64,000 nt of DNA. Source: Roseibium sp. MMSF_3544. GTDB lineage: Bacteria; Pseudomonadota; Alphaproteobacteria; Rhizobiales; Stappiaceae. The stretch covers positions 1-64,000 of the forward strand of contig NZ_JASHKA010000010.1 of assembly GCF_030732845.1 (NCBI RefSeq), given 5' to 3'. Of this stretch, positions 1 to 64,000 are shown piece by piece. The first letter of the stretch is position 1. Each line of letters opens with the position of its first letter. The notes beneath the pieces were generated by a model. That model saw nothing but the letters and a program-made list of their open reading frames with translations. It did no database searches and was not told the DNA's origin. Position numbers and translations under genes: made by a program.

Positions 1-575
1 GGTTGGAATTATTGTCGCAAGACGCGCTCTGGAAGTGAGTGGGCCCCGGGTCTCACGGTGTTCGCCCGGGGTGACAAGAGTTAGTCATTGCCATTGCAAA
101 GCTTCAGGTCAGTTTCAACACCGTTCAAATGCCCTCTCCCTTACGGGAAAAGCGTCGCCAAGTGTCGGTGTCACCCCGGCCAAACGCAGCGCCGAGCCGG
201 GGCTAACTCTCAGATCATCTTGCTTCAATTCTGACGATTTGAGGTTGGAATTATTGTCGCAAGACGCGCTCTGGAAGTGAGTGGGCCCCGGGTCTCACGG
301 TGTTCGCCCGGGGTGACAAAAGTAATTCTTTGCCTGCAAAGCTTCAGGTCTGTTTCAACACCGTTCAAATGCGCTCTCCCTTGCGGGAAAAGCGTCGTCA
401 AGTGTCGGTGTCACCCCGGCCAAGCGCAGCGCCGAGCCGGGGCCTACTCTCAGATTATCTTGCTTCAATTCTCCAGAATTAGCGCATGAAGTATTTTCGC
501 AACGCACGTTCTGGAAGTGAGTAGGCCCCGGGTCTCACATTGTTCGCCCGGGGTGACAAAAATACGCTAATCAAC
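1..575. repeat. Tandem array of ~240-bp units made of inverted REP-like palindromes
   Basis: Two nearly identical units (1-242 and 243-482) are followed by a partial third unit ending near 575; the array may extend left of the window. Each unit holds two related palindromes in opposite orientation. Type A has CCCCGGG/CCCGGGG arms at 44-50/65-71, 286-292/307-313 and 526-532/547-553. Type B has CCCCGGC/GCCGGGG arms at 174-180/196-202 and 414-420/436-442. The reverse complement of A lines up with B from GTCACCCCGG through CCGGGGCC, so A and B look like one element in inverted pairs, the layout of BIME-type REP clusters. There is no gene here; apparent short reading frames simply follow the repeat. 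A degenerate single copy lies at 21392-21420. The role is unknown. Confidence 0.85.
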
Positions 576-600
576 GGCGGCAGGACGCTCCGCCGAAACC

Positions 601-1332
601 TCAACTCCACTTCACATCGCAGGTGAGCATGTAGCCCGAGCCGTAGATGGTCCGGATGTGCGCAGGGCCGTCCTTGCGGTTCAGCTTCTTCCGGATCCTT
701 GAAATGCGGACATCGATCGAACGGTCGAGGCTCTCATCGCGGCCGCCATGTTCCAGGAGATAGTCCCGCGTCAGCACCCTTTTCGGAGCGCGTAACAATG
801 CCTCGAGAAGCGTGGCCTCGCCGGTCGACAGAAAGGTCTCCTCTCCTTCCGGCGAGATCAGGCCGTGGGAAGACGGCTGATAGGTCCAGCCCTCGAACCG
901 GGCGGTCTCGATCATGCTTTTGGACGGTGCCTGATCGGTTGCACGGCGCAGGATCGATCTTATGCGCGCGACGACTTCACGCGGGTCGAACGGTTTGACC
1001 ACGTAGTCGTCGGCGCCCAACTCCAACCCCAAGACCCGGTCCGTTGAATGGCCGCGCGCGGACAGGACGATGATCGGGACGGAAGATTTCCGGCGGATTT
1101 CGTTGATCAAGGCCATGCCTTCCATGTCGGGCAGGCCCAGATCGACAATACAGGCGTCCGGGGTTTGATTGGCGAGCGCTGCAAGCACGGATTTGGCCGT
1201 TGAAAACACCTCTCCCTGCATGTCGAACTGGGACATGGCGTCCTGCAGAAGCTGACCGATCTCCGGCTCGTCATCGACGATGAAAACCGTCAGTTTTGCC
1301 GCTTGTGCGGAGCGTGTCTGCAAATCACTCAC
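601..1332 (-). CDS. OmpR/PhoB-family response regulator
   Basis: Two-component DNA-binding regulator of 243 aa. An N-terminal receiver domain (about 14-128) has the acid pair D20/D21, phosphoacceptor D64 in a VDLGLPD context, S91 and K113. A C-terminal winged-helix trans_reg_C domain (about 145-240) ends in the usual RTIYGSGYML-type wing. The start is GTG. It lies 23 bp downstream of a hybrid histidine kinase on the same strand, so the two are probably co-transcribed and form a signalling pair, although the kinase also has its own receiver. Target genes cannot be told from the sequence. Confidence 0.9.
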   Translation of the reverse strand: MSDLQTRSAQAAKLTVFIVDDEPEIGQLLQDAMSQFDMQGEVFSTAKSVLAALANQTPDACIVDLGLPDMEGMALINEIRRKSSVPIIVLSARGHSTDRVLGLELGADDYVVKPFDPREVVARIRSILRRATDQAPSKSMIETARFEGWTYQPSSHGLISPEGEETFLSTGEATLLEALLRAPKRVLTRDYLLEHGGRDESLDRSIDVRISRIRKKLNRKDGPAHIRTIYGSGYMLTCDVKWS

Positions 1333-1355
1333 TCGCGTCTTGTGGGGCCGACCCC

Positions 1356-3308
1356 TCAGGAGAGAATTTTCCGGATCGTGTCAGCCAGTTGATCATCTGC
1401 GAAGGGTTTCGCCAAGACCGGAAACTCGCATTCCCTGTCCTGGCCGGCAAGACCGGACCAATCCGCATAGCCGGACATGAGCGCGATACCAAGATCGCGC
1501 CGTTCACGCCTGATTTCCCTTGCAAGCGCAAGGCCGTTGGTTTGCCCCGGCATGATGATGTCACTGAGGACAGCCTTGAGTTCGGGCAAGTCAAGCGCCA
1601 GGCTTCGCGCGTCTTCCGCGCTTTCCGCGCGCAAGACAGCATAGCCGAGGTTTTGCAACTGGTCGGTCACCGCATTCGCAACATCCGGATCATCTTCCAC
1701 CAGCAGCAATAGTTCCCCTTGACCGCGCTTTACATCTTCGTCGCACTGCCCGGACGTATCCTCAAAACCCGACAAGGCAATCTTGTGATAGGGGAGATAG
1801 AGCGTCAGGCTGGTTCCCTTGCCGTTTGCGCTGTCGACAGTGATCGCGCCGCCGGACTGATGAATGAAACCATAGACCATGGACAGGCCGAGGCCGCTGC
1901 CAGTACCGAATGTTTTCGTGGTGAAGAACGGTTCGAATATCTTCAGCCGGGTCTCTTCGTCCATGCCGGTGCCCGTGTCGGCGACCGAGATGCGGGCATA
2001 ATGTCCCGGCGGTACGCCGAGTTCGTCGGCTTCGCGTTGCTCAAGACTTGTTTCGCTCAGGGAAATCCGTAAAGTGCCGCCTTCCGGCATGGCATCGCGT
2101 GCATTGAAAGCCAGATTGATCAGCGCCGTTTCCATCTGGGTCGGGTCGATCCGCGCACCGATGCTGCGATCGGCAACATCCGTTTCTAGAACGATCGAAG
2201 ACGGCAGTGATCCTTCCAGAAGGCCACCGGCATTGGCAACAAGCTTTGCCAGCGAAACTGTTTGAGGGTCGATCGCTTTGCCCCGGCTGAACGCCAGAAG
2301 GCGCTGGATCAGATCCGTCCCGCGCTTTGTTGCGTCCAGCATGGGCGTCAGTTTCCGGTCCAGTTCGCCTTTGTCGAGCGGGCTCTCCATGCGGCTGACG
2401 CTCAAAAGGTTGCCCATGAGGATTGCGAGCAGATTGTTGAAGTCGTGGGCAAGGCCGCCGGTCAGTTTGCCGACTGCGTCCATGCGCTGGGATTGCACGA
2501 GCGTTGCCTCGGCCTGCTTCTGATCGGTCGCGTCCAACGACAGCACGAAGATACCGAGCGTGCGGCCATCGGCGGTCATGTCGGGGATCAGCGTGGAACG
2601 CATATAGGCGCGCGTCCCGTCCGGCCGGTCACGCTGGTATTCATAGCTGACCGCGTTGCCCTTGAAGGCGTGATTGATGTGCGGTTCCAGCTCGGCAAAG
2701 AGGTCGGCACCGACGACATCCGCGGCAGAACGGCCGGCAATGGACGCGACGGACTGTCCGAACCAGTCCGCATAGCGCCTGTTGGCAAAGCGGAACACCG
2801 GACCAGGCGACAGATAGGCGATCAGGGCCGGGATGTTGTCGGTGACAAGACGCAGCCAGTCTTCACTCTGCTGCAGGGCGCGCGTGCGCTCTTCGACGGT
2901 GCGCTCAAGCTTTTCCTGCCGGCGCCGTTCTTCCGTGACATCGGAATAAATGGTGACAAAACCGCCCTGGGGCAGCGGTGTGCCGGAAACGGCGATGATC
3001 TGCCCGTTGGGGCGGACCCGCTCGAAAAAGTGCGGCTCGAACAGCTTGGCCCGTTCAATCCGGCGGGCGATCTTGCCTTCGATGTCGCCAGGGCCGTATT
3101 CGCCGCGTTCCGCATTCACCCGGATGAACGCTTCCAGATGAGACCCGCGCCGGATGATGTCCTCGGGCATGTCGAGCATGTCGGACAGGCCCCGGTTCCA
3201 CGCGACCAGTTTGAGGTCGCTGTCGAACACGGTGAAGCCCTGATTGATGTGGTCGAGCGCGGCCTGCATCAGATCAAGCTGCGCTTTCAGGTGTTTGGTC
3301 TCCTCCAT
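1356..3308 (-). CDS. PAS-domain hybrid sensor histidine kinase
   Basis: Sensor kinase of 650 aa, probably cytoplasmic because no membrane segment is visible. Order: a PAS_7-like domain (about 12-130), a short coiled coil, a second PAS (about 150-265), a HisKA dimerisation helix with phospho-acceptor H288 in GGLAHDFNN, a HATPase_c domain with N-box ([10 protein letters not shown]), G1 (DTGTGM) and G2 (GSGLGL) motifs, and a C-terminal receiver with phosphoacceptor D583 in LSDIIMPG. I prefer the ATG at 3308; an in-frame GTG at 3332 would add eight residues and neither has a clear ribosome site. It is followed by the response regulator at 601-1332. No Hpt domain is visible nearby, so phosphate may move straight from H288 to the separate regulator while the attached receiver acts as a brake or sink. 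The ligand is unknown. Confidence 0.88.
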
Positions 3309-3387
3309 GGAGGGGAGATTAGACCAAAACACCTAGAGACTGAACCAGGGACACATAGTTCAAAAAGGGAGGGGGATGGCGGCGGCG

Positions 3388-4110
3388 CTAGTGGTCGACG
3401 AACTCACGCAAACTAACGAGCTCATCTCCGTCTCGATCGAGATAAGCGACGATCTCCGGTGCTTTGGCGGCACCTTGCATATCTATGGCTGCGCGACATT
3501 CAGCACTGATGTTGACCTCGTCCTTACGGTAGGCCTCCGCCAATTCGGAGACCGTTACGTATCCGTTGGAATCAACGTCCGCCCCGACAAAGTCTGCAGC
3601 CCGTTTGCGTTCCACCGCGGCAATGACCTCCTGAAGCGTTAGCCGGCCGTCCGCATTCCCATCTGCAAACTCGATCTCGCCGTCCGCAAGAATTTCCGGT
3701 GAAAATGTCCACTTACGGGCCAGCTCCGTCCCGTCGCAAACGTCCGGCAAATCCACTTGCGCCGCGCGCTTTGTCATGACGGCTATCATTTCCTGCCGGT
3801 CAACGAAGCCGTCGCCGTTTGCGTCTTTTGCCTGGAAATTGCCTTTAAAATCCACTCGTGCCTCAGCATCCACAAGGGACATGGCCGCAGCAAGTGCTGC
3901 AATGGCGGCAACCGGGGCAATCATAAGCGTGACTTTCTTCCACATAGAGACCTCTTTTGGTTTCGAACGCTGCATCGCGTAGTCGGCAATCATCCGGCGC
4001 AATGCTGCGCTCATGCTTTCGCCACGCTCAGCTGAACGGCTCGCGAAGGCTGTCTTTTCCCTGTGGCTCAAGCGAACTTCCAGGGTCTCGGACTTCTTTT
4101 CTTTGTGCAT
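3388..4110 (-). CDS. Membrane-anchored EF-hand protein with N-terminal ribbon-helix-helix-like segment
   Basis: Protein of 240 aa from the ATG at 4110; a longer frame opens at 4170. Residues about 6-44 (KSETLEVRLS, then a helix ending ALRRMIADY) resemble a ribbon-helix-helix or mobilisation-type fold. One hydrophobic segment lies at about 56-79. Four EF-hand loops follow: 96-107 (DANGDGFVDRQE), 150-161 (DGNADGRLTLQE), 178-189 (DVDSNGYVTVSE) and 225-236 (DRDGDELVSLRE). All carry acidic residues at the key Ca2+ positions. The likely topology is a cytoplasmic N-terminus with a periplasmic calcium-binding part, but cleavage near A82 (DAEA) cannot be excluded. It stands alone between divergent or unrelated genes. 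Calcium binding is well supported; the role of the N-terminal part is inference. Confidence 0.75.
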   Translation of the reverse strand: MHKEKKSETLEVRLSHREKTAFASRSAERGESMSAALRRMIADYAMQRSKPKEVSMWKKVTLMIAPVAAIAALAAAMSLVDAEARVDFKGNFQAKDANGDGFVDRQEMIAVMTKRAAQVDLPDVCDGTELARKWTFSPEILADGEIEFADGNADGRLTLQEVIAAVERKRAADFVGADVDSNGYVTVSELAEAYRKDEVNISAECRAAIDMQGAAKAPEIVAYLDRDGDELVSLREFVDH

Positions 4111-4264
4111 GTTGTCGAACTGATTGGTGATGCAATGCCCGGCCAGTTGGCCTCGAGTGGCACGAAACAACTATCATTTTTAGATCCGGACGCGAGGAAA
4201 TTCGTGTCCGGACATTGATTTCATTCGATAATTCCGATGAGGAAAAGGGTCGAAACTGCGCGAC

Positions 4265-5293
4265 TCAACCTTTTTTCAAATGCTCTTCGACAATGACGGC
4301 GCAGTTCCAGCCGAGCGCGTTGCCCCAGAAGCCGATCTGTTCTTCGCAATAATCGAGAATGAAGGCCTTTCGGAAGGTCTTGAAAAAGCGGTCGCCGAGA
4401 CCCCAGTAAAAATCGAGTTCGTTGAATTCCACGTCCTTGACCTTGTAGTCCTCAATGTTGAACTTCCCTTTGTCGCAGAATGAGCCATCCGCGATCTTCT
4501 GATCGAAATGACGCATACAGTCGGTCTGCAGCTCCGGCGTTTCTTCACGCAGGCATGACTGGTAATAGGCCTGAAGATTGCGCCGGTGACGCAGCCGGCA
4601 CTCCGTGTAGTCGTGTTCCCGGTAATTGTAGATCCGCCTGTGCATCGAAGCGAAGACGCTGTGCACGGAATGGTTTGAGGATTTTGTCAGGAAAAAAGTC
4701 GGGCAGAAGCGGCCTTCCTTCAGGAACTTTTCGCGGGCCTTTTCGGCCTTGCCGGGCTTTGCCGTCAGATAGGGGTTGAAGCCTTCAAGGCCGAGAAAAA
4801 GATCGAAATGCGGGCCGATCGCCTGTGCACGTTCATCCGTTGCTTCTCGCGGATAGCGCGCCTCACACTTGGTCGTGTCCAGAATTTTCCGCGCCATTGC
4901 GTCATGGTGGTTGTTCCAGTCCGACAAGGCGGCGCTGTAGAGCGAATAATTCTCGGTAAAGGCGGAGACGCTGTCATCGGCGATATACTTGATGATTTTC
5001 TGTGTCTGCCGCCGTCTTTCGCGAAGTCTCGTGTCGTAGACGGCGCGCGCTGCGAAAAAGGCTTCGTCGCCCGCCTGGGGACTGGCGATGAACGCTGCGT
5101 GCTCGGCATTGTAATTCTGGATGTTCTTCTTCACGATCAGATCGCCGAAGACTGCTCCGATCAGGATCGTGATCACGGATGTGATGATCAGGTTCTTGTA
5201 GGGAATGCCGGACGCCTTTGGGGACTTGCTTGGCTGCTTTTTTCTGCGCCCCGACCGGGAGATCCTGTTGCGCATGGTCCTTGCGCCGGTCAT
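4265..5293 (-). CDS. Unknown single-pass membrane-anchored protein with eight cysteines
   Basis: Hypothetical protein of 342 aa; I do not recognise the family. The ATG at 5293 is preceded by AGGAG at a good distance; a TTG at 5311 is the only upstream alternative. A basic N-terminus (RSGRRKKQPSK) leads into one hydrophobic helix (about 30-56, LIITSVITILIGAVFGDLIV), the pattern of a type II membrane anchor. The remaining ~285 residues would then be periplasmic. They contain eight cysteines, all in the C-terminal two thirds (TKCEAR, RFCPT, TECRL, QSCLR, TDCMR, SFCDK, DYCEE, WNCAV), an even number compatible with four disulfides. The domain is rich in aromatic and charged residues. It stands alone. 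Confidence 0.7.
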   Translation of the reverse strand: MTGARTMRNRISRSGRRKKQPSKSPKASGIPYKNLIITSVITILIGAVFGDLIVKKNIQNYNAEHAAFIASPQAGDEAFFAARAVYDTRLRERRRQTQKIIKYIADDSVSAFTENYSLYSAALSDWNNHHDAMARKILDTTKCEARYPREATDERAQAIGPHFDLFLGLEGFNPYLTAKPGKAEKAREKFLKEGRFCPTFFLTKSSNHSVHSVFASMHRRIYNYREHDYTECRLRHRRNLQAYYQSCLREETPELQTDCMRHFDQKIADGSFCDKGKFNIEDYKVKDVEFNELDFYWGLGDRFFKTFRKAFILDYCEEQIGFWGNALGWNCAVIVEEHLKKG

Positions 5294-5464
5294 CTGGCGA
5301 ACTCCTGGCAATCCATGATTTATGTGAGGGTAGAGACCCTTCGGACTATTACCATCGCGTTGAAACCTGCGGACTAGGTGCTAGAAGTTGCAGGCGGGTT
5401 GAAACTGAGGTGAAGGCGAGCGAAGTCCGGAAATGAGCTAAAGTTGGTACCAGGGAGACTTGGC

Positions 5465-5842
5465 ATGCAGTATGAAGCGGCATCACCGGAAGAGTATCTG
5501 GCGCAACTTGAAACAGACTGGCGCCGCGACAGCCTCATGCAGATCCGGGAGATCATTCTGTCCGCTGCGCCGGATATGGAAGAGTGCATCCATTACAAGA
5601 TGCTCGGGTATACGCTCGACGGCTCCTATGTCTTTCATCTCAATGCGCAGCGAAATTACGTCAGCCTCTACGTCGGCGATGCATCACGGATCGATCCGAA
5701 GAGCGAGCTTCTGAAGGGACTGAGCGTCGGCAAGGGATGCATTCGTTTTTCCAAGACCAAGTCCGTTGCCGAAAGCAGGATCGGCGACTTCATCGGGCGC
5801 GCCGTTGAGCTGGCACGGCAAGGTGTCGACATCGACTGCTAG
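5465..5842 (+). CDS. DUF1801 family protein
   Basis: Small cytoplasmic protein of 125 aa that reads as the DUF1801 (YdhG/Fra-like) fold: SPEEYLAQL near the start, then ECIHYKMLGYTLDG, a central VFHLNAQRNYVSLYVGD strand pair and GCIRFSK near the C-terminus. I chose the ATG at 5465, which has an AGGGAG ribosome site, over a TTG at 5444. Some DUF1801 members have been linked to iron handling or stress, but the biochemical role is not settled, so none is assigned. It is monocistronic as far as can be seen. Confidence 0.8.
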   Translation: MQYEAASPEEYLAQLETDWRRDSLMQIREIILSAAPDMEECIHYKMLGYTLDGSYVFHLNAQRNYVSLYVGDASRIDPKSELLKGLSVGKGCIRFSKTKSVAESRIGDFIGRAVELARQGVDIDC

Positions 5843-6040
5843 GACCAACCACAAAAATTGCGGGAAATGTTGAACGGCTTTATTGCTTCAGCAAGACCGG
5901 TCCGACGTTCGCGAACGGTTTCAGGTCGCTGTCAGACAGGCGTGGCTTCGTTGGTTCAACTACTCTCCCGGCCAGGATATGGGTGGCACGACCGTGCCCT
6001 GACCCTCCGCAGGACCCCAGAAGACAGCGAGGAACGCGTC

Positions 6041-6424
6041 ATGATCATCTGCATTTTTGGCGTGACATACCGCGAAGACTATGACCGGGAGCTGCACAAG
6101 CAACTCAATGCGGACATGGTGGAGGCCGTCTGTTCGATGCCGGGTTTCATCTCGCTCAAATTCTACACGGCAGATGACGGCGAGCAGATCGGCATCATTC
6201 GCTTCAAAACGCGCAAAGACCTTAAGACCTGGCGCAACGACATTGCGCATCGCGGAGCCTGGGGACACGCGCCGAAGCTCTACCACGAGTTCTGGGTCCA
6301 GAACTGCGAAACATTTGACGACTATGCGTGGGTCGACGGTGAGCACCTCGACCGCGATCAATCCGACCGATTCCAGATGAGCCGGGAGGAGGTTCTCGCA
6401 GCGATGGAAACGGACCGTTCCTGA
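6041..6424 (+). CDS. Small ABM-like (dimeric alpha/beta barrel) protein
   Basis: Protein of 127 aa from the ATG at 6041, preceded by GAGGAA. A longer open frame to 5858 lacks a ribosome site. The N-terminal ~95 residues have the strand-helix pattern of antibiotic-biosynthesis-monooxygenase/EthD-type ferredoxin-like domains (IICIFGVTY, then MVEAVCSMPGFISLKFYTADDGEQIGIIRF, then KDLKTWRND). A WVDGEHLDRDQSD tail follows. Such domains often dimerise and bind small hydrophobic molecules or heme; no substrate can be inferred. It stands alone between a DUF1801 gene and the amino-acid ABC operon. Confidence 0.6.
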   Translation: MIICIFGVTYREDYDRELHKQLNADMVEAVCSMPGFISLKFYTADDGEQIGIIRFKTRKDLKTWRNDIAHRGAWGHAPKLYHEFWVQNCETFDDYAWVDGEHLDRDQSDRFQMSREEVLAAMETDRS

Positions 6425-6591
6425 AACTGGTCGCACCAACATTGAAAATGGCGCTGTCTTTCCTGGCGGTGCAACGACTCTGACTGACTGACGGCTCATT
6501 CTGGCAAGCCGGTCTGGCAATGGTTGATGGGGCGATCGTTGATGGGATGGCTGCCGACAGTCAGACAGGATGGAAAAGTGCACGATGGTAA

Positions 6592-6626
6592 ATTGTTGAC
6601 AATCGACAATAAGAGCGTTTTGATAA
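6592..6626 (+). promoter_or_regulatory. Candidate promoter overlapped by a GntR/FCD-type operator
   Basis: ATTGTTGACAAT at 6592-6603 is a perfect 5+2+5 inverted repeat, extended by another ACAAT half-site at 6606-6610. FCD-type GntR regulators commonly bind short ATTGT-N2-ACAAT-like palindromes. The site contains TTGACA (6596-6601), which fits a -35 box, with TTGATA/TGATAA at 6620-6626 as a possible -10. The first gene of the amino-acid ABC operon starts at 6682 and a GntR/FCD gene lies at its far end, so repression by that regulator is a natural model. A weaker half-match (ATTGTGCAAAC) lies just upstream of the gntR gene near 10617. Confidence 0.5.
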
Positions 6627-6681
6627 AGATGACATGAGCGCTGCCAACACCGCGCCGCCAGAAGAGAAGGGGAACCAAGAG

Positions 6682-7518
6682 ATGAAATTCAGCCGTCGTA
6701 CCGTTTTGTCTTTAACCGGGGCCACAGTGGCTTCTTCGCTAATCGCAGGTGGAATCCCGGCCCTAGCGGCAGGTTCGCTGGAAGATATCAAGGAACGGGG
6801 AAAGTTGCGGGTAGGTGTCACCCAGGCGCCACCCTGGTATTCCAAGGACCCGGCGACCGGGGAATGGGCGTCCGGTGTCGGCGTATCCGCAGGCAAGGCC
6901 ATGGCGGAGGCGCTTGGCGTCGAGTTCGAACCCGTTGAAGTCACCTGGGGAACTGCGGTCGCGGCGCTCCAAAGCAACAAGATCGACGTGATGTTCGTGC
7001 TGGACGCAACGGATGAGCGGAAGAAGGCTGCGAGCTTTCCCGATAATCCGCTGCTCTATTACTCGCTCGCCGTGCTTGCCAAGGACGACCTTCCCGTGAC
7101 GTCCTGGGAAGACCTCAACAAGCCCGAGATCAAAATTGCCGTGCCCCAGGCGACCAGCATGGACAAATTCCTGACCGAAAATGTCGGTTCGGCCGACATT
7201 CAGCGCTTTCCGGGCAACACGGAAGCGATCGCGGCATTCCAGTCAGGGCGCGTTGATGCCGTCTGCCTGTTCCATCCGCCGTTGATTGCCGCCCGCCAGA
7301 AACTTGGCCGCGGGCAGATCGTGGTGCCGACACCGGTCAAGTCGAACCCGACCAGTGCAGCTGTGCGCAAGGACGACACGGAATTCGTCGCCTTTGTCAA
7401 CGAGCAACTCACGGACTACTACCAGTCCGGCAAGATTCAGACATGGTACGAGGAGTTCCTGACAGGGTTCGGCCTTGATCCGAAATCTGCTCCGCCGATC
7501 ATCAAAGAACTTCTCTAA
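6682..7518 (+). CDS. Polar amino-acid ABC transporter, substrate-binding protein
   Basis: Periplasmic binding protein of 278 aa, SBP_bac_3 family. I chose the ATG at 6682; the upstream ATG at 6634 would only lengthen the leader. The N-terminus (KFSRRTVLS followed by a hydrophobic stretch and ALAA) is a Tat-like signal peptide. The mature part opens with the family hallmark GKLRVGV and contains VTWGTAVAALQSNKIDVMF and AVCLFHPP. It is the first gene of an operon with two permeases and an ATPase immediately downstream. The substrate is probably an amino acid or a related amine acid; the aminotransferase-like gene at the end of the operon is the only further hint. Confidence 0.88.
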   Translation: MKFSRRTVLSLTGATVASSLIAGGIPALAAGSLEDIKERGKLRVGVTQAPPWYSKDPATGEWASGVGVSAGKAMAEALGVEFEPVEVTWGTAVAALQSNKIDVMFVLDATDERKKAASFPDNPLLYYSLAVLAKDDLPVTSWEDLNKPEIKIAVPQATSMDKFLTENVGSADIQRFPGNTEAIAAFQSGRVDAVCLFHPPLIAARQKLGRGQIVVPTPVKSNPTSAAVRKDDTEFVAFVNEQLTDYYQSGKIQTWYEEFLTGFGLDPKSAPPIIKELL

Positions 7519-7532
7519 GGTTCGGATCGGAC

Positions 7533-8207
7533 ATGTACGAGTGGGACTTCTCACCGGTTCTTGCGGAAGGCGGCTTTTTGCTGGTCGGCTTTCGCAACAC
7601 CCTCATTCTCACCGGCACAGCCCTGTCCGGAGGCCTGGTGGTGGGGCTGCTGCTGGCATTCGCCAGGCTGTCGGAAAAGCGCTGGCTGAATGTTCCGGCC
7701 GGCGTCGTGATCGAGGTCTTTCGAACGACGCCGCCACTCGTGCAGTTGTTCTGGTTCTATTTCGGCCTGCCGATTGTTCTCAATGTCGAAATGACGCCGT
7801 TTCTTGCCGCGTCGCTGACCTTCATGATCCAGAGCGGTGCGTTCTTTGCCGAAATCTTCCGCGCCGGCATTGTCTCCATCGAACGGGGGCAATGGGAAGC
7901 CGCGCACGCCATCGGCATGACCTACAATCAATGCATGCGCCGCATAGTGCTGCCGCAGGCGGTCAAGCGCATGTTTCCGTCAATGATGGAACGATCGATC
8001 GAACTCATGAAGACAACGACGCTCGTTGCGACGGTCTCCTATGCCGACCTGTTGTTCCAGGCCAATGAACTTGCCCAGAAAACCTTCCGGCCGCTGGAAG
8101 TCTTCACCGTGGTCGCGCTGATCTACTTCGTGTCGATTTCCTTCATCAGTTTCATCGCCTCGCGCATGGAGCGCCGCTTCGCCAAAAGCGGTGAGTTCAC
8201 GCCATGA
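7533..8207 (+). CDS. Polar amino-acid ABC transporter, permease 1
   Basis: Inner-membrane permease of 224 aa, HisM/GlnP type, with about five hydrophobic segments. The EAA loop that contacts the ATPase is visible (EAAHAIGM then ILPQAV-like RIVLPQAVKR), as is the FFRTTPPLVQL-type N-terminal signature (VFRTTPPLVQLFW). It starts 14 bp after the binding-protein gene and overlaps the second permease by 4 bp (ATGA), which supports translational coupling and a heterodimeric membrane domain. Confidence 0.9.
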   Translation: MYEWDFSPVLAEGGFLLVGFRNTLILTGTALSGGLVVGLLLAFARLSEKRWLNVPAGVVIEVFRTTPPLVQLFWFYFGLPIVLNVEMTPFLAASLTFMIQSGAFFAEIFRAGIVSIERGQWEAAHAIGMTYNQCMRRIVLPQAVKRMFPSMMERSIELMKTTTLVATVSYADLLFQANELAQKTFRPLEVFTVVALIYFVSISFISFIASRMERRFAKSGEFTP

Positions 8208-8869
8208 ACTACATCTGGAATTTCGAGGACGTATTCAACAACTGGTATGCGCTTGCCATCGGCGCAGCCGGAACAGTCCGCCTTTTCGTCGTCTGCCTTG
8301 TGCTGGGGATGGGGCTCGGCCTGATCATTGCGCTTGGCAAGAGGTCGCGAAACCGGCCGATCCGCTGGCTGTCGACAGCCTTCGTGGAGTTTTTCAGAAA
8401 CACGCCCGTGCTCGTGCAGATCCTCTGGTTCTATTACGCGTTGCCGATCATCGTGCCGATAGAAATCGATCCGTTCCTGGCAGCCATCCTGGGCATTTCG
8501 CTGAACTCGGCGGCCTATTCAGCAGAGATCTTTCGCGGCGGCATCCAGTCGATCGAACCGGGCCAATGGGAGGCCGCGCGGGCGATCGGCATGAACAGCG
8601 TTCAGACCCTTTACCGCGTGATCCTGCCCCAGGCCATCCGTCGCATCGTTCCAGCGCTTACCAACCGGGGTGTCGAAATCTTCAAGATGACCACGCTGGC
8701 CTCAGTGGTTGCCTATGTGGAGCTGCTGCAACAGGGCAAGCTGATCGCGTCTTTGAGCTTCAATCCTCTCGAGGTTTACACCGTCATCGCGGCGATCTTC
8801 CTCATCATTCTTTACCCGATCGTGCGTCTGACCTACGCGCTCGAGCGGCATCTTGCACGGAGTGACTGA
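8204..8869 (+). CDS. Polar amino-acid ABC transporter, permease 2
   Basis: Inner-membrane permease of 221 aa, paralogous to the preceding gene, with the same layout: EFFRNTPVLVQILWFYYALP near residues 62-81, and the EAA loop EAARAIGMNSVQ followed by VILPQAIRR. It overlaps permease 1 by 4 bp and is followed 2 bp later by the ATP-binding gene, so it is certainly part of the same operon. With permease 1 it should form the transmembrane heterodimer. Confidence 0.9.
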   Translation: MNYIWNFEDVFNNWYALAIGAAGTVRLFVVCLVLGMGLGLIIALGKRSRNRPIRWLSTAFVEFFRNTPVLVQILWFYYALPIIVPIEIDPFLAAILGISLNSAAYSAEIFRGGIQSIEPGQWEAARAIGMNSVQTLYRVILPQAIRRIVPALTNRGVEIFKMTTLASVVAYVELLQQGKLIASLSFNPLEVYTVIAAIFLIILYPIVRLTYALERHLARSD

Positions 8870-8871
8870 AC

Positions 8872-9645
8872 GTGACTGATCCTGTTCTCAGACTGTCCGG
8901 CTTCGGGAAACACTTCGGATCCTTGCAGGTGTTCTCCGAGGTTGATCTCGACGTCATGCCGGGCGACCGCATCGCCATTTTGGGGGCGTCGGGCTCCGGC
9001 AAGAGCACGCTGCTGCGCTGTATCAACGTGCTGGAAACGCCCAATGAAGGTCGGATGGAGCTGGATGGCGATCTTGTCGGGCAACAAGGGCGAAATGGAG
9101 AGCTAAAGTTTTCAGAACGCGAATTGTGCAAGCTCCGCCAGCGCGTCGGCATGGTGTTCCAGCAATTCAATCTGTTTCCGCACATGACTGTTGCCGGAAA
9201 CGTCGCCGAAGGATTGAAAACGGTTCTGGGCGTCCCCTCTGGAAGGGCACACGAACGCGCCGTGCGCGAACTTAAACGTGTCGGTCTCGCCGACAAGGCC
9301 GATACTTATCCATCGCGCCTGTCGGGTGGTCAAAAGCAACGTGTCGCAATCGCGCGCGCTCTCGCCATGGACCCTGAAATCCTTCTGTTCGATGAACCGA
9401 CGTCGGCGCTCGACCCTGCCCTGGTCGGCGAGGTGCTGGGCGTGATCGAGCAGTTGGCCGCCGAGGGCCGCACGATGCTTCTCGTCACCCACGAAATCGG
9501 CTTTGCGTACCATTTCGCCACGCGGATCCTCTACCTGGCCGAAGGCGGAATTTATGAAAGCGGCACGCCGGACGAAGTGCTGAAAAATCCGAAGCGGCCC
9601 CTGACCCAGCAGTTTCTCGCCGAGCACCGGCGATTTCAGTTTTAG
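8872..9645 (+). CDS. Polar amino-acid ABC transporter, ATP-binding protein
   Basis: Nucleotide-binding subunit of 257 aa with a GTG start. Walker A is GASGSGKST (about 36-44), Q-loop is MVFQQFNLFPH, the ABC signature is LSGGQKQR, Walker B is ILLFDEPTSALD and the switch histidine lies in LLVTHEIGFA. The sequence is of the GlnQ/HisP type (polar amino-acid import). It energises the two permeases just upstream and lies 16 bp before the aminotransferase-like gene. Confidence 0.92.
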   Translation: MTDPVLRLSGFGKHFGSLQVFSEVDLDVMPGDRIAILGASGSGKSTLLRCINVLETPNEGRMELDGDLVGQQGRNGELKFSERELCKLRQRVGMVFQQFNLFPHMTVAGNVAEGLKTVLGVPSGRAHERAVRELKRVGLADKADTYPSRLSGGQKQRVAIARALAMDPEILLFDEPTSALDPALVGEVLGVIEQLAAEGRTMLLVTHEIGFAYHFATRILYLAEGGIYESGTPDEVLKNPKRPLTQQFLAEHRRFQF

Positions 9646-9661
9646 CGGAGACCAGTGACCA

Positions 9662-10570
9662 ATGAACAACGCAGCAAGTGCACAAGGTTACGTTGCCGAT
9701 CCGCGGAATGAGAATGTGCTGGTTTACGTCGATGGCCAGCTCGTGCCTCGCAGCAAAGCCGTCGTCTCTGTCTTCGACAGCGGGTTCGTCCTGGGCGACG
9801 GTGTTTGGGAGGGGCTGCGCGTCATCGGTGGGAAAATCCTGCAGCTCGATGCTCATCTGACCAGAATGTTCGAAGGCGCAAACTCCATCGCGCTCGATAT
9901 CGGCCGCAGCCGCGAAGATCTCAAACAGGCTATTCGCGAGACACTGGACGCAAACGCCATGGAGGACGGCGTTCATATCCGGCTCATGGTTTCGCGCGGC
10001 ATGAAAAGCACACCGAACCAGGACCCGCGCTTTGTCGTTGGCAAGGCGACCGTGGTTATTGTCGCCGAATACAAAACACCGCGGCCGGAAGCCAAGTCGA
10101 AAGGCCTTTCCCTGTTCACGTCGACCTTCAGAACCAGCGGTCCCGATGTGTTTGATCTCAGATTGAACTCGCACAGCCGGCTGAACCTGATTCAGGCGCT
10201 GATCCAGGCAATCAATGCAGGTGCCGATGAAGCGCTGATGCTTGATCCGCGCGGCTTCGTTGCCAGCTGCAATTCGACAAACTTCTTTATCGTCAGGGAC
10301 CGTGAACTCTGGACGTCGACCGGGTCTTTCTCCTTCAAGGGATTGACGCAAAAGGCGGTGATCGATAGTTGGCGGCATCGTGGCGGAACGGTTCACGAAA
10401 AGGACTTCACCCTGGCGGAGGCCTATGCCGCTGATGAGGCCTTCATCACAGGAACGCTCGGTGGCGTGACGCCGGTGGTCCGCATCGACGGACGCATCAT
10501 CGGCAACGGCATGCCGGGAGCTGCAACGGCAGAAGCCGAAGAAACGTACAAGCAATGGGTTTTGCGGTAA
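9662..10570 (+). CDS. Class IV aminotransferase-like protein lacking the usual catalytic lysine
   Basis: Protein of 302 aa with the fold-type IV PLP-enzyme layout (BCAT/D-amino-acid transaminase/ADC lyase): GFVLGDGVWEGLRV, the helix before ADEALMLD, the SxxNFF loop (CNSTNFF) and the late GTLGGVTPV motif. The family's Schiff-base lysine normally sits 19 residues before the A-[DE]-E-A strand, as in LKHLNRL of ADC lyase. Here that position is N169 in RLNSHSRLN and no lysine lies nearby. The glutamate of the usual V-[TS]-E-[GC] turn is also replaced (VASCNST). It may be a divergent subfamily, a binding protein or an enzyme with a shifted lysine. It is translated with the importer operon, 16 bp after its ATPase gene. 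Confidence 0.8.
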   Translation: MNNAASAQGYVADPRNENVLVYVDGQLVPRSKAVVSVFDSGFVLGDGVWEGLRVIGGKILQLDAHLTRMFEGANSIALDIGRSREDLKQAIRETLDANAMEDGVHIRLMVSRGMKSTPNQDPRFVVGKATVVIVAEYKTPRPEAKSKGLSLFTSTFRTSGPDVFDLRLNSHSRLNLIQALIQAINAGADEALMLDPRGFVASCNSTNFFIVRDRELWTSTGSFSFKGLTQKAVIDSWRHRGGTVHEKDFTLAEAYAADEAFITGTLGGVTPVVRIDGRIIGNGMPGAATAEAEETYKQWVLR

Positions 10571-10639
10571 TCCTATGAAGAAGCTGTCTCACAGAGGCAA
10601 ACTGAACCTCATCGAAATTGTGCAAACGACGAAAACGAA

Positions 10640-11320
10640 ATGCAATTGATGTCGCAAAACCGGGTCAAGCCCATCAAACGCGAGACCTTCAGCAACCAGA
10701 TCGCCGGCAATCTGCGCCGTGCGATCATTAGCGGCGAAATCGAATCTGGCAGCCAGATCACGGAAGCAGACCTTGCGGCTCGATTCGGGGTAAGCCGGGG
10801 GCCGCTGCGTGAAGCCATGGGACAGATCGCGGCAGAAGGCTTGATCGAGACAATACCCTACACGGGAACGCGGGTTCTTCAGCTTTCTCCCGAGGACGTC
10901 AGGGAAATCTATTCGCTCAGGACGGCTCTTGAGACATTGGCCTTTCGCGAGGTCTGGGAGCGACGCGATGAGACCTTCGCCCGCGAGCTGGAGGCGCGTC
11001 ACAAGGCGCTGCTGTCAACGCTGGAGCTTGACGACCATGTTGCATCAAGTGAGGCAGAGGTGCGGTTCCATTCTCTGGTCTATGAAACGAGCGATCACAA
11101 GCTTCTTCTGGAAAGCTGGCATCGCATCGCGGGGCGGATGCAGCTTTACCTTGCCGAACACCAGCGTGCACATGGCCGGAAAGCACCGATTGAGGACGCG
11201 CATGAACGCTATCTTCAGCTCGCGCTTGGCGACAGTCTCGACCTTATGCTGAAGGAAATCGAGGCGCACATGAAGCGCGGCATTGAGCAGATGGAGCAGT
11301 ATCTGGGCGTTGCAGACTGA
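10640..11320 (+). CDS. GntR/FCD-family transcriptional regulator
   Basis: Regulator of 226 aa. The N-terminal winged helix (about 15-80) shows the GntR pattern: LRRAIISGEI, then LAARFGVSRGPLREAMGQIAAEGLI and a wing ending TGTRVLQLS. The C-terminal all-helical FCD domain (about 90-215) has the usual metal and ligand-binding histidines (FHSLVYETSDHK and later HxR positions). An ATG four codons downstream is an alternative start. It sits 69 bp after the aminotransferase-like gene. FCD regulators usually sense organic acids or amino acids and repress adjacent genes, and the palindrome at 6592-6610 is a plausible target. Confidence 0.88.
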   Translation: MQLMSQNRVKPIKRETFSNQIAGNLRRAIISGEIESGSQITEADLAARFGVSRGPLREAMGQIAAEGLIETIPYTGTRVLQLSPEDVREIYSLRTALETLAFREVWERRDETFARELEARHKALLSTLELDDHVASSEAEVRFHSLVYETSDHKLLLESWHRIAGRMQLYLAEHQRAHGRKAPIEDAHERYLQLALGDSLDLMLKEIEAHMKRGIEQMEQYLGVAD

Positions 11321-11451
11321 CCGATCGTCTCTGAAAATTCACTTTCTTTCGCTGTGCGTCCTGCCTGTTCCAGGATGAATGATTGACGTAGCGACACGTT
11401 TTATGATGATCCGGTTGCGGCATGATTGTATTTTCGTCGTAATCTAGAAGA

Positions 11452-12522
11452 ATGAATAGCGAAATCAGTTCGTTATCGGTTAAACTTCGGGGAATGACCG
11501 AGTCGGAAGCCAAAAAACCAAATCCAACCGTTCAGGACGTTGCGCGTGCGGCGAAGGTTTCAACGGCGACCGTCAGCCGTGCCCTGTCGACGCCTGAACA
11601 GGTCTCGAAGAAAATGCGCGACAAGGTCGCAAAGGCTGTCGAAGAGACCGGTTACGTTCTCAATCATGCTGCCCGGAACTTGCGCCGACGAGATACGGGA
11701 ACCATCGTGGCGCTGGTGCCCGATATCGGCAATTCGCATTTTTCCAACGTTTTGCAGGGCATCGAGACAGTGTGCGCTCAAAAGAACCTGAAGGTTCTGA
11801 TCGCCGATACACGGAAACCGACCATGTCTCGGGCGAAATTGAACGAATACTTCAGCAAGAACAATTGCGACGGCATCGTGATCCTCGATGGGCATCTGTC
11901 GATATCCGAAATGCAGGCCGCAAATCCAGCGTTGCCGTCGATCGTCCTGGCGGGCGAGTGGAGCAGCGACCCTGCGGTTCCGATGGCCTATGTCGACAAC
12001 AAGCTTGGTGGCGAACTCGCGATATCCCACTTCCTTCAGCTTGGTCATCGCACCATCGGCCACATCACCGGACAGCTTTCGCACAAGTCAGGCAGGGACC
12101 GGCTCGAGGGGTTCAAAACAACATTGTCGAGGGCGGGATCTGATCCAGATAAGGCCTGGATCTTCGAGGGTGACTACACATTGACTGCCGGAAAGAAGGC
12201 AGCTGAGGCATGGCTCAAGTTGGCTGACCGGCCAACGGCGGTTTTCTGTGGCTCCGACAGGACGGCTTTCGGTTTCATTTCAGCCTTGAACGAGGCAGGC
12301 GTGCGCGTTCCGCAGGATGTGTCGGTTGTCGGGTTCGACGATATCGATATTGCCGGCCACTTCGTGCCCCCATTGACTACCATTCATCAGCCGCGACGCG
12401 CCGTCGGCGAGCAAGCGGCAAGATTGCTGCTCGAACAGATCGAGGGCGGGAAACCGGACCCAGGAAATGTTCAGCTTGAACCCTGGCTGGTGGAGCGGAA
12501 AAGCACGGCTGAAATCGAGTGA
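11452..12522 (+). CDS. LacI-family transcriptional regulator
   Basis: Regulator of 356 aa with an N-terminal LacI helix-turn-helix (TVQDVARAAKVSTATVSRAL, about residues 26-45), hinge helix (LNHAARNLRRRDTGTI) and a periplasmic-binding-like effector domain ending in the family's VVGFDDIDIA and TTIHQP motifs. An internal ATG at 11494 is an alternative start closer to the helix-turn-helix. LacI members usually sense sugars or nucleosides. The nearest downstream genes are the ligase/Liv cluster 370 bp away, so its target is uncertain. Confidence 0.9.
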   Translation: MNSEISSLSVKLRGMTESEAKKPNPTVQDVARAAKVSTATVSRALSTPEQVSKKMRDKVAKAVEETGYVLNHAARNLRRRDTGTIVALVPDIGNSHFSNVLQGIETVCAQKNLKVLIADTRKPTMSRAKLNEYFSKNNCDGIVILDGHLSISEMQAANPALPSIVLAGEWSSDPAVPMAYVDNKLGGELAISHFLQLGHRTIGHITGQLSHKSGRDRLEGFKTTLSRAGSDPDKAWIFEGDYTLTAGKKAAEAWLKLADRPTAVFCGSDRTAFGFISALNEAGVRVPQDVSVVGFDDIDIAGHFVPPLTTIHQPRRAVGEQAARLLLEQIEGGKPDPGNVQLEPWLVERKSTAEIE

Positions 12523-12891
12523 AATCCGGTCCGGCGCAGCTGGAATAGGTCGTTCGAGTGGGTTCCCTACTCCGACTGGTTTTCGATCTCTTCGCACCCG
12601 CAGTGTAATTGCAACAATTCGAAATGATTGACACATATTGCTGCAAATCGGCCGGTCTAGCTTCACTCTCAGCGGTCCGGGACACGATCCGGTGCGGCTT
12701 TCGACAAATTACCTGTTGAAGGTTGCAGCTCCAGATAGTTTCATATCCGCTGAAAGAATGACCCCGGAATCGGGGCGCCTTCCAGATCGGTGCCGTTCCC
12801 AAAGCAAACGCACCGGTTGAACGATAAAGGGAGCATCTGTTTCACGTTCCGCCGAACCTGAGAAAGATACTCCAAGGGGAAGAAACGAATA
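12523..12891. other. Intergenic region upstream of the ligase/Liv operon
   Basis: I see no gene in these ~370 bp. An inverted repeat AATTG-caa-CAATT lies at 12607-12619, close to TTGACA at 12628-12633. These may be an operator and a -35 box for the operon starting at 12892, but I find no good -10 sequence at the right spacing. The ligase gene itself has an AAGGGGAAG-type ribosome site. Confidence 0.35.
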
Positions 12892-14877
12892 ATGGTAGGG
12901 TCGGCCAGCGCTTCGCCGCGCGGGGAGGACACCTTTCCGAAGATCCTCTTGCACAATGCAAAGGCTTTCGGAACCCGGACAGCGTTCCGGGAAAAGGACT
13001 ACGGGATCTGGCAGAGCTGGACCTGGTCCGAGGTGTTGGAAGAAATCCGCGCTTTTTCAATTGGACTGAAATCCCTCGGGCTTGAAACCGGTGACAAGGT
13101 CGCAATTGTGGGCGCAAACCGCCCGCGGCTCTACTGGTCAATGGTGGCGGCGCAGGCTGCCGGCGCCGTGCCGGTTCCCGTTTATTCCGACTCCGTTGCG
13201 GAGGAAATGGCCTACGTTCTCGGTCACGCGGAGGTCAAGTTTGCCGTAGTCGAAGACCAGGAGCAGGTCGACAAGCTGTTGTCGATGTCAGATGAAGTTC
13301 CGTCGCTCCGCGACATCATCTACGATGAAGAGCGGGGTCTGCGCGACTACGATCACACCCATCTTCATGCCTATGCGTCGGTTCAGGACAAGGGCCGGGA
13401 GCTGCTGAAGCAGGACAGCTCGCTTGCCGGCAATTGGGAACAGGGATTTTCCGGCGGCAAGGGCGAAGACATCGCCGTGATGCTCTACACGTCCGGCACC
13501 ACCGGCCGTCCCAAGGGCGTGATGCTGTCCTTCGACAACCTGGTGATTTCCGCGCGCAATGCCAACGTGTTCGACCACCTCGACGAAACCGAAGAGGTGC
13601 TTGCCTATCTGCCGATGGCCTGGATCGGTGACCACGTGTTTTCGCTCGCCCAGGCATTTACGGCCGGATACTGCGTCAACTGCCCGGAAGGCATGGATAC
13701 GATTGACGTCGACCGTCGGGAGATCGCGCCGACCTATTTCTTCGCTCCGCCGCGCGTCTTTGAAAACCTGCTGACGCAAATCATGGTGCGCATGGAAGAC
13801 GCGGGCAGAACCAAGCGGGCCATGTTCGACTATTTCATGGGCGTCGCGAACAAAGTCGGGGAAAGGATTCTCAACGGCGAGGAGGTCGGTCTGAAGGACA
13901 AGATGCTCTACAGCCTCGGCGAGATTCTGGTCTACGGTCCGCTCAAGAACCGCATGGGTCTGACTCGCATGAAGGTCGGCTATACGGCGGGTGAGGCGAT
14001 CGGTCCGGAGATCTTCCAGTTCTACCGCTCGCTCGGGCTCAATCTCAAACAGCTTTACGGACAGACCGAAGCCAGCGTCTACATCACGCTGCAGCCGGAC
14101 GGGGAAATCTTCGGCGATACGGTCGGCAAACCGGCGCCAGATGTTGAGCTCAAAATTGCCGACAACGGTGAGGTCATGTACCGCTCGCCGGGGGTCTTTG
14201 TCGGCTATTTCAAGAACGACGAAGCCACCGAAAAGACAAAGACGACAGATGGCTGGGTGCATACCGGTGATGCCGGTATCATTGCTGAAAACGGTCACCT
14301 GAAGATCATCGACCGGGCCAAGGATGTCGGCAAGCTCACCGACGGCGCGCTGTTCGCGCCGAAATACATCGAGAACAAGCTGAAGTTCTTCCCCAACATC
14401 AAGGAAGCAGTCGCGTTCGGGCATGAACGCGACGTGGTTGCGGTGTTCCTGAATATCGATTTGACGGCGGTCGGGTCCTGGGCAGAACGCAACAACGTCA
14501 ACTATGCCTCCTACCAGGAACTGGCTGCTCATCCGGACGTTTATTCGATGGTCGAAAGTCACGTCGATCAGGTCAACAAGGATCTGTCGCAGGAGCCGAT
14601 GATGGCTGGTGCCCAGATCAAGCGCTTCCTGATCCTGCACAAGGAACTGGACGCCGATGACGGTGAGCTGACGCGGACGCAGAAGGTCAGGCGGACCTTT
14701 ATCGCCGAGCGTTACGATCCCCTGATCGAAGCGCTTTACGACGGGTCGACCTCCAAGCACGTGCGCACCGAAGTCACGTTCGAAGATGGCCGCAAGGGTG
14801 CGATCGAAGCGACTGTCGAAATTCGCGACATGACCACACATGATGCTGGTAAAGGGCTTCAGGAGGCCGCCGAATGA
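12892..14877 (+). CDS. Long-chain acyl-CoA synthetase-like AMP-dependent ligase
   Basis: Adenylate-forming enzyme of 661 aa that should activate a carboxylic acid to its CoA thioester. The P-loop (YTSGTTGRPKG, about 201-211), the YGQTE motif (LYGQTEAS), the DGWVHTGD motif and a linker IIDRAKD are all intact, with an FadD15/long-chain-type C-terminal part (RTQKVRR). It is the first gene of the cluster and overlaps the next gene (LivG-type ATPase) by 4 bp, so it is translationally coupled to the transporter. The substrate may be a fatty or aryl acid brought in by that transporter; this is inference from context. Confidence 0.88.
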   Translation: MVGSASASPRGEDTFPKILLHNAKAFGTRTAFREKDYGIWQSWTWSEVLEEIRAFSIGLKSLGLETGDKVAIVGANRPRLYWSMVAAQAAGAVPVPVYSDSVAEEMAYVLGHAEVKFAVVEDQEQVDKLLSMSDEVPSLRDIIYDEERGLRDYDHTHLHAYASVQDKGRELLKQDSSLAGNWEQGFSGGKGEDIAVMLYTSGTTGRPKGVMLSFDNLVISARNANVFDHLDETEEVLAYLPMAWIGDHVFSLAQAFTAGYCVNCPEGMDTIDVDRREIAPTYFFAPPRVFENLLTQIMVRMEDAGRTKRAMFDYFMGVANKVGERILNGEEVGLKDKMLYSLGEILVYGPLKNRMGLTRMKVGYTAGEAIGPEIFQFYRSLGLNLKQLYGQTEASVYITLQPDGEIFGDTVGKPAPDVELKIADNGEVMYRSPGVFVGYFKNDEATEKTKTTDGWVHTGDAGIIAENGHLKIIDRAKDVGKLTDGALFAPKYIENKLKFFPNIKEAVAFGHERDVVAVFLNIDLTAVGSWAERNNVNYASYQELAAHPDVYSMVESHVDQVNKDLSQEPMMAGAQIKRFLILHKELDADDGELTRTQKVRRTFIAERYDPLIEALYDGSTSKHVRTEVTFEDGRKGAIEATVEIRDMTTHDAGKGLQEAAE

Positions 14878-15701
14878 ACGCCCTTGCAACAGATATGGCG
14901 ACAGAGCCCGACGCTGCTGCGGAGACCGCCAGCCGCGAAGAACTGCTGAGGGTCGACAACGTGTCGCTTTCCTTTGGCGGGGTGAAGGCGATCACCGACA
15001 TCTCCTTCGATATCCTGAAGGGCGAGATCCGGGCGATCATCGGGCCGAACGGCGCCGGCAAGACGTCGATGCTGAACGTCATCAACGGCTTTTACCACCC
15101 GCAACAGGGAACGATCACCTGGCAGGGCAAGGAACGACGCAAGATCAAGCCGCACGAAGCCGTTTCGCAGGGCATCGCTCGAACATTCCAGAACGTCGCG
15201 CTTTTCAAGGGCATGTCCACGCTGGACAACATTATGGCCGGCCGCGCGACCGCGATGAAAGCGAACATTTTCTTTCAGATGTTCTGGTACGGACCCGCCA
15301 TGCGCGAGGAAATCGAGCACCGCAAGAAGGTCGAGGACATCATTGACTTCCTGGAAATCCAGGCCATTCGCAGAACGCCGGTCGGCAAGCTGCCATACGG
15401 TCTTCAAAAGCGGGTCGAACTTGCGCGCGCGCTCGCCATGGAACCCGACCTGCTGCTGCTCGATGAACCGATGGCCGGCATGAACCTCGAAGAAAAAGAA
15501 GACATGAGCCGGTTCATCCTCGACGTGAACCAGGAATTCGGCACAACGATCGCGCTGATCGAACATGACATGGGAGTGGTCATGGACTTGTCCGACCGGG
15601 TGGTCGTGCTCGACTACGGCAAGAAGATTGCTGACGGCACACCTGAAGAAGTTCAGGGAAATCAAGATGTTATTGACGCATATCTTGGCGTTGCGCATTA
15701 A
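14874..15701 (+). CDS. Liv-type ABC transporter, ATP-binding protein (LivG family)
   Basis: Nucleotide-binding subunit of 275 aa. Walker A GPNGAGKTS, Q-loop region RTFQNVALF, a signature that is LPYGLQKRVE instead of LSGGQ (normal for LivG proteins), Walker B LLLLDEPMAGM and switch histidine in ALIEHDM. Its ATG overlaps the ligase stop (ATGA). Together with the permeases at 15713 and 16687, the binding protein at 17835 and the LivF-type ATPase at 19219 it completes a branched-chain-amino-acid-type (HAAT) importer. The true substrate is probably not leucine but an acid processed by the flanking ligases. Confidence 0.92.
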   Translation: MNALATDMATEPDAAAETASREELLRVDNVSLSFGGVKAITDISFDILKGEIRAIIGPNGAGKTSMLNVINGFYHPQQGTITWQGKERRKIKPHEAVSQGIARTFQNVALFKGMSTLDNIMAGRATAMKANIFFQMFWYGPAMREEIEHRKKVEDIIDFLEIQAIRRTPVGKLPYGLQKRVELARALAMEPDLLLLDEPMAGMNLEEKEDMSRFILDVNQEFGTTIALIEHDMGVVMDLSDRVVVLDYGKKIADGTPEEVQGNQDVIDAYLGVAH

Positions 15702-15712
15702 GGGGAACGAAG

Positions 15713-16666
15713 ATGCTCTATGATGTATTGATTGACCCGTTCGTTCAGATGGTCGCGGTCCCCGACTTTTTCCTGCAGGTGATCTGGGAAGGGTTCGTGT
15801 CGGGCGTGCTATACGCACTCATCGCGCTCGGTTTCGTCCTGATTTACAAGTCCTCGCGCATCTTCAACTTCGCGCAAGGGATCATGGTGGTGTTTTCTGC
15901 CCTCACTCTGGTGGGGCTTCACTCCATGGGCATCCCCGCGATCGCGGCGGTCCCGTTGACACTGCTTGTGATGTATCTGCTTGCCATGAGCGTCGAGAGG
16001 GTCGTTCTGCGTCCTCTCGTCAATCAGCCGGATATTATCCTGTTCATGGCAACGATTGGGATCACGCTCTTTCTCATCGGCTTCGGTGAGCTTGTCTTCG
16101 GCGGCGAAAACAAGGTGATGATCACTGAGCAGCTTGGTATTCCAACAGGCGCATTCGAACTGGAGCCGTTCGGCGGCTTCGTTCTGATCGAGCAGAAGGA
16201 CGTCACTGCGGTCACAATGGCCATTCTCCTTGTTGTCGGGCTGCTGCTGTTCCTTGACAGGACCAAAATGGGCCGCGCAATCCGCGCGCTTGGGGACGAT
16301 CATCAGGCAGCTCTGTCCGTCGGTATCTCCCTGTCAACCATCTGGGTTCTTGTCTGGTTCATCGCTGGCGTGATTGCCCTGGTGACCGGGATCGTCTGGG
16401 GCGCGCGTGCCGGCGTTTCCTTTGCGCTAGAGGTGATCGCCTACAAGGCCTTGCCGGTGCTGATGCTCGGAGGGCTGGAATCGGTTTCCGGCGCCATCGT
16501 CGGCGGTATCGCGATCGGCATTCTTGAAAAGATCTTCGAAATCTACTGGGGCCAGCCGTTCCTTGGTGGCAACACCGAAACCTGGTTCCCCTTCATCTTC
16601 GCGCTCCTTGTCCTGCTGTTTCGGCCGCAAGGCCTGTTCGGCGAACGCATTATCGAGCGGATCTAA
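15713..16666 (+). CDS. Liv-type ABC transporter permease (LivH family)
   Basis: Integral membrane protein of 317 aa with about eight hydrophobic segments. The LivH hallmarks are present: FVSGVLYALIALGFVLIYKSS and FNFAQGIMVVFSA near the N-terminus, RALGDDHQAALSVGI in the cytoplasmic loop that meets the ATPases, and a glycine-rich LGGLESVSGAIVGG segment. It begins 11 bp after livG. It pairs with the LivM-type permease downstream. Confidence 0.92.
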   Translation: MLYDVLIDPFVQMVAVPDFFLQVIWEGFVSGVLYALIALGFVLIYKSSRIFNFAQGIMVVFSALTLVGLHSMGIPAIAAVPLTLLVMYLLAMSVERVVLRPLVNQPDIILFMATIGITLFLIGFGELVFGGENKVMITEQLGIPTGAFELEPFGGFVLIEQKDVTAVTMAILLVVGLLLFLDRTKMGRAIRALGDDHQAALSVGISLSTIWVLVWFIAGVIALVTGIVWGARAGVSFALEVIAYKALPVLMLGGLESVSGAIVGGIAIGILEKIFEIYWGQPFLGGNTETWFPFIFALLVLLFRPQGLFGERIIERI

Positions 16667-16686
16667 GGCGCGAGAGGTATACGCAG

Positions 16687-17763
16687 ATGATATTCCGGAC
16701 CGCGGGTCAATATAAAACCTCCTACGAAGCGGACCAGGCTCTGTTTCCCGTCAAACAGGACTTCTATCTGGTCCTCGGTATTCTCTTGCTCGGTTATGTG
16801 GTCTTTCCGCTGACGGCCAGTGAATTCACCTTCAAGGCGCTTTTGGTTCCAGTGCTGATTTACGCCCTGGCGGCGCTCGGCCTGAACATTCTCACCGGAT
16901 ACTGCGGACAGCTGTCGCTGGGAACAGGGGCCTTCATGGGTGTGGGGGCTTATGCGACCTACAAGCTGATGACCATCGTTCCGGAGATGAATATCTTCGC
17001 GGCGATCTTCCTGTCCGGCTTCTTCTCGGCCGCGGTAGGCGTTGCGTTCGGGCTGCCGTCGCTCCGTATCAAGGGCTTCTACCTTGCCATTGCAACATTG
17101 GCGGCACAGTTCTTTCTGGTGTGGCTCTTCGAAAAATGGGCGTGGCTTTACAACTACAATGCGTCCGGCGCCATCGAAGTGGCGACATCGTCGGTGTTCG
17201 GCATCACCGTGACCGGGCCAACCGCGCTCCCGATCGTGCAGTATTATTGCGTCCTGATCGTCGTTACGCTCGTGACCTGGGTGGCGATCAACCTGACCCG
17301 TGGGCGTTACGGCCGGATGTGGAAGGCGACGCGCGACATGGACATTGCGGCTGAACTGGTCGGCATCAAGCTTATGACCGCCAAGCTGACCGCGTTCGCC
17401 GTATCATCCTACATTGTCGGGGTCGCCGGAGGTCTCCTGGTCTTCTTCTGGAAGGGGGCTGCGGAACCAAACCTTTTCGACATTCCCCTGTCGTTTCAGA
17501 TCCTGTTCATCGCGATTATCGGAGGCCTCGGCTCCATTCTCGGCAACTTTCTGGGTGCGATCCTGATTGTTGCCTTGCCTGTGATCCTGAACCTGATCCC
17601 GAGCACACTCGGAATTCCGGTGGATTCGGCAACGCTCGAGCATCTTAATGTGATGATTGTCGGTGCCCTGATTATTGCGTTTCTGATCCTGGAGCCACAC
17701 GGGCTGGCACGGTTTTATGCCATCATCCGGGAAAAGTTCATCTTGTGGCCGTTCCCTTACTGA
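16687..17763 (+). CDS. Liv-type ABC transporter permease (LivM family)
   Basis: Integral membrane protein of 358 aa with about nine hydrophobic segments. LivM hallmarks: ALAALGLNILTGYCGQLSLG and GAFMGVGAYAT, then LRIKGFYLAIATLA, the cytoplasmic RDMDIAAELVGI loop and IGGLGSILGNFLGA. It lies 20 bp after livH. The N-terminal ~40 residues before the first helix are a little longer than usual. The binding-protein gene follows. Confidence 0.92.
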   Translation: MIFRTAGQYKTSYEADQALFPVKQDFYLVLGILLLGYVVFPLTASEFTFKALLVPVLIYALAALGLNILTGYCGQLSLGTGAFMGVGAYATYKLMTIVPEMNIFAAIFLSGFFSAAVGVAFGLPSLRIKGFYLAIATLAAQFFLVWLFEKWAWLYNYNASGAIEVATSSVFGITVTGPTALPIVQYYCVLIVVTLVTWVAINLTRGRYGRMWKATRDMDIAAELVGIKLMTAKLTAFAVSSYIVGVAGGLLVFFWKGAAEPNLFDIPLSFQILFIAIIGGLGSILGNFLGAILIVALPVILNLIPSTLGIPVDSATLEHLNVMIVGALIIAFLILEPHGLARFYAIIREKFILWPFPY

Positions 17764-17834
17764 AGAACGGTCAGCCAGCGGGCTGGTGCGTGGGAGGCGC
17801 GGCGGCCAAAGCAAAACAGAAAGTGGAGGAAAAT

Positions 17835-19148
17835 ATGGGTTTCAATTGGAAATCGGCCGGATGCGCGGGGATCGTTTCCCTCAGCGTCGCGTTCGGTGCC
17901 ACAGTTGCCAGTGCTGCTGAGATTTACGTTCCGAACCTGTCGTACCGGACAGGACCGTTTGCGGCGACCGGTATTCCGCTGATGAACGGACAGCGGGATT
18001 ATGTCGCGATGCTCAATGCACGTGACGGCGGTGTTGGTGGAGCCAAGCTTGTCTTCGACGAATGTGAAACAGGCTACAACACCAACAAGGGTGTTGAGTG
18101 CTACGAAAAAACCAAATCGAAAGCTGTCGTCACCCAGCCGTGGTCAACCGGCATAACCTTGCAGGTCCTGCCGCGCACCAATGTGGACAAAATTCCGATC
18201 CTTGCGCCGGGATATGGCTTCTCGCCGATGTCGGATGGCGAAGTGTTTGCCTGGGCTTTCAATCCGCCGTCCTCTTATTGGGACGGGGCTTCGATGATCC
18301 TCAACTACATCTCCGACGGAGATCTGGCGAACCTGAAAGGCAAGAAGGTTGCCCTGCTGCATCTGGATCACCCCTACGGCAAGGAACCCATTCCGCTGAT
18401 CGAAAAACTGGCGGAAGAGAACGGTTTTGAATTCCTGCCGATCCCGGTCGGGCTGAAAGAGATGCAAAACCAGTCCGCTCAGTGGCTTCAGATCCGGCGC
18501 GAACGCCCGGACTATGTCGTCATGTGGGGTTGGGGCGCGATGAATGCGGGTGCCATCACCGAAGCCGTCAAGACGCGTTATCCCATGGACCAGTTCGTCG
18601 GTATCTGGTGGTCCGGTTATGACGGTGACCTCAAACTTGTCGGTGAAAAAGGCAAGGGCTACAAGACGATTTCGTGGAACGTTCCCGGATCCTATCCGGT
18701 GCTCGACGAGATCAAGCAGCATGTCGTGGATCCGGGCGATTCCCTGATTGAGAACCCCGAGGACATGGACTCGATCTTCTATCAGCGCGGTGTCGTCATC
18801 TCGATGATCCTGGTTGAAGGGATCAAGGCTGCGCAGAAACACTTCGGGACAGCCGAGATCGACGCTGCACAGCTGCGGTGGGGTCTTGAGAACCTCAACA
18901 TCACCGACGAAGTGCTGGCAGAACTCGGCATGGCCGGGATGACCGTGCCTTTTGCAACCAGCTGTGACAACCACACCGGACACGGTGGCGGATGGATGCT
19001 TGAGTGGGATGGTGCCGCGTTTGTTCCGGTTTCCGAGAAACTGTCTCCGGACCGCGCCGCGATCGAACCGCTTGAGGCTGCGAAAGCTGCTGAATATGCA
19101 GAGTCCAACGCCCCGTGGCCGGGTCGCTCGGAAGTGCCTTGCGAGTAA
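17835..19148 (+). CDS. Liv-type ABC transporter substrate-binding protein
   Basis: Periplasmic binding protein of 437 aa, Peripla_BP_6 type. I chose the ATG at 17835 because GGAGG sits just upstream; the frame is open back to 17745 but that part overlaps livM. A Sec signal peptide (about 1-28, ending ASAA) is followed by EIYVPNLSYRTGPFA. Features include a conserved FDECETGYNTNKGVECYE segment and VMWGWGAMNAGA. It is longer than LivK (about 370 aa) and looks like the subgroup linked to acyl-CoA ligases rather than to leucine uptake; that link is from memory and context. Confidence 0.88.
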   Translation: MGFNWKSAGCAGIVSLSVAFGATVASAAEIYVPNLSYRTGPFAATGIPLMNGQRDYVAMLNARDGGVGGAKLVFDECETGYNTNKGVECYEKTKSKAVVTQPWSTGITLQVLPRTNVDKIPILAPGYGFSPMSDGEVFAWAFNPPSSYWDGASMILNYISDGDLANLKGKKVALLHLDHPYGKEPIPLIEKLAEENGFEFLPIPVGLKEMQNQSAQWLQIRRERPDYVVMWGWGAMNAGAITEAVKTRYPMDQFVGIWWSGYDGDLKLVGEKGKGYKTISWNVPGSYPVLDEIKQHVVDPGDSLIENPEDMDSIFYQRGVVISMILVEGIKAAQKHFGTAEIDAAQLRWGLENLNITDEVLAELGMAGMTVPFATSCDNHTGHGGGWMLEWDGAAFVPVSEKLSPDRAAIEPLEAAKAAEYAESNAPWPGRSEVPCE

Positions 19149-19167
19149 GGTCCACTAACAACCGGAT

Positions 19168-19185
19168 CGGGGCCAATCGGCCCCG
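19168..19185 (+). other. Hairpin between binding-protein and livF-type genes
   Basis: CGGGGCC and GGCCCCG (19168-19174 and 19179-19185) form a perfect 7-bp stem with an AATC loop, and no T-run follows. It is probably a 3'-end stabilising or partial-termination hairpin that lets the binding-protein message exceed that of the downstream ATPase and ligase, a common arrangement in ABC importer operons. Confidence 0.6.
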
Positions 19186-19218
19186 GTCCTGGGACGCAAT
19201 TTCTGGGAGCCCCCGTCC

Positions 19219-20064
19219 ATGAACGTTCACGCCGCGAAAACAGAAGCGAACGACAGCGCTGCGGAAACGATCCTTTCGGTCAACAATATCGAGGTCATCT
19301 ACGATCACGTGATCCTGGTGCTCAAAGGTGTTTCTCTGACTGTTCCAAAGGGGGGGATTGTCGCTCTTCTAGGTGCCAATGGTGCCGGCAAGACCACCAC
19401 GCTCAAGGCCGTCTCAAACCTTTTGAGCGCGGAGCGCGGTGAAGTCACGAAAGGGTCAATCCATTTCGACGGAGACGAGGTGCAGGCACTGTCTCCAAAC
19501 GAGCTGGTCCGGCGCGGCTGCATTCAGGTCATGGAAGGCCGCCACTGTTTCGGGCACCTGTCCATTGAGGAGAATCTCCTCACCGGTGCCTATACCCGCC
19601 GGGACGGGCACGCGGCCGTAAGGGCCGACCTTGAGATGGTCTACACGTATTTTCCAAGGCTGCGTGAACGGCGCCAAAGCCAGGCGGGCTATACATCCGG
19701 CGGCGAACAGCAAATGTGCGCGATCGGTCGCGCCCTCATGAGCCGCCCGAAAATGATTCTGCTCGATGAGCCCAGCATGGGTCTGGCACCGCAGCTGGTG
19801 GAAGAGATTTTCGAAATTGTCCGGCAGCTCAACGACAAGGAGGGTGTCTCCTTTTTGCTGGCGGAGCAAAACACCAACGTGGCGCTGAAATACGCCACCT
19901 ACGGCTACATTCTTGAATCGGGGCGTATTGTTCTCGACGGCGATGCCAAGGCGCTTCGTGAAAACGAGGACGTGAAGGAATTCTACCTGGGCGTTGGCGG
20001 CGAGGGGCGCCGTTCGTTCAGGAATGTCAAACACTACAAGCGAAGGAAACGCTGGCTGGCCTGA
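19219..20064 (+). CDS. Liv-type ABC transporter, ATP-binding protein (LivF family)
   Basis: Second nucleotide-binding subunit, 281 aa. Walker A GANGAGKTT, Q-loop region IQVMEGRHCFGHLS, signature YTSGGEQQM, Walker B MILLDEPSMGL, and ALLAEQN-type switch (LLAEQNTNVAL), all as in LivF. The C-terminus is extended by about 25 basic residues (RRSFRNVKHYKRRKRW). It lies 70 bp after the binding-protein gene, across a hairpin, and is followed by the PaaK-like ligase. Confidence 0.92.
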   Translation: MNVHAAKTEANDSAAETILSVNNIEVIYDHVILVLKGVSLTVPKGGIVALLGANGAGKTTTLKAVSNLLSAERGEVTKGSIHFDGDEVQALSPNELVRRGCIQVMEGRHCFGHLSIEENLLTGAYTRRDGHAAVRADLEMVYTYFPRLRERRQSQAGYTSGGEQQMCAIGRALMSRPKMILLDEPSMGLAPQLVEEIFEIVRQLNDKEGVSFLLAEQNTNVALKYATYGYILESGRIVLDGDAKALRENEDVKEFYLGVGGEGRRSFRNVKHYKRRKRWLA

Positions 20065-20104
20065 CGGGTCCATCACCTGACGGCCTTAACAAGCGGAGAC
20101 GACC

Positions 20105-21343
20105 ATGAGCGATCAACAGTTTGATGCGCGCGAGCGGCAGGACCCCGCTCAGCGCGAACGGGATCTCTTTGCCCGGTTGCCGGATCTGCTGGCACATGCT
20201 GCCGGAAAGGCGGCCGGTTGGGCCGAGCAGTTGGACGGCTGCGATCTTGCCGGTGTGACCGACAGGGGTTCGCTTGCACAGATGCCGATACTGCGCAAGG
20301 CAGCGCTCATGGAACGGCAGCGGGCAAATCCGCCGTTTGGCGGCTATCTCGCCGGAGAGCTTTCCGAAGCGGCGCGTGTCTTCATGTCTCCCGGTCCGAT
20401 CTGGGAACCGCAGGCGCCGGGGCTTGACCCGTGGAACGGTGCGCGCAGCCTGTTCGCCGCCGGCTTCCGCAAGGGCGATGTGGTCCTGAACGCGTTTTCC
20501 TATCACCTGACGCCGGGCGGGTTCATTCTTGACCAGGGAGCGGTCGCACTCGGATGTACCGTCTTTCCGGCGGGTGTCGGCAACACCGACATGCAGGTGG
20601 AGGCGATCGATGTCTTGAAACCTGTCGGCTTCGTGGGAACGCCCGACTACCTGAAGGTCCTCCTCGACCGGGGCCGGGAACAAGGCCGCAATGTCTCCTC
20701 CATCAAAAAGGCACTTGTTTCCGGCGGGGCGCTGTTTCCCTCTCTCAGACAGGAATACGAGGATCAGGGCATTCAGGTCGGCCAGTGCTATGCGACGGCC
20801 GATCTTGGCGTGATCGCCTATGAAACCGAAACCAGGGACGGGATGGTCGTCAATGAGGACTACATCGTCGAGATTGTTCGGCCGGGGACTGGTGAACCGG
20901 TCGCGGACGGGGAGGTGGGTGAGCTCGTCGTCACCAACTTCAATGCACTTTATCCTTTGATCCGGTTCGGGACGGGCGATCTGTCCAAGATCATTCCTGG
21001 TCAGTCTCCTTGCGGGAGAACCAACATGCGTCTTGCCGGCTGGATGGGCCGGGCGGACCAGCGCACCAAGATCAAGGGTATGTTCGTCGACCCTGCCCAA
21101 ATCGCACAGATCGTCGCAGCACATCCTGAAGTCGCCAAGGCGCGCCTCGCCGTTAGCCGCGCCGGAGAAACGGACGCAATGACCCTTTCGGTGGAAACGA
21201 ATGCACGCGAAGACGGCCTGTCGGAGCGTGTCGCATCGACCTTGCGCGATATCACGCGCCTTAAGGGAGACGTCGAACTTGTGCCGCCGGGAGCCCTGCC
21301 GAATGACGGCAAGGTCATTGCCGATGAGCGGGAATACGGGTAG
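20105..21343 (+). CDS. PaaK-like adenylate-forming protein with degenerate P-loop
   Basis: Protein of 412 aa related to phenylacetate-CoA ligase. It keeps several late motifs of the superfamily: YATADLG at the position of YG.TE, IRFGTGDL for the hinge-adjacent TGD, GRADQRTKIKG for the domain hinge and GKV near the C-terminus for the catalytic lysine. The early ATP-phosphate loop, normally SSGTTGxP, reads SPGPIWEPQ (about 95-103). It may use ATP differently or act only with a partner. It is the last gene of the Liv cluster, 40 bp after livF, mirroring the ligase at its start. Confidence 0.8.
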   Translation: MSDQQFDARERQDPAQRERDLFARLPDLLAHAAGKAAGWAEQLDGCDLAGVTDRGSLAQMPILRKAALMERQRANPPFGGYLAGELSEAARVFMSPGPIWEPQAPGLDPWNGARSLFAAGFRKGDVVLNAFSYHLTPGGFILDQGAVALGCTVFPAGVGNTDMQVEAIDVLKPVGFVGTPDYLKVLLDRGREQGRNVSSIKKALVSGGALFPSLRQEYEDQGIQVGQCYATADLGVIAYETETRDGMVVNEDYIVEIVRPGTGEPVADGEVGELVVTNFNALYPLIRFGTGDLSKIIPGQSPCGRTNMRLAGWMGRADQRTKIKGMFVDPAQIAQIVAAHPEVAKARLAVSRAGETDAMTLSVETNAREDGLSERVASTLRDITRLKGDVELVPPGALPNDGKVIADEREYG

Positions 21344-21391
21344 GCGCTTTGCCTATAAGGTTGCACCAGCAAACTCGCTTCAGCGCGTTGC

Positions 21392-21420
21392 CCCCGGGTC
21401 TCTCGCTGTTCGCCCCGTGG
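21392..21420. repeat. Dispersed copy of the REP-like palindrome
   Basis: CCCCGGG, a 15-nt loop and CCCGTGG, followed by TGAC and a T-run, match the type A palindrome of the 1-575 array, including the TCTC and TGTTCGC loop segments. One arm carries a G-to-T change. It lies downstream of the PaaK-like gene, before ferrochelatase. The following T-run means it might also act as a terminator for the Liv cluster. Confidence 0.7.
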
Positions 21421-21611
21421 TGACGTTTTTTGTGCTGCCGGGCCTTGAACATACGCAAGTTCGCCGGCGTAACACAGAAACTTACCGCAACAATCTCACC
21501 TAATGATCCGGCGCTTTCCACCAGCGTATGAAATATGCCGCATTGGCCTTATTCCCGGCATGGCTTATGTATGGCATCAGGAGATCAGCCGCTGAGGGAC
21601 AGTCTGCGCTT

Positions 21612-22691
21612 ATGAACGTACATCCGACCACATCACTTTCTGCCGATCAGGCGACGGAGTTCACCAAGGTGCGTTTGCCGGACGGGCACCCGTCGGTGAA
21701 GAGCGGCAAGGTCGGTGTATTGCTGGTCAACCTCGGCACGCCGGACGCCACAGACTACTGGCCCATGCGCCGTTATCTGCGCGAATTCCTCTCCGACAAG
21801 CGCGTGATTGAGTGGCCACGGGCCATCTGGTACCCGATCCTCTACGGCATCGTTTTGATGACGCGCCCCGGGAAATCCGGCAAGGCGTACGACGAGATCT
21901 GGAACCACGAAAAGAACGAGTCGCCCCTGAGAACCATCACGCGGAGCCAGTCGGACAAGCTGACGGATATCCTGGGCGATAGCGACGGACGTCTGAAAGT
22001 CGACTGGGCGATGCGATACGGTCAGCCGTCGATTCCCGGCAAGCTGAAAGCGCTCAAGGACGAAGGATGCGACCGGATCCTGGTGTTTCCGCTGTATCCG
22101 CAATATTCGGCGACGACGACAGCAACGGTGAATGATGTCGTCTGCAAGACGCTGCTGGAATTGCGGTGGCAGCCGGCTATCCGCACGGTGCCGCCCTATC
22201 ACGACGATCCGGTTTATGTCTCCGCCCTGGCAAATTCCGTCAAGCGGCACCTGGACAGCCTCGACTTTGAACCTGATGTCGTCCTGACCTCCTATCACGG
22301 CATTCCGCAATCCTACTTCAAGCGCGGCGATCCCTATCACTGTCATTGCATGAAAACCACGCGGCTTATGCGCGACGTGCTCGGATGGGATGAGGACAAA
22401 TTGCGGGTTACGTTCCAGTCACGCTTTGGCCCGGAGGAATGGCTGCAGCCCTATACCGACAAGACCGTCGAACAGCTCGCCAAGGATGGCGTGAAGAACA
22501 TTGCCGTCATGAACCCCGGTTTTGTCGCTGATTGCCTTGAAACACTTGAGGAAATTGCGGGTGAGGCGGGAGAGATCTTCGAAGAGAACGGTGGCGGACA
22601 TTTTACCCACATTCCGTGCCTCAACGACACCGATCTCGGTATGGATGTCCTGGAGCATATTGTCCGGCGCGAGCTTGGCGGCTGGATCTGA
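21612..22691 (+). CDS. hemH: Ferrochelatase
   Basis: Inserts Fe2+ into protoporphyrin IX, the last step of protoheme synthesis; 359 aa from the ATG at 21612. The frame is open to 21528 but that extension is unlike the family. Hallmarks: GVLLVNLGTPD near the N-terminus, FPLYPQYSATTTA, the metal-site H229 in TSYHGIPQSYF, YHCHCMKT (a cysteine pair seen in some ferrochelatases) and VMNPGFVADCLETLEEI with the catalytic glutamate. It stands alone between the Liv cluster and the stomatin gene. Confidence 0.95.
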   Translation: MNVHPTTSLSADQATEFTKVRLPDGHPSVKSGKVGVLLVNLGTPDATDYWPMRRYLREFLSDKRVIEWPRAIWYPILYGIVLMTRPGKSGKAYDEIWNHEKNESPLRTITRSQSDKLTDILGDSDGRLKVDWAMRYGQPSIPGKLKALKDEGCDRILVFPLYPQYSATTTATVNDVVCKTLLELRWQPAIRTVPPYHDDPVYVSALANSVKRHLDSLDFEPDVVLTSYHGIPQSYFKRGDPYHCHCMKTTRLMRDVLGWDEDKLRVTFQSRFGPEEWLQPYTDKTVEQLAKDGVKNIAVMNPGFVADCLETLEEIAGEAGEIFEENGGGHFTHIPCLNDTDLGMDVLEHIVRRELGGWI

Positions 22692-22960
22692 CCGCGCTGA
22701 AGCTGTTGAAAAAGCTTAAAACCGGCCGCCGCCCTTCCTACATTTCATGAGATTGTTTTGGAACGCGCCTAGATCCCGTGTATGGCTCTGGGCGCGCTGG
22801 GGACGTTGTCATGCTGTTTGACTTGCAAGTCGTTCATGAAACTCTAACGTTGTTTCAGAGCTGACTGTATTCGACAGGAAATCCGCTGGCACGACTCACT
22901 GAATCAGAGCATAGTGCCTTTTCTATTCTAGATCCCTTTTTGCTGATGCGGGAGATTTTC

Positions 22961-23953
22961 ATGCCGATCGATATCGATGGTGCCAGTATTGTCCTGATCG
23001 TTCTTGCCGTTCTTGTCATCCTGGTGTTTTTCGCCGGGGTCAAGACCGTTCCTCAAGGCTACAACTACACGATCGAGCGGTTCGGCAAGTACCGCAAGAC
23101 ACTGTCGCCGGGGCTGAATTTCATCATCCCGTTTATCGATACGGTGGGCCACAAGCTAAACATGATGGAGCAGGTTCTCGATGTTCCCTCGCAGGAGGTG
23201 ATCACGCGGGACAATGCGACCGTGACCGCCGACGGCGTGACCTTCTACCAGGTGCTTGACGCCGCGCGTGCCGCCTACGAAGTGCTGGGGCTGCAGAACG
23301 CGATCCTGAACCTGACGATGACCAATATCCGCTCGGTCATGGGATCGATGGATCTCGACAGCCTCCTGTCCAACCGTGACGAAATCAACGCGAAGGTGTT
23401 GCGCGTCGTCGATGCCGCGGCTGAGCCTTGGGGCGTCAAGATTACGCGTATCGAGATCAAGGACATCAATCCGCCGCGCGATCTGGTGGATGCCATGGCG
23501 CGCCAGATGAAAGCGGAGCGCGACAAGCGTGCGTCCATTCTTGAAGCCGAAGGCAAGCGTCAGTCGGAAATCCTGCAGGCGGAAGGCGAAAAACAGTCGC
23601 TCATCCTTGAGGCGGAAGGCCGGCGCGAATCCGCATTCCGGGATGCAGAAGCCCGCGAGAGGGAGGCCGAAGCAGAAGCCAAGGCAACCCAGATGGTCAG
23701 CGCGGCGATCGCTTCAGGTGATGTGCAGGCGATCAACTACTTCGTTGCCAACAAATATGTCGAGGCCTTCCAGGCGCTCGCGACATCGCGCAACCAGAAG
23801 ACGCTCATCCTGCCGATGGAGGCAACGTCCCTGCTCGGTTCCTTGTCCGGGATTGGCGAGATCGCCAAGGAAGCTTTCAGCGATGAGGCGAAAGAAAACC
23901 GCACGTCATCGCGGATTCCGAACACCGGTTCGCCTGATGGAGGCCAGCAGTGA
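22961..23953 (+). CDS. SPFH/band 7 (stomatin-type) membrane protein
   Basis: Protein of 330 aa, QmcA/stomatin family. I chose the ATG at 22961, which has GGGAG upstream; a TTG at 22940 is the longer option. One N-terminal membrane segment (about 6-30) precedes the SPFH domain ([17 protein letters not shown] and later [21 protein letters not shown]-type sequence). A long charged coiled coil with repeated EAEGKRQ/EAEGEKQ/EAEGRRE units follows. It overlaps the next gene (NfeD) by 4 bp; this pair is classic, and the two proteins are thought to form membrane microdomain complexes involved in membrane quality control. Confidence 0.93.
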
Positions 23954-24393
23954 ACCTCATCGAAACGCTCGGGCCCTGGAGCTGGTTTATCTTGGGATTG
24001 CTTCTGCTGGGATTGGAAATCGTCGCGCCGGGAAGCATTTTCCTCTGGTTCGGCGTTTCGGCTCTTGTTGTCGGTGTCATCGCCGTAGCCTTCGATCCGA
24101 GCTGGCAGGTTCTCGTCTCCATTTTCCTGGTTCTGTCTGTGGTCAGTCTGCTGATCGGGCGGCGTATGATGCGCAAGCTGTCCTCCGAGCAGGGTGACCC
24201 CGGGCTGAACCAGCGCGGCAGTCGCTATATCGGCCGGGAATTCACGCTGGAAAAGCCCTTAAGCGAAGGCGCGGGCAACCTCTCCATCGATGACACGATC
24301 TGGCGGATAACCGGTCCCGACCTGCCCGCCGGCACCAAGGTCAAGGTGGACTCCATCGACGGGGCTCGCCTGGTTGTTTCCCAGGTGGAGTAA
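23950..24393 (+). CDS. NfeD-family membrane protein
   Basis: Short NfeD (NfeD1b/YbbK type) of 147 aa with a GTG start inside the stop of the stomatin gene. Two to three membrane helices fill residues about 12-72 ([19 protein letters not shown] is typical), followed by a small OB-fold domain (about 85-147) with [10 protein letters not shown] and [13 protein letters not shown]. It partners with the upstream SPFH protein. There is no protease domain, as expected for the short form. Confidence 0.92.
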
Positions 24394-24406
24394 GGGCGAA
24401 AACTCA

Positions 24407-24426
24407 CCTCTCCCAATCGGGAGAGG
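24407..24426. other. Perfect 8-bp hairpin after the NfeD gene
   Basis: CCTCTCCC-AATC-GGGAGAGG. No T-run follows, so it is not a textbook terminator. It may stabilise the 3' end of the stomatin/NfeD message or be a small palindromic repeat; a related but imperfect CTCTCCC...GGGA occurs inside the repeat units at 1-482. Confidence 0.5.
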
Positions 24427-24572
24427 GAATCAGCGGTAATGTCGGCAAACGAGACTCGAAACAGCATGGTCGCTACAAGACGGACCTGCCGATCCTCCTC
24501 AGAACGAGGTCGGATTTTTGGAAACCCATAGTGTACAGATCATGTGCGACAATGGCTCAACGAAACCCATGT

Positions 24573-25427
24573 TCACGGCTTGTGGCCGGGAGGGATTGGT
24601 GGTTCTTCGGCTTTCAGGAGAATGCCGATCCGCCGGTTTGCGGCCAGATAAGGGTCGTTCGGAAAGAGAGGTTCGGTGTCGGCCTTGCCGACAACCGCAA
24701 AGAACTGATCATCCGGCACGCCGTATTCAGCAAGGATCTGCCTGGCGATGTTGGCGCGCTCACTCGACAGGTCCCAGCCTGTGTAGCTCGGGTCGGTCGT
24801 GGGGCGGCCTGCGGTCGTATGGCCGGTGATTTCAACGCGGTTGGGCATTTGCGCCAGGACGGGCGCCATTTTCGCAATCAGCCGGCGGGTGGTCTCATAG
24901 GGGTATTTTGAACCTTCCCGGAACATCGACCGGCCGTCCTGGTCGACCAGCATGATGTTCAGGCCTTCTTCGGTCTCCTCCAGAATAATGTTGCTGGAGA
25001 CTTCCGTGATTTCGGGCATTTCCTGCCAGGCCTGGCGGAGGGAGGCCGCTGCCGTTGCAAATTGCCTCGGCTTTTCGATTTCGGCTTCCATGGTGTCGTG
25101 CGTGTTGGCTTCCGGCCCCTGTTTGCGCCGTTTCTCGTGACGCTCCTGGGAAAAGTCGGAATCGTTCTCCTGCTCGACCTGGCTGATATCCTTCATGTAG
25201 TCGCGGATCGGAATGCCTTCGACTTCGATGATGCCGGTCTTGCGTGACGTATCCTTGACCCCGAAGGCTTCGCGCATCGAGCCCGCCACGACCTGGAGTT
25301 TTTCCTTGTCCTGAATGGAAAAGGAAATGATCAGAACGAAGAAACAGACGAGCAGGGACATCAGATCGGCGAATGTCACCAGCCAGTCTGGAGCGCCGCC
25401 GCCTGATTTTGCTTTCCTTTTCGCCAT
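24573..25427 (-). CDS. MotB/PomB-like stator protein (OmpA-type peptidoglycan-binding)
   Basis: Stator subunit of 284 aa. A short basic N-terminus is followed by a single membrane helix with the ion-carrying aspartate D21 in TFADLMSLLVCFFVL. A long linker leads to an OmpA-like peptidoglycan-binding domain (about 175-272: RVEITGHTTAG, SSERANIARQIL, ANRRIGILL). It starts 27 bp after the MotA-like gene on the same strand. No other flagellar gene is in the window, so it may power the flagellum from a remote locus or serve another ion-driven machine. Confidence 0.88.
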   Translation of the reverse strand: MAKRKAKSGGGAPDWLVTFADLMSLLVCFFVLIISFSIQDKEKLQVVAGSMREAFGVKDTSRKTGIIEVEGIPIRDYMKDISQVEQENDSDFSQERHEKRRKQGPEANTHDTMEAEIEKPRQFATAAASLRQAWQEMPEITEVSSNIILEETEEGLNIMLVDQDGRSMFREGSKYPYETTRRLIAKMAPVLAQMPNRVEITGHTTAGRPTTDPSYTGWDLSSERANIARQILAEYGVPDDQFFAVVGKADTEPLFPNDPYLAANRRIGILLKAEEPPIPPGHKP

Positions 25428-25454
25428 CGTCTTCTGTCCGCCCTTTCAACGCCG

Positions 25455-26231
25455 CTATGCGGCGTCAGCCAGTTCCGCGCGTGCTTTTTCAGGCAGGTAC
25501 GCGATCAGCATTTCCTTGATCAGCGCCGGGCTCTTCGATTCTCTGATCTGGCAGACACCGTCGATAATCAGGGTCTGGTTCAGTTCATCAACGTCGAATT
25601 TCGCATCGAGCTTGTCGACGATCGGGAGACAAATGATGTTGGAGACAAGCGCTCCGTAAAGTGTCGTCAGAAGCGCGACTGCCATGGAGGGGCCGATGGC
25701 GGCCGGGTCGTCCATGTTGGCGAGCATCTGCACCAGACCCACGAGGGTGCCGATCATGCCGAAGGCCGGCGCGGAATCACCCAGTGCCTTGAAGACACGG
25801 CGTCCTTCGGACAGCCTTGTCAGCTGCAGGTCGCGCTCGCGCTCCATAGCCTCCTTGATGAATTCAAGCTCGTAGCCGTCCGCAACATACTGAACGCCCT
25901 TGGCAAGAACAGGGTCGGAGACGTCAACATTCTCAAGCCCGAGAGGTCCGGACTTGCGGACGATCTCGCCGAGATTCGTCATTTCGGTAATCAGATCGCG
26001 CGGGCTGCCGCTTTTGCCTGCCAGGGCGACCTTGAACCCTGTTATCAGCGCGGAAATGATGTCCGACAGCTGAAATCGGATCAACGTGGCGGCGAAGCCG
26101 CCGCCGATCACGATCAGAATCGACGGCAAGTCGACGAATTGCGTGAAACTGCCACCAAGAAAAATAGCAGTCACAACAATGCCAAACGCACCAACAATAC
26201 CGATTAGGGTCGCCAGATCCATTCTGTTCAC
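25455..26231 (-). CDS. MotA/PomA-like stator protein
   Basis: Membrane protein of 258 aa with four predicted helices. The start (MDLATLIGIVGAFGI, then FVDLPSILIVIGGG) is much closer in pattern to the sodium-type PomA than to E. coli MotA. The cytoplasmic loop has RERDLQLTRLSEGRRVF and the third helix GMIGTLVGLVQMLANMDDPAAIGPSMAVALLTTLYG, which lines the ion path. With the MotB-like protein it would form a 5:2 stator. Sodium use is an inference from the PomA-like sequence and the presumed marine lifestyle. Confidence 0.9.
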   Translation of the reverse strand: MNRMDLATLIGIVGAFGIVVTAIFLGGSFTQFVDLPSILIVIGGGFAATLIRFQLSDIISALITGFKVALAGKSGSPRDLITEMTNLGEIVRKSGPLGLENVDVSDPVLAKGVQYVADGYELEFIKEAMERERDLQLTRLSEGRRVFKALGDSAPAFGMIGTLVGLVQMLANMDDPAAIGPSMAVALLTTLYGALVSNIICLPIVDKLDAKFDVDELNQTLIIDGVCQIRESKSPALIKEMLIAYLPEKARAELADAA

Positions 26232-26391
26232 ACACCAAGGTCTGTGGCATCAAGCCAGTGATACTTGGGTGCAGTCTAAGGGCGTTATGGCTAATCAATT
26301 CCTAATGCCGGGCGCCAAGTGACGCTGAAATTAAACTTTTTTCGAGCCGTGACGAAAATTTGATCGGTGAACGCTCACGGCTGTAAACCGG

Positions 26392-27405
26392 TCAGGCGGC
26401 GCCAATGCGCAAGAGATCGTGAAGATGGACAATACCAATTGGGCGACCGTCCTCGATCACGAAAACAGACGTGATCGACAGGCTGTTCACCAACTCCAGG
26501 ATGGATCCGGACAGTGCATCGGGCGGCACGGACTTGGGCGAGCATGTCATGATATCGCCGGCGGTCTTCTCCAGGAGATTGCTGGAGACATGGCGGCGCA
26601 GGTCACCGTCCGTGATGATGCCGATCAGCTGGTTCAGTTCGTCGGTCACACCGAGCACGCCGAACCCGCGCTGGGTCATCAAGACGATGCCCTCGCTCAT
26701 GGAGGTGGCAACCGATACGAGCGGCAAGCGCTCGCCTGAATGCATGATGTCCTTGGCGGTCCTGAGGCTTGCACCCAGCCGCCCGCCCGGATGAAGCACG
26801 CGGTAGTCCTGGGCCGTGAAGCCCCGGCCTTCAAGAAGGGCGACGGCAAGAGCATCACCGATGGCGAGCTGAATAAGAGCGGAAGTTGTCGGCGCAAGGC
26901 CGTGCGGACAGGCTTCGGCCACGCTCGGCAGTTTCAGAACGATGTCGGCGGCCCGGCCAAGTGAGCTGTCGCCGCGCGAGGTAATCGCAATCAGCGGCAC
27001 CTTGAAGCGGCGCGTGTAGTTGACGATGCTTGCAAGCTCCTGGGTCTCTCCCGACCAGGACAGGGCAAGGACGACATCGTCCTGGGTAATCATGCCGAGA
27101 TCGCCGTGGCTTGCTTCGCTGGCATGGACGAAGAAGGACGGCGTCCCGGTCGAGGCCAGGCTGGCGGCGATCTTGGTGCCGATATGACCGCTCTTGCCGA
27201 TCCCGGTCACAACAACGCGGCCTTTGCTCTTTTGAATAATCTCGAATGTTTGCCTGAAAGGAGCCGCGAGCCCGTTCTTCAACGCGGCCCTGACGGCGCT
27301 CAATCCTGCGATCTCAGTCTCAAGGGTCCGTTCCGCGGAAACTAGGCTCTGCGTGAGGGCATCCGCATTGTTTTCGAACTGGGAATCAAGTGTGGGATTG
27401 GCCAT
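26392..27405 (-). CDS. kdsD: Arabinose-5-phosphate isomerase (KpsF/GutQ/KdsD family)
   Basis: Converts ribulose-5-phosphate to arabinose-5-phosphate, the first committed step to Kdo for lipopolysaccharide; 337 aa from the ATG at 27405. An N-terminal SIS domain (about 40-180) has GIGKSGHIGTKIAASLASTGTPSFFVHA and LSWSGETQEL; a tandem CBS pair (about 210-330) has the family motif GIITDGDLRR. The frame extends to 27462 without a better start. KpsF, GutQ and KdsD cannot be told apart by sequence alone; as the only copy here KdsD is most likely. Confidence 0.9.
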   Translation of the reverse strand: MANPTLDSQFENNADALTQSLVSAERTLETEIAGLSAVRAALKNGLAAPFRQTFEIIQKSKGRVVVTGIGKSGHIGTKIAASLASTGTPSFFVHASEASHGDLGMITQDDVVLALSWSGETQELASIVNYTRRFKVPLIAITSRGDSSLGRAADIVLKLPSVAEACPHGLAPTTSALIQLAIGDALAVALLEGRGFTAQDYRVLHPGGRLGASLRTAKDIMHSGERLPLVSVATSMSEGIVLMTQRGFGVLGVTDELNQLIGIITDGDLRRHVSSNLLEKTAGDIMTCSPKSVPPDALSGSILELVNSLSITSVFVIEDGRPIGIVHLHDLLRIGAA

Positions 27406-27757
27406 CGGTTCTTTCTTTTTTCGAGACCGCACAGGACTAAGACACCCGGTCTTAAGGATCAAGAAGCTGCGACTGCTTTAATGGATTAGATTTCGCCCGA
27501 ATGCCTGTCTGTTCCCAAAATGCGCCCAAACTATGGAAAAAGCGGAGCTTTCCACGACGTGATAGAGGCGCATATGCACGTGGGTGGTGGACGAATCGCG
27601 GCTGAAAACCGATCCCTTTGACCGCCATTGGCACCTTTCGCCGGGCAAGCGTCAGAACCTGCACCCCAGAATTGTCATTTTGCAAAAAAGAAACGAAGGA
27701 TTAACCAACATTCGTCAGTTTGAACGGGACCTTGAATTCTAGCGGTTCCGAACCTGA
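27406..27757. other. Divergent promoter region between kdsD and a beta-barrel gene
   Basis: About 350 bp with no gene I would defend. A 50-codon stretch on the plus strand (about 27585-27740) reads without stop but lacks a ribosome site, and a 77-codon minus frame overlaps it. The last 80 bp are A/T-rich and probably hold the promoter of the downstream gene. Confidence 0.4.
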
Positions 27758-29224
27758 ATGCGCCGTATCCTGCATTTGATTGTCAGTCTTGCCGTCCTGC
27801 AGGCGGTGCCGTCGCTTGCGCAGACGACGCTTTCCGACCTGCGCGGCTCCAGTGATGCGGATGGTGCGCTCGGATCGGAGCCGGCTGCCGATACGGCTGT
27901 GGAAAGCGAAGACACCAACCCGACGCAGGCAAATGTCTATGCGCTGCGCCGAACGCTCAACGCTTCGGAAGCGGAAACAGGCTCGAGTGGCCTTGGCACC
28001 AACGGGCAGGTTGGACCGATACGCCCATTCTCTGACCGGATTGCCGCGGTCGACCGGGCCGTTCCCCTGGCGGGCAGTCTGATCGACGACAGTGTGTTCG
28101 GCGGCGACACGACCTTTGACGAACCCCAGGGCATTCGCCTCGGATCGTTTACCTTTACGCCCCAGATCACCTTTTCTGCCGGCTATACGGACAACACCGC
28201 CCAGTCCGCAGATGGGACGTCGGGCAGCCTTTATCGCATCTCGCCCGATCTCTCATTGGTCTCGAACTGGTCGCGTCATCAGTTCGATGCCTCCTTGCGT
28301 GGGACTTATACGGGCTACCCGGAAAACTCGGACGACAACGACGGCAACATTTCAGCTGCTGCCAATCTGCGGCTCGACGTCAGCGAAGCCACGCAAGTGG
28401 ACACTGGTGTTTCGTACACATACTCCCGCGAGGAAGACGGCAGCGCCGAATCAACGTCTTCGGGCGTGGACCATATCCAGAACCTCACGGCGGATCTGGG
28501 GGCGACCCGAAGCGTCGGACTGATTGCAGCAACCGCTGCGCTCGGTGCTGACCGCAGCGTCTATACGTCCGATGACGATATCGATAGCGGGCGCGACAAC
28601 ACCGTTTACTCCGCGACCTTGCGGTTTGATGCCAACACGGGCAGCGTCCTGACACCGTTCGTCGAAGGGTCACTTTTGCTCCGGCGCTTTGACGAGAGCT
28701 GTAGCGACGATATCTGTGAGAAGCGGGACGCCAACGGCTACCAGCTTCGAGGCGGTCTGACCATTGCCTCGGGTCCGAAAGTGACGGGTAATGTCGGCAT
28801 TGGCTGGCGGATCGAGGACATTGAAGACGACCGGCTGGACAGCCTTTCCGGTCTCGTCCTGGACGGCTCCCTTGTCTGGTCGCCCTCGCGTCTGACGACT
28901 GTCACTGCAGGGCTCGGAACAAACTTCCAGGCAACGGATATTGACACGGCGAGCGGGTCGATCATTTATTCTGGAGATCTGCGGGTTGCGCATGCTTTCA
29001 GCGACAGGCTGGTTGGTGAAACAGGCGTAGGCTACAGTTACCGAACCTACGAAGGCGTATCGATTGAAGAACAGACCCTGACAGGATTTGGCGGAGTGAC
29101 CTTTGCGCTGACGAACAGTGTGGCTTTGACGGCCGACTATACGCATCGGCGCTTCGACAGTTCTCAAGAGGGCAGCGATTACACGGAAAATGCGATTGAA
29201 GCCGGACTTCGGTTCCGGCATTAA
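27758..29224 (+). CDS. Outer-membrane beta-barrel protein (BBP2-like)
   Basis: Protein of 488 aa with a signal peptide (about 1-21, ending SLAQ). A Ser/Asp-rich linker (about 22-120) is followed by about 360 residues of alternating strands, with FTPQITFSAGYTDN and repeated short segments such as DASLRGTY and LTADYTHRRF. The last residues (GLRFRH) are barrel-like, though the final aromatic is followed by RH. The pattern matches the outer-membrane beta-barrel (BBP2) family often found near polysaccharide export loci in Alphaproteobacteria. No partner gene is adjacent. Confidence 0.75.
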   Translation: MRRILHLIVSLAVLQAVPSLAQTTLSDLRGSSDADGALGSEPAADTAVESEDTNPTQANVYALRRTLNASEAETGSSGLGTNGQVGPIRPFSDRIAAVDRAVPLAGSLIDDSVFGGDTTFDEPQGIRLGSFTFTPQITFSAGYTDNTAQSADGTSGSLYRISPDLSLVSNWSRHQFDASLRGTYTGYPENSDDNDGNISAAANLRLDVSEATQVDTGVSYTYSREEDGSAESTSSGVDHIQNLTADLGATRSVGLIAATAALGADRSVYTSDDDIDSGRDNTVYSATLRFDANTGSVLTPFVEGSLLLRRFDESCSDDICEKRDANGYQLRGGLTIASGPKVTGNVGIGWRIEDIEDDRLDSLSGLVLDGSLVWSPSRLTTVTAGLGTNFQATDIDTASGSIIYSGDLRVAHAFSDRLVGETGVGYSYRTYEGVSIEEQTLTGFGGVTFALTNSVALTADYTHRRFDSSQEGSDYTENAIEAGLRFRH

Positions 29225-29301
29225 CGGCACGGTAACCAATAGCAGATCATTCATGGGGCGGGGGCAGAAGCGAACACGGACTCGGGCGTAAGGAGGCCCT
29301 G

Positions 29302-30573
29302 ATGCGGAGCTTTGTGCGGCGAACTGCAAGCGTGATGGTAGATTTGCCTCGAGAGACTTTCTTGAAATCCCGGCTTTGGCGTCTCGCCACAGGCCTGGTG
29401 CTGGCATCCGGTTTGATGGTGTCGGCCACGTCCGCCTATGCGGATCCGGGCTTCGACCGGTTCGTCCGTGATTTCTGGCCGAAGGCCAAGGCGGCCGGCA
29501 TTTCCTCCCAGACCTACAATTCCGTTTTTACCGGCATGGAGCCCGATGACGACACATTGCGCCTCATGAGCAAACAGTCGGAATTCGTGAAGCCGATCTG
29601 GGAGTATCTTGATAGCGCGGTTTCCGATACGCGGGTCGAAAAAGGCCGTGAACTGCTGACCGAATATGCCACCGTTCTTAGCCAGATCGAGACCCGTTAC
29701 GGGGTCGACCGCGAAGCGGTGCTGGCAATCTGGGGCATGGAGACCAACTATGGCGGCTTTATGGGCCGGCACAATGTCATCCAGGCACTGGCGACGCTCG
29801 CCTATGCGGCGCCTCGGCGCAAGAAGTTCTGGAACAAGGAACTTGTGACCGCACTCGCCATCGTGCAGGCCGGACATGTGCGTTTTCAGGACATGGAAGG
29901 GTCATGGGCCGGTGCCATGGGCCACACCCAGTTCATGCCGTCCAGCTGGCAAGCCTACGCCTCTGATTACAATGGCGACGGCCGCCGTGACATCTGGACC
30001 TCGGTCCCCGATGCGCTTGCCTCGACCGCCAACTATCTGAAAAAGCACGGTTGGCAGACGGGCAAAACCTGGGGCTACGAAGTCCAGCTGCCCGCCGGTT
30101 TCAACTATCAGCTGGCCGACGGCGAAAAGACGCTAACGCTCGGAGAATGGTCCAAATACGGCATTCGGCGTGCCAATGGAAAGGGCTTCCCGCGTCCCGC
30201 AGACAAGGGTGTTCTCGTATTGCCGGCAGGTGCCAACGGGCCCGCGTTCCTGATGCTGCGCAATTTCTACGTCATCAAGCGCTACAACAACGCCACCGCC
30301 TATGCGCTCGCGGTCGGACACCTTGCGGACCGGCTGATCGGCGGTGGTCCGCTTGCAGGCGACTGGTCCCGTGATCATCTGCCGCTCAAGCGCTCCGAGA
30401 GGGTGGCACTGCAGAACTACCTGAACCAGCTCGGATTTTCCGTTGGTGCTGCCGACGGCAAGATCGGCCCGGCAACGCGACGCGGTATTCGTGCCTATCA
30501 GCAGTCCCGGGGTCTCATTCCAGATGGATATGCCTCTGCAGTTTTGCTGGCGCACCTGAAGCTGGGCGGCTAA
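29302..30573 (+). CDS. MltB-type lytic murein transglycosylase
   Basis: Cuts peptidoglycan glycan strands with formation of anhydro ends; 423 aa, periplasmic. A hydrophobic segment at about 28-47 ends AYA and is the signal sequence. The SLT_2 domain (about 50-345) contains catalytic E147 in WGMETNYG, and the typical GSWAGAMGHTQFMPSSW and SDYNGDGRRDIW segments. A C-terminal PG_binding_1 domain (about 360-420) has LNQLGFSVGAADGKIGPATRRGIRAYQ. The first 15 residues may not be translated, since ATG12 is another start. It is followed 33 bp later by the SGNH-like gene, a pairing I recall from other Rhizobiales. Confidence 0.92.
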   Translation: MRSFVRRTASVMVDLPRETFLKSRLWRLATGLVLASGLMVSATSAYADPGFDRFVRDFWPKAKAAGISSQTYNSVFTGMEPDDDTLRLMSKQSEFVKPIWEYLDSAVSDTRVEKGRELLTEYATVLSQIETRYGVDREAVLAIWGMETNYGGFMGRHNVIQALATLAYAAPRRKKFWNKELVTALAIVQAGHVRFQDMEGSWAGAMGHTQFMPSSWQAYASDYNGDGRRDIWTSVPDALASTANYLKKHGWQTGKTWGYEVQLPAGFNYQLADGEKTLTLGEWSKYGIRRANGKGFPRPADKGVLVLPAGANGPAFLMLRNFYVIKRYNNATAYALAVGHLADRLIGGGPLAGDWSRDHLPLKRSERVALQNYLNQLGFSVGAADGKIGPATRRGIRAYQQSRGLIPDGYASAVLLAHLKLGG

Positions 30574-30606
30574 ACTCCAGCCGAACAAACCGGCCAGGGG
30601 TCAAAA

Positions 30607-31800
30607 ATGCCGAAAAAGGCTGCAAGGACAGGATTTAAGACGGGAGCGAAGCTGATCCTGGCGCTCGTTCTCGTTTTTTCCTTCAGCCTTGTCTTTGAGA
30701 CACTTCCGCCGGCTTCCGCACAGCAGGCCGCAAATGGCGAAATTGTTGTTGCCCAAAACGGAGTTTTGCGGGGCTTTAACCCGTTTTCACCACTCCAGCG
30801 GCTTTTTGGCGGAAAGCAACGGCAGCGTACACAGAAGCCGCCGCCGCGACAGACCCAAAAGCGGCGCGCGCCCGCACGTGCCTCCGGAACGCCTCCCAAA
30901 TTTCAGGAAGTCGCCAAAGACCCCAATGCCGGGATCATTCTGGTCGTTGGCGACCGCATGGCGCGCGGCGTCGCCGACGGGCTTGAGTTCATCTTCGCGG
31001 AGAAGCCGCAGATCCGGGTCGAAAAGATTACGGAAGACAAAGCGGGCTTTGCCGGAAACAATCCACCGGATTTCGCAACTCAGGTTCTCGCAAAGATCCG
31101 CGGCGACGATGTGAAGGCCGTTGTGGTCATGATCGGGCGTCGTGATCTGGGCAGAGACTTTCCCGGCGAAGTGCCGGTTGAATTCATGACGCAGGAATGG
31201 ACCGACGCCTACAGGGACAAGGTTGAAGCGCTTGTGCGCGTCGTGCGCCAGGAGAAGAAACCCATTGTCTGGGTGGGCCTGCCTCCAACAAATGCCGAGA
31301 GCGTCAATGCGGACTTCACCCAGCTGAATACGATTTTTCAGAGCACTTCGGAAGACAGACGCGTCCGGTATGTCGATATCTGGGACATCTTTTTGACCGA
31401 AGACGGCAGCTATTCGTCCTTCGGTCCTTCCGTTGACGGCAAGAACACGAGACTGAGAACCAACGACAGGATCGGCTTTACCTGGCCCGGCTACCAGAAA
31501 GTGGCGTTCTTTGTCGACCGCGAACTGCTGCGGCTTCTGGGTGGCTATGGCGGGCTTGCGTTTGAGGGAATTGAGGACGATCCGAACTTCATCGTCCTGA
31601 CGGGACGGACGACATCTCCGGAAGCCCTGCTTTTGGGCGGAGAAGAAGACGACGGGGAAATCGACCCGGACAGCACCGCCTACCGGTTCTTCGTCAAGGG
31701 CGATCCATTACCGCCAATGCCAGGGCGGGTCGACGACCCGCGTATCGCCGTTGAGGGAACGTCCGCGCTCGAAGAAGGCGAAGTTCCAAGCGGTTCCTAG
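30607..31800 (+). CDS. Periplasmic DUF459/SGNH-fold protein with degenerate catalytic residues
   Basis: Protein of 397 aa with an N-terminal signal or anchor (about 14-40, ending PASA), a basic Pro/Arg/Gln-rich linker (about 75-100) and an SGNH-hydrolase-fold domain (about 115-310). The family's GDS block reads VVGDRMARG, so the nucleophile serine is an arginine. The asparagine block reads MIGRRD instead of GxND, and the catalytic histidine block DGxH reads DRIGFTWPGY. All three catalytic positions are thus changed. The protein may bind, rather than cleave, an envelope polymer. Its place next to a lytic transglycosylase suggests a cell-wall role. Confidence 0.8.
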   Translation: MPKKAARTGFKTGAKLILALVLVFSFSLVFETLPPASAQQAANGEIVVAQNGVLRGFNPFSPLQRLFGGKQRQRTQKPPPRQTQKRRAPARASGTPPKFQEVAKDPNAGIILVVGDRMARGVADGLEFIFAEKPQIRVEKITEDKAGFAGNNPPDFATQVLAKIRGDDVKAVVVMIGRRDLGRDFPGEVPVEFMTQEWTDAYRDKVEALVRVVRQEKKPIVWVGLPPTNAESVNADFTQLNTIFQSTSEDRRVRYVDIWDIFLTEDGSYSSFGPSVDGKNTRLRTNDRIGFTWPGYQKVAFFVDRELLRLLGGYGGLAFEGIEDDPNFIVLTGRTTSPEALLLGGEEDDGEIDPDSTAYRFFVKGDPLPPMPGRVDDPRIAVEGTSALEEGEVPSGS

Positions 31801-31824
31801 GCCCGGAAGACTTCAGAAAAACGA

Positions 31825-31856
31825 TGCCCGGCACGCGGTAAGTCACGTGCCGGGCA
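31825..31856. terminator. Bidirectional terminator between convergent genes
   Basis: TGCCCGGCACG (31825-31835) and CGTGCCGGGCA (31846-31856) form a perfect 11-bp stem with a 10-nt loop, followed by AATTTATT. It lies between the SGNH-like gene (plus) and gltD (minus) and can serve both. Confidence 0.85.
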
Positions 31857-31898
31857 AATTTATTCCTGGCTACTCGGCCAGGTTAATGAGACAGGACT

Positions 31899-33329
31899 CT
31901 AGCGCGGGAGGTTGGAAGAACCGGTGAGGAACTCGTCGACTGCCCGTGCCGCCTGGCGGCCCTCACGGATCGCCCAGACCACCAGTGACTGGCCCTTGCG
32001 GACGTCACCTGCTGCAAAGACCTTGTCCATGCTGGTCTTGTAGTCGTCCGTGTTTGCCTTGACGTTGGTCCGGCCATCCAGCTCCAGCTTGTCACCTGCC
32101 TCGGCAATATAGGTGTCGAGCAGCGGCCCTGAAAACCCGATGGCGGCAAGGACGAGGTCGGCGCGCAGAATGAATTCCGTTCCCTCGATCGGGTGGCGCT
32201 TTTCATCGACGCGTGCGCATTTCACACCGGTGACCACGCCGTCTTCAGCGACGAGCGACAGCGTTGCGGCTGAAAATTCGCGCTCGGCACCTTCCGCCTG
32301 GGAGGACGAAGTGCGGAATTTCGTTGGCCAGTAAGGCCAGACAGTCATCTTGTCTTCTTTGAGCGGCGGGATCGGTCGAATGTCCAACTGGGTTACGGAG
32401 AGCGCACCCTGGCGGAAGGCCGTGCCGACACAGTCAGACGCGGTATCGCCGCCGCCGATCACGACCACATGCTTTCCGCCGGCCCAGATTGGCAGTTCGT
32501 CGCCCTCCGGTTCGCCGCCAACGCGGCGGTTCTGCTGGACAAGATATTTCATCGCCCAGTGACAGCCTTCCAGCTCCATGCCGGTGACGCCCGGGTCGCG
32601 CGGACGTTCGGCGCCTGCGCACAGGATGACCGCGTCATGGCGTTCAGCAAGTTCTTCCAGCGCGGTGTCGACGCCGACATTGACGCCGTAATGGAACGTG
32701 ACGCCTTCCGCCTCCATCTGCTCGACCCTTTGGTCGATATAGTGCTTTTCCATCTTGAAGTCGGGAATGCCGTAACGCAGCAGGCCGCCGGCCTTGGGTT
32801 CACGTTCATAGACATGCACGGTGTGTCCGGCCCGCGCGAGCTGCTGTGCCGCCGCCATGCCGGCAGGCCCTGACCCGATGATCGCGACCGCCTTTCCGGT
32901 CTTGCGGGAGGATGGTTCCGGCACGATCCATCCGTTTTCCCAACCCTTGTCTGCAAGTGCCTGCTCGACGGTCTTGATGTTGACCGGGATGTCTTCAAGA
33001 TTGAGCGTGCAGGCTTCCTCGCACGGGGCCGGGCAGATACGTCCGGTGAATTCCGGAAAATTGTTGGTCGAGTGCAGGTTGCGCAAGGCTACGTCCCAAT
33101 CGCCTTGGTACACCAGATCGTTCCAGTCCGGGATCTGGTTGTTGACCGGGCAACCGTTCGGCCCGTGGCAGAACGGGATGCCGCAATCCATGCAGCGCGC
33201 GGCCTGGTTGACGACTTCCTGGTCGTTCAGCGGAATGGTGAACTCGCGGAAATGACGGATGCGGTCAGAAGCCGGCTGGTACTTCTGCTCCTGACGATCG
33301 ATTTCCAAAAATCCGGTTACCTTGCCCAA
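31899..33329 (-). CDS. gltD: Glutamate synthase (NADPH) small subunit
   Basis: Beta subunit of GOGAT, 476 aa; it passes electrons from NADPH through FAD and Fe-S centres to the large subunit. I chose the TTG at 33329 because GAGGAGG sits 6 nt upstream and the product then begins [10 protein letters not shown] as in other GltD proteins; a TTG at 33350 is the longer reading. Two cysteine clusters for [4Fe-4S] are present (CMDCGIPFC...GCP and CPAPCEEAC), with an FAD dinucleotide fold ([11 protein letters not shown]) and an NADPH fold ([10 protein letters not shown]). It lies downstream of gltB on the same strand. Confidence 0.95.
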
Positions 33330-33416
33330 GGCGACCTCCTCAACTTTCAAGTCTTTTCATTCCGGCTGCCATCGGCCGCTCAAAGCGGCTGAGAACCGTG
33401 CTGCTGTGTCCCGTAA

Positions 33417-36400
33417 TTATTCGGCCGCGACCATGCCGAGGCGCTGTTCTTCCATTTCCCGAAGCGCTCGGCGGTACTCGACCGGCATCACCTTGACGAA
33501 TTTCGGCCTGTAGGTCGCCCAGTCTTCAAGGATCGCCATGGCCTTGGTCGAGCCGGTCAGCTCCGCATGTTTGCTGAGCAGCTGACGCAGGCGCTCGTCG
33601 TCGTGACGCGTCATGTCAGAAGAGAGGTCGACACGGCCCTTGTGTTCAATGTCACCGCCATGGTGATGGAGTTTTTCCAGAAGATCGTCTTCTTCCGTGA
33701 CGGGTTCCAGATCGACCATGGCAAGATTGCACCGGGTTCCGAAGGAGCCGTCCTCGTCAAGAACGTAGGCAATGCCGCCTGACATGCCGGCTGCAAAGTT
33801 GCGCCCGGTTTTTCCGATCACAACAACGACGCCGCCGGTCATGTATTCGCAGCCGTGGTCGCCAACGCCTTCCACAACCGCGACGGCGCCGGAGTTGCGA
33901 ACCGCAAAGCGTTCGCCCGCGACACCGCGGAAGTAACATTCACCCTCGGTCGCGCCGTATAGCACGGTATTGCCGACGATGATGGAGTCTTCGGCGACGA
34001 TGCGCGTGTTTTCCGGCGGGCGGACGATCAGCTTGCCGCCGGCAAGGCCCTTGCCGACATAGTCGTTGGCATCGCCGGCCAGATCGATCGTGACGCCGCG
34101 CGCGACGAAGGCACCGAATGCCTGGCCTGCTGTGCCCTTCAGATTGATCTTCAGCGTATCGGGTTTCTTCAGGCCCTTGTTGCCGTACCGCTTGGCGATT
34201 TCACCTGACAGCATCGCGCCGACGGATCGGTCGACCGAGCAGATGGTCTCGTCAATGATGGTCGGTTCCTTGCTGTCCAGGGCCGGTTTGGCGGCCGCGA
34301 TCAGGCGCCGGTCGAGAATGTCGACGATCGGGTGATCCTGTGTCTGGGTCCAGCGGGTTTCTTCAGGCTCCGCTTCCGGCTGGAAGAAGATGCGCGTGAA
34401 ATCAAGCCCCTTGGCTTTCCAGTGTTCAATGGCAGCGTTCTTGTCGAGGAAGTCGGAGCGGCCGATCAGGTCGTCCAACTTCTCGATGCCGAGCCCGGCC
34501 ATGATCTCCCGGACTTCCTCTGCGACATAGAAGAAGTAGTTGATCACGTGTTCCGGTGTGCCCTTGAAACGCTTGCGCAGGACGGGGTCCTGGGTCGCGA
34601 TGCCGACCGGGCACGTGTTGAGATGACACTTGCGCATCATCAGACAACCGGCTGCGATCAGCGGTGCCGTCGAGAAACCGAACTCGTCCGCGCCAAGCAG
34701 GGCACCGACGATCACGTCGCGCCCGGTGCGCAGGCCGCCGTCGACCTGCAGGGCAACGCGCGAGCGCAGGCCGTTCAGGACCAGCGTCTGCTGGGTTTCT
34801 GCAAGACCGATTTCCCAGGGGCTGCCGGCGTGCTTGATGGACGTGAGCGGGGATGCACCCGTGCCGCCGTCATAGCCGGAAATCGTGATGTGGTCCGCGC
34901 GGGCCTTGGCAACACCGGCGGCAACGGTGCCGACGCCGACTTCCGAGACCAGCTTGACTGAGATGTCTGCTTCCGGATTGACGTTCTTCAGATCGTAAAT
35001 GAGCTGCGCCAGATCCTCGATGGAGTAAATATCGTGGTGCGGCGGCGGTGAGATCAGGCCGACACCGGGGGTGGAATGGCGCACCTTTGCGATCACCGCA
35101 TCGACCTTGTGACCCGGAAGCTGGCCACCCTCGCCGGGCTTGGCACCCTGGGCAACCTTAATCTGGATCATGTCGGAATTGACGAGATACTCCGTCGTCA
35201 CGCCGAAGCGGCCAGAAGCCACCTGCTTGATTGCTGAACGTCGCGGGTTCATCGACCCGTCGGGCAGCGGATTAAAGCGCTCCGGCTCCTCGCCACCTTC
35301 ACCGGTATTCGACTTGCCGCCGATCTGGTTCATGGCGATCGCAAGGGTGGTGTGCGCCTCGCGGGAAATGGATCCGAACGACATGGCGCCGGTGACGAAC
35401 CGCTTGACGATGCTATCCGCCGATTCAACCTGGTCGAGATCGATGGCAGTACGGCCGATTTCGTCCGCGCCCTTGATACGGAACAGGCCGCGGATCGCGT
35501 AGCGCCCGCTCTTTTCGTTCACCTCCTCGGCGAAGGCACGGTACATGTCCGGCAGCTTCGCGCGCACCGCATGCTGAAGCTGGGCGATGGAATCCGGCGT
35601 CCACATGTGGTTCTCGCCGCGCGTCCGGTAGGCGTATTCTCCGCCGACTTCCAGCGACCGGCGCAGGATTGCAACGTCACCGAAGGCTTCCGAGTGCCTG
35701 AGGACAGTTTCCTCGGCGACTTCCGAAAGACCGATGCCTTCGATCATGGTTGCCGTGCCGAAGAAATACTTCTCGACGAAATCCGAACCGAGACCGACAG
35801 CGTCGAAAATCTGGGCGCCGCAATAGGACTGATAGGTGGAGATGCCCATTTTGGACATGACCTTCAGGATGCCCTTGTCGATCGACTTGATGTAGCGCTC
35901 GACGACCTCGTACTGGTCCACTTCCTCCGGAAAGTCCATTTCCATGTGCATGGAAAGCAGCGTCTCGAAGGCCAGATAGGGGTTGATCGCTTCTGCGCCG
36001 AAACCGGCAAGGACGCAGAAGTGGTGAACTTCGCGCGCTTCGCCCGTTTCCACGACAAGGCCGACGGAGGTGCGCAGGCCCTTGCGGATCAGGTGATGGT
36101 GGACAGCGGCCGTTGCCAGAAGCGCCGGGATCGCAATCCGCGAGCGGCTGATCAGACGGTCGGACAGGATGATGATGTTGTAGCCATCGCGAACAGCCTT
36201 TTCCGCCCGCTGGCAAAGCTCGTCCAGAGCGCCTTCCATTCCGTTGGCGCCTTTCTCGGCGCTGTAGGTGATGTCGAGCGTCTTGGCGGAAAACTGGTTG
36301 TCGGCGATGTCGCCGATCGCGCGGATCTTCTCAAGATCTTCGTTCGTCAGGATCGGCTGACGTACCTCCAGGCGCTTGGAGGTGGATAGGCCCTTCAGAT

Positions 36401-38147
36401 CGAAGATGTTCGGACGCGGACCGATGAAAGACACCAGGCTCATCACCAATTCCTCGCGGATCGGGTCGATCGGCGGGTTGGTGACCTGGGCAAAGTTCTG
36501 CTTGAAATAGGTGTAGAGCGGCTTCGACTTGTCGGAGAGTGCGGAGATCGGCGTATCGGTTCCCATGGAGCCGATGGCCTCCTGGCCGACGGTCGCCATC
36601 GGCGTCATCAGAAGCTTGATGTCTTCCTGGGTGTAGCCGAAGGCCTGCTGACGATCGAGCAGGCTCTCGCCGGCAACCGGTGCGCGCTGGCGCACGCCGG
36701 GCAGGTCTTCCAGAACGATCTGGGTGCGATGCAGCCAGTCTTTGTACGGGTTTGCGGTCGACAGCTCGCGCTTGATCTCATCGTCGGAAACGATGCGGCC
36801 TTCCTCAAGGTCGATGAGCAGCATCTTGCCGGGCTGCAAGCGCCATTTCTGGATGATGCTGCTTTCTTCCACTGGCAGCACACCGACTTCAGAAGACATG
36901 ATGACAAAGTCGTCGTCAGTGACGATGTAGCGCGCAGGGCGCAGGCCGTTGCGGTCCAGGGTTGCGCCGATCTGGCGGCCGTCGGTAAAGGCAACGGCAG
37001 CGGGTCCGTCCCACGGTTCCATCAGCGCTGCATGATATTCATAAAAGGCGCGGCGGTTGTCGTCCATCAGCGGATTGCCGGCCCAAGCTTCCGGGATCAG
37101 CATCATCGCCGCATGGGCAAGCGAGTAGCCGCCCATGGTGAGAAACTCCAGCGCATTGTCGAAACAGGCGGTGTCCGATTGACCTTCGTAAGAAATCGGC
37201 CACAGCTTCGAAATGTCGTCCCCGAGAAGGGCGGAGGACACGGATGCCTGTCTTGCCGCCATCCAGTTGACGTTGCCGCGCAGCGTGTTGATCTCGCCAT
37301 TATGCGCGACCATGCGGTAGGGGTGTGACAGGTCCCAGGACGGGAAAGTGTTGGTCGAGAAGCGCTGGTGAACCAGCGCGAGCGCTGACGTGAACCGCTC
37401 GTCCTTCAGGTCGGCATAATAAGCGCCGAGCTGGTAGGCGAGGAACATGCCCTTGTAGACAATCGTGCGGCTGGACAGCGAGACGATATAGAAACCCTTT
37501 GTGACCGCATCGGTCTCGGCGCGCACCGTGTTGGAGATCACCTTGCGCAAGACATAAAGCCGGCGCTCGAACGCGTCCTGGTCCTCGCTGCTGGTCCGTT
37601 TGATGAAGACCTGGCGGGACACGGGTTCGGTCGCTGCGATATCGGGCGCCTTGGACAGCGAGGAATTGTCGACCGGAACGTCGCGCCAGCCAATCAGCTC
37701 TTCACCTTCGGCCTTGATGACGCGCTCAACGATTTCTTCACATTTGGCGCGCAGCTCGCCGTCCTGCGGCATGAATATAAAGCCGACACCGTAGTGACCG
37801 AATTCCGGAAGCGGTGAGCCCGTCTTTTCCATTTCTTCGGCAAAGAAGCGGTGCGGGATCTGAACCAGCATGCCGGCGCCGTCACCCATGAGCGGATCTG
37901 CGCCAACGGCGCCCCGGTGCGTCAGGTTTTCCAGCACCTGCAGCCCGTCCGCAATGATCTTGTGAGACTTCTCGCCCTTCAGGTGGGTAATAAAACCGAC
38001 ACCACAGGCATCGTGTTCGCGCGACGGATTGTAGAGCCCTTGGTCGGCGGCCGTGCCCAGTCGTTCGGCAAGTGTTGCGGCGGTGGCCTTCGTGTCCACG
38101 CTGCCTGCTTGCATGGCTGTGCTGGTCGTCAGCTCTTTTCTCGTCAT
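33417..38147 (-). CDS. gltB: Glutamate synthase (NADPH) large subunit
   Basis: Alpha subunit of GOGAT, 1576 aa from the ATG at 38147 (GAGGG upstream); the frame stays open to 38306 but that part is not GltB-like. The N-terminal amidotransferase domain begins at C48 (HDACGVGF), so a 47-residue propeptide should be removed to free the catalytic cysteine. A central domain follows, then the FMN-binding synthase domain with a 3Fe-4S cluster (C-x5-C-x4-C in [13 protein letters not shown]) and a C-terminal GXGXG domain with repeated glycine strands. It makes two glutamates from glutamine and 2-oxoglutarate. gltD follows after 87 bp. Confidence 0.96.
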
Positions 38148-38752
38148 GTGCGCCCTCACTGTTAACCCCAGTGGTGCCGTTGCTTGAAGCGTCCGGTTTC
38201 GTTCGGGTCGCATTCCATCAAGAATGCGGCTCGGCGAACCCTGGCATCCACGCCCCGGCTCTGTCGTTGTATTACCGCGCCGGTCTACCAAATCAAACCG
38301 TCGCATTGCCGCAGCGAACCTGCCGCTGCCGAAACCTGTCGTTTCGTATTGTCGCGAATCCTCCCTGGATCCGTCGACCAGTCAGCTTGGCCGCTGCTTC
38401 TTTTATGGTATCCGGCATGTGCCACCGGCGCCGTGATAATTGGGACAGCATACCTGTCCTATTCTAGGCGCGCGGAACATGACAGATTTCACCGCCATGG
38501 GCAAGTGTGTTTCTGTGCGGCGGCAGTATAATTGTTTCACTCAAAAAGTGCCAATTGTCTCGAAAGGTCATTTCTGGTCCGATTTGCGTAAGAAAATTTC
38601 GTTTGTGAAAAACAATCAATGTCTGCTCGCAAAACGGTCACAGGCGTTTGATTTCCTATTTATCAGCAATATGCTCATTTACGTCCTGCGCCTACGCTGC
38701 ACCGGAGGAGCGTTGGCCCCGAAAAGACTTGGTTCGACCAGAGGAGTTCGAA
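38148..38752. other. Divergent region between gltB and the bufferin operon
   Basis: About 600 bp with no convincing gene. A small inverted repeat GGACAG...CTGTCC lies at 38443-38459. The 200 bp before bufA1 are A/T-rich, with TTGATT near 38648 and TATGCT 16 bp later as one weak promoter guess. I do not see a GTAAC...CGAA-type ECF sigma site like that controlling the Caulobacter bufferin operon, but a search with a matrix would be needed to exclude it. Confidence 0.4.
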
Positions 38753-39052
38753 ATGAAACATAAGGCTATGTCTGCGGCCATCGTTGCCGGCGCTGTTGCA
38801 ACCGCTGTTGCAGGTCTTTCCGCCACTGTGCCTGCCCACGCGCAGGCGAAGGAAAAGTGCTACGGTATTTCCCTGAAAGGCCAGAACGATTGTAAGGCCG
38901 GTGCGGGTACGACCTGTGCAGGCACGTCTACTGTCGATTATCAGGGCAACGCCTGGACGCTCGTTCCGAAAGGCACCTGCGTTTCCATGGAACTGCCGGG
39001 CGACCGCAAGGGCTCACTGACCGAACTCGACCGCGACCTGCCGGAAGCCTAA
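38753..39052 (+). CDS. bufA1: Bufferin-1 precursor (DUF2282), copper-binding RiPP
   Basis: Precursor of 99 aa with a GAGGAG ribosome site. A Sec signal peptide (about 1-30, ending PAHA) means the product is exported. The mature part has four cysteines, C36, C47, C55 and C76, in the DUF2282 pattern KCYGI, NDCKAG, CAGTST and GTCVSME. In the bufferins described from Caulobacter, an MNIO enzyme turns core cysteines into thiooxazole-type heterocycles and the peptide then binds copper in the periplasm; I infer the same here. A strong hairpin separates it from the maturation genes, probably raising precursor over enzyme. The alternative family name is HvfA-like. Confidence 0.88.
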
Positions 39053-39090
39053 GATCCGGTTTTGCCCGCTTTACGGGCACCAAACGTTTT

Positions 39091-39120
39091 CAGGCAGGCG
39101 GTCATCATGCCGCCTGCCTG
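39091..39120 (+). other. Strong hairpin (attenuator or mRNA stabiliser) between bufA1 and bufB1
   Basis: CAGGCAGGCGG (39091-39101) and CCGCCTGCCTG (39110-39120) form a perfect 11-bp, G/C-rich stem with an 8-nt loop, followed by AAAGCCTCTTTT. A smaller stem GCCCG/CGGGC lies at 39064-39078. It looks like a leaky terminator that would leave most transcripts with the precursor only. The bufB1 start is 28 bp further on. Confidence 0.7.
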
Positions 39121-39148
39121 AAAGCCTCTTTTCCAGCTGGAGCGTGAC

Positions 39149-40039
39149 ATGCCCTCCCATTCAACCGAACCGACACGAATTGACGCTGCCGTACCGGCGC
39201 GTGCCGGCGCGGGGCTGAAGGCGGACCACGTTCAAGATGTCCTGGATACAGGTGCGGATATCGGCTTTTTCGAAGTTCATGCCGAAAACTACATGGGTGC
39301 GGGCGGTGTGCCGCATCGCCAACTTGAAGCAATCCGGGAGCGGTATCCGTTGTCGCTCCACGGCGTCGGCCTTTCCATAGGCGGCGAACAGCCGCTCGAC
39401 AAGAGCCACCTTCAAAGACTTGCTGACCTCAACAGGCGATATGAGCCGGGCCTCTTTTCCGAGCACCTCGCCTGGTCCACGCATGACACCACGTATTTCA
39501 ACGACCTTCTTCCCGTGCCTTACGACAAGGCGACCCTCGACCGCGTGTGCGATCACATCGACGAGGTCCAAGAGAAGGTCGGACGCAAGATGCTCCTGGA
39601 GAATCCGTCGACCTACGTTGCTTTCGAACAAAGCACGATGAGCGAACTCGACTTCCTCAAGGAAATCACCCGCCGCACGGGGTGCGGACTGCTGCTCGAC
39701 GTCAACAACGTTCATGTGTCGAGCACCAATCATGCCCGCTCGGCGATCGAGTATCTTCAGGACTTTCCCATGGACCGGGTCGGTGAAATCCATCTCGGAG
39801 GCCACGCACCGGACGTTGACGATGCGGGCCGGCCACTGTTGATCGATGCCCATGATCGCGAGGTGGATGACGCAGTCTGGGCGCTCTACGAAACCGTTGT
39901 CGAGCGCAACGGACCAGTGCCGACCCTGATCGAATGGGACAACGATGTGCCGGCATGGCCGGTCCTGCTTGCCGAGGCGCAAGCTGCAGACCGTATTCTC
40001 AGCCAGGAATCCGGCGCGGGTTTCAAGCGTGCGGTCTGA
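39149..40039 (+). CDS. bufB1: MNIO-family (DUF692) bufferin-modifying enzyme
   Basis: Multinuclear non-heme iron oxygenase of 296 aa with a TIM-barrel fold. Metal-ligand candidates in the usual order are E42 and E46 region ([10 protein letters not shown]), H71 (LHGVGLSIG), H106 (SEHLAWS), E151 (LENPSTY), D184 and H189 (DVNNVHV), H215 (EIHLGGH), D233/H235 (DAHDRE) and E262 (IEWDND). In the bufferin system this enzyme oxidises cysteines of BufA1, working with a DUF2063 partner. The stop codon is one base before the bufC1 start, so the two are translationally coupled. It begins with ATG at 39149 after GGAGCG. Confidence 0.92.
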
Positions 40040-40040
40040 G

Positions 40041-40823
40041 ATGAACGTGCCCGAGTTTCCTACAAGAGTTGGTTCCGGCGAATTTGGTCAGGCGATCTGG
40101 GATCCGGAAGCCGAGACACCGTCCGGATTGACCGGCCCGGATGGTCTTACCGCTCCGAAACGTTTCAGCGTCTACCGCAACAACGTCATCGTCAGCCTCA
40201 GCGAGGCGCTGGAGCAGACTTTTCCGGCGATCCGAAATCTGTTGGGCGAAGACTACTTCAAGGCCCTTGCGAGAGCCTTCGTTGTTCGCCATCCGCCGAC
40301 ATCACCCGTGTTGTTGTGGTACGGGGCGGAGTTTGCAGGCTTTATAGAAGCGTTTCCCCCGCTCGAGGCTTATCCGTATCTCGCGGACGTGGCGCGGGTC
40401 GAATGGGCCTGGTTGCAATCCTACCACGCTGCTGATGCCGCACCCATGGACCCTGCCGCGCTCGGTTCTGTCGATCCGGAGGCTCTTGGAACAGTCCGGT
40501 TCGAGAAGCATCCCGCGACAGACATGGTTGTCTCCCGTTGGCCGGTCTGGGACCTGATGCGTGTGAACAGGTTCGAGCCCGATGCCGAAATCGACGTTGA
40601 TCTTGAAGCTTCGCAGTCCGTGCTGATCACGCGGCCGGACTACGACGTCAATCTTTTGTTGCTGCGCCCGGGAGGAGACGTGTTCTTGAACGCGCTTCTA
40701 AGCGGTGCAATGCTCGGTGAAGCTGCTGCATCTGCGCAAGCTCAGGTCGAGGAATTTTCATTGTCCGATTGTCTGTCGGATTGTCTTTCAAACGGTGCAT
40801 TTAAGGATCTCGTCACGGCTTGA
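40041..40823 (+). CDS. bufC1: DUF2063 partner of the MNIO enzyme (BufC/HvfC)
   Basis: Protein of 260 aa, DUF2063. The N-terminal domain contains RFSVYRNNVIVSLSEALEQTFPAI, the family's most recognisable stretch, and YLADVARVEWA. It ends with a repeated DCLSDCLS. Partner proteins of this family recruit the precursor peptide to the MNIO enzyme. It starts one base after bufB1; the open frame that runs further upstream inside bufB1 is not used. A 49-bp gap with a GGGGG ribosome site follows before the DoxX gene. Confidence 0.92.
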   Translation: MNVPEFPTRVGSGEFGQAIWDPEAETPSGLTGPDGLTAPKRFSVYRNNVIVSLSEALEQTFPAIRNLLGEDYFKALARAFVVRHPPTSPVLLWYGAEFAGFIEAFPPLEAYPYLADVARVEWAWLQSYHAADAAPMDPAALGSVDPEALGTVRFEKHPATDMVVSRWPVWDLMRVNRFEPDAEIDVDLEASQSVLITRPDYDVNLLLLRPGGDVFLNALLSGAMLGEAAASAQAQVEEFSLSDCLSDCLSNGAFKDLVTA

Positions 40824-40872
40824 ACTTATAAAAGCCTGGGGTCTTCGATTGGAAAGGGAAAGGGGGACTTAA

Positions 40873-41457
40873 ATGGGTGCTCTCATCGGCTTCTTCGTGA
40901 GATTGTACACTGCCGTTTTCGGTGGACTTGAGCGGATTACCAATGGCTGGTTTCTCGGACTTGCGGCACGCCTGATCTTTGCGGCCGTTCTGCTGCAGTT
41001 CTTCCTCAATTCCGCTATGACGAAGATCGGCGGAAGCATCATGAACATCTTCACGCCGACGGCCGGTGCCTACGCCCAGATGTTTCCCCAGCTTATGGAA
41101 CAGGTGAGCTACGACACCAGCCAGATCGAGTATTTCCCCTACGGCCTGATTGTGTTGCTGGGTACATGGGGTGAGTTCATTCTGCCTGTTCTTGTCGTGG
41201 TCGGCCTTTTTACCCGGGCTGCCAGCGTTGGCATGATTATCTTCATTGGCGTCATGACTTATGTCGACATTACCGGGCATGGCCTTGATGCGAAGTCCAT
41301 TGGCGCCTTCTTCGACGGTGATCCTTACGGGATTGTCTCCGACGATCGCCTGCTCTGGGTTTTCCTGCTGCTGGTGCCGGTGCTCAAGGGACCAGGTGTG
41401 ATTTCGCTGGATTGGCTGCTCGGTCGCTATTACCGCAAGCAGGAAATGTATTACTGA
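40873..41457 (+). CDS. bufD1: DoxX-family membrane protein of the bufferin operon
   Basis: Inner-membrane protein of 194 aa, DoxX/HvfX-like, with about four hydrophobic helices (LAARLIFAAVLLQFFLNSAMTK is typical of the first). DoxX genes accompany many bufferin operons (BufD); their role is unclear, with redox or copper-related functions proposed. Its position right behind bufC1 on the same strand, with the same operon order as in Caulobacter, is the main argument for the assignment. A further gene begins 46 bp downstream. Confidence 0.85.
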   Translation: MGALIGFFVRLYTAVFGGLERITNGWFLGLAARLIFAAVLLQFFLNSAMTKIGGSIMNIFTPTAGAYAQMFPQLMEQVSYDTSQIEYFPYGLIVLLGTWGEFILPVLVVVGLFTRAASVGMIIFIGVMTYVDITGHGLDAKSIGAFFDGDPYGIVSDDRLLWVFLLLVPVLKGPGVISLDWLLGRYYRKQEMYY

Positions 41458-41502
41458 GAGATTCAGGTTGCCGGGTGAGATGCCAACTGGTTAAACCGGC
41501 AC

Positions 41503-42561
41503 ATGATTTTCGCAAGCGATAACTGGGCGGGTGCGGCTCCGGCGGTGATGTCGGCACTGACCCGCCATAACACCGGGTTTACGCCGGCTTACGGTAAAGA
41601 CCCGCTCACCGAAAGCGTCGAACGCAGCTTCAACGACATATTCGAGCGGGACGTCGCCGTCTTTTTTGTGGCGACGGGAACAGCTGCAAACGCGCTTGCC
41701 CTTGCAGCTTATGCCAGGCCGGGCGGCGCCGTTTTCTGCCATCGCGGCAGCCATATCAATGTTGACGAATGCAACTGTCCGGAGTTCATGACCAGCGGCA
41801 ACAAGCTCGTCGGCATTCCAGGAGCCTCGGGCAAACTGACGGCTGCATCGCTGCAGGATGCCATGTCGGCCTTTCCAGATGGTGTGGTGATGCATGGGCA
41901 AGTCGCATCCGTTTCGATCAGCCAGGCGACAGAGTGCGGAACGGTCTATTCCATCGGTGAAATCGAAGCGATTGCAGAGATCGCACATTCGCGGTCCGTC
42001 CCGCTTCACATGGACGGCGCAAGGTTTACCAATGCGCTTGTTACGCTCGGCTGCACACCAGCGGAGATGACGTGGAAGGCCGGTGTCGACGTTTTGTCAT
42101 TCGGAGGCACCAAGAACGGCTGCTGGTGCGCAGAAGCCGTGGTCTTTTTCGATCCGGAGAAAGCCAGGGATTTTGAATATTTTCGCAAGAGAGCCGGGCA
42201 TCTTTTCTCCAAAAGCCGTTTCGTGGCGGCCCAGTTCGATGGCTTTTTTGAGAACGACAGCTGGCTCGCGACGGCGGCGCATGCCAACACCATGGCCAAC
42301 AGGCTGTCGGATGGCATAGCGTCAATAGGCGGACGTACGGCATGGCCGGTCGAAGCCAATGAGCTCTTTCCGATCCTAAAACGCACCCAGTTCGACGATC
42401 TCAAGGCTGCGGGCGCCCATATCTACGAATGGCCTGCCGACGACGTGTCGGACAATGTCGCGCCAACTGGCGACGAAGTCTGTTTTCGAATGGTGACGAG
42501 CTACGCAACGACCGACCAGGACGTTGACGCGTTTTTGGAAGCGCTTGCCAGGACGGGATGA
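41503..42561 (+). CDS. Low-specificity L-threonine aldolase-like PLP enzyme
   Basis: Fold-type I PLP enzyme of 352 aa, beta-eliminating-lyase family, which as threonine aldolase cleaves L-threonine or L-allo-threonine to glycine and acetaldehyde. It starts MIFASDNWAGAAP and has GTAANALAL, HMDGARFTNAL (with the PLP-binding aspartate) and the Schiff-base lysine in SFGGTKNGC. The gene lies 46 bp after bufD1 on the same strand and may be read through from it, though no functional link to copper handling is known. A terminator follows at 42585. Confidence 0.88.
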   Translation: MIFASDNWAGAAPAVMSALTRHNTGFTPAYGKDPLTESVERSFNDIFERDVAVFFVATGTAANALALAAYARPGGAVFCHRGSHINVDECNCPEFMTSGNKLVGIPGASGKLTAASLQDAMSAFPDGVVMHGQVASVSISQATECGTVYSIGEIEAIAEIAHSRSVPLHMDGARFTNALVTLGCTPAEMTWKAGVDVLSFGGTKNGCWCAEAVVFFDPEKARDFEYFRKRAGHLFSKSRFVAAQFDGFFENDSWLATAAHANTMANRLSDGIASIGGRTAWPVEANELFPILKRTQFDDLKAAGAHIYEWPADDVSDNVAPTGDEVCFRMVTSYATTDQDVDAFLEALARTG

Positions 42562-42584
42562 CGGGCGCAAGTCGCAAATGCAAA

Positions 42585-42608
42585 GGGCGCCCGGTTTCCC
42601 GAGCGCCC
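42585..42608. terminator. Terminator between convergent genes
   Basis: GGGCGC and GCGCCC flank a CCGG/CCG inner stem with a TTTC loop; one C/A mismatch interrupts the stem. It is followed by CATTT. It serves the threonine aldolase gene (plus) and the small heat-shock gene (minus). Confidence 0.75.
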
Positions 42609-42641
42609 CATTTGGCGATTAATCGACTTCAGATCAGTTGA

Positions 42642-43088
42642 TTAATGAGCTTTGGATTCGATCTGCTTGGACGCGCCGGATGCGATTTCGATCTTGCGCG
42701 GTTTCATGGCTTCGGGAATTTCCCGGACCAGATCAACATGCAGCAGGCCGTTTTCCAGGCTGGCACCGTCAACGCGGACGTGCTCGGCGATCTGGAAGCG
42801 GCGCTCGAATGTGCGCGATGCGATGCCGCGGTAAAGAATTTCCTTGTCGGTGTCTTCGTCCGCTTTTTCACCCTTGATCGTCAGCACATGTTCCTTGGCC
42901 TCGACCGACAATTCGGCGTCGGTGAAGCCGGCAACGGCCATCGTGATGCGATAGGCGTTTTCGCCGGTGCGTTCGATGTTGTAGGGCGGGTAAGTCGGGG
43001 TGTCGTTGCCGGCGGTATCCAGCATCGAGAAGAGACGGTCAAAACCGACGGTTGACCGGTATAGGGGAGAGAAGTCCAAGTGACGCAT
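42642..43088 (-). CDS. Small heat-shock protein (Hsp20/IbpA family)
   Basis: ATP-independent holdase chaperone of 148 aa. The alpha-crystallin domain covers about 36-128 (YPPYNIERTGENAYRITMAVAGF, ELSVEAKEHVLTIKGEK, RGIASRTFERRFQIAEHV, LENGLLHVDLVREIPE). The C-terminal I-x-I/V type anchor appears as KIEIAS. The leader at 43089-43165 has the hallmarks of a ROSE-type RNA thermometer, so translation is probably heat-induced. The terminator at 42585 closes the transcript. Confidence 0.93.
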   Translation of the reverse strand: MRHLDFSPLYRSTVGFDRLFSMLDTAGNDTPTYPPYNIERTGENAYRITMAVAGFTDAELSVEAKEHVLTIKGEKADEDTDKEILYRGIASRTFERRFQIAEHVRVDGASLENGLLHVDLVREIPEAMKPRKIEIASGASKQIESKAH

Positions 43089-43165
43089 TAAAGTGTCCTC
43101 CTTTGAGCAACAGATACTTCACTGATTTTGATGTTTGTCCTGTCCCCCGTATTGGCGGGACGGGA
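43089..43165 (-). promoter_or_regulatory. Probable ROSE-type RNA thermometer in the hsp20 leader
   Basis: On the minus strand the leader ends TTGCTC-AAAG-GAGG before the ATG. The ribosome site AGGAGG (43102-43097) faces an anti-SD of UUGCU (43110-43106), giving C:G, U:A, C:G, a G-G mismatch and U:A pairs, the ROSE signature; AAGT (43119-43116) pairs with ACTT (43094-43091) to close the stem. A second hairpin upstream (43142-43161, GTCCCCCG/CGGGAC) resembles the other ROSE stems. ROSE elements melt at heat-shock temperature in rhizobial small heat-shock genes. Confidence 0.65.
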
Positions 43166-43350
43166 ACGGCTTGCAGACCCGATTGGCGCCTGCACGGTTG
43201 AGGTGGGAATTGCGGAATTTAATTTCAAGAGCAATCAGCTCCTGAGATGAACACCAGATGAACGGAGCCTTCCGTTTGGGTTCAAGCGGTGTGGTGCATC
43301 TTCTGATCAACGTCAGCGCAGCGTTGGCGGTCAGATCAGGAGACATTGTT

Positions 43351-43782
43351 ATGTTTGTTAAGACTTCAGCACTTTCCGCGTCGATCGCAGGAGCCATCAT
43401 GCTGGCTTCCGTCGGTTTTAGTTCTTCCGCGTCCGCTGCTCCGATTGCAGCAGCTAAGCAGCTTCAGGCACCGCAGGATGCACCAATTGTTCAGGTCCAT
43501 CACAAGAAAAAGGGCTACGGCAAGCACAAGGGCAATGGCAAAGGCTGGAAGGGTGGCCATGGCGGCGGTTACTACACCCTGGGTCCGCGTCAGATTCGCC
43601 GTAGCCTGCGTCATCGTGGTTTCTACAAGATCAGGATCATCGACCGTCGCGGCCCTGTCTACGTCGTCAAGGCCATTGGTTGGCGCGGTATGCCGGTCCG
43701 GCTGGTTGTCGATGCAAGGACCGCTCACATTGTGCGTAGCCGCCCGATCGGACATGGCGTCTACTTCCAGTACCGCTGGTAA
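43351..43782 (+). CDS. Secreted His/Lys/Gly-rich protein with PepSY-like C-terminus
   Basis: Protein of 143 aa from the ATG at 43351 (AGGAGA upstream). A signal peptide (about 1-29, ending ASA) is followed by a low-complexity basic segment at about 50-73 made of His, Lys and Gly (HHKKKGYGKHKG, then GHGGG). The C-terminal ~65 residues (RQIRRSLRHRGFYKIRIIDRRGPVY and VDARTAHIVRSRPI) have the strand pattern of a PepSY-like domain. The histidines could bind metal, but this is only suggestive. It is monocistronic, with a clear terminator at 43803. Confidence 0.7.
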   Translation: MFVKTSALSASIAGAIMLASVGFSSSASAAPIAAAKQLQAPQDAPIVQVHHKKKGYGKHKGNGKGWKGGHGGGYYTLGPRQIRRSLRHRGFYKIRIIDRRGPVYVVKAIGWRGMPVRLVVDARTAHIVRSRPIGHGVYFQYRW

Positions 43783-43802
43783 GCCACAAAACCAGCACAT
43801 CT

Positions 43803-43840
43803 TTCGGGGCTGGCTCTTCAAAGAGCCGGCCCGAAGTTTG
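43803..43840 (+). terminator. Rho-independent terminator
   Basis: A 15-bp near-perfect stem (TTCGGGgcTGGCTCTT pairing with AAGAGCCGGCCCGAA, one bulge and one G-T pair) is followed by GTTTGTTG. It ends the transcript of the secreted His-rich protein. Confidence 0.85.
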
Positions 43841-43877
43841 TTGTCGGCAAGGTCGAAGCCCGTTATCACATAAGACC

Positions 43878-44951
43878 ATGAGTCTTATCGATCATCCCGA
43901 AAACCCGATACCGGATGGAACCCAGACCGGCTTTGTGACGACGTCCGACGGTATCAAGATCCGGTACGCGCATTGGCCTGCAGGTGGAAAGCAACGGCGC
44001 GGCACCGTGACGTTGCTGCAGGGGCGCGCCGAGTTCATCGAAAAATACTTTGAAGTGGTTGAAGACCTGCGCGGTCGCGGCTTCGCCGTTGTGGCCTTCG
44101 ACTGGCGCGGGCAGGGCGGCTCACAGCGCATCACTCGCAACCCGAGACGCGGCCATATCTCGAATTTCAAGAAGTTTCGGATCGACCTGCGGACAGTGCT
44201 GAAGGAAGTTTCGCTGTCAACCTACCCGGGCCCGCATTTTGCGCTCGCGCATTCAACGGGCGGTCTGGTTCTGTTGTCGGATACGGAGCGTCTTCGGACG
44301 ATGCTGGACAGAGCTGTCATTACGAGTGCTCTGCTCGGATTGCCATCGGGGTCGCATGCCCTTGGTCTCGGCGATGTCAGACGCCGTTTCCTTCGCAAGA
44401 TCACCTTCGGCCTCCTTGGGCAGGCGCCTCTGCGGGCAAGTGCGCCCAAAACGTCTGTGTTTATCGAAAAGGTCGCGTTTCCGCTTGCGCGTGTTTTGTC
44501 GCTAATCGGCTTCGGCCGGCTGTTTGTCCCGGGCGGAAACGCAAAACTGTTCGTGCCTTTCGAGAAAAACCGGCAGACCTCAGATCGTGAGCGATTCGAA
44601 CGGTTCAACAAGGTGCTTGAAAAGGCGCCCGAAATTGGAGTGGGATCGGCAACGATTGGCTGGCTGAACGCGGCTGCGCGCACAATGATGCCCTTGCGCA
44701 GACGGGATGCCGGACCGGGCATAAAGCTGCCCTGCCTCATCCTCGCTGCCGGTGAGGACAGAATTGTCTCAACGCCGGTAATCGAGGATTTCGTGGCGCG
44801 GACCAGATCCGCTGCTTACGTGGAGATACCGGGCGCGGCCCACGAAATCATGTTTGAGCGTGATGTTTTCCGGGACCAGTTCTGGGCCGCGTTCGACGCC
44901 TTTGTTCCGGGAATGGAAGTCGAGCAGGAGCTGGAAACAGACCGATTGTGA
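43878..44951 (+). CDS. Alpha/beta hydrolase, lysophospholipase (PldB)-like
   Basis: Hydrolase of 357 aa, serine-hydrolase (Hydrolase_4) type. The oxyanion segment VTLLQGRAEFIEKYFEVV, the strand AFDWRGQGGS and the nucleophile elbow AHSTGG (in place of GHSMGG) are present. The later LILAAGEDRIV supplies the acid and GAAHEIMFE the histidine. No signal peptide is visible. Such proteins act on lysophospholipids or monoacylglycerols, but substrate cannot be fixed. It faces hisN convergently (41 bp between stop codons). Confidence 0.85.
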   Translation: MSLIDHPENPIPDGTQTGFVTTSDGIKIRYAHWPAGGKQRRGTVTLLQGRAEFIEKYFEVVEDLRGRGFAVVAFDWRGQGGSQRITRNPRRGHISNFKKFRIDLRTVLKEVSLSTYPGPHFALAHSTGGLVLLSDTERLRTMLDRAVITSALLGLPSGSHALGLGDVRRRFLRKITFGLLGQAPLRASAPKTSVFIEKVAFPLARVLSLIGFGRLFVPGGNAKLFVPFEKNRQTSDRERFERFNKVLEKAPEIGVGSATIGWLNAAARTMMPLRRRDAGPGIKLPCLILAAGEDRIVSTPVIEDFVARTRSAAYVEIPGAAHEIMFERDVFRDQFWAAFDAFVPGMEVEQELETDRL

Positions 44952-44992
44952 CTGCCACGCGATCCGGTTTCTTCGCTGAACGATCCTTTGGC

Positions 44993-45793
44993 TCAGGCCG
45001 GTCTCGAGAGCTCCTTGAGGAGAATTTCATGAAGGCGCGGGTCACCGGAAGCGACGATCTGCCCGCCGTCCGAAGGAGAACCACCGGTCCACGTCGTGAC
45101 GACACCGCCAGCACCCTCGATGATCGGCACAAGTGCAACGATGTCATAGGCTTGCAGGCCGGTTTCGATGACCGCGTCGCCGTGACCGGACGCAACCATG
45201 CAATAGGCATAACAATCGGTGCCGTATCTTGCGAGCTGCACGGAGGCTTCGACCCTGTCGTAAGCTTCTCTTTCAGCTTCGGTGAAAATGGCCGGTGTGG
45301 TGGTGAATATGGTGGCGTCCTGGAGCCGGGTGCAGGCGCGCGTCTTCAGTGATCTGTCACCCAGCGGTCCCTTGTACCAGGCGTGCTCCTTGTCGCCGGC
45401 AAAGCGTTCACCGATATAGGGTTGCACCATCATGCCGAGGCTCGCCGTGCCGCCGGTTCTCAGCCCTATAAGCGTTCCCCAGGTGGGCAACCCGGTGATA
45501 AAGGCTCGCGTGCCGTCGATCGGGTCGAGAACCCAGACATTTTCGGCGTCCAGGTTTTCCGGGCCGTGTTCTTCACCGAGTATGCCGTGTTCGGGATAGC
45601 TGCTGTTGATCAGCGCTCGCATTGCCGTCTCACCGTTCTTGTCGGCAATGGTCACAGGGTCAAATCCGGTGTCCCTTTTGTTGTCGACCGTAAACCCCTG
45701 CCGGAAATGCGGCATGATGGCCTCCGTGGCTGCATCCGCCAGTCTGTCCAGAAAGGGGGCAAGCTCATTCGGGCTGGAAACAGGCCTGATCAT
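44993..45793 (-). CDS. hisN: Histidinol-phosphatase, inositol-monophosphatase type
   Basis: Mg2+-dependent phosphatase of 266 aa of the IMPase superfamily. Metal-site motifs: GEEHGPE (E from the first site), LDPIDGTRAFI (DxIDGT) and the late GAGGVVTTWTGG with the second metal aspartate region. It resembles HisN, the phosphatase of histidine synthesis in Alphaproteobacteria, but SuhB-type or PAP phosphatase activity cannot be excluded. I chose ATG at 45793 with AAGGA upstream; a GTG one codon earlier is possible. The MmgR-type sRNA gene lies just upstream, the neighbourhood that gave the suhB RNA motif its first name. Confidence 0.87.
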   Translation of the reverse strand: MIRPVSSPNELAPFLDRLADAATEAIMPHFRQGFTVDNKRDTGFDPVTIADKNGETAMRALINSSYPEHGILGEEHGPENLDAENVWVLDPIDGTRAFITGLPTWGTLIGLRTGGTASLGMMVQPYIGERFAGDKEHAWYKGPLGDRSLKTRACTRLQDATIFTTTPAIFTEAEREAYDRVEASVQLARYGTDCYAYCMVASGHGDAVIETGLQAYDIVALVPIIEGAGGVVTTWTGGSPSDGGQIVASGDPRLHEILLKELSRPA

Positions 45794-45934
45794 CACGGTT
45801 TTCCTTTGTGGAAGGGAGGTGCGTCACGCTGAAAACACCCGGTGTGCCGCTTGTATAACCTGTTCTGCCGAAAATTGAATCTGCAAAACCGCATAAATTG
45901 CCCATAGTTTGTACAGGAATGAAACCTATTCAGG

Positions 45935-45963
45935 CTTGACCTTTGTGCGGTGCGGTGCGATTT
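45935..45963 (+). promoter_or_regulatory. Promoter of the MmgR-type sRNA
   Basis: CTTGAC (45935-45940), 17 bp, then CGATTT (45958-45963) fits the CTTGAC-N17-CTATAT consensus of rhizobial housekeeping promoters, with a good -35 and a 4-of-6 match at -10. Transcription would start near 45970. Confidence 0.6.
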
Positions 45964-45969
45964 TATTGC

Positions 45970-46055
45970 AGTGCGATATCTTTTATCGCATCGCCCTCCT
46001 TGGGCGTTTCCTCCCTAGACTCGGGCCGCCTCTTTTGAGTGCGGCCTCTTTTTTT
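45970..46055 (+). ncRNA. mmgR: MmgR/alpha-r8 (suhB motif) small RNA
   Basis: An RNA of roughly 80 nt ending in a rho-independent terminator. A 5-bp stem CGCCC-tcctt-GGGCG (45992-46006) is followed by the single-stranded decamer TTTCCTCCCT (46007-46016), then a terminator stem GGCCGC/GCGGCC (46024-46046) and a T-run. An upstream stem TGCGATA/TATCGCA (45972-45990) may fold or overlap. The stem-decamer-terminator order and the decamer itself match the alpha-r8 family, whose S. meliloti member MmgR is Hfq-dependent and restrains polyhydroxybutyrate storage. The position between hisN (IMPase family) and an N-formylglutamate amidohydrolase-like gene agrees. The exact 5' end is inferred. Confidence 0.82.
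46024..46055 (+). terminator. Terminator of the MmgR-type sRNA
   Basis: GGCCGC-(11 nt)-GCGGCC followed by TCTTTTTTT. It also lies just beyond the stop of the convergent N-formylglutamate amidohydrolase-like gene. Confidence 0.85.
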
Positions 46056-46064
46056 GGGCTGATG

Positions 46065-46985
46065 CTATTCGGCGGCGATCGGGTCGGCAGGAAGGGCTGC
46101 GTCAGGCATTGAAATCAGTTCTGTGGCGAACTCTCTGAGATTGTGAAACAGATCTTCAAAGCCGGCCGAAGGCTCCTGCGTGGTTTCGTTCATGTAGAGA
46201 CCACGGTTGATTTCGACCTGAAGAGCGTGCAGTCCGCTTGCCGGGCGTCCGTAATGTTCGGTTATGAAACCGCCTGCATAGGGTTTGTTGCGGCTGACGC
46301 TGTACCCCATCTTACGCAGGATGGAACAGGCATATTCGGTAACTTCGCTGTTGCAACTGGTGCCGTAGCGGTCGCCAAGAACGAAGTCCGGCCGCGTGTC
46401 GGTGGTCTGACACTTCACGCTGGACGGCATCGAATGGCAATCGATCAGGATGGCGTAGCCGAACGTGACGTGGGTTTGGGCCAAAAGGCGTCTCAGCGTC
46501 GAATGATAGGGCTTGTAGATCTCCTCGATCCGGTTCAAAGCTTCTTCGACGGGCAGCCTGTGCCGGTAAATCTCATGGTTTTCACTGACAATGCGAGCGA
46601 CTGTTCCCAGCCCGCCTGCGACCCGTATAGAGCGGACATTTGCGTAAGACGGCAGCCTGCCATCGAACATCTTCGGGTCCAGTTCATAAGGTTCCCGGTT
46701 CACATCAAGATAGGCGCGGGGAAAATGCGCCCGCAAGAGCGGCGCTCCCAGTGGGACGACGTGCGTGAACAAATCATCGACATAGGCGTCTTCTGAGCGC
46801 CTGATCGAGGACTCGTTCAAGCGCGAAGATTCAAGGAAGCCGCGGGAGTATTGCCGCCCGGAATGCGGCGAGTTGAAGACAAACGGCACCCGCTGGTCGG
46901 CGGGGCACAGGACCTCAAATGCCGGAAGGCCGTTAAAATCGGCTTCGAACGGGGTCTTGTTTGAGGGCGTCGTTTCGTCCGTCAA
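46065..46985 (-). CDS. N-formylglutamate amidohydrolase family protein
   Basis: FGase-family zinc hydrolase of about 306 aa. Recognisable blocks: PFVFNSPHSGRQY, LRAHFPRAYLDVNREPYELDP, IYKPYHSTLRRLL, and the metal site ILIDCHSMPS. There is no ATG near the N-terminus: a TTG at 46985 has AGGA upstream and is my choice, and a TTG at 47030 is the longer option. In histidine degradation HutG-type enzymes release glutamate from N-formylglutamate, but no other hut gene is present. A second, shorter member lies at 52328. Confidence 0.85.
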   Translation of the reverse strand: MTDETTPSNKTPFEADFNGLPAFEVLCPADQRVPFVFNSPHSGRQYSRGFLESSRLNESSIRRSEDAYVDDLFTHVVPLGAPLLRAHFPRAYLDVNREPYELDPKMFDGRLPSYANVRSIRVAGGLGTVARIVSENHEIYRHRLPVEEALNRIEEIYKPYHSTLRRLLAQTHVTFGYAILIDCHSMPSSVKCQTTDTRPDFVLGDRYGTSCNSEVTEYACSILRKMGYSVSRNKPYAGGFITEHYGRPASGLHALQVEINRGLYMNETTQEPSAGFEDLFHNLREFATELISMPDAALPADPIAAE

Positions 46986-47211
46986 ATTATGTGTCCTGCT
47001 TGTCGCACCTTTTGGGTCAGGCCTCTCCAACTGCTAACGGAAACCTTTTACCTATGGTGCCAAGGAATCAACACGCAGTCCACAGTCAGTGAGCGAAAAG
47101 CTTTGCAGAACCAATTCTCCCTACCATTCTGTGGAATTCGAGCTATAACCGGCAAAAGGTAAGTCCTGACCCTGGCCTGCCAGACAGATTAATAAGGAAT
47201 GGTCGAACAAA

Positions 47212-47571
47212 ATGTCGCGTATCCTGCTAGCTGAAGATGATAACGATATGCGCCGCTTCTTGGCAAAAGCGCTGGAAAACGCCGGGTACGATGTCGTCTC
47301 GTTCGATAACGGCAGAAGCGCTTACGAGCGTTTGCGCGAAGAGCCGTTCTCTCTCCTTCTGACAGATATCGTCATGCCAGAGATGGATGGCATCGAATTG
47401 GCGCGGCGGGCCACCGAGCTCGACCCCGACCTCAAGGTCATGTTCATCACCGGTTTTGCCGCCGTGGCGCTCAACCCGGAATCCGACGCACCCAAGGACG
47501 CCAAGGTTCTGTCAAAACCCTTTCATCTCAAGGATCTTGTTCAGGAAGTGGAGCGCATGCTGGCGGCCTGA
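47212..47571 (+). CDS. cpdR: Single-domain response regulator CpdR
   Basis: Receiver-only protein of 119 aa: acid pair D9/D10, phosphoacceptor D52 (LTDIVMPEMDG), T80 region (FITGFAAVAL) and K108-type lysine in LSKPFHLKDL. The FAAVALNP segment and the two alanines at the C-terminus are CpdR hallmarks. In Caulobacter and Sinorhizobium unphosphorylated CpdR acts as an adaptor that brings ClpXP to cell-cycle substrates, and the CckA-ChpT relay phosphorylates it. It is monocistronic here. Confidence 0.93.
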   Translation: MSRILLAEDDNDMRRFLAKALENAGYDVVSFDNGRSAYERLREEPFSLLLTDIVMPEMDGIELARRATELDPDLKVMFITGFAAVALNPESDAPKDAKVLSKPFHLKDLVQEVERMLAA

Positions 47572-47635
47572 AGACTGCGCTGTCGAAAGGGTCTTTCGGA
47601 GCACGGAAATTTTGTCTGCTGGTTGAAAAGGGGGG

Positions 47636-47664
47636 TTGCACTGGCAGGCGATCCCCGTTATATC
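47636..47664 (+). promoter_or_regulatory. Promoter of tRNA-Val
   Basis: TTGCAC (47636-47641), exactly 17 bp, then TATATC (47659-47664). Transcription would start near 47671, about 36 nt before the mature tRNA. Confidence 0.7.
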
Positions 47665-47706
47665 GCACTCCACCACGGCGCAGCGGCGCCGGACACCGAG
47701 AAATTC

Positions 47707-47781
47707 GGGCGTGTAGCTCAGCGGGAGAGCACTTCGTTGACATCGAAGGGGTCACAGGTTCAATCCCTGTCACGCCCACCA
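47707..47781 (+). tRNA. tRNA-Val (anticodon GAC)
   Basis: Full cloverleaf of 75 nt with the 3' CCA encoded. Acceptor GGGCGTG pairs with CACGCCC, discriminator A, D-arm GCTC...GAGC, anticodon stem CTTCG/CGAAG around loop TTGACAT, and T-arm CAGGTTCAATCCCTG. Anticodon GAC reads valine codons GUC and GUU. Confidence 0.97.
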
Positions 47782-47874
47782 TTGTTGCGCTGATTGATGG
47801 TTCCATGACGCGCGGGTTGATCTGAAGACAGGCGCAGTGTTTGCAGCTGCTTTGTGACCGGCCCAGATGAATGT

Positions 47875-47891
47875 GAGCGCCTCAGGCGCTC
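47875..47891. other. Hairpin upstream of rpmJ
   Basis: GAGCGCC-tca-GGCGCTC, a perfect 7-bp stem followed by ATTTGGTTT. It may terminate the tRNA transcript or be the end of an upstream leader; the rpmJ start is 42 bp further on. Confidence 0.5.
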
Positions 47892-47932
47892 ATTTGGTTT
47901 AAAGTAACGGGGCCCTTACGGGGGACAGTGAC

Positions 47933-48058
47933 ATGAAGATCAAGAACTCGCTTAAAGCGCTCATGACCCGCCACCGGGACAACCGTATGGTTCGCCGGAA
48001 AGGCCGCGTCTACATCATCAACAAGAAAAACCCGCGTTTCAAGGCACGCCAGGGCTAA
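47933..48058 (+). CDS. rpmJ: 50S ribosomal protein L36
   Basis: Ribosomal protein of 41 aa, [11 protein letters not shown]... to ...KARQG, very basic. It is the zinc-free form: the paired cysteines (CxxC) of the zinc-ribbon version are absent, as is usual in Alphaproteobacteria. [19 protein letters not shown] is the family core. It is encoded alone downstream of tRNA-Val, with a G-rich leader and GGGGGACAG before the ATG. Confidence 0.96.
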
Positions 48059-48069
48059 GCTTGTTGTTG

Positions 48070-48093
48070 TCCGGGCGCACGTGGCAGCCCGGA
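48070..48093 (+). terminator. Terminator-like hairpin after rpmJ
   Basis: TCCGGGC (48070-48076) pairs with GCCCGGA (48087-48093) around a 10-nt loop; the following bases are AAACACG, so the T-run is missing and termination may be partial. Confidence 0.55.
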
Positions 48094-48219
48094 AACACGT
48101 TGTGTGCAAGGTGGTTAACCGGGACATCCCGGCCGCCGAGAGCCTCCAGCTGAAAGCGCGCACAAAGAAGTGTTGAAATCCCGGATTGACCGCCGCATTC
48201 AACGACCCATAATCGTTGG

Positions 48220-48882
48220 ATGCGGATTTTTTTGTTTGCCCTTTTGCTGTCGGTAATTCCCTCTCTGTCCGGTGCCCAGACGGTTCCGGATCTGGGGCCT
48301 GAAGTCGAACCGCCATCGGCGGAGGATTTCAGCCCGCTGCCGGATGCGCTGCCTGAGGATGGCGGCCAGGTTGTCGTGGAAGAAACAGACCCTGAGGAAG
48401 AACAGTCCCGCCTTGATCAGTTGTTCGCGGATCTTGCCGATGTGGAAGAGCCGACTTCGGCCGAGCGGCTTGCCCGTGAAATCCAGATGCTCTGGATGGA
48501 CTCCGGAAGCGACACGGTTGATATCCTGATGTCGCGCGCGGGCAAGGCCATCCAGGCAGATGACCATGGACTGGCGCTCGACCTTCTTGACGTCGTCGTG
48601 GTTCTGAAGCCCTCGTTTGCCGAAGGCTGGAACCGCCGGGCGACCGTGCACTACATGCGCGAGGATTTTGGCAAGTCGCTTGTCGACATCGAACGCACGC
48701 TCGCCTTGGAGCCGCGCCATTGGGGAGCGCTTTCCGGACTTGCAATCATCCAGCGCCGACTGGGCTTCGATACCGAAGCGCTGGAGACCTTTAGACGGGC
48801 GCTAGAGATCCATCCAGGCCTTGAAAACGCACTGGAGGCAATCGAGGACCTCGAAAAGGAAGCGGAAGGGGCTCCAGCCTGA
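48220..48882 (+). CDS. Periplasmic tetratricopeptide-repeat protein
   Basis: Protein of 220 aa with a signal peptide (about 1-19, ending SGAQ) and an acidic, Pro-rich linker (about 20-70). Residues about 105-210 hold two to three TPR units (AIQADDHGLALDLLDVVVVLKPS, GWNRRATVHYMREDFGKSLVDIERTLALEPR, ETFRRALEIHPG). TPR proteins act as scaffolds; no partner is evident. Similar signal-peptide TPR proteins are common in Rhizobiales. Confidence 0.82.
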   Translation: MRIFLFALLLSVIPSLSGAQTVPDLGPEVEPPSAEDFSPLPDALPEDGGQVVVEETDPEEEQSRLDQLFADLADVEEPTSAERLAREIQMLWMDSGSDTVDILMSRAGKAIQADDHGLALDLLDVVVVLKPSFAEGWNRRATVHYMREDFGKSLVDIERTLALEPRHWGALSGLAIIQRRLGFDTEALETFRRALEIHPGLENALEAIEDLEKEAEGAPA

Positions 48883-48933
48883 GTTGACAATTCCTTGTCT
48901 TGATTGTCCGTCGCTGGATGCTATTTCCGCACC

Positions 48934-49938
48934 ATGATCACGATTGTTCTTCTTCTTGCGGCGCTCTTGCTTGTTTGCGCCGTCTACACGTTTTTTCAGG
49001 TCAGGCGGATAGAGACCACCATCAAGCCGGACGGATCGTTTGCATCGGTCGACGGCGCGCGCTTGCATTATCATTTTTATCCGGCAGCAGTCGAAAGGCC
49101 GGATCAGCCGGTTCTGGTTTTCCTCCACGGCGCCAGCGGCAACGCGTATGATCCGCGACTGGCTTTTCTGGAGACGCTCAAGGGCAAGTGCCCCTTGCTC
49201 TTTGTGGATCGCCCTGGTCTCGGATTTTCGGACGCAGATACGGGATCTTATGAGCGGCCTGAAGATCAGGCAAAAGTCCTGGCCCGTCTTCTGGAAAAAC
49301 TTGAGATCGGCAATGCTGTCGTTGTGGGCCATTCCTACGGCGGCGCTGTTGCGGCAGCGCTTGGCCTCGCAGCGCCTGACCGGGTGACGGGGCTTGCGTT
49401 TCTGTCACCTGTCAGTCACGTGTGGCCAGGTGGTGTCAACTGGTACTACAACGTTGCCGCCCTGCCGGGAATTGGCAGCCTTTTCTGTTGGACGCTGACC
49501 CTGCCGGTCGGTTACCGACTTGCGCCAAATGCCATGGCGAACGTGTTTTTTCCCGATCCGGCAATACCGGACTATCCGGAAAAGACTAAACTTCCGCTGC
49601 TTTTCCGCCCGCATACGTTCCGGGCGAATGCACGGCAAATCGCATCGCTGAAGCCGGCCATCATCGAACAGTCCGAGCGCTATGGAGATCTCTGCCAGCC
49701 GGCACTGATCGTCACAGGAACGGAGGATCAGGTGGTCTGGCCTTCCATCCATTGTGAAGGGTTGTTACGAGACCTGCCTGACGCGGAACTTGTGATGCTC
49801 GACAGGGTGGGGCACATGCCTCATCTGACCCACACTGACATCGTTGTGCGGGCGCTGGAAGATCTCATGGCGAGAGTGGAAAGCCGGAATGAGACGGAGC
49901 TCGTAGGCTCTTTGGCGAACGCTGCAGCGGCGAATTGA
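48934..49938 (+). CDS. Alpha/beta hydrolase with N-terminal membrane anchor
   Basis: Hydrolase of 334 aa from the ATG at 48934; a TTG at 48904 is an alternative. One hydrophobic helix (about 1-20) probably anchors it, with the catalytic domain outside the cytoplasm. Motifs: VLVFLHGASGNA (oxyanion), FVDRPGLGFSD, nucleophile elbow GHSYGGA, acid in VTGTEDQVV and histidine in DRVGHMPHLTH. Substrate unknown. Its stop codon is followed at once by a hairpin shared with pyk. Confidence 0.85.
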   Translation: MITIVLLLAALLLVCAVYTFFQVRRIETTIKPDGSFASVDGARLHYHFYPAAVERPDQPVLVFLHGASGNAYDPRLAFLETLKGKCPLLFVDRPGLGFSDADTGSYERPEDQAKVLARLLEKLEIGNAVVVGHSYGGAVAAALGLAAPDRVTGLAFLSPVSHVWPGGVNWYYNVAALPGIGSLFCWTLTLPVGYRLAPNAMANVFFPDPAIPDYPEKTKLPLLFRPHTFRANARQIASLKPAIIEQSERYGDLCQPALIVTGTEDQVVWPSIHCEGLLRDLPDAELVMLDRVGHMPHLTHTDIVVRALEDLMARVESRNETELVGSLANAAAAN

Positions 49939-49939
49939 T

Positions 49940-49960
49940 GAGCGGCGGTGTCCGCCGCTC
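49940..49960. terminator. Terminator between convergent hydrolase and pyk genes
   Basis: GAGCGGCGG-tgt-CCGCCGCTC, a perfect 9-bp stem with a 3-nt loop, 2 bp after the hydrolase stop, followed by AATTCAAA. The T-run is poor on both strands, but the position between convergent stops supports the role. Confidence 0.7.
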
Positions 49961-49979
49961 AATTCAAACGATTAGATCG

Positions 49980-51416
49980 TCAAATGCCACCCTGGCCGTC
50001 GTTGCCGACAAAGGCAATCCGCAACATATTGGTGGATCCCGGTGTTCCGAAAGGCACACCCGCCGTGACGATGACCCGCTGGCCGGGTTTTGCAAAGCCT
50101 TCCGAAAAAGAGATGCTGCACGCACGATCGACCATGTCTTCCTCGTTTGCCGCGTCCTCACTGACAACGCAGTGAAGGCCCCAACCGAGTGACAGGCGGC
50201 GCGCCGTTGCCAGCACGGGTGAAAGGACAATCACCGGCGAGGAAGGGCGTTCGCGAGAGGCTCGAAGGCCGGTTGCTCCGGACGTGGTGTAGCAGACAAC
50301 GGCAGCCAGGTTGAGGGTTTCGGCGATCTGCCGGGCAGCCGCTGAAATCGCATCGGCACCGGTCGCTTCCGGTTCGGCCCTTTGGGCGTCGATGATGGTG
50401 CGGTAGTTGTTGTCCTGCTCGACCTGGTGCGCGATCTTGTCCATCGTCGACACCGCTTCGATCGGAAACTCGCCGGCTGCCGATTCCGCCGACAGCATGA
50501 CCGCGTCGGCGCCTTCGAAGACCGCCGTCGCGACGTCGGAGACTTCGGCACGGGTCGGCACGGGAGAAGTGATCATGGACTCCAGCATCTGCGTTGCGAT
50601 GACGACAGGCTTGCCTGCGCGCCTGCAGGCACGGGTGATGCGTTTTTGCAGTCCGGGGACCTGTTCCAACGGCATTTCAACACCGAGGTCACCGCGTGCG
50701 ACCATGATTGCGTCGGACAATTCGATGATTTCGTCGAGGCGGCCTATTGCCTGTGGCTTTTCGATTTTCGCCAGAACGCCTGCACGGCCACGGGTGATCT
50801 TGCGCACTTCCGAAATGTCGTCCGGGCGCTGAACGAAAGACAGCGCGACCCAGTCGACATTCTGCTCAAGCGCGGCGATCAGGTCCTTGTGGTCCTTTTC
50901 CGTCATCGCACTGGTCGCGATTTCCGAATCCGGAACGCTGACCCCCTTGCGGTCGGACAGCTTGCCGCCGACGATAACTTCGGTCACCGCCTTGGTATTG
51001 CTGGCTTCCACGACCTTCAGCTGGATCTTGCCGTCATCCAGCAACAACCGATGACCCGGCTCAAGCGCGTGAAGAATTTCCGGATGCGGCAGATGAACCC
51101 GATTGACGTCGCCGTCCGAAGTGTCTGCATCAAGAATGAAGGTTGCTCCGTTCTCCAGCATGACCGGACCATCGGAGAATGTGCCCACACGTAGCTTCGG
51201 GCCCTGCAGATCGGCCAGAATGCCGATCGGTCGTCCAACTTTTTCCTCAACAGAACGGATTCGCTCAACGAGCAACTTCAAACGATCATGGTCCGCATGG
51301 CTCATATTGATGCGGAACACGTCCGCACCAGAGCGATACAGGTTTTCTATGATGTCTTGTTCTGAGGAAGAGGGTCCGAGAGTTGCTAGAATTTTCACTC
51401 GCCGGTTTCGCCTCAT
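49980..51416 (-). CDS. pyk: Pyruvate kinase
   Basis: Glycolytic enzyme of 478 aa: phosphoenolpyruvate + ADP to pyruvate + ATP. Conserved blocks: KILATLGPSS at the N-terminus, FRINMSH, ADLQGPKLRVG, the active-site lysine in AKIEKPQAIG, MVARGDLGVEMP (Mg2+ ligands) and AVMLSAESAAGEFP. Its ATG overlaps the stop of the upstream DUF1036 gene by 4 bp, so the two form one transcript; this pairing is frequent in Rhizobiales. Confidence 0.96.
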   Translation of the reverse strand: MRRNRRVKILATLGPSSSEQDIIENLYRSGADVFRINMSHADHDRLKLLVERIRSVEEKVGRPIGILADLQGPKLRVGTFSDGPVMLENGATFILDADTSDGDVNRVHLPHPEILHALEPGHRLLLDDGKIQLKVVEASNTKAVTEVIVGGKLSDRKGVSVPDSEIATSAMTEKDHKDLIAALEQNVDWVALSFVQRPDDISEVRKITRGRAGVLAKIEKPQAIGRLDEIIELSDAIMVARGDLGVEMPLEQVPGLQKRITRACRRAGKPVVIATQMLESMITSPVPTRAEVSDVATAVFEGADAVMLSAESAAGEFPIEAVSTMDKIAHQVEQDNNYRTIIDAQRAEPEATGADAISAAARQIAETLNLAAVVCYTTSGATGLRASRERPSSPVIVLSPVLATARRLSLGWGLHCVVSEDAANEEDMVDRACSISFSEGFAKPGQRVIVTAGVPFGTPGSTNMLRIAFVGNDGQGGI

Positions 51417-51844
51417 CGCCCACCTGTCCCTTGTTGCACGGGCTCGGTCAGCTGGACCGTCCAGCTACTCTGCTCACCCGTGTCGATTTCAAAAAAGCCT
51501 GTCCGCTCAAAGCCACGAGCCACACAGTCCTCAATTCCGCGAATGGTGAATTCTTTCTCCCGGGTGCACATGAAGGCCCGGCCACCCCATTCGCCGAATT
51601 GGTCGTAATCAACTGCGTAGATGTAATAGTATCGTGACACCAGCGATCCCGGTACCAGCGTTTCACAAGAATTCGAGGCCAGGTTCCACCAGCCCTCTGT
51701 GACCCAGTCGGTCTTGTCCTTATATCCGATGGCAACACCGACCTGACTGTCGGTCTTGTTGCAGAGCCGGAGGTCGGCTCTTGCCTCGTCGCTGGTCGCG
51801 GAGAAAAACAGCACGGCCAGGAAAACGGCGACAACAGCCTTCAT
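51413..51844 (-). CDS. DUF1036 periplasmic protein
   Basis: Protein of 143 aa from the ATG at 51844. Signal peptide about 1-23 (ending EARA), then the DUF1036 domain: DLRLCNKTDSQVGVAIGYKD, EGWWNLASNSCETLV and RAFMCTREKEFTIRGIEDC. Four cysteines in the mature part could form two disulfides. Function is unknown. The stop overlaps the pyk start by 4 bp. Confidence 0.9.
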   Translation of the reverse strand: MKAVVAVFLAVLFFSATSDEARADLRLCNKTDSQVGVAIGYKDKTDWVTEGWWNLASNSCETLVPGSLVSRYYYIYAVDYDQFGEWGGRAFMCTREKEFTIRGIEDCVARGFERTGFFEIDTGEQSSWTVQLTEPVQQGTGGR

Positions 51845-52327
51845 GGGCGTGCCAATGCGCGCCCGAGACCATCCTTGGTGCCGTTCCCCAACCTCAAACA
51901 TATGCAGTCATTCACTTTGCTGCTTTACTGACATTCGCTTTTTGCGTCGACAACAGGGTCTTGTCAACGTCGTTAACAGGATTAACTGCGGGCAATCACC
52001 CGAACGCGCTTCCCGAAACCGTCCCGATTATTCTGCCCGCAAGAACGATAAAGACACCTATGTGGCCAGAAATGGGGCGGGAACATGGCGGTTTATCCGC
52101 TGATAGATGTTAGCCGTCAATAAAGCGTATACAAATGCGGTTTCGCGACGCAAAAGGGCCCTGAATTCACAGAGTTTTCCAAAGTTAGGCCTGGTCTAGG
52201 TCCATGTCTCGAATCGACGCCTGGCAGCGGCTGCGATTTGTGTATTCGGGCTTGGTTCTTTGATCGGTTTGCCGTAAACCTGAGCGTCTGCGCGTTCGGC
52301 GCCCAAGGTCCTTCCACGAAGCATGAC
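51845..52327. other. Divergent region between the DUF1036/pyk unit and an FGase-like gene
   Basis: About 480 bp without a credible gene. The 51.93-52.0 kb part is rich in TTAAC/GTTAAC-like words (for example GTTAACAGGATTAAC), but the spacing does not match a CtrA TTAA-N7-TTAA site. Promoters for both directions must lie here. Confidence 0.4.
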
Positions 52328-53137
52328 ATGACACAGACAGCTGCCATGGCCGGTGAAATTTTCCAGCCGACCGAATATGTGAACGGCGATTTCAATTCCG
52401 GGATACTGCTTTTGTGCGACCACGCGCGAAACACCGTGCCAGGAGAGTACGGCGACCTGGGCGTTGCTCCTGAACAGTTCGAACGTCACATCGGCTACGA
52501 CATCGGAGCCCGCGCCGTAACGCTGGAACTGGCGCGCCGGCTGAATGCACCTGCTTGCCTGTCGACCTTTTCAAGACTGTTGATCGATCCGAACCGGGGT
52601 GAGGACGATCCGACGCTGATCATGCGGCTTTCGGACGGTGCGGTGGTGCCGGGTAATGCCGGGGTCGACGCAAGCGAGCGCGCCTATCGTATCGCGCACT
52701 TCCACAGGCCCTATCACGATCTCATCGACGAAACACTGGACGCGATGATCGCCAAGGCGCTGCCGCCGGTGATGGTCTCGATCCACAGTTTCACGCCCGT
52801 CTGGCGCGGCGCGCCGCGTCCCTGGCATGCGACGGTTCTTTGGGACAGTGACCCGCGTGCGGTCGAACCGATGCTCCGCGACTTGAGAGCAGACGGCGAT
52901 CTGGTTGTCGGCGACAACGAGCCATATGACGGGGCTCTCAAAAACGACACAATGTATCGGCACGCAACGCGTCGCGGCCTCGCCCACATCCTGCTGGAGT
53001 TGCGACAGGATCTGATCGCCGGCGAAAACGGACAATTGGAGTGGGCCGGTCGGCTTGTGCCAATCCTGCAAGCCATTGCAGCGTTGCCCGACTGCCGCAA
53101 AATCAAGTATTTCAAGTCGCGATGCGACAAGACCTGA
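52328..53137 (+). CDS. N-formylglutamate amidohydrolase family protein (short form)
   Basis: FGase-family protein of 269 aa from the ATG at 52328; the frame is open to 52238 without a better start. Blocks: LLLCDHARNTVP, HIGYDIGARAVT, IDPNRGEDDPTLI, FHRPYHDLIDETL, the metal-site histidine in VSIHSFTPVW and HILLELRQDLI with a catalytic-region glutamate. It is shorter and distinct from the gene at 46065. The DUF1244 gene follows after 35 bp and may be co-transcribed. Confidence 0.87.
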   Translation: MTQTAAMAGEIFQPTEYVNGDFNSGILLLCDHARNTVPGEYGDLGVAPEQFERHIGYDIGARAVTLELARRLNAPACLSTFSRLLIDPNRGEDDPTLIMRLSDGAVVPGNAGVDASERAYRIAHFHRPYHDLIDETLDAMIAKALPPVMVSIHSFTPVWRGAPRPWHATVLWDSDPRAVEPMLRDLRADGDLVVGDNEPYDGALKNDTMYRHATRRGLAHILLELRQDLIAGENGQLEWAGRLVPILQAIAALPDCRKIKYFKSRCDKT

Positions 53138-53172
53138 TTGTTGGACAATGACTCACAGGGGAGTTCCTGACG

Positions 53173-53469
53173 ATGGATGATCAAACGAAACTCGAACTGG
53201 AAGCTGCGGTCTTCAGACGCCTTGTCGACCATTTGCGCGGCCGCACCGATGTCCAGAATATCGACATGATGAACCTGGCAGGCTTTTGCCGAAACTGCCT
53301 GTCCAACTGGTATCAGGACGCGGCGCAGGAAAAAGGCATGGACCTTGAAAAGGCGGATGCGCGTGAAATCGTGTACGGCATGCCCTACCAGGAATGGAAA
53401 GACAAGTATCAGACGGAGGCCACTGCAGAACAGCAGGCTGCCTTTGAAAAGAACAAGCCAGAGCATTGA
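53173..53469 (+). CDS. DUF1244 family protein
   Basis: Small cytoplasmic protein of 98 aa. The family core is clear: VFRRLVDHLRGRTDVQNIDMMNLAGFCRNCLSNW with the FCRNCL cysteine pair, then ADAREIVYGMPYQEWK. The two cysteines suggest a metal site or redox role, but function is unknown. It lies behind the FGase-like gene and upstream of gapR. Confidence 0.93.
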   Translation: MDDQTKLELEAAVFRRLVDHLRGRTDVQNIDMMNLAGFCRNCLSNWYQDAAQEKGMDLEKADAREIVYGMPYQEWKDKYQTEATAEQQAAFEKNKPEH

Positions 53470-53610
53470 GCCGCGGCCGTAGCGGGGCAGGCGCTTGACG
53501 ATGACCGCCGAGTCTGGCACGGCACGAATTCTGGTTTTGACCGGGTGGGCAGTGATCGCCCGGGTCGATGAGTGACCGCTCAAGAAAAAGAAGCAAGGAG
53601 ACCGAAATAC

Positions 53611-53877
53611 ATGTCCGATCCGGGTGGAGTAGCAGCCGATCAGCTGCGCGCCTTCGTCGAACGCATCGAGCGCTTGGAAGAAGAAAAAAAGGTGATTGCG
53701 GACGACATCAAGGACGTCTACGCAGAAGCCAAGGGCAACGGCTATGACGTGAAAATCATGCGCAAGATCGTGTCGCTTCGCAAGAAACAGCCCCACGAGC
53801 GCGAAGAGGAAGAAGCGGTTCTTGACCTCTACATGCACGCGCTTGGGATGGCCGGTCCGGCAGCGCCGGAGAGCTAA
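53611..53877 (+). CDS. gapR: Nucleoid-associated protein GapR (DUF2312)
   Basis: Protein of 88 aa from the ATG at 53611 with GGAGA upstream. It is almost entirely helical: [19 protein letters not shown], then [27 protein letters not shown], the DUF2312 signature. GapR tetramers in Caulobacter clamp overtwisted DNA ahead of polymerases and aid topoisomerases. A strong bidirectional terminator follows at 53902. Confidence 0.95.
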
Positions 53878-53901
53878 GCTTTCCCGTTTTGTTAGGCAAA
53901 G

Positions 53902-53933
53902 AAAAAGAGCGGCCGTCGAGCCGCTCTTTTTTT
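53902..53933. terminator. Bidirectional rho-independent terminator
   Basis: AAAAAGAGCGGC (to 53913), a 6-nt loop, then GCCGCTC (53920-53926) and seven Ts. The A-run on the other side makes it work for both gapR and the convergent DUF882 gene. Confidence 0.92.
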
Positions 53934-53956
53934 ACGGTAAACCCGGTGCGCAGAGG

Positions 53957-55750
53957 TCAGCGCGCGTATCTTACGGGCAGAACGATTACGGCGGGTCCGT
54001 CGAAACGATCGGTTCTCAACGCGCCGTAGGGGGTTGCTTCAAAGCTTGATGCGACGAACCGATTGCCCGGCATCATCACGTTTTTCAGCTGACGCTGATT
54101 GGGATGGCTAAGCAAAGCGAAGGTCTGATGCCGCGTTGTACCGGCACCGGACAGCAATGCAGGTGCCGACTTGTCCGGCAGGCTTGCAAAGCCGGCCATG
54201 GGATCGATGATCTGCTCGCGCGGAATGCGGCCAGACAACGAGGGTTGTGTCCGCGCCGGGGCCGCAGGCTCCGCCGCGCTGGCCCGTGCAACCGTTTCCT
54301 GCTGCGGTGAAGACACCGACGGGCGCAAAGACCGGTTCAGCGTCGGAGGTGTTGCGGTCGCAGATGCGTAGGCGAGCGTGGTTCCGGGGCGGGGTGCCGG
54401 CGACGGCGAGGGGACTGGCGTTCCGGTCGCGGCGGCGATTGCCGCAACAGGATCGTCCGCAGGCGGTGTCGCAGGACCTTCGTTGTCAATTCCGAGTTCT
54501 GCAGCCGCAACCTTCGCGGCTTCGCTCAGGCCATTGTTCGGTTTTTGCGACGGCGCGGCTGCGACCTGGAACCGAGAATCAATCGCCTCGCTGGCTATTG
54601 GCGTTTCCCCGCTTTCAAGTGCGAAGCGCTGCGCATCCAGCGTGTTCGGCGCCGGCGGGTTTCCGACCGGCTGCGGCGGTGTCGGTCCATCGATAGCTGG
54701 TTTCACAGCCGGTCCGGCACTTGCCACCAGAATCGGTTCTTCGGCTGCCGGTTCCGGCTTGGTCTCGATAAACTTGGGCGACGGGACAGGCGGATTTTTC
54801 AAGACCGGGGACACCTTGGAAGCTGTCTCAGCCTGGGCCGTTCTGGTGCGTACCGCACCGGCACGGTTTTCCTGGTCCTTGTCCTTGTTGTTGCCACCGC
54901 CAAACAGACCGGCAAACAGGTTGCCGCCGCCAGAGGACCGCTCGCCCCCTGTCGAAGCGCGGATTGGTTCATCCGCTTCCCGGACGCTTTGTCCCCTCGT
55001 TGAGGCGGTCCGCGGCCGGTTATCCGAATCCCGGTTGGAGGCGACGATCGTCGGCCGCGACGAACGGCTCTTGCCGGACTTGGATTCGGCAAGGGCAAGC
55101 TGGTAGCCCTTCAACGGCTTGCCGTCTGAAGGAATGTGCAGTGTTTTGCCGTTCGGAAAGACCTTCGCAAGCTGCTTGCGGCTCATCTTTGGCCAATGGC
55201 GCACGCGCCCGGTGTCCATGTGGACGAAGGGTGACCCTGAGCGGGGATAGTATCCGACACCACCGACCTGCTTGCGCAGTCCGGTTGCCCTCAGTTTCGC
55301 AAGATTGACACCGGGGATGTAAAAATCCATCGCCTTGCCGAGCGTGTGCTGACTGTTCCTCGCAACGCCCGAAGAACGCTTGCGCAGCATGTTGTTGGTC
55401 GCCGGTGAGCGATAGCTTGAGACCACGTAGATGTAGTCCTTGCCGCGCACTTCCCGATAGACTTCCCAGATGAGGTCCAGAAGCTCGGGGTCGATCTTGG
55501 TGATTTCATTGCGCCGCCAATCCCGAAGGAAGCGATTGGCTTCGCGCAGGCCTTCCGGCAGATAGCGTCCGTTTTTCTTGAACGTGATCGAAACACGCTC
55601 TTTGGTATGCGTGTTGTAAAGCTTGAGCGTGCGGGTCTGCGCTTGTGTCGCCGTGATGGCGAATGCGGACACGATGGCAAACGCGCCAACAAACTTTGCA
55701 GCACGCTTTAGCCAACCGACGGCGCTGAAATCAACTAACCGGTTACGCAA
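53957..55750 (-). CDS. DUF882 (M15-like) peptidase-fold protein with long Pro/Ala-rich tail
   Basis: Envelope protein of 597 aa. A TTG start is used because no ATG precedes the signal segment (about 14-37, ending TQAQ). The DUF882/YcbK-type zinc-peptidase domain (about 40-200) has the metal-ligand histidine and aspartate in SQHTLGKAMDFY and the HMD motif in FVHMDTGRVRHWP. The following ~380 residues are low-complexity, rich in Pro, Ala, Ser and Thr, with no recognisable domain and a conserved-looking end (FASSFEATPYGALR). It may trim or bind peptidoglycan; family function is uncertain. Confidence 0.88.
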   Translation of the reverse strand: MRNRLVDFSAVGWLKRAAKFVGAFAIVSAFAITATQAQTRTLKLYNTHTKERVSITFKKNGRYLPEGLREANRFLRDWRRNEITKIDPELLDLIWEVYREVRGKDYIYVVSSYRSPATNNMLRKRSSGVARNSQHTLGKAMDFYIPGVNLAKLRATGLRKQVGGVGYYPRSGSPFVHMDTGRVRHWPKMSRKQLAKVFPNGKTLHIPSDGKPLKGYQLALAESKSGKSRSSRPTIVASNRDSDNRPRTASTRGQSVREADEPIRASTGGERSSGGGNLFAGLFGGGNNKDKDQENRAGAVRTRTAQAETASKVSPVLKNPPVPSPKFIETKPEPAAEEPILVASAGPAVKPAIDGPTPPQPVGNPPAPNTLDAQRFALESGETPIASEAIDSRFQVAAAPSQKPNNGLSEAAKVAAAELGIDNEGPATPPADDPVAAIAAATGTPVPSPSPAPRPGTTLAYASATATPPTLNRSLRPSVSSPQQETVARASAAEPAAPARTQPSLSGRIPREQIIDPMAGFASLPDKSAPALLSGAGTTRHQTFALLSHPNQRQLKNVMMPGNRFVASSFEATPYGALRTDRFDGPAVIVLPVRYAR

Positions 55751-55985
55751 TCTCTATCTCGCCGTTTACTGATGGCTTTCGCCCATCCCATGCTCCCCAG
55801 CAGGAGACTTATCCTAACCGCGGTAAGTTAAGAAGTTTTTACCCTATTTTCGCTTGCGTGGTAATCGTGGCAGATATGCAACGCCACGCGCTCAATCGAT
55901 AAAAACCCTGCTCCCGGGCTGGATAAGGGCAGAATGCGTCAAAAAATCGTCCATTTCGACAACATCGCCAGATTTCTGACGTTAT

Positions 55986-57527
55986 TCAGGCTGCGGCATT
56001 TTTGTCATTGTCGTCCAGGCCGTATTCTTTCAGCTTGCGATAAAGTGTGGAGCGGCCAATTCCCAGCCGTTTGGCGACCTCCGTCATCCGGCCGGAATAG
56101 TGATTGATCGCTGCTCGAATCAGTTCTTCTTCAATGTCGGCCAGCTTGCGTACGTGACCTTCCCGGTCGAGGTTGCGCATGAACCCAAACGGTGCCGCCA
56201 GCTCAAAGCCGCTCTGTGGTGCGACAGGTGACGGTGCCGGTTGCGGTTCAGAGGGTGCAGCGAGAGCGGATGTCTCGGGCGGTGTGTCAGGCTGCAAAGC
56301 CGGTGCGGCGGGCACGGCCACAGCCGGTTGCTCAACAGCTGCCGCGATCTGGGGAAAGTCGTTTACGGTAAGCTGGGCACCGTCGCACAGCACGACAGCG
56401 CGGAACACTGCGTTCTCAAGCTGGCGGATATTGCCCGGCCAATGATAGTCCTGCAGCATTGCCAAGGTGTCGGTCGCGACGCCTGCGACATGAGGCTTGC
56501 CCTCTTCCGCAGCGAAGCGGGCGAGGAAGTGCCTGGTGAGCGCCGGAACGTCTTCCCGACGGTCGCGCAATGGCGGAATCCAGATCGGAAAGACATTGAG
56601 ACGGTAGTAGAGGTCTTCCCGGAAGACACCCTCCTTGACCTGGTCGATCAGACGCCGGTTCGTGGCTGAGATCAGGCGAAAATCCACTTTGACCGGGCGG
56701 CGAGCGCCGATGGGGTCGATTTCGTTTTCCTGGATTGCGCGCAGCAGCTTGACCTGAACGTCCTGTGGCAGTTCGCCGACTTCATCCAGGAACAGGGTGC
56801 CGCCATGGGCTTCCTGAAACTTGCCGACATGCTTGTCCACAGCGCCCGTGAAGGCTCCCTTTTCATGTCCGAACAGGATGGATTCCACCAGGTTTTCTGC
56901 GATGGCCCCGCAATTGACCGCGATCAGCGGCTTGGATCTGCGGTCGCTTGAGCCCTGGATGGCGCTTGCGATCATTTCCTTTCCGACACCGCTTTCGCCC
57001 TCGATCAGGATCGGGATGTTGGATGCCGCGGCCCTCTTGCCGAGACTGATCACGCGCTCCATGGCTGCGGAATGCGTGATGATGTCGGCAAAGGTCAGAG
57101 TGCCGGAGGCCTGTTTGCGGAACCTCGTAATCTCGTCTTCGAGGGCGGAGGTTTTCAGCAAATTGCGGATGGAGACGTTCAGCCGCTCGGGAGCCACGGG
57201 TTTGACGACAAAGTCCTGTGCGCCCGCGTTCATAACGCTGACGACGGTGTCGATGCCACCATGGGCCGTCTGCACGATCACGGGAGTTGCGTTCTTGTCG
57301 CCGCGAAGGCGCTCAAGCACACCGAGCCCGTCCAATTCCGGCATGACCATGTCGAGAATGATCAGATCGATCTCGCTCGATTCCGGGCCACTCATGATCT
57401 GTACCGCTTCCACGCCGTTTTCCGCGGTTTTCGAACGATAGCCGAACTTTTTGACGGCCTCCTCCAGAAGCCGGCGCTGGATCGGATCGTCGTCAACGAT
57501 GAGAATTTTTCCGCTTGTCGCTTGCAT
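55986..57527 (-). CDS. Sigma-54-dependent response regulator (NtrC family)
   Basis: Activator of 513 aa. Receiver domain (about 7-120) with D13-type acid pair and phosphoacceptor D59 (LDMVMPELDG); AAA+ domain (about 150-385) with Walker A GESGVGKE, the sigma-54-contacting GAFTGA loop and Walker B LFLDEVGEL; an Ala/Pro-rich linker (about 400-450); and a Fis-type helix-turn-helix near the C-terminus (MTEVAKRLGIGRSTLYRKLKE). No sensor kinase is adjacent, so it is an orphan. It will drive promoters with GG-N10-GC elements, which I did not find nearby. Confidence 0.93.
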   Translation of the reverse strand: MQATSGKILIVDDDPIQRRLLEEAVKKFGYRSKTAENGVEAVQIMSGPESSEIDLIILDMVMPELDGLGVLERLRGDKNATPVIVQTAHGGIDTVVSVMNAGAQDFVVKPVAPERLNVSIRNLLKTSALEDEITRFRKQASGTLTFADIITHSAAMERVISLGKRAAASNIPILIEGESGVGKEMIASAIQGSSDRRSKPLIAVNCGAIAENLVESILFGHEKGAFTGAVDKHVGKFQEAHGGTLFLDEVGELPQDVQVKLLRAIQENEIDPIGARRPVKVDFRLISATNRRLIDQVKEGVFREDLYYRLNVFPIWIPPLRDRREDVPALTRHFLARFAAEEGKPHVAGVATDTLAMLQDYHWPGNIRQLENAVFRAVVLCDGAQLTVNDFPQIAAAVEQPAVAVPAAPALQPDTPPETSALAAPSEPQPAPSPVAPQSGFELAAPFGFMRNLDREGHVRKLADIEEELIRAAINHYSGRMTEVAKRLGIGRSTLYRKLKEYGLDDNDKNAAA

Positions 57528-57717
57528 GGGCTGGTTCAGATCACTTCAATTTGTCTCGTTTCGAGCCATTGTGGTCGCAATCGGGTAAACAAATCGTCCA
57601 GACTCTCGTAAAAAAATTACGCTTTCCGAATTGCGTGCCAACAGCCGCCCGTCCTACTAATCTGGACAAAGACAGTTCGTTGCCCCGGCCAGGGGCGACC
57701 CCTCACCGGAGAAAAAC

Positions 57718-59544
57718 ATGCCTCTGCCGCGCCCTGTCCATGCAGCTCAGTCCGCAGCATCTTCCGACGTCGGAAACCTGCCCGAATGGGACCTGACCGA
57801 TCTTTACCCGTCGATGGACTCACCCGACGTTGCACAGGACCTGAAAGAGAGCCTAGACCGCGCGACGACGTTCGAGGCCTCCTACAAGGGCCGTCTCTCC
57901 GAGATGGCCGAAAACAATGTGTCCGCGCTGGTGACGGCAATCCGGGCCTATGAGGATCTGGAAGACCTCATGGGTCGACTGATTTCATTTGCCGGCCTTG
58001 TCTATGCCGGAAACACGATCGATCCGGCGGCCCAGAAGTTTTATGGCGACATTCAGGAGCAGATCACGACCGCAAGCTCGCATCTGCTCTTCTTCACTTT
58101 GGAAATGAACACAGTTGATGATGCGGTCATGGACGCGGCGCTCAAGGACGCGCGGCTGGCTCATTATCAGCCGTGGATCGAGGACTTGCGAAAGGGCAAG
58201 CCCTACCAGCTCGAAGATCGGGTCGAGCAGTTGTTCCACGAAAAATCGGTCACGGGTGGAAATGCCTGGAACCGTCTTTTCGATGAAACAATGGCGTCGT
58301 TGACATTCGACGTAGAGGGAGAAAAACTGGCGATCGAGCCCGCGCTCAACCTGCTTGTGGATCCCTCGCCAGACAAGCGCCGTCAGGCTTTCACGGCGCT
58401 GAACGAGACATTTTCGGAGAACTTGAGAACCTTCGCGCTGATCACCAACACATTGGCGAAAGATAAGGAAATTTCGGATCGATGGCGGAATTTCAAGGAT
58501 ATCGCCGACAGCCGGCATCTGGCCAACCGGGTCGAGCGGGATGTGGTCGATGCGCTGGTTGCTGCTGTTCGTGACGCCTATCCGCGTCTGTCGCACCGCT
58601 ATTACCAGCTAAAAGCCAAATGGCTTGGCGTGGAGCAGCTCAATAGCTGGGATCGAAATGCACCGCTGCCGGACGCCGACACGCGTGTCATTCCCTGGAC
58701 AGAAGCCAAGGATACGGTTCTGTCTGCCTATGACGCGTTCTCACCCGACATGGCCGAGATTGCGGGCCGTTTCTTCGACAAGGGCTGGATCGACGCCCCG
58801 GCCCGTTCCGGCAAGGCGCCGGGCGCGTTTGCGCATCCGACGGTCCCCAGCGCGCACCCTTATGTTCTTGTGAACTACCAGGGCAAGATACGGGATGTGA
58901 TGACGCTGGCCCACGAACTTGGCCACGGTGTGCATCAGGTGCTTGCCGGACACAACGGGCCCCTGATGGCGCCGACACCGCTGACGCTTGCCGAAACGGC
59001 CAGTGTTTTTGGCGAAATGCTGACCTTCAAGTCGCTGCTCGCGAAAGCGGATAACCCGCGCACGCGCAAGATCATGCTGGCGTCGAAAGCCGAAGACATG
59101 ATCAACACGGTGGTGCGTCAGATCGCCTTTTATTCGTTCGAGAGAAAGGTGCACACGGAGCGGCGCAACGGAGAATTGACTGCGGACAAAATCGGTGAGC
59201 TTTGGATGTCCGTCCAGGGCGAGAGCCTGGGACCTGCGATCAAGTTGAACGAGGGGTATGAAACCTTCTGGACCTATATCCCGCACTTCATTCACTCGCC
59301 GTTTTACGTCTATGCCTATGCGTTTGGCGACTGCCTGGTGAACTCGCTCTTTGCGGTCTATGAAGACGCAGAAACGGGGTTCCAGGAAAAATACTTCGAC
59401 CTCTTGAAGGCCGGGGGCACCAAGCACCACTCCGAACTGCTCGCCCCGTTCGGACTGAGCGCGTCGGATCCGGACTTCTGGAAGAAAGGCCTTGCGGTCA
59501 TCGAACGCATCATCGACGAGCTCGAAGAGCTGGACAGCGCCTGA
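57718..59544 (+). CDS. pepF: Oligoendopeptidase F (M3B family)
   Basis: Cytoplasmic zinc metallopeptidase of 608 aa that degrades short peptides. The HExxH zinc site is HELGHG at residues 399-404, with the downstream glutamate in LAETASVFGEM. The N-terminal half is the helical M3 domain (LPEWDLTDLYPS is the usual start). The ribosome site is GGAGAAAAAC before the ATG. It is followed 34 bp later by the DUF3445 gene. Confidence 0.94.
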   Translation: MPLPRPVHAAQSAASSDVGNLPEWDLTDLYPSMDSPDVAQDLKESLDRATTFEASYKGRLSEMAENNVSALVTAIRAYEDLEDLMGRLISFAGLVYAGNTIDPAAQKFYGDIQEQITTASSHLLFFTLEMNTVDDAVMDAALKDARLAHYQPWIEDLRKGKPYQLEDRVEQLFHEKSVTGGNAWNRLFDETMASLTFDVEGEKLAIEPALNLLVDPSPDKRRQAFTALNETFSENLRTFALITNTLAKDKEISDRWRNFKDIADSRHLANRVERDVVDALVAAVRDAYPRLSHRYYQLKAKWLGVEQLNSWDRNAPLPDADTRVIPWTEAKDTVLSAYDAFSPDMAEIAGRFFDKGWIDAPARSGKAPGAFAHPTVPSAHPYVLVNYQGKIRDVMTLAHELGHGVHQVLAGHNGPLMAPTPLTLAETASVFGEMLTFKSLLAKADNPRTRKIMLASKAEDMINTVVRQIAFYSFERKVHTERRNGELTADKIGELWMSVQGESLGPAIKLNEGYETFWTYIPHFIHSPFYVYAYAFGDCLVNSLFAVYEDAETGFQEKYFDLLKAGGTKHHSELLAPFGLSASDPDFWKKGLAVIERIIDELEELDSA

Positions 59545-59578
59545 GCAGTTCCGTGCGGCTGACAAAGAAACGACCTGA

Positions 59579-60469
59579 ATGACGCAAGCAGCCCCTCCGT
59601 TTCTGCATCGTCCGTATGATGGAACGAGCCAGCCGTTTACCGTTGGGCTCAGGCCCATCGGTGAGGAGATCTGGCTTGAGCCGGACACACTTCATGGCCG
59701 CCACCTGGAGGTAAAGGAAAGGCTGTTTGCCGACAGTCTCGATTCGGTTTTCAGAGCTGAAGACAACACGCAGGCGTCACAGCTCGAAGTTCTTGAACTC
59801 GTCGTGGAGCACTTGCGACGGCTCCACGGAAACACGCACGAATTCAAGACCGGCCGTGTGCGGCTCATTGAGACTGGGCGGGAAATCAGCCTGGAGGAAC
59901 CTCCGCCGCTGCTGACCGCGTCAAGGCTCGTGCAGGAAGATCTGGTGATCATGCGTCCAGGTCCAGATGGCTACCGACTGGTTGCAGCGTCCCTCTGCTT
60001 TCCCTCGTCCTGGCGGCTTTCGGAAAAGTTCGGCTTGTCCATGACGGGCATCCACGAGGGCGTTCCCGGTTTCAATGGCGGGCGGATGGGTCAGGTCGTC
60101 GCGCGCCTTTTTGAAAACCTCAAGGCGGAACAGCTTCTGTGCCGTTTCAACTGGTCGATCTATCCTGACGAAAACCTGCACCACCCACTTCCTGAGCGTA
60201 TTCCGTTCAAGGTGTCGGGGGAAACGTTTGCCAGGCTGTTCTTAAGAGTGGAACGACAGACACTGCGCCGGCTGCCGCAAAGCGGTGATATTCTGTTCAC
60301 GATCAAAATCCACCACGACCCGCTCGAAGTGTTGTCTGCGCAGGAAGACAAATCGGAGATCGCCTCGGGGCTAAGGGCGCAGTTGCTGGAACTGGATGCA
60401 GATCAATTGCGCTACAAGGGTTTGGTCAAGGCCCGCGATGAGATTGCGGCTACCTTGGCCCGGATATGA
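59579..60469 (+). CDS. DUF3445 (heme-dependent oxidative N-demethylase-like) protein
   Basis: Protein of 296 aa. The DUF3445 pattern is visible throughout: PFTVGLRPI, HLEVKERLFADS, LVQEDLVIMRP, AASLCFPSSWRLSEKFG with the conserved proline/serine turn, IHEGVPGFN and RFNWSIYPDENLHHP. Characterised relatives are the alpha subunits of a heme enzyme that demethylates dimethylamine, but most DUF3445 proteins are uncharacterised and no beta, gamma or delta subunit genes are here. The short gap to pepF suggests co-transcription. Function left open. Confidence 0.88.
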   Translation: MTQAAPPFLHRPYDGTSQPFTVGLRPIGEEIWLEPDTLHGRHLEVKERLFADSLDSVFRAEDNTQASQLEVLELVVEHLRRLHGNTHEFKTGRVRLIETGREISLEEPPPLLTASRLVQEDLVIMRPGPDGYRLVAASLCFPSSWRLSEKFGLSMTGIHEGVPGFNGGRMGQVVARLFENLKAEQLLCRFNWSIYPDENLHHPLPERIPFKVSGETFARLFLRVERQTLRRLPQSGDILFTIKIHHDPLEVLSAQEDKSEIASGLRAQLLELDADQLRYKGLVKARDEIAATLARI

Positions 60470-60570
60470 CCTTCATGCGGCACCTGGTTGATTGGTCCGA
60501 CTGGATTTATTTGCCGTAGTTCATATCTGGAGACAGAGAGAAACCGATTTAGAACGGAGCCGCGCGCAAG

Positions 60571-61950
60571 ATGCCGCAGTCCAAGGACAGGGAAAGCAAC
60601 CGATTGAGTGCCCGCATGGGGCGTTATGCCAAAGTCGGCACGAATATGGGGGGAATCGCCGCCAAATTCGCCGGTGCGCGGTTCTTCGGCATGAACCTGG
60701 ATAATGCGAAAAACGCGGCTGAGCTGGCGGAAGCACTCGGGGGGCTCAAGGGCCCCTTGATGAAAGTGGCGCAGCTCCTGTCGACGATCCCGGACGCCTT
60801 GCCACCCGAATACACCACCGAACTAGCGAAACTGCAGGCAAGCGCCCCGCCAATGGGCTGGGCGTTCGTCAAGCGCCGGATGCGGGCGGAACTCGGTGCG
60901 GACTGGCAAAGCCGATTTGCCGAATTTGGTCGGGAACCGGCTGCTGCCGCGTCGTTGGGCCAGGTGCACCGGGCGACCGCACAGGATGGGCGCGTACTGG
61001 CCTGCAAGCTGCAATACCCTGACATGGCATCGGCCGTTGAAGCCGATCTGAGCCAGCTTCAGATGCTGTTTTCCCTGCACAGGCGAATGAGTCCGGCCAT
61101 CGATACGCGTGAGATTGCCAAGGAAATCAGTGCACGGGTTCGCGAGGAACTGGACTATGTGCGCGAGGCTGCTCACATCGCGATGTACCAGGAGATCCTG
61201 ACGGATTACGAACAGATCCGGGTGCCGAGCGTCATGGCTGACCTGTCGACACGACGTTTGCTGACGATGGGCTGGCTTACCGGCAAACCTCTACTGGAGT
61301 TCAAGGAACACAGCCAGGAAGAGCGCAATCTTCTGGCGAAAACGATGTTTCATGCCTGGTGGCATCCTTTCAGCCACTTCGGCGTGATTCACGGTGATCC
61401 GCACCTTGGCAACTACACGGTTTTCGAACAGGAAGGGACGCCGGCAGGCATCAACCTGCTCGACTATGGCTGTATCCGCATATTCCCCGACGCTTTCGTC
61501 GAAGGCGTTGTCGAGCTTTACCGCGGTCTTCTGGAAGAGGACAACGACCGGGTCGTGTCAGCCTATGAGCGCTGGGGCTTCAAAGATCTGAAAAAGGAGA
61601 TCATCGAGGTTCTCAATATCTGGGCAAGGTTCATCTACGGTCCGCTGCTGAGCGACCGCGTCAGGTCCATTGCTGACGGGGTTTCTGCCGCCGAGTACGG
61701 CCGCAAGGAAGCTTTCAAGGTACATTCGGCCCTCAAGCAGTTGGGGCCCGTGACGGTACCTCAGGAATTCGTCTTCATGGACCGGGCTGCCATTGGCCTC
61801 GGGGGCGTCTTTCTGCACCTGCGCGCGCAGCTGAATTTCTATCAGCTCTTCAACGAGCAGATCGAGGGTTTTGAAGCGGCCACGGTCCGGGACCGACAGG
61901 CGAGGGTGCTTCAATCGGCGGGTCTCGGAGGGGCCTCTCACGCGGCCTGA
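60571..61950 (+). CDS. AarF/UbiB-family atypical kinase
   Basis: ABC1/ADCK-type protein-kinase-like enzyme of 459 aa. The family's KxGQ motif appears as MKVAQLLSTIPDALP, followed by SLGQVHRA (A-rich loop region AAASLGQVHRA), ELDYVREAAH, the catalytic-loop HGDPHLGNY and metal-binding LLDYGCI. Members are ATPases needed for ubiquinone synthesis or lipid handling. No membrane helix is obvious. The gene starts 101 bp after the DUF3445 gene. Confidence 0.92.
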   Translation: MPQSKDRESNRLSARMGRYAKVGTNMGGIAAKFAGARFFGMNLDNAKNAAELAEALGGLKGPLMKVAQLLSTIPDALPPEYTTELAKLQASAPPMGWAFVKRRMRAELGADWQSRFAEFGREPAAAASLGQVHRATAQDGRVLACKLQYPDMASAVEADLSQLQMLFSLHRRMSPAIDTREIAKEISARVREELDYVREAAHIAMYQEILTDYEQIRVPSVMADLSTRRLLTMGWLTGKPLLEFKEHSQEERNLLAKTMFHAWWHPFSHFGVIHGDPHLGNYTVFEQEGTPAGINLLDYGCIRIFPDAFVEGVVELYRGLLEEDNDRVVSAYERWGFKDLKKEIIEVLNIWARFIYGPLLSDRVRSIADGVSAAEYGRKEAFKVHSALKQLGPVTVPQEFVFMDRAAIGLGGVFLHLRAQLNFYQLFNEQIEGFEAATVRDRQARVLQSAGLGGASHAA

Positions 61951-62112
61951 GTGCGGATCACAAGCCGGATTTTGACCGGTTCTGCAGCAAATTTCCCCGA
62001 TCATGCCAAAAAGTCGCGTCCTTCGCGTCCATTTGTGCATCTGTCGTCATTGCCGAACCCGAAGTCTTTATTGTATGAAGTTTGCCAATTGTGAATTTCC
62101 CTTGGAGGACTT

Positions 62113-62394
62113 ATGGCTGACGAAAACACGTCCGGGATGGACTACGAAGCGCACGAACGCACTTATGAGGGTTTTATCAACTTCTCCAAAGTCGGTACGG
62201 TCGCCGTCCTTAACATTGTTCTTTGCCTGATTCTCTTCGCCTTCGGCGGCACGACCGCAGTTGTCTTTGGTTGGCTGATGTTGATTGCAACCGTGGTCGC
62301 CTCTGCAATCGGTCTTGCCCTTGGAGACGCCGGCTGGATCCCGCCGACCGCCGTTTTCGTGCTCACCGGTGTCCTGGCGATCCTGCTGGTCTGA
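62113..62394 (+). CDS. aa3-type cytochrome c oxidase subunit IV
   Basis: Small membrane protein of 93 aa. A hydrophilic N-terminus (MDYEAHERTYEGFINFSKVGT is the family signature) is followed by two to three hydrophobic stretches. It matches the small subunit IV of bacterial aa3 oxidases (Pfam COX4_pro_2). The other oxidase genes lie elsewhere, as is normal. A strong terminator follows at 62427. Confidence 0.9.
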   Translation: MADENTSGMDYEAHERTYEGFINFSKVGTVAVLNIVLCLILFAFGGTTAVVFGWLMLIATVVASAIGLALGDAGWIPPTAVFVLTGVLAILLV

Positions 62395-62426
62395 CCCTTA
62401 CCGGTTGATCGACTGAAAGCTCAATG

Positions 62427-62457
62427 AAGGCGTGGTCCTGTGCCACGCCTTTTGTTT
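62427..62457 (+). terminator. Rho-independent terminator
   Basis: AAGGCGTGG-tcctgtg-CCACGCCTT, a perfect 9-bp stem, followed by TTGTTTT. It ends the cytochrome oxidase subunit IV transcript. Confidence 0.93.
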
Positions 62458-62473
62458 TGACCCAGTGCGAAGC

Positions 62474-63145
62474 ATGACAGCACCCGAGATCAGCACATTC
62501 GTCTACAAACCGCCGCAGCAACCGTATTTGTCGGTGCTCCACTGCGACGACGATCTGCTTGTGATCGACAAGCCAAGTGGCCTCTTGAGCGTTCCTGGAA
62601 AGGCCACGGAACATTCCGACTGTCTGGAAAGCCGGGCCCGTCATACCTATCCCGAGGCGCGGATCGTACACCGGCTCGACATGGATACGTCGGGAGTCAT
62701 GGTGCTTGCCATGAATGCCGCCGCACACCGGCATCTGGGTTTGCAGTTCGAGCGCCGGAAAATCCGGAAAACCTATGTGGCTGATATCTGGGGGCATCCG
62801 GAAACCGACAACGGTGAGGTGGATCTTCCCCTGATTTGTGACTGGCCGAACAGGCCGAAGCAGATGGTGAGTTTTGAGCACGGGAAACCGGCCCTGACGC
62901 GCTGGGAGGTCCTGGAGCGCGGACTCAGGACAACGCGCGTACGCCTTTTTCCGCACACGGGACGCTCTCACCAATTGCGTGTTCATATGCTGTCCCTGGG
63001 GCATCCGATCATCGGTGACCGGTTTTACGCTGATGGTGAGGCGCTTGCCGCATCGTCGCGACTGGCGCTCCACGCCGAGAGCCTCGAGTTTCATCAGCCA
63101 ACTGGTGGCGAACGGATAACGTTCCGCTCCAAGTGTCCGTTCTGA
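62474..63145 (+). CDS. RluA-family 23S rRNA/tRNA pseudouridine synthase
   Basis: Isomerises uridine to pseudouridine in rRNA or tRNA; 223 aa from the ATG at 62474. It has LLVIDKPSGLLSVPG, the catalytic aspartate D69 in VHRLDMDTSG, RRKIRKTY and the late GRSHQLRVHM. The short length without an S4 domain is RluA-like rather than RluC/RluD. The upstream frame (to 62432) overlaps the terminator and is unlikely to be translated. Confidence 0.9.
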   Translation: MTAPEISTFVYKPPQQPYLSVLHCDDDLLVIDKPSGLLSVPGKATEHSDCLESRARHTYPEARIVHRLDMDTSGVMVLAMNAAAHRHLGLQFERRKIRKTYVADIWGHPETDNGEVDLPLICDWPNRPKQMVSFEHGKPALTRWEVLERGLRTTRVRLFPHTGRSHQLRVHMLSLGHPIIGDRFYADGEALAASSRLALHAESLEFHQPTGGERITFRSKCPF

Positions 63146-63176
63146 CGGTTGTTCGGCAAAGTTATTGCAAATCTTT

Positions 63177-63194
63177 GGAAACCGAACGGTTTCC
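63177..63194. terminator. Hairpin between convergent genes
   Basis: GGAAACC-gaac-GGTTTCC, a perfect 7-bp stem between the pseudouridine synthase and the convergent flavodoxin-fold gene; there is no long T-run, so its efficiency is uncertain. Confidence 0.6.
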
Positions 63195-63247
63195 TCCAGC
63201 TTTGCGCATTTCATCCAAACAAGTTCATTCCGGCTAGTTCAGCCAGA

Positions 63248-63832
63248 TTATTGAGCCCTGGCCCCGAGCGATTCCATTGTCTTCAGCCAGCGGTCAACCT
63301 GTGCGGCATCGGCGTGTTCGACCATGCCGAAGACCGTAGACCTGACCGGTTTGAAACCGACGAAGCCAAGGATGTTTCGCTTCAGGCTTTTCAGGCTGTG
63401 GGCGCCGTACCAGAATTTGTAGGCAAGGGCCGGCATGCCCGCCGTCAACACGACCCGTGCCGATTTGCCGAGCATCTTGCCTTTCGGCCAGCGGTCTTCC
63501 GGCGAACGCTCGAAAGCGGTGTCGTAATGAAGTAGCTGTTCCAGGAAGCCCTTTGTGTATGCCGGCAATGTGCCGAGCCAAAGCGGATAGATCAGAACAA
63601 GGTGATCCGCTTCAAGCAGGACGTCGCGCGCCGGTCCAAGGGCTTCGGGGCTGGGTTTTTTGGTGAAATCAGACGGTATGCGCAGGATTGGGAAGTCGAT
63701 ATCCGCAACGCGAATAAGGCTTACGCGGTGTCCGGCATGTTCAGCACCATTTGCGTAGGCCTGCGCAAGCGCGTGGCAGAGGTGACTGTCGTCCGGATCC
63801 GGATGACCATCCAGGATCAAAAGGGTTTTCAT
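63248..63832 (-). CDS. NAD(P)H-dependent flavodoxin-fold oxidoreductase (quinone reductase type)
   Basis: FMN-dependent oxidoreductase of 194 aa, flavodoxin_2 type. It begins MKTLLILDGHPDPDDSHLC (phosphate-binding P-x-S type loop) and has YPLWLGTLPAYTKGFLEQLL, typical of the MdaB/YwrO/KefF group. A loop GMPALAYKFWYG follows. I chose the ATG at 63832, which overlaps the stop of the upstream gene (ATGA). Substrate is unknown; such enzymes reduce quinones or protect against oxidants. Confidence 0.88.
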   Translation of the reverse strand: MKTLLILDGHPDPDDSHLCHALAQAYANGAEHAGHRVSLIRVADIDFPILRIPSDFTKKPSPEALGPARDVLLEADHLVLIYPLWLGTLPAYTKGFLEQLLHYDTAFERSPEDRWPKGKMLGKSARVVLTAGMPALAYKFWYGAHSLKSLKRNILGFVGFKPVRSTVFGMVEHADAAQVDRWLKTMESLGARAQ

Positions 63833-64000
63833 AGGGCCTTCCATCTGTGCTGAAACTGATGAAGGAAGGTCTCAATGATATCTTCAGGCGGTCTGTTTGC
63901 GTTGATCTGGATCAGCCGCGCCCGGCACGCGGTTCCCGCTTGCCGATAGTCGTCAGCCCTGACCGACGCGGCCAAGCCCTTCGCGCGCAAGCTTGTTCGA
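63829..64000 (-). CDS. Partial unknown gene, cut by the window edge
   Basis: On the minus strand 56 sense codons run from the window end to a TGA at 63831-63829. That stop overlaps the ATG of the oxidoreductase gene in the ATGA arrangement typical of coupled genes. The visible C-terminus contains RADDYRQAG, ACRARLIQINANRPPED and FLHQFQHRW. The family is not recognised from this fragment. Confidence 0.6.
   Translation of the reverse strand, partial: RTSLRAKGLAASVRADDYRQAGTACRARLIQINANRPPEDIIETFLHQFQHRWKAL

Follow-up and report, generated by a model that had tools for sequence, protein, structure and literature searches.

A complete bufferin-1 operon with a conserved upstream element in Roseibium sp. 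MMSF_3544

The window, i.e., the whole 64,000-nucleotide stretch of Roseibium sp. MMSF_3544 DNA that was analysed, carries what is, judged from its sequence, a complete bufferin-1 operon of known kind, one further member of a large known family. With high confidence the locus can be regarded as an intact, apparently vertically inherited system that would buffer copper by a mechanism transferred from its Caulobacter homolog, and for which a switch other than SigF and a hairpin-dependent stoichiometry are proposed. The chemistry of the BufA1 cysteines and the copper function are assigned by homology. The on-switch of the operon looks different from that of its best-studied relative.

Gene content of the buf operon

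Four buf genes, ordered A-B-C-D, share one strand at 38753-41457 of the window, just as the first-pass annotation had placed them:

38753..39052, + strand: bufA1, bufferin-1 precursor, 99 aa (Pfam DUF2282)
39149..40039, + strand: bufB, MNIO maturase, 296 aa (Pfam MbnB_TglH_ChrH, NCBIfam MNIO_BufB)
40041..40823, + strand: bufC, DUF2063 and RRE-type partner protein (PME type 1), 260 aa
40873..41457, + strand: bufD, DoxX-family membrane protein, 194 aa, divergent

The precursor matches Pfam DUF2282 with an E-value of 3e-25 (88.4 bits, cut-off 22.4) and contains four cysteines, Cys36, Cys47, Cys55 and Cys76; exactly four cysteines are present in 133 of 136 precursor frames, duplicates excluded. 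These parts of the earlier description are borne out, whereas the signal peptide is the weaker part, as it was read by eye: residues 1 to approximately 30 comprise a basic start, a hydrophobic stretch and an AxA (AHA) site near residue 30, and the same reading revealed no lipobox in this region. BufA1 scores 23.8 bits against the NCBIfam BufA2 model (cut-off 60), as expected for a Buf1 protein.

The assignment of BufB as an MNIO enzyme is confirmed by its matches to MbnB_TglH_ChrH (7.4e-107) and, above the cut-off for bufferin maturases, to MNIO_BufB (388.4 bits versus 310). Residues His71, His106, Glu151, Asp184, His215, Asp233, His235 and Glu262, the candidate metal ligands, are all identical in an alignment with PDB entry 3bww. 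The bufC reading frame is listed from 39945 to 40823, with the start at 40041, 1 nt past the bufB stop, deduced from homologues. BufC is indeed a DUF2063 protein (9e-26, 90.4 bits), and its AlphaFold model (pLDDT 94.0) matches TglI (8hci, 8hi7) and NGO1945 (3dee) in the PDB at E ≤ 0.001. For BufD the position in the operon, which is conserved across the compared loci, agrees with the earlier annotation, but the DoxX label is less secure, with a score of 22.3 bits, slightly below the gathering score of 23.6. BufD reaches 25.2 bits against the HvfX family (cut-off 80), and its model gave no PDB match with E ≤ 0.001. The sequence-level buf1 features open to testing were thus found, those of the DoxX protein and the signal peptide being the weaker ones, and the reading of the locus as a bufferin-1 system is supported.

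Proposed mechanism

By homology to the Caulobacter bufferin, BufA1 would be made with a Sec signal peptide, and BufC, through its DUF2063/RRE architecture, would guide BufB, which is expected to oxidise the two central cysteines of BufA1 to thiooxazoles. The peptide would be exported to the periplasm, where its modified residues may bind excess copper, while BufD would act as a membrane accessory (mechanism as described in the available text of PMC12452194 and PMC12668002). The first-pass annotation had all cysteines becoming thiooxazole-like copper ligands; this is to be narrowed, because in the available text of PMC12452194 only the central ones are modified and the two outer ones are joined by a disulphide, as would presumably hold for BufA1.

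Occurrence and genomic context

The buf operon is the sole one in the genome, which contains no second DUF2282 or MNIO locus, and DUF2282 is present in 72 of the 87 genomes of the host's family. Since all four genes lie on one strand in 148 of 152 loci, a set selected through BufB similarity or DUF2282 that includes the window and 15 exact duplicates, the arrangement is not due to chance. The order A-B-C-D is listed throughout, except for L087, with overlapping stop-to-stop frames, and L172, with a broken bufA. The operon is flanked by the following genes:

33417..38306, - strand: gltB-like glutamate synthase gene, divergent, outside the system; syntenic marker
41503..42561, + strand: PLP-dependent aldolase-like gene (Pfam Beta_elim_lyase)
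42642..43088, - strand: HSP20 small heat-shock protein gene; syntenic marker

The name gltB is a tentative assignment from the sequence of the gene. Of 72 family loci, 69 have a gltB relative ahead of buf, and a mobile origin of the operon is therefore disfavoured; the operon is apparently inherited vertically. The aldolase-like gene, probably outside the buf system, lies downstream of the operon in 69 of these 72 loci; among 65 non-family loci it precedes buf in 15 and follows it in one.

Upstream region and regulation

In Caulobacter the operon CC3254-CC3257 is driven by SigF, whose partner is NrsF (PMC3511200). The host genome contains no match to NrsF (PF06532), which a single one of the 87 family genomes encodes, and the loose SigF pattern KTAACN-N15-17-CGWW is absent from the 300 bp upstream of bufA in the window. 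SigF-NrsF control is thus unsupported in this genome. Over the same distance a SigF-type motif is found in 1 of 71 family loci (L164), which belongs to the NrsF-bearing genome and is devoid of the conserved element described below. Among loci from outside the family, 11 of 13 NrsF-positive ones carry a SigF-type motif, and 18 of 19 that are syntenic and NrsF-negative carry TTGATTT, associations that are not independent events since relatives share ancestry. The two motifs are nearly mutually exclusive in their distribution; TTGATTT is absent within 300 bp in 5 of 71 family loci, one of which carries the SigF motif. The annotation had also anticipated induction by copper, which is not simply transferable from Caulobacter, because NrsF is missing here and the promoter region differs in kind.

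An alignment of the upstream regions of 71 family loci revealed a different signal, starting 116 bp ahead of the bufA start codon:

38637..38664, + strand: conserved upstream element GTCACAGGCGTTTGATTTCCTATTTATC

A position weight matrix was built from 68 of the 71 aligned loci. In 42 of 45 genus genomes the 24-bp core, with 0-1 mismatch, lies a short distance ahead of bufA. Allowing at most two mismatches gave 47 matches in these genomes, the 42 buf sites and 5 elsewhere; the latter all carry two mismatches and are near noise level, since the reversed-pattern control gave 3. At this threshold no core match was found in two of the 45 genomes (G040 and G048), and a further one (G062) has matches at unrelated sites only. 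The element is thus nearly unique per genus genome. A second core match in the genome of the host sits within what is, judged from the translations, a cell-wall gene cluster. A looser core gave five matches in this genome, four of them with two mismatches, and none with the reversed control, which would leave room for additional targets.

The element includes GTCAC, TTGAT and TTTAT with starts spaced by 11 bp, a regularity that was spotted after the fact and in which the half-sites GTCAC and TTGAT are alike in only two of five letters. The first half-site, at -11, is present in 60 of 66 family loci versus 9 of 18 syntenic outsiders, and the third, at +11, in 58 of 66 versus 12 of 18. A factor reading 38637-38664, rather than SigF-NrsF, would be the switch, our leading guess being a response regulator of the OmpR/PhoB type. 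For ChvI, no comparable motif appears in the available text of PMC9731437, PMC9731502, PMC3687685 and PMC10659215. CenR is only a lead, since its two published motifs differ: TGA-N8-TGA in Rhodobacter (PMC9275681) and AgTCAC--C--cGTgAct (PMC9561847). The former occurs in 31 of 66 family elements and is absent from the element of the window.

Intercistronic hairpin

The bufA-bufB junction contains a potential RNA structure:

39086..39125, + strand: intercistronic hairpin after bufA, with a 17-bp stem, a 6-nt loop and a weak T-tract

Strong hairpins are found at the A-B junction in 63 of 134 loci, compared with 2-3 at the remaining junctions inside the operon; the A-B stem score stays below 25 in 71 of the 134. 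A dispersed repeat was rejected as its origin, as the 9-bp inner stem sequence has one exact occurrence in the genome. In a covariation test 2 of 12 pairs had changed on both sides, with four cells showing two-sided change, and two of the five measures were equalled by 56 of 500 shuffles. The only Rfam match over 38300-41600 was mir-314, whose 23.6 bits fall short of the gathering score (69). A literature search returned nothing on intergenic terminators behind MNIO RiPP precursors, and literature on RiPP stem-loops and attenuators gave no bufferin title among the matches listed; neither the upstream element nor the hairpin is described in the bufferin literature examined. Perhaps the hairpin makes precursor exceed maturase: by partial termination or 3'-end protection it would hold the precursor mRNA above the maturase mRNA. 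It would then offer a simple test of a RiPP operon making more substrate than enzyme.

Alternative explanations

It is conceivable, though unlikely, that the MNIO-modified peptide serves another purpose, such as a response to gold, mercury, chromium or oxidative/envelope stress, with copper being secondary. The gig operon of Legionella responds to gold besides copper (PMC5413113), the SigF regulon of Caulobacter is inducible by chromium and cadmium (PMC3511200, PMC8224329), MerC-bufferin fusions exist (PMC12452194), and a promoter region unlike the copper-induced SigF type could answer another stress. Against this, the precursor and the maturase both resemble the bufferin families closely, and a Pfam scan of eight neighbourhood proteins showed no mercury or other metal-resistance family.

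A more serious competitor, to which we give roughly one chance in three, reads the upstream element as a promoter used by an alternative sigma factor instead of a response-regulator site. Its GTMAC resembles the -35 sequences of the ECF16 type, GTAACC for SigF (PMC3511200) and GTAACA for RpoE7 (PMC6180224), and the dinucleotide CA found at positions 40-41 in the frame of the element (63 and 68 of 71 loci) has a conservation like that of a start site. However, the best conserved part, TTTGATTTCC, would then fall in the spacer, a conserved -10 is lacking, the near uniqueness of the element per genome speaks against a sigma factor, and a search covering NrsF-type anti-sigma factors found NrsF absent. 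The hairpin, for its part, could end transcription completely after bufA, giving a bufA-only transcript, with bufBCD having a promoter of their own. In the window, the stem is strong and precedes a run of four T, which is terminator-like, but with bufB starting 23 nt past the hairpin there is hardly space for a promoter in between, and 57 of the 71 A-B stems scoring at least 22 have fewer than five T in the next 9 nt (at least five in 14 of 71, compared with 14 of 37 such stems after bufD), all of which makes full termination improbable. With a response-regulator site and a hairpin that adjusts expression as the preferred readings, we lean slightly towards two regulatory classes of buf1 in Hyphomicrobiales: an accessory, ECF16-driven class (SigF-NrsF, RpoE7) and an ancestral gltB-buf-HSP20 class, the latter switched, probably by a two-component regulator, via RTMAC-N6-TTGATTTCC-N2-TTKA, with the intercistronic hairpin setting the precursor-to-maturase ratio. 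If so, the sensors to which bufferins are coupled would differ between lineages. Relatives without NrsF keep the operon, at a conserved position of the chromosome and preceded by the element, and naming the reader of this element would tell whether the signal is copper or broader envelope stress.

Comparison with known systems

The closest counterpart is CC3254-CC3257 of Caulobacter crescentus/vibrioides, with the same domains in the order DUF2282-DUF692-DUF2063-DoxX (PMC3511200). Caulobacter bufferin-1 likewise has a four-cysteine precursor, Sec export and maturation by an MNIO and a DUF2063-RRE protein (PMC12452194), features that are predicted here from sequence. Unlike in Caulobacter, NrsF and a GTAACC-N16-CGAA-type motif within 300 bp are absent and another conserved element is present, and BufD has 194 instead of 150 residues (PMC3511200).

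BufB is related to MbnB of the methanobactin system (MbnABC) within the MNIO family, but methanobactin is a chalkophore for acquiring copper and has a different leader and partner (PMC12452194), and the MbnB model scores 51.2 bits on BufB (cut-off 325). In the oxazolin/captophorins (HvfABC-HvfX; fontiphorin) an MNIO and a DUF2063 partner also install 5-thiooxazoles, with DoxX proteins as neighbours, and for thiooxazole peptides an absorbance near 305 nm is reported (PMC12668002). The precursor here is of the DUF2282 type, however, instead of an EGKCG repeat, and the HvfB, HvfC and HvfX models all remain below their cut-offs on the proteins of this operon. The gig operons of Cupriavidus metallidurans and Legionella pneumophila comprise the same gene families and are metal-inducible (PMC5413113, PMC13192273); Legionella has several gig copies, one on an integrative element, whereas here a single syntenic copy is found.

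In Sinorhizobium meliloti, the DUF692 and DUF2063 genes of SMb20530-20527 (RpoE7-EcfR7, ECF16) are ordered as here and preceded by a gene for a small membrane-annotated protein (PMC6180224). That operon is on pSymB, is missing in some strains and adjoins its own ECF16 sigma factor, with a GTAACA...CGAA promoter (PMC6180224), in contrast to the chromosomal synteny and the absence of NrsF in the present case. As far as described there, the pSymB/RpoE7 operon fits two separate classes.

Organization of the operon

The first-pass annotation had recognised a complete four-gene bufferin-1 operon, which is borne out by the reading frames and family matches, all on a single strand:

38753-39052 (+), bufA, DUF2282 precursor (Pfam DUF2282, 88.4 bits)
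39149-40039 (+), bufB, MNIO maturase (Pfam MbnB_TglH_ChrH, 356.9 bits)
40041-40823 (+), bufC, DUF2063-RRE partner (Pfam DUF2063, 90.4 bits; start picked by homology)
40873-41457 (+), bufD, divergent DoxX-family membrane protein (Pfam DoxX, 22.3 bits against a gathering score of 23.6)

The intergenic gaps measure 96 nt (A-B), 1 nt (B-C) and 49 nt (C-D). BufB scores 388.4 bits against the NCBIfam bufferin maturase model, above the curated cut-off of 310. BufA contains four cysteines (residues 36, 47, 55 and 76), and its N-terminus, judged by eye, reads as a Sec signal peptide. Exactly four cysteines are found in 133 of 136 non-duplicate precursor frames, the exceptions being loci L076 (seven), L167 (five) and L172 (two). 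The operon is a standard bufferin-1 system of a known kind, and its presumed cysteine chemistry and copper function are taken over from the literature; what may be novel is its control. Further along the window, the product of 43345-43782 (+) is a short protein that looks secreted and includes a segment rich in Gly, Lys and His; neither Pfam nor NCBIfam matches it at E 0.001, and it could be a candidate metal binder.

Maturation proteins

BufB aligns to the solved MNIO structure 3bww (E 4.8e-39), to MbnB and to the MNIO chain seen in TglHI structures; the His, Glu and Asp positions that we take to be metal ligands are the same residues in 3bww. For BufC, comparison with PDB sequences gives no relative at E 0.1 or better. 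Its predicted AlphaFold model (pLDDT 94.0, pTM 0.88) matches three PDB entries at E 0.001 or better, namely TglI (8hci, 8hi7) and NGO1945 (3dee). According to the consulted sections of PMC12452194, NGO1945, which combines DUF2063 and RRE-type domains, is typical of the partners of MNIO enzymes, and TglI pairs with TglH. The predicted BufD model is helical, of moderate confidence (pLDDT 80.9), and has no PDB match at E 0.001 or better.

Distribution and synteny

The 6.88-Mb genome contains one DUF2282 gene and one MNIO gene, and the closest BufB relative among the loci compared shows 83% identity. DUF2282 is found in 72 of 87 Stappiaceae genomes. The comparison comprises 152 loci (the window and 151 fetched, with 15 exact duplicates), selected by BufB similarity (best 80 of 588 confirmed) or DUF2282, and in this selected set all four genes lie on the same strand in 148; a same-strand bufD is absent within the stretch in L068, L075 and L101, and bufA in L098. 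The bufD match lies well downstream of bufC in L054 and L065.

Among the 72 non-duplicate family loci, 69 have a gltB relative upstream and 56 have an HSP20 gene downstream, versus 16 and 19, respectively, of the 65 outside the family; some stretches are too short to reach the neighbour position. Because of this shared synteny, the locus looks old and vertically inherited. In L172 (genome G003), the only such case in the family, the DUF2282 gene is split across reading frames; either the precursor has decayed or the assembly is wrong at this point. The B-C gap spans roughly 450-800 nt in L070, L085, L089 and L110, with space for an inserted gene, possibly of the type termed 'adjamnio-VI' in the part of PMC12452194 consulted. 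L049 and L083 carry a tandem pair of DUF2282-like frames upstream of bufB, possibly two precursors served by one maturase.

The bufA-bufB hairpin

The 96-nt A-B gap folds with -49.4 kcal/mol (z -6.46; none of 200 shuffles as good) and contains a hairpin at 39086-39125 with a 17-bp stem and a 6-nt loop, the exact inner stem of which occurs once in the genome. A survey of 134 loci, taking 110 nt past the bufA stop, reveals where such structures are found.

Table. Loci with predicted structure, by position (criteria: z < -2; stem score of at least 25)
Position; z < -2; stem score
Upstream of bufA; 16/134; 2/134
Past bufA stop; 69/134; 63/134
Inside bufB; 7/134; 1/134
After bufB; 7/134; 2/134
After bufC; 8/133; 3/133
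After bufD; 53/130; 27/130

By these counts the hairpins sit at the junction past the precursor gene and, less so, at the operon end, with about half of the loci below the hairpin threshold at the A-B junction. At least five T in the next 9 nt follow 14 of 71 A-B stems scoring at least 22, versus 14 of 37 after bufD. As T-tracts are few past the A-B stems, a terminator fits most of these loci less well than a processing or 3'-protecting role. Covariation lends the stem modest support: in 19 chosen genus sequences 95.2% of cells are paired, two of 12 pairs are changed on both sides and the score is 0.166 versus 0.121 in shuffles, with two of five measures equalled by 56 of 500 shuffles.

The upstream element and its candidate reader

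Alignment of 71 upstream regions reveals a conserved element, GTMAC-N5-TTTGATTTCCYATTKA, which in the window begins 116 bp before bufA:

38637-38664 (+), conserved upstream element

Of the 45 genus genomes, 42 carry its 24-bp core, with 0-1 mismatch, a short distance upstream of bufA; elsewhere in genus genomes there are five matches, each with two mismatches, against three for a reversed-pattern control. TTGATTT is present within 300 bp in 66 of 71 family loci (exceptions L040, L164, L165, L166 and L176). A looser core gives four extra matches in the Roseibium genome (G000:C1:10151, C3:81141, C28:13602 and C33:386227; two mismatches each) and none in the control, leaving room for possible additional targets of the element's reader. 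A promoter-like TTGGCA-18-TATACT match at 38525-38554 (-), directed toward the gltB-like gene, belongs to another conserved block of the intergenic region that this gene shares with bufA (one found, 1.9 expected in shuffles).

GTCAC, TTGAT and TTTAT start at 11-bp spacing, as half-sites that are only partly alike; the first (at -11) is found in 60 of 66 family loci and nine of 18 syntenic outsiders, the third (at +11) in 58 of 66 and 12 of 18. OmpR-family factors, according to the portion of PMC9275681 consulted, often bind direct repeats with half-site starts about 10 bp apart, and because of this similar spacing a two-component system would be our leading guess for the reader. That an alternative sigma factor acts on the element we hold to be somewhat doubtful. 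Within the two-component reading, CenR is only a lead, since different motifs have been published for it in Rhodobacter and Sinorhizobium, and the third half-site in the window contains TTA rather than TGA.

Within the part of the literature covered, neither the element nor the A-B hairpin is found described: six papers make no mention of a terminator or hairpin (PMC12452194, PMC3511200, PMC5413113, PMC12538549, PMC12668002, PMC8224329), and three of them none of a promoter (PMC12452194, PMC12668002, PMC12538549).

Comparison with SigF-controlled operons

The Caulobacter operon belongs, in the sections consulted of PMC3511200 and PMC8224329, to the SigF regulon, with a GTAACC-N16-CGAA promoter and the anti-sigma factor NrsF. 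A search of the 87 family genomes finds no NrsF in 86, including that of the window. In the sole exception, G084, NrsF is encoded about 3 kb downstream of the DUF2282 gene, and the locus is without the element, with GTAACG-N16-CGAA in its place. Its genus (G073-G086) has DUF2282 in one of 14 genomes; that this is the NrsF-bearing one suggests that the ancestral locus was lost and a SigF-type locus acquired.

Outside the family, 36 of the 65 loci were compared for NrsF. Among the 13 with NrsF, a SigF-type motif (loose pattern) lies within 300 bp in 11 and TTGATTT in one. Among 19 NrsF-negative outsiders hand-labelled as syntenic, with at least one gltB, aldolase, HSP20 or hydrolase neighbour in the expected place (L058 via gltB alone, L069 via HSP20 and hydrolase), TTGATTT is found in 18 and a SigF-like match in one; the other four NrsF-negative loci show neither. 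NrsF accompanies none of 13 outsiders with a family-PWM score above 0 versus 13 of the other 23 (one-sided hypergeometric 5e-4, a value that ignores common descent and uses a threshold set after the scores were seen).

This two-class picture is independently matched by Sinorhizobium meliloti, whose DUF692/DUF2063 operon, in the part of PMC6180224 consulted, is under the control of RpoE7, an ECF16 sigma factor, has a GTAACA...CGAA promoter, lies on pSymB and is absent from some strains. The Caulobacter operon combines a SigF promoter with NrsF, whereas the Roseibium genome has no NrsF and carries a different upstream element.
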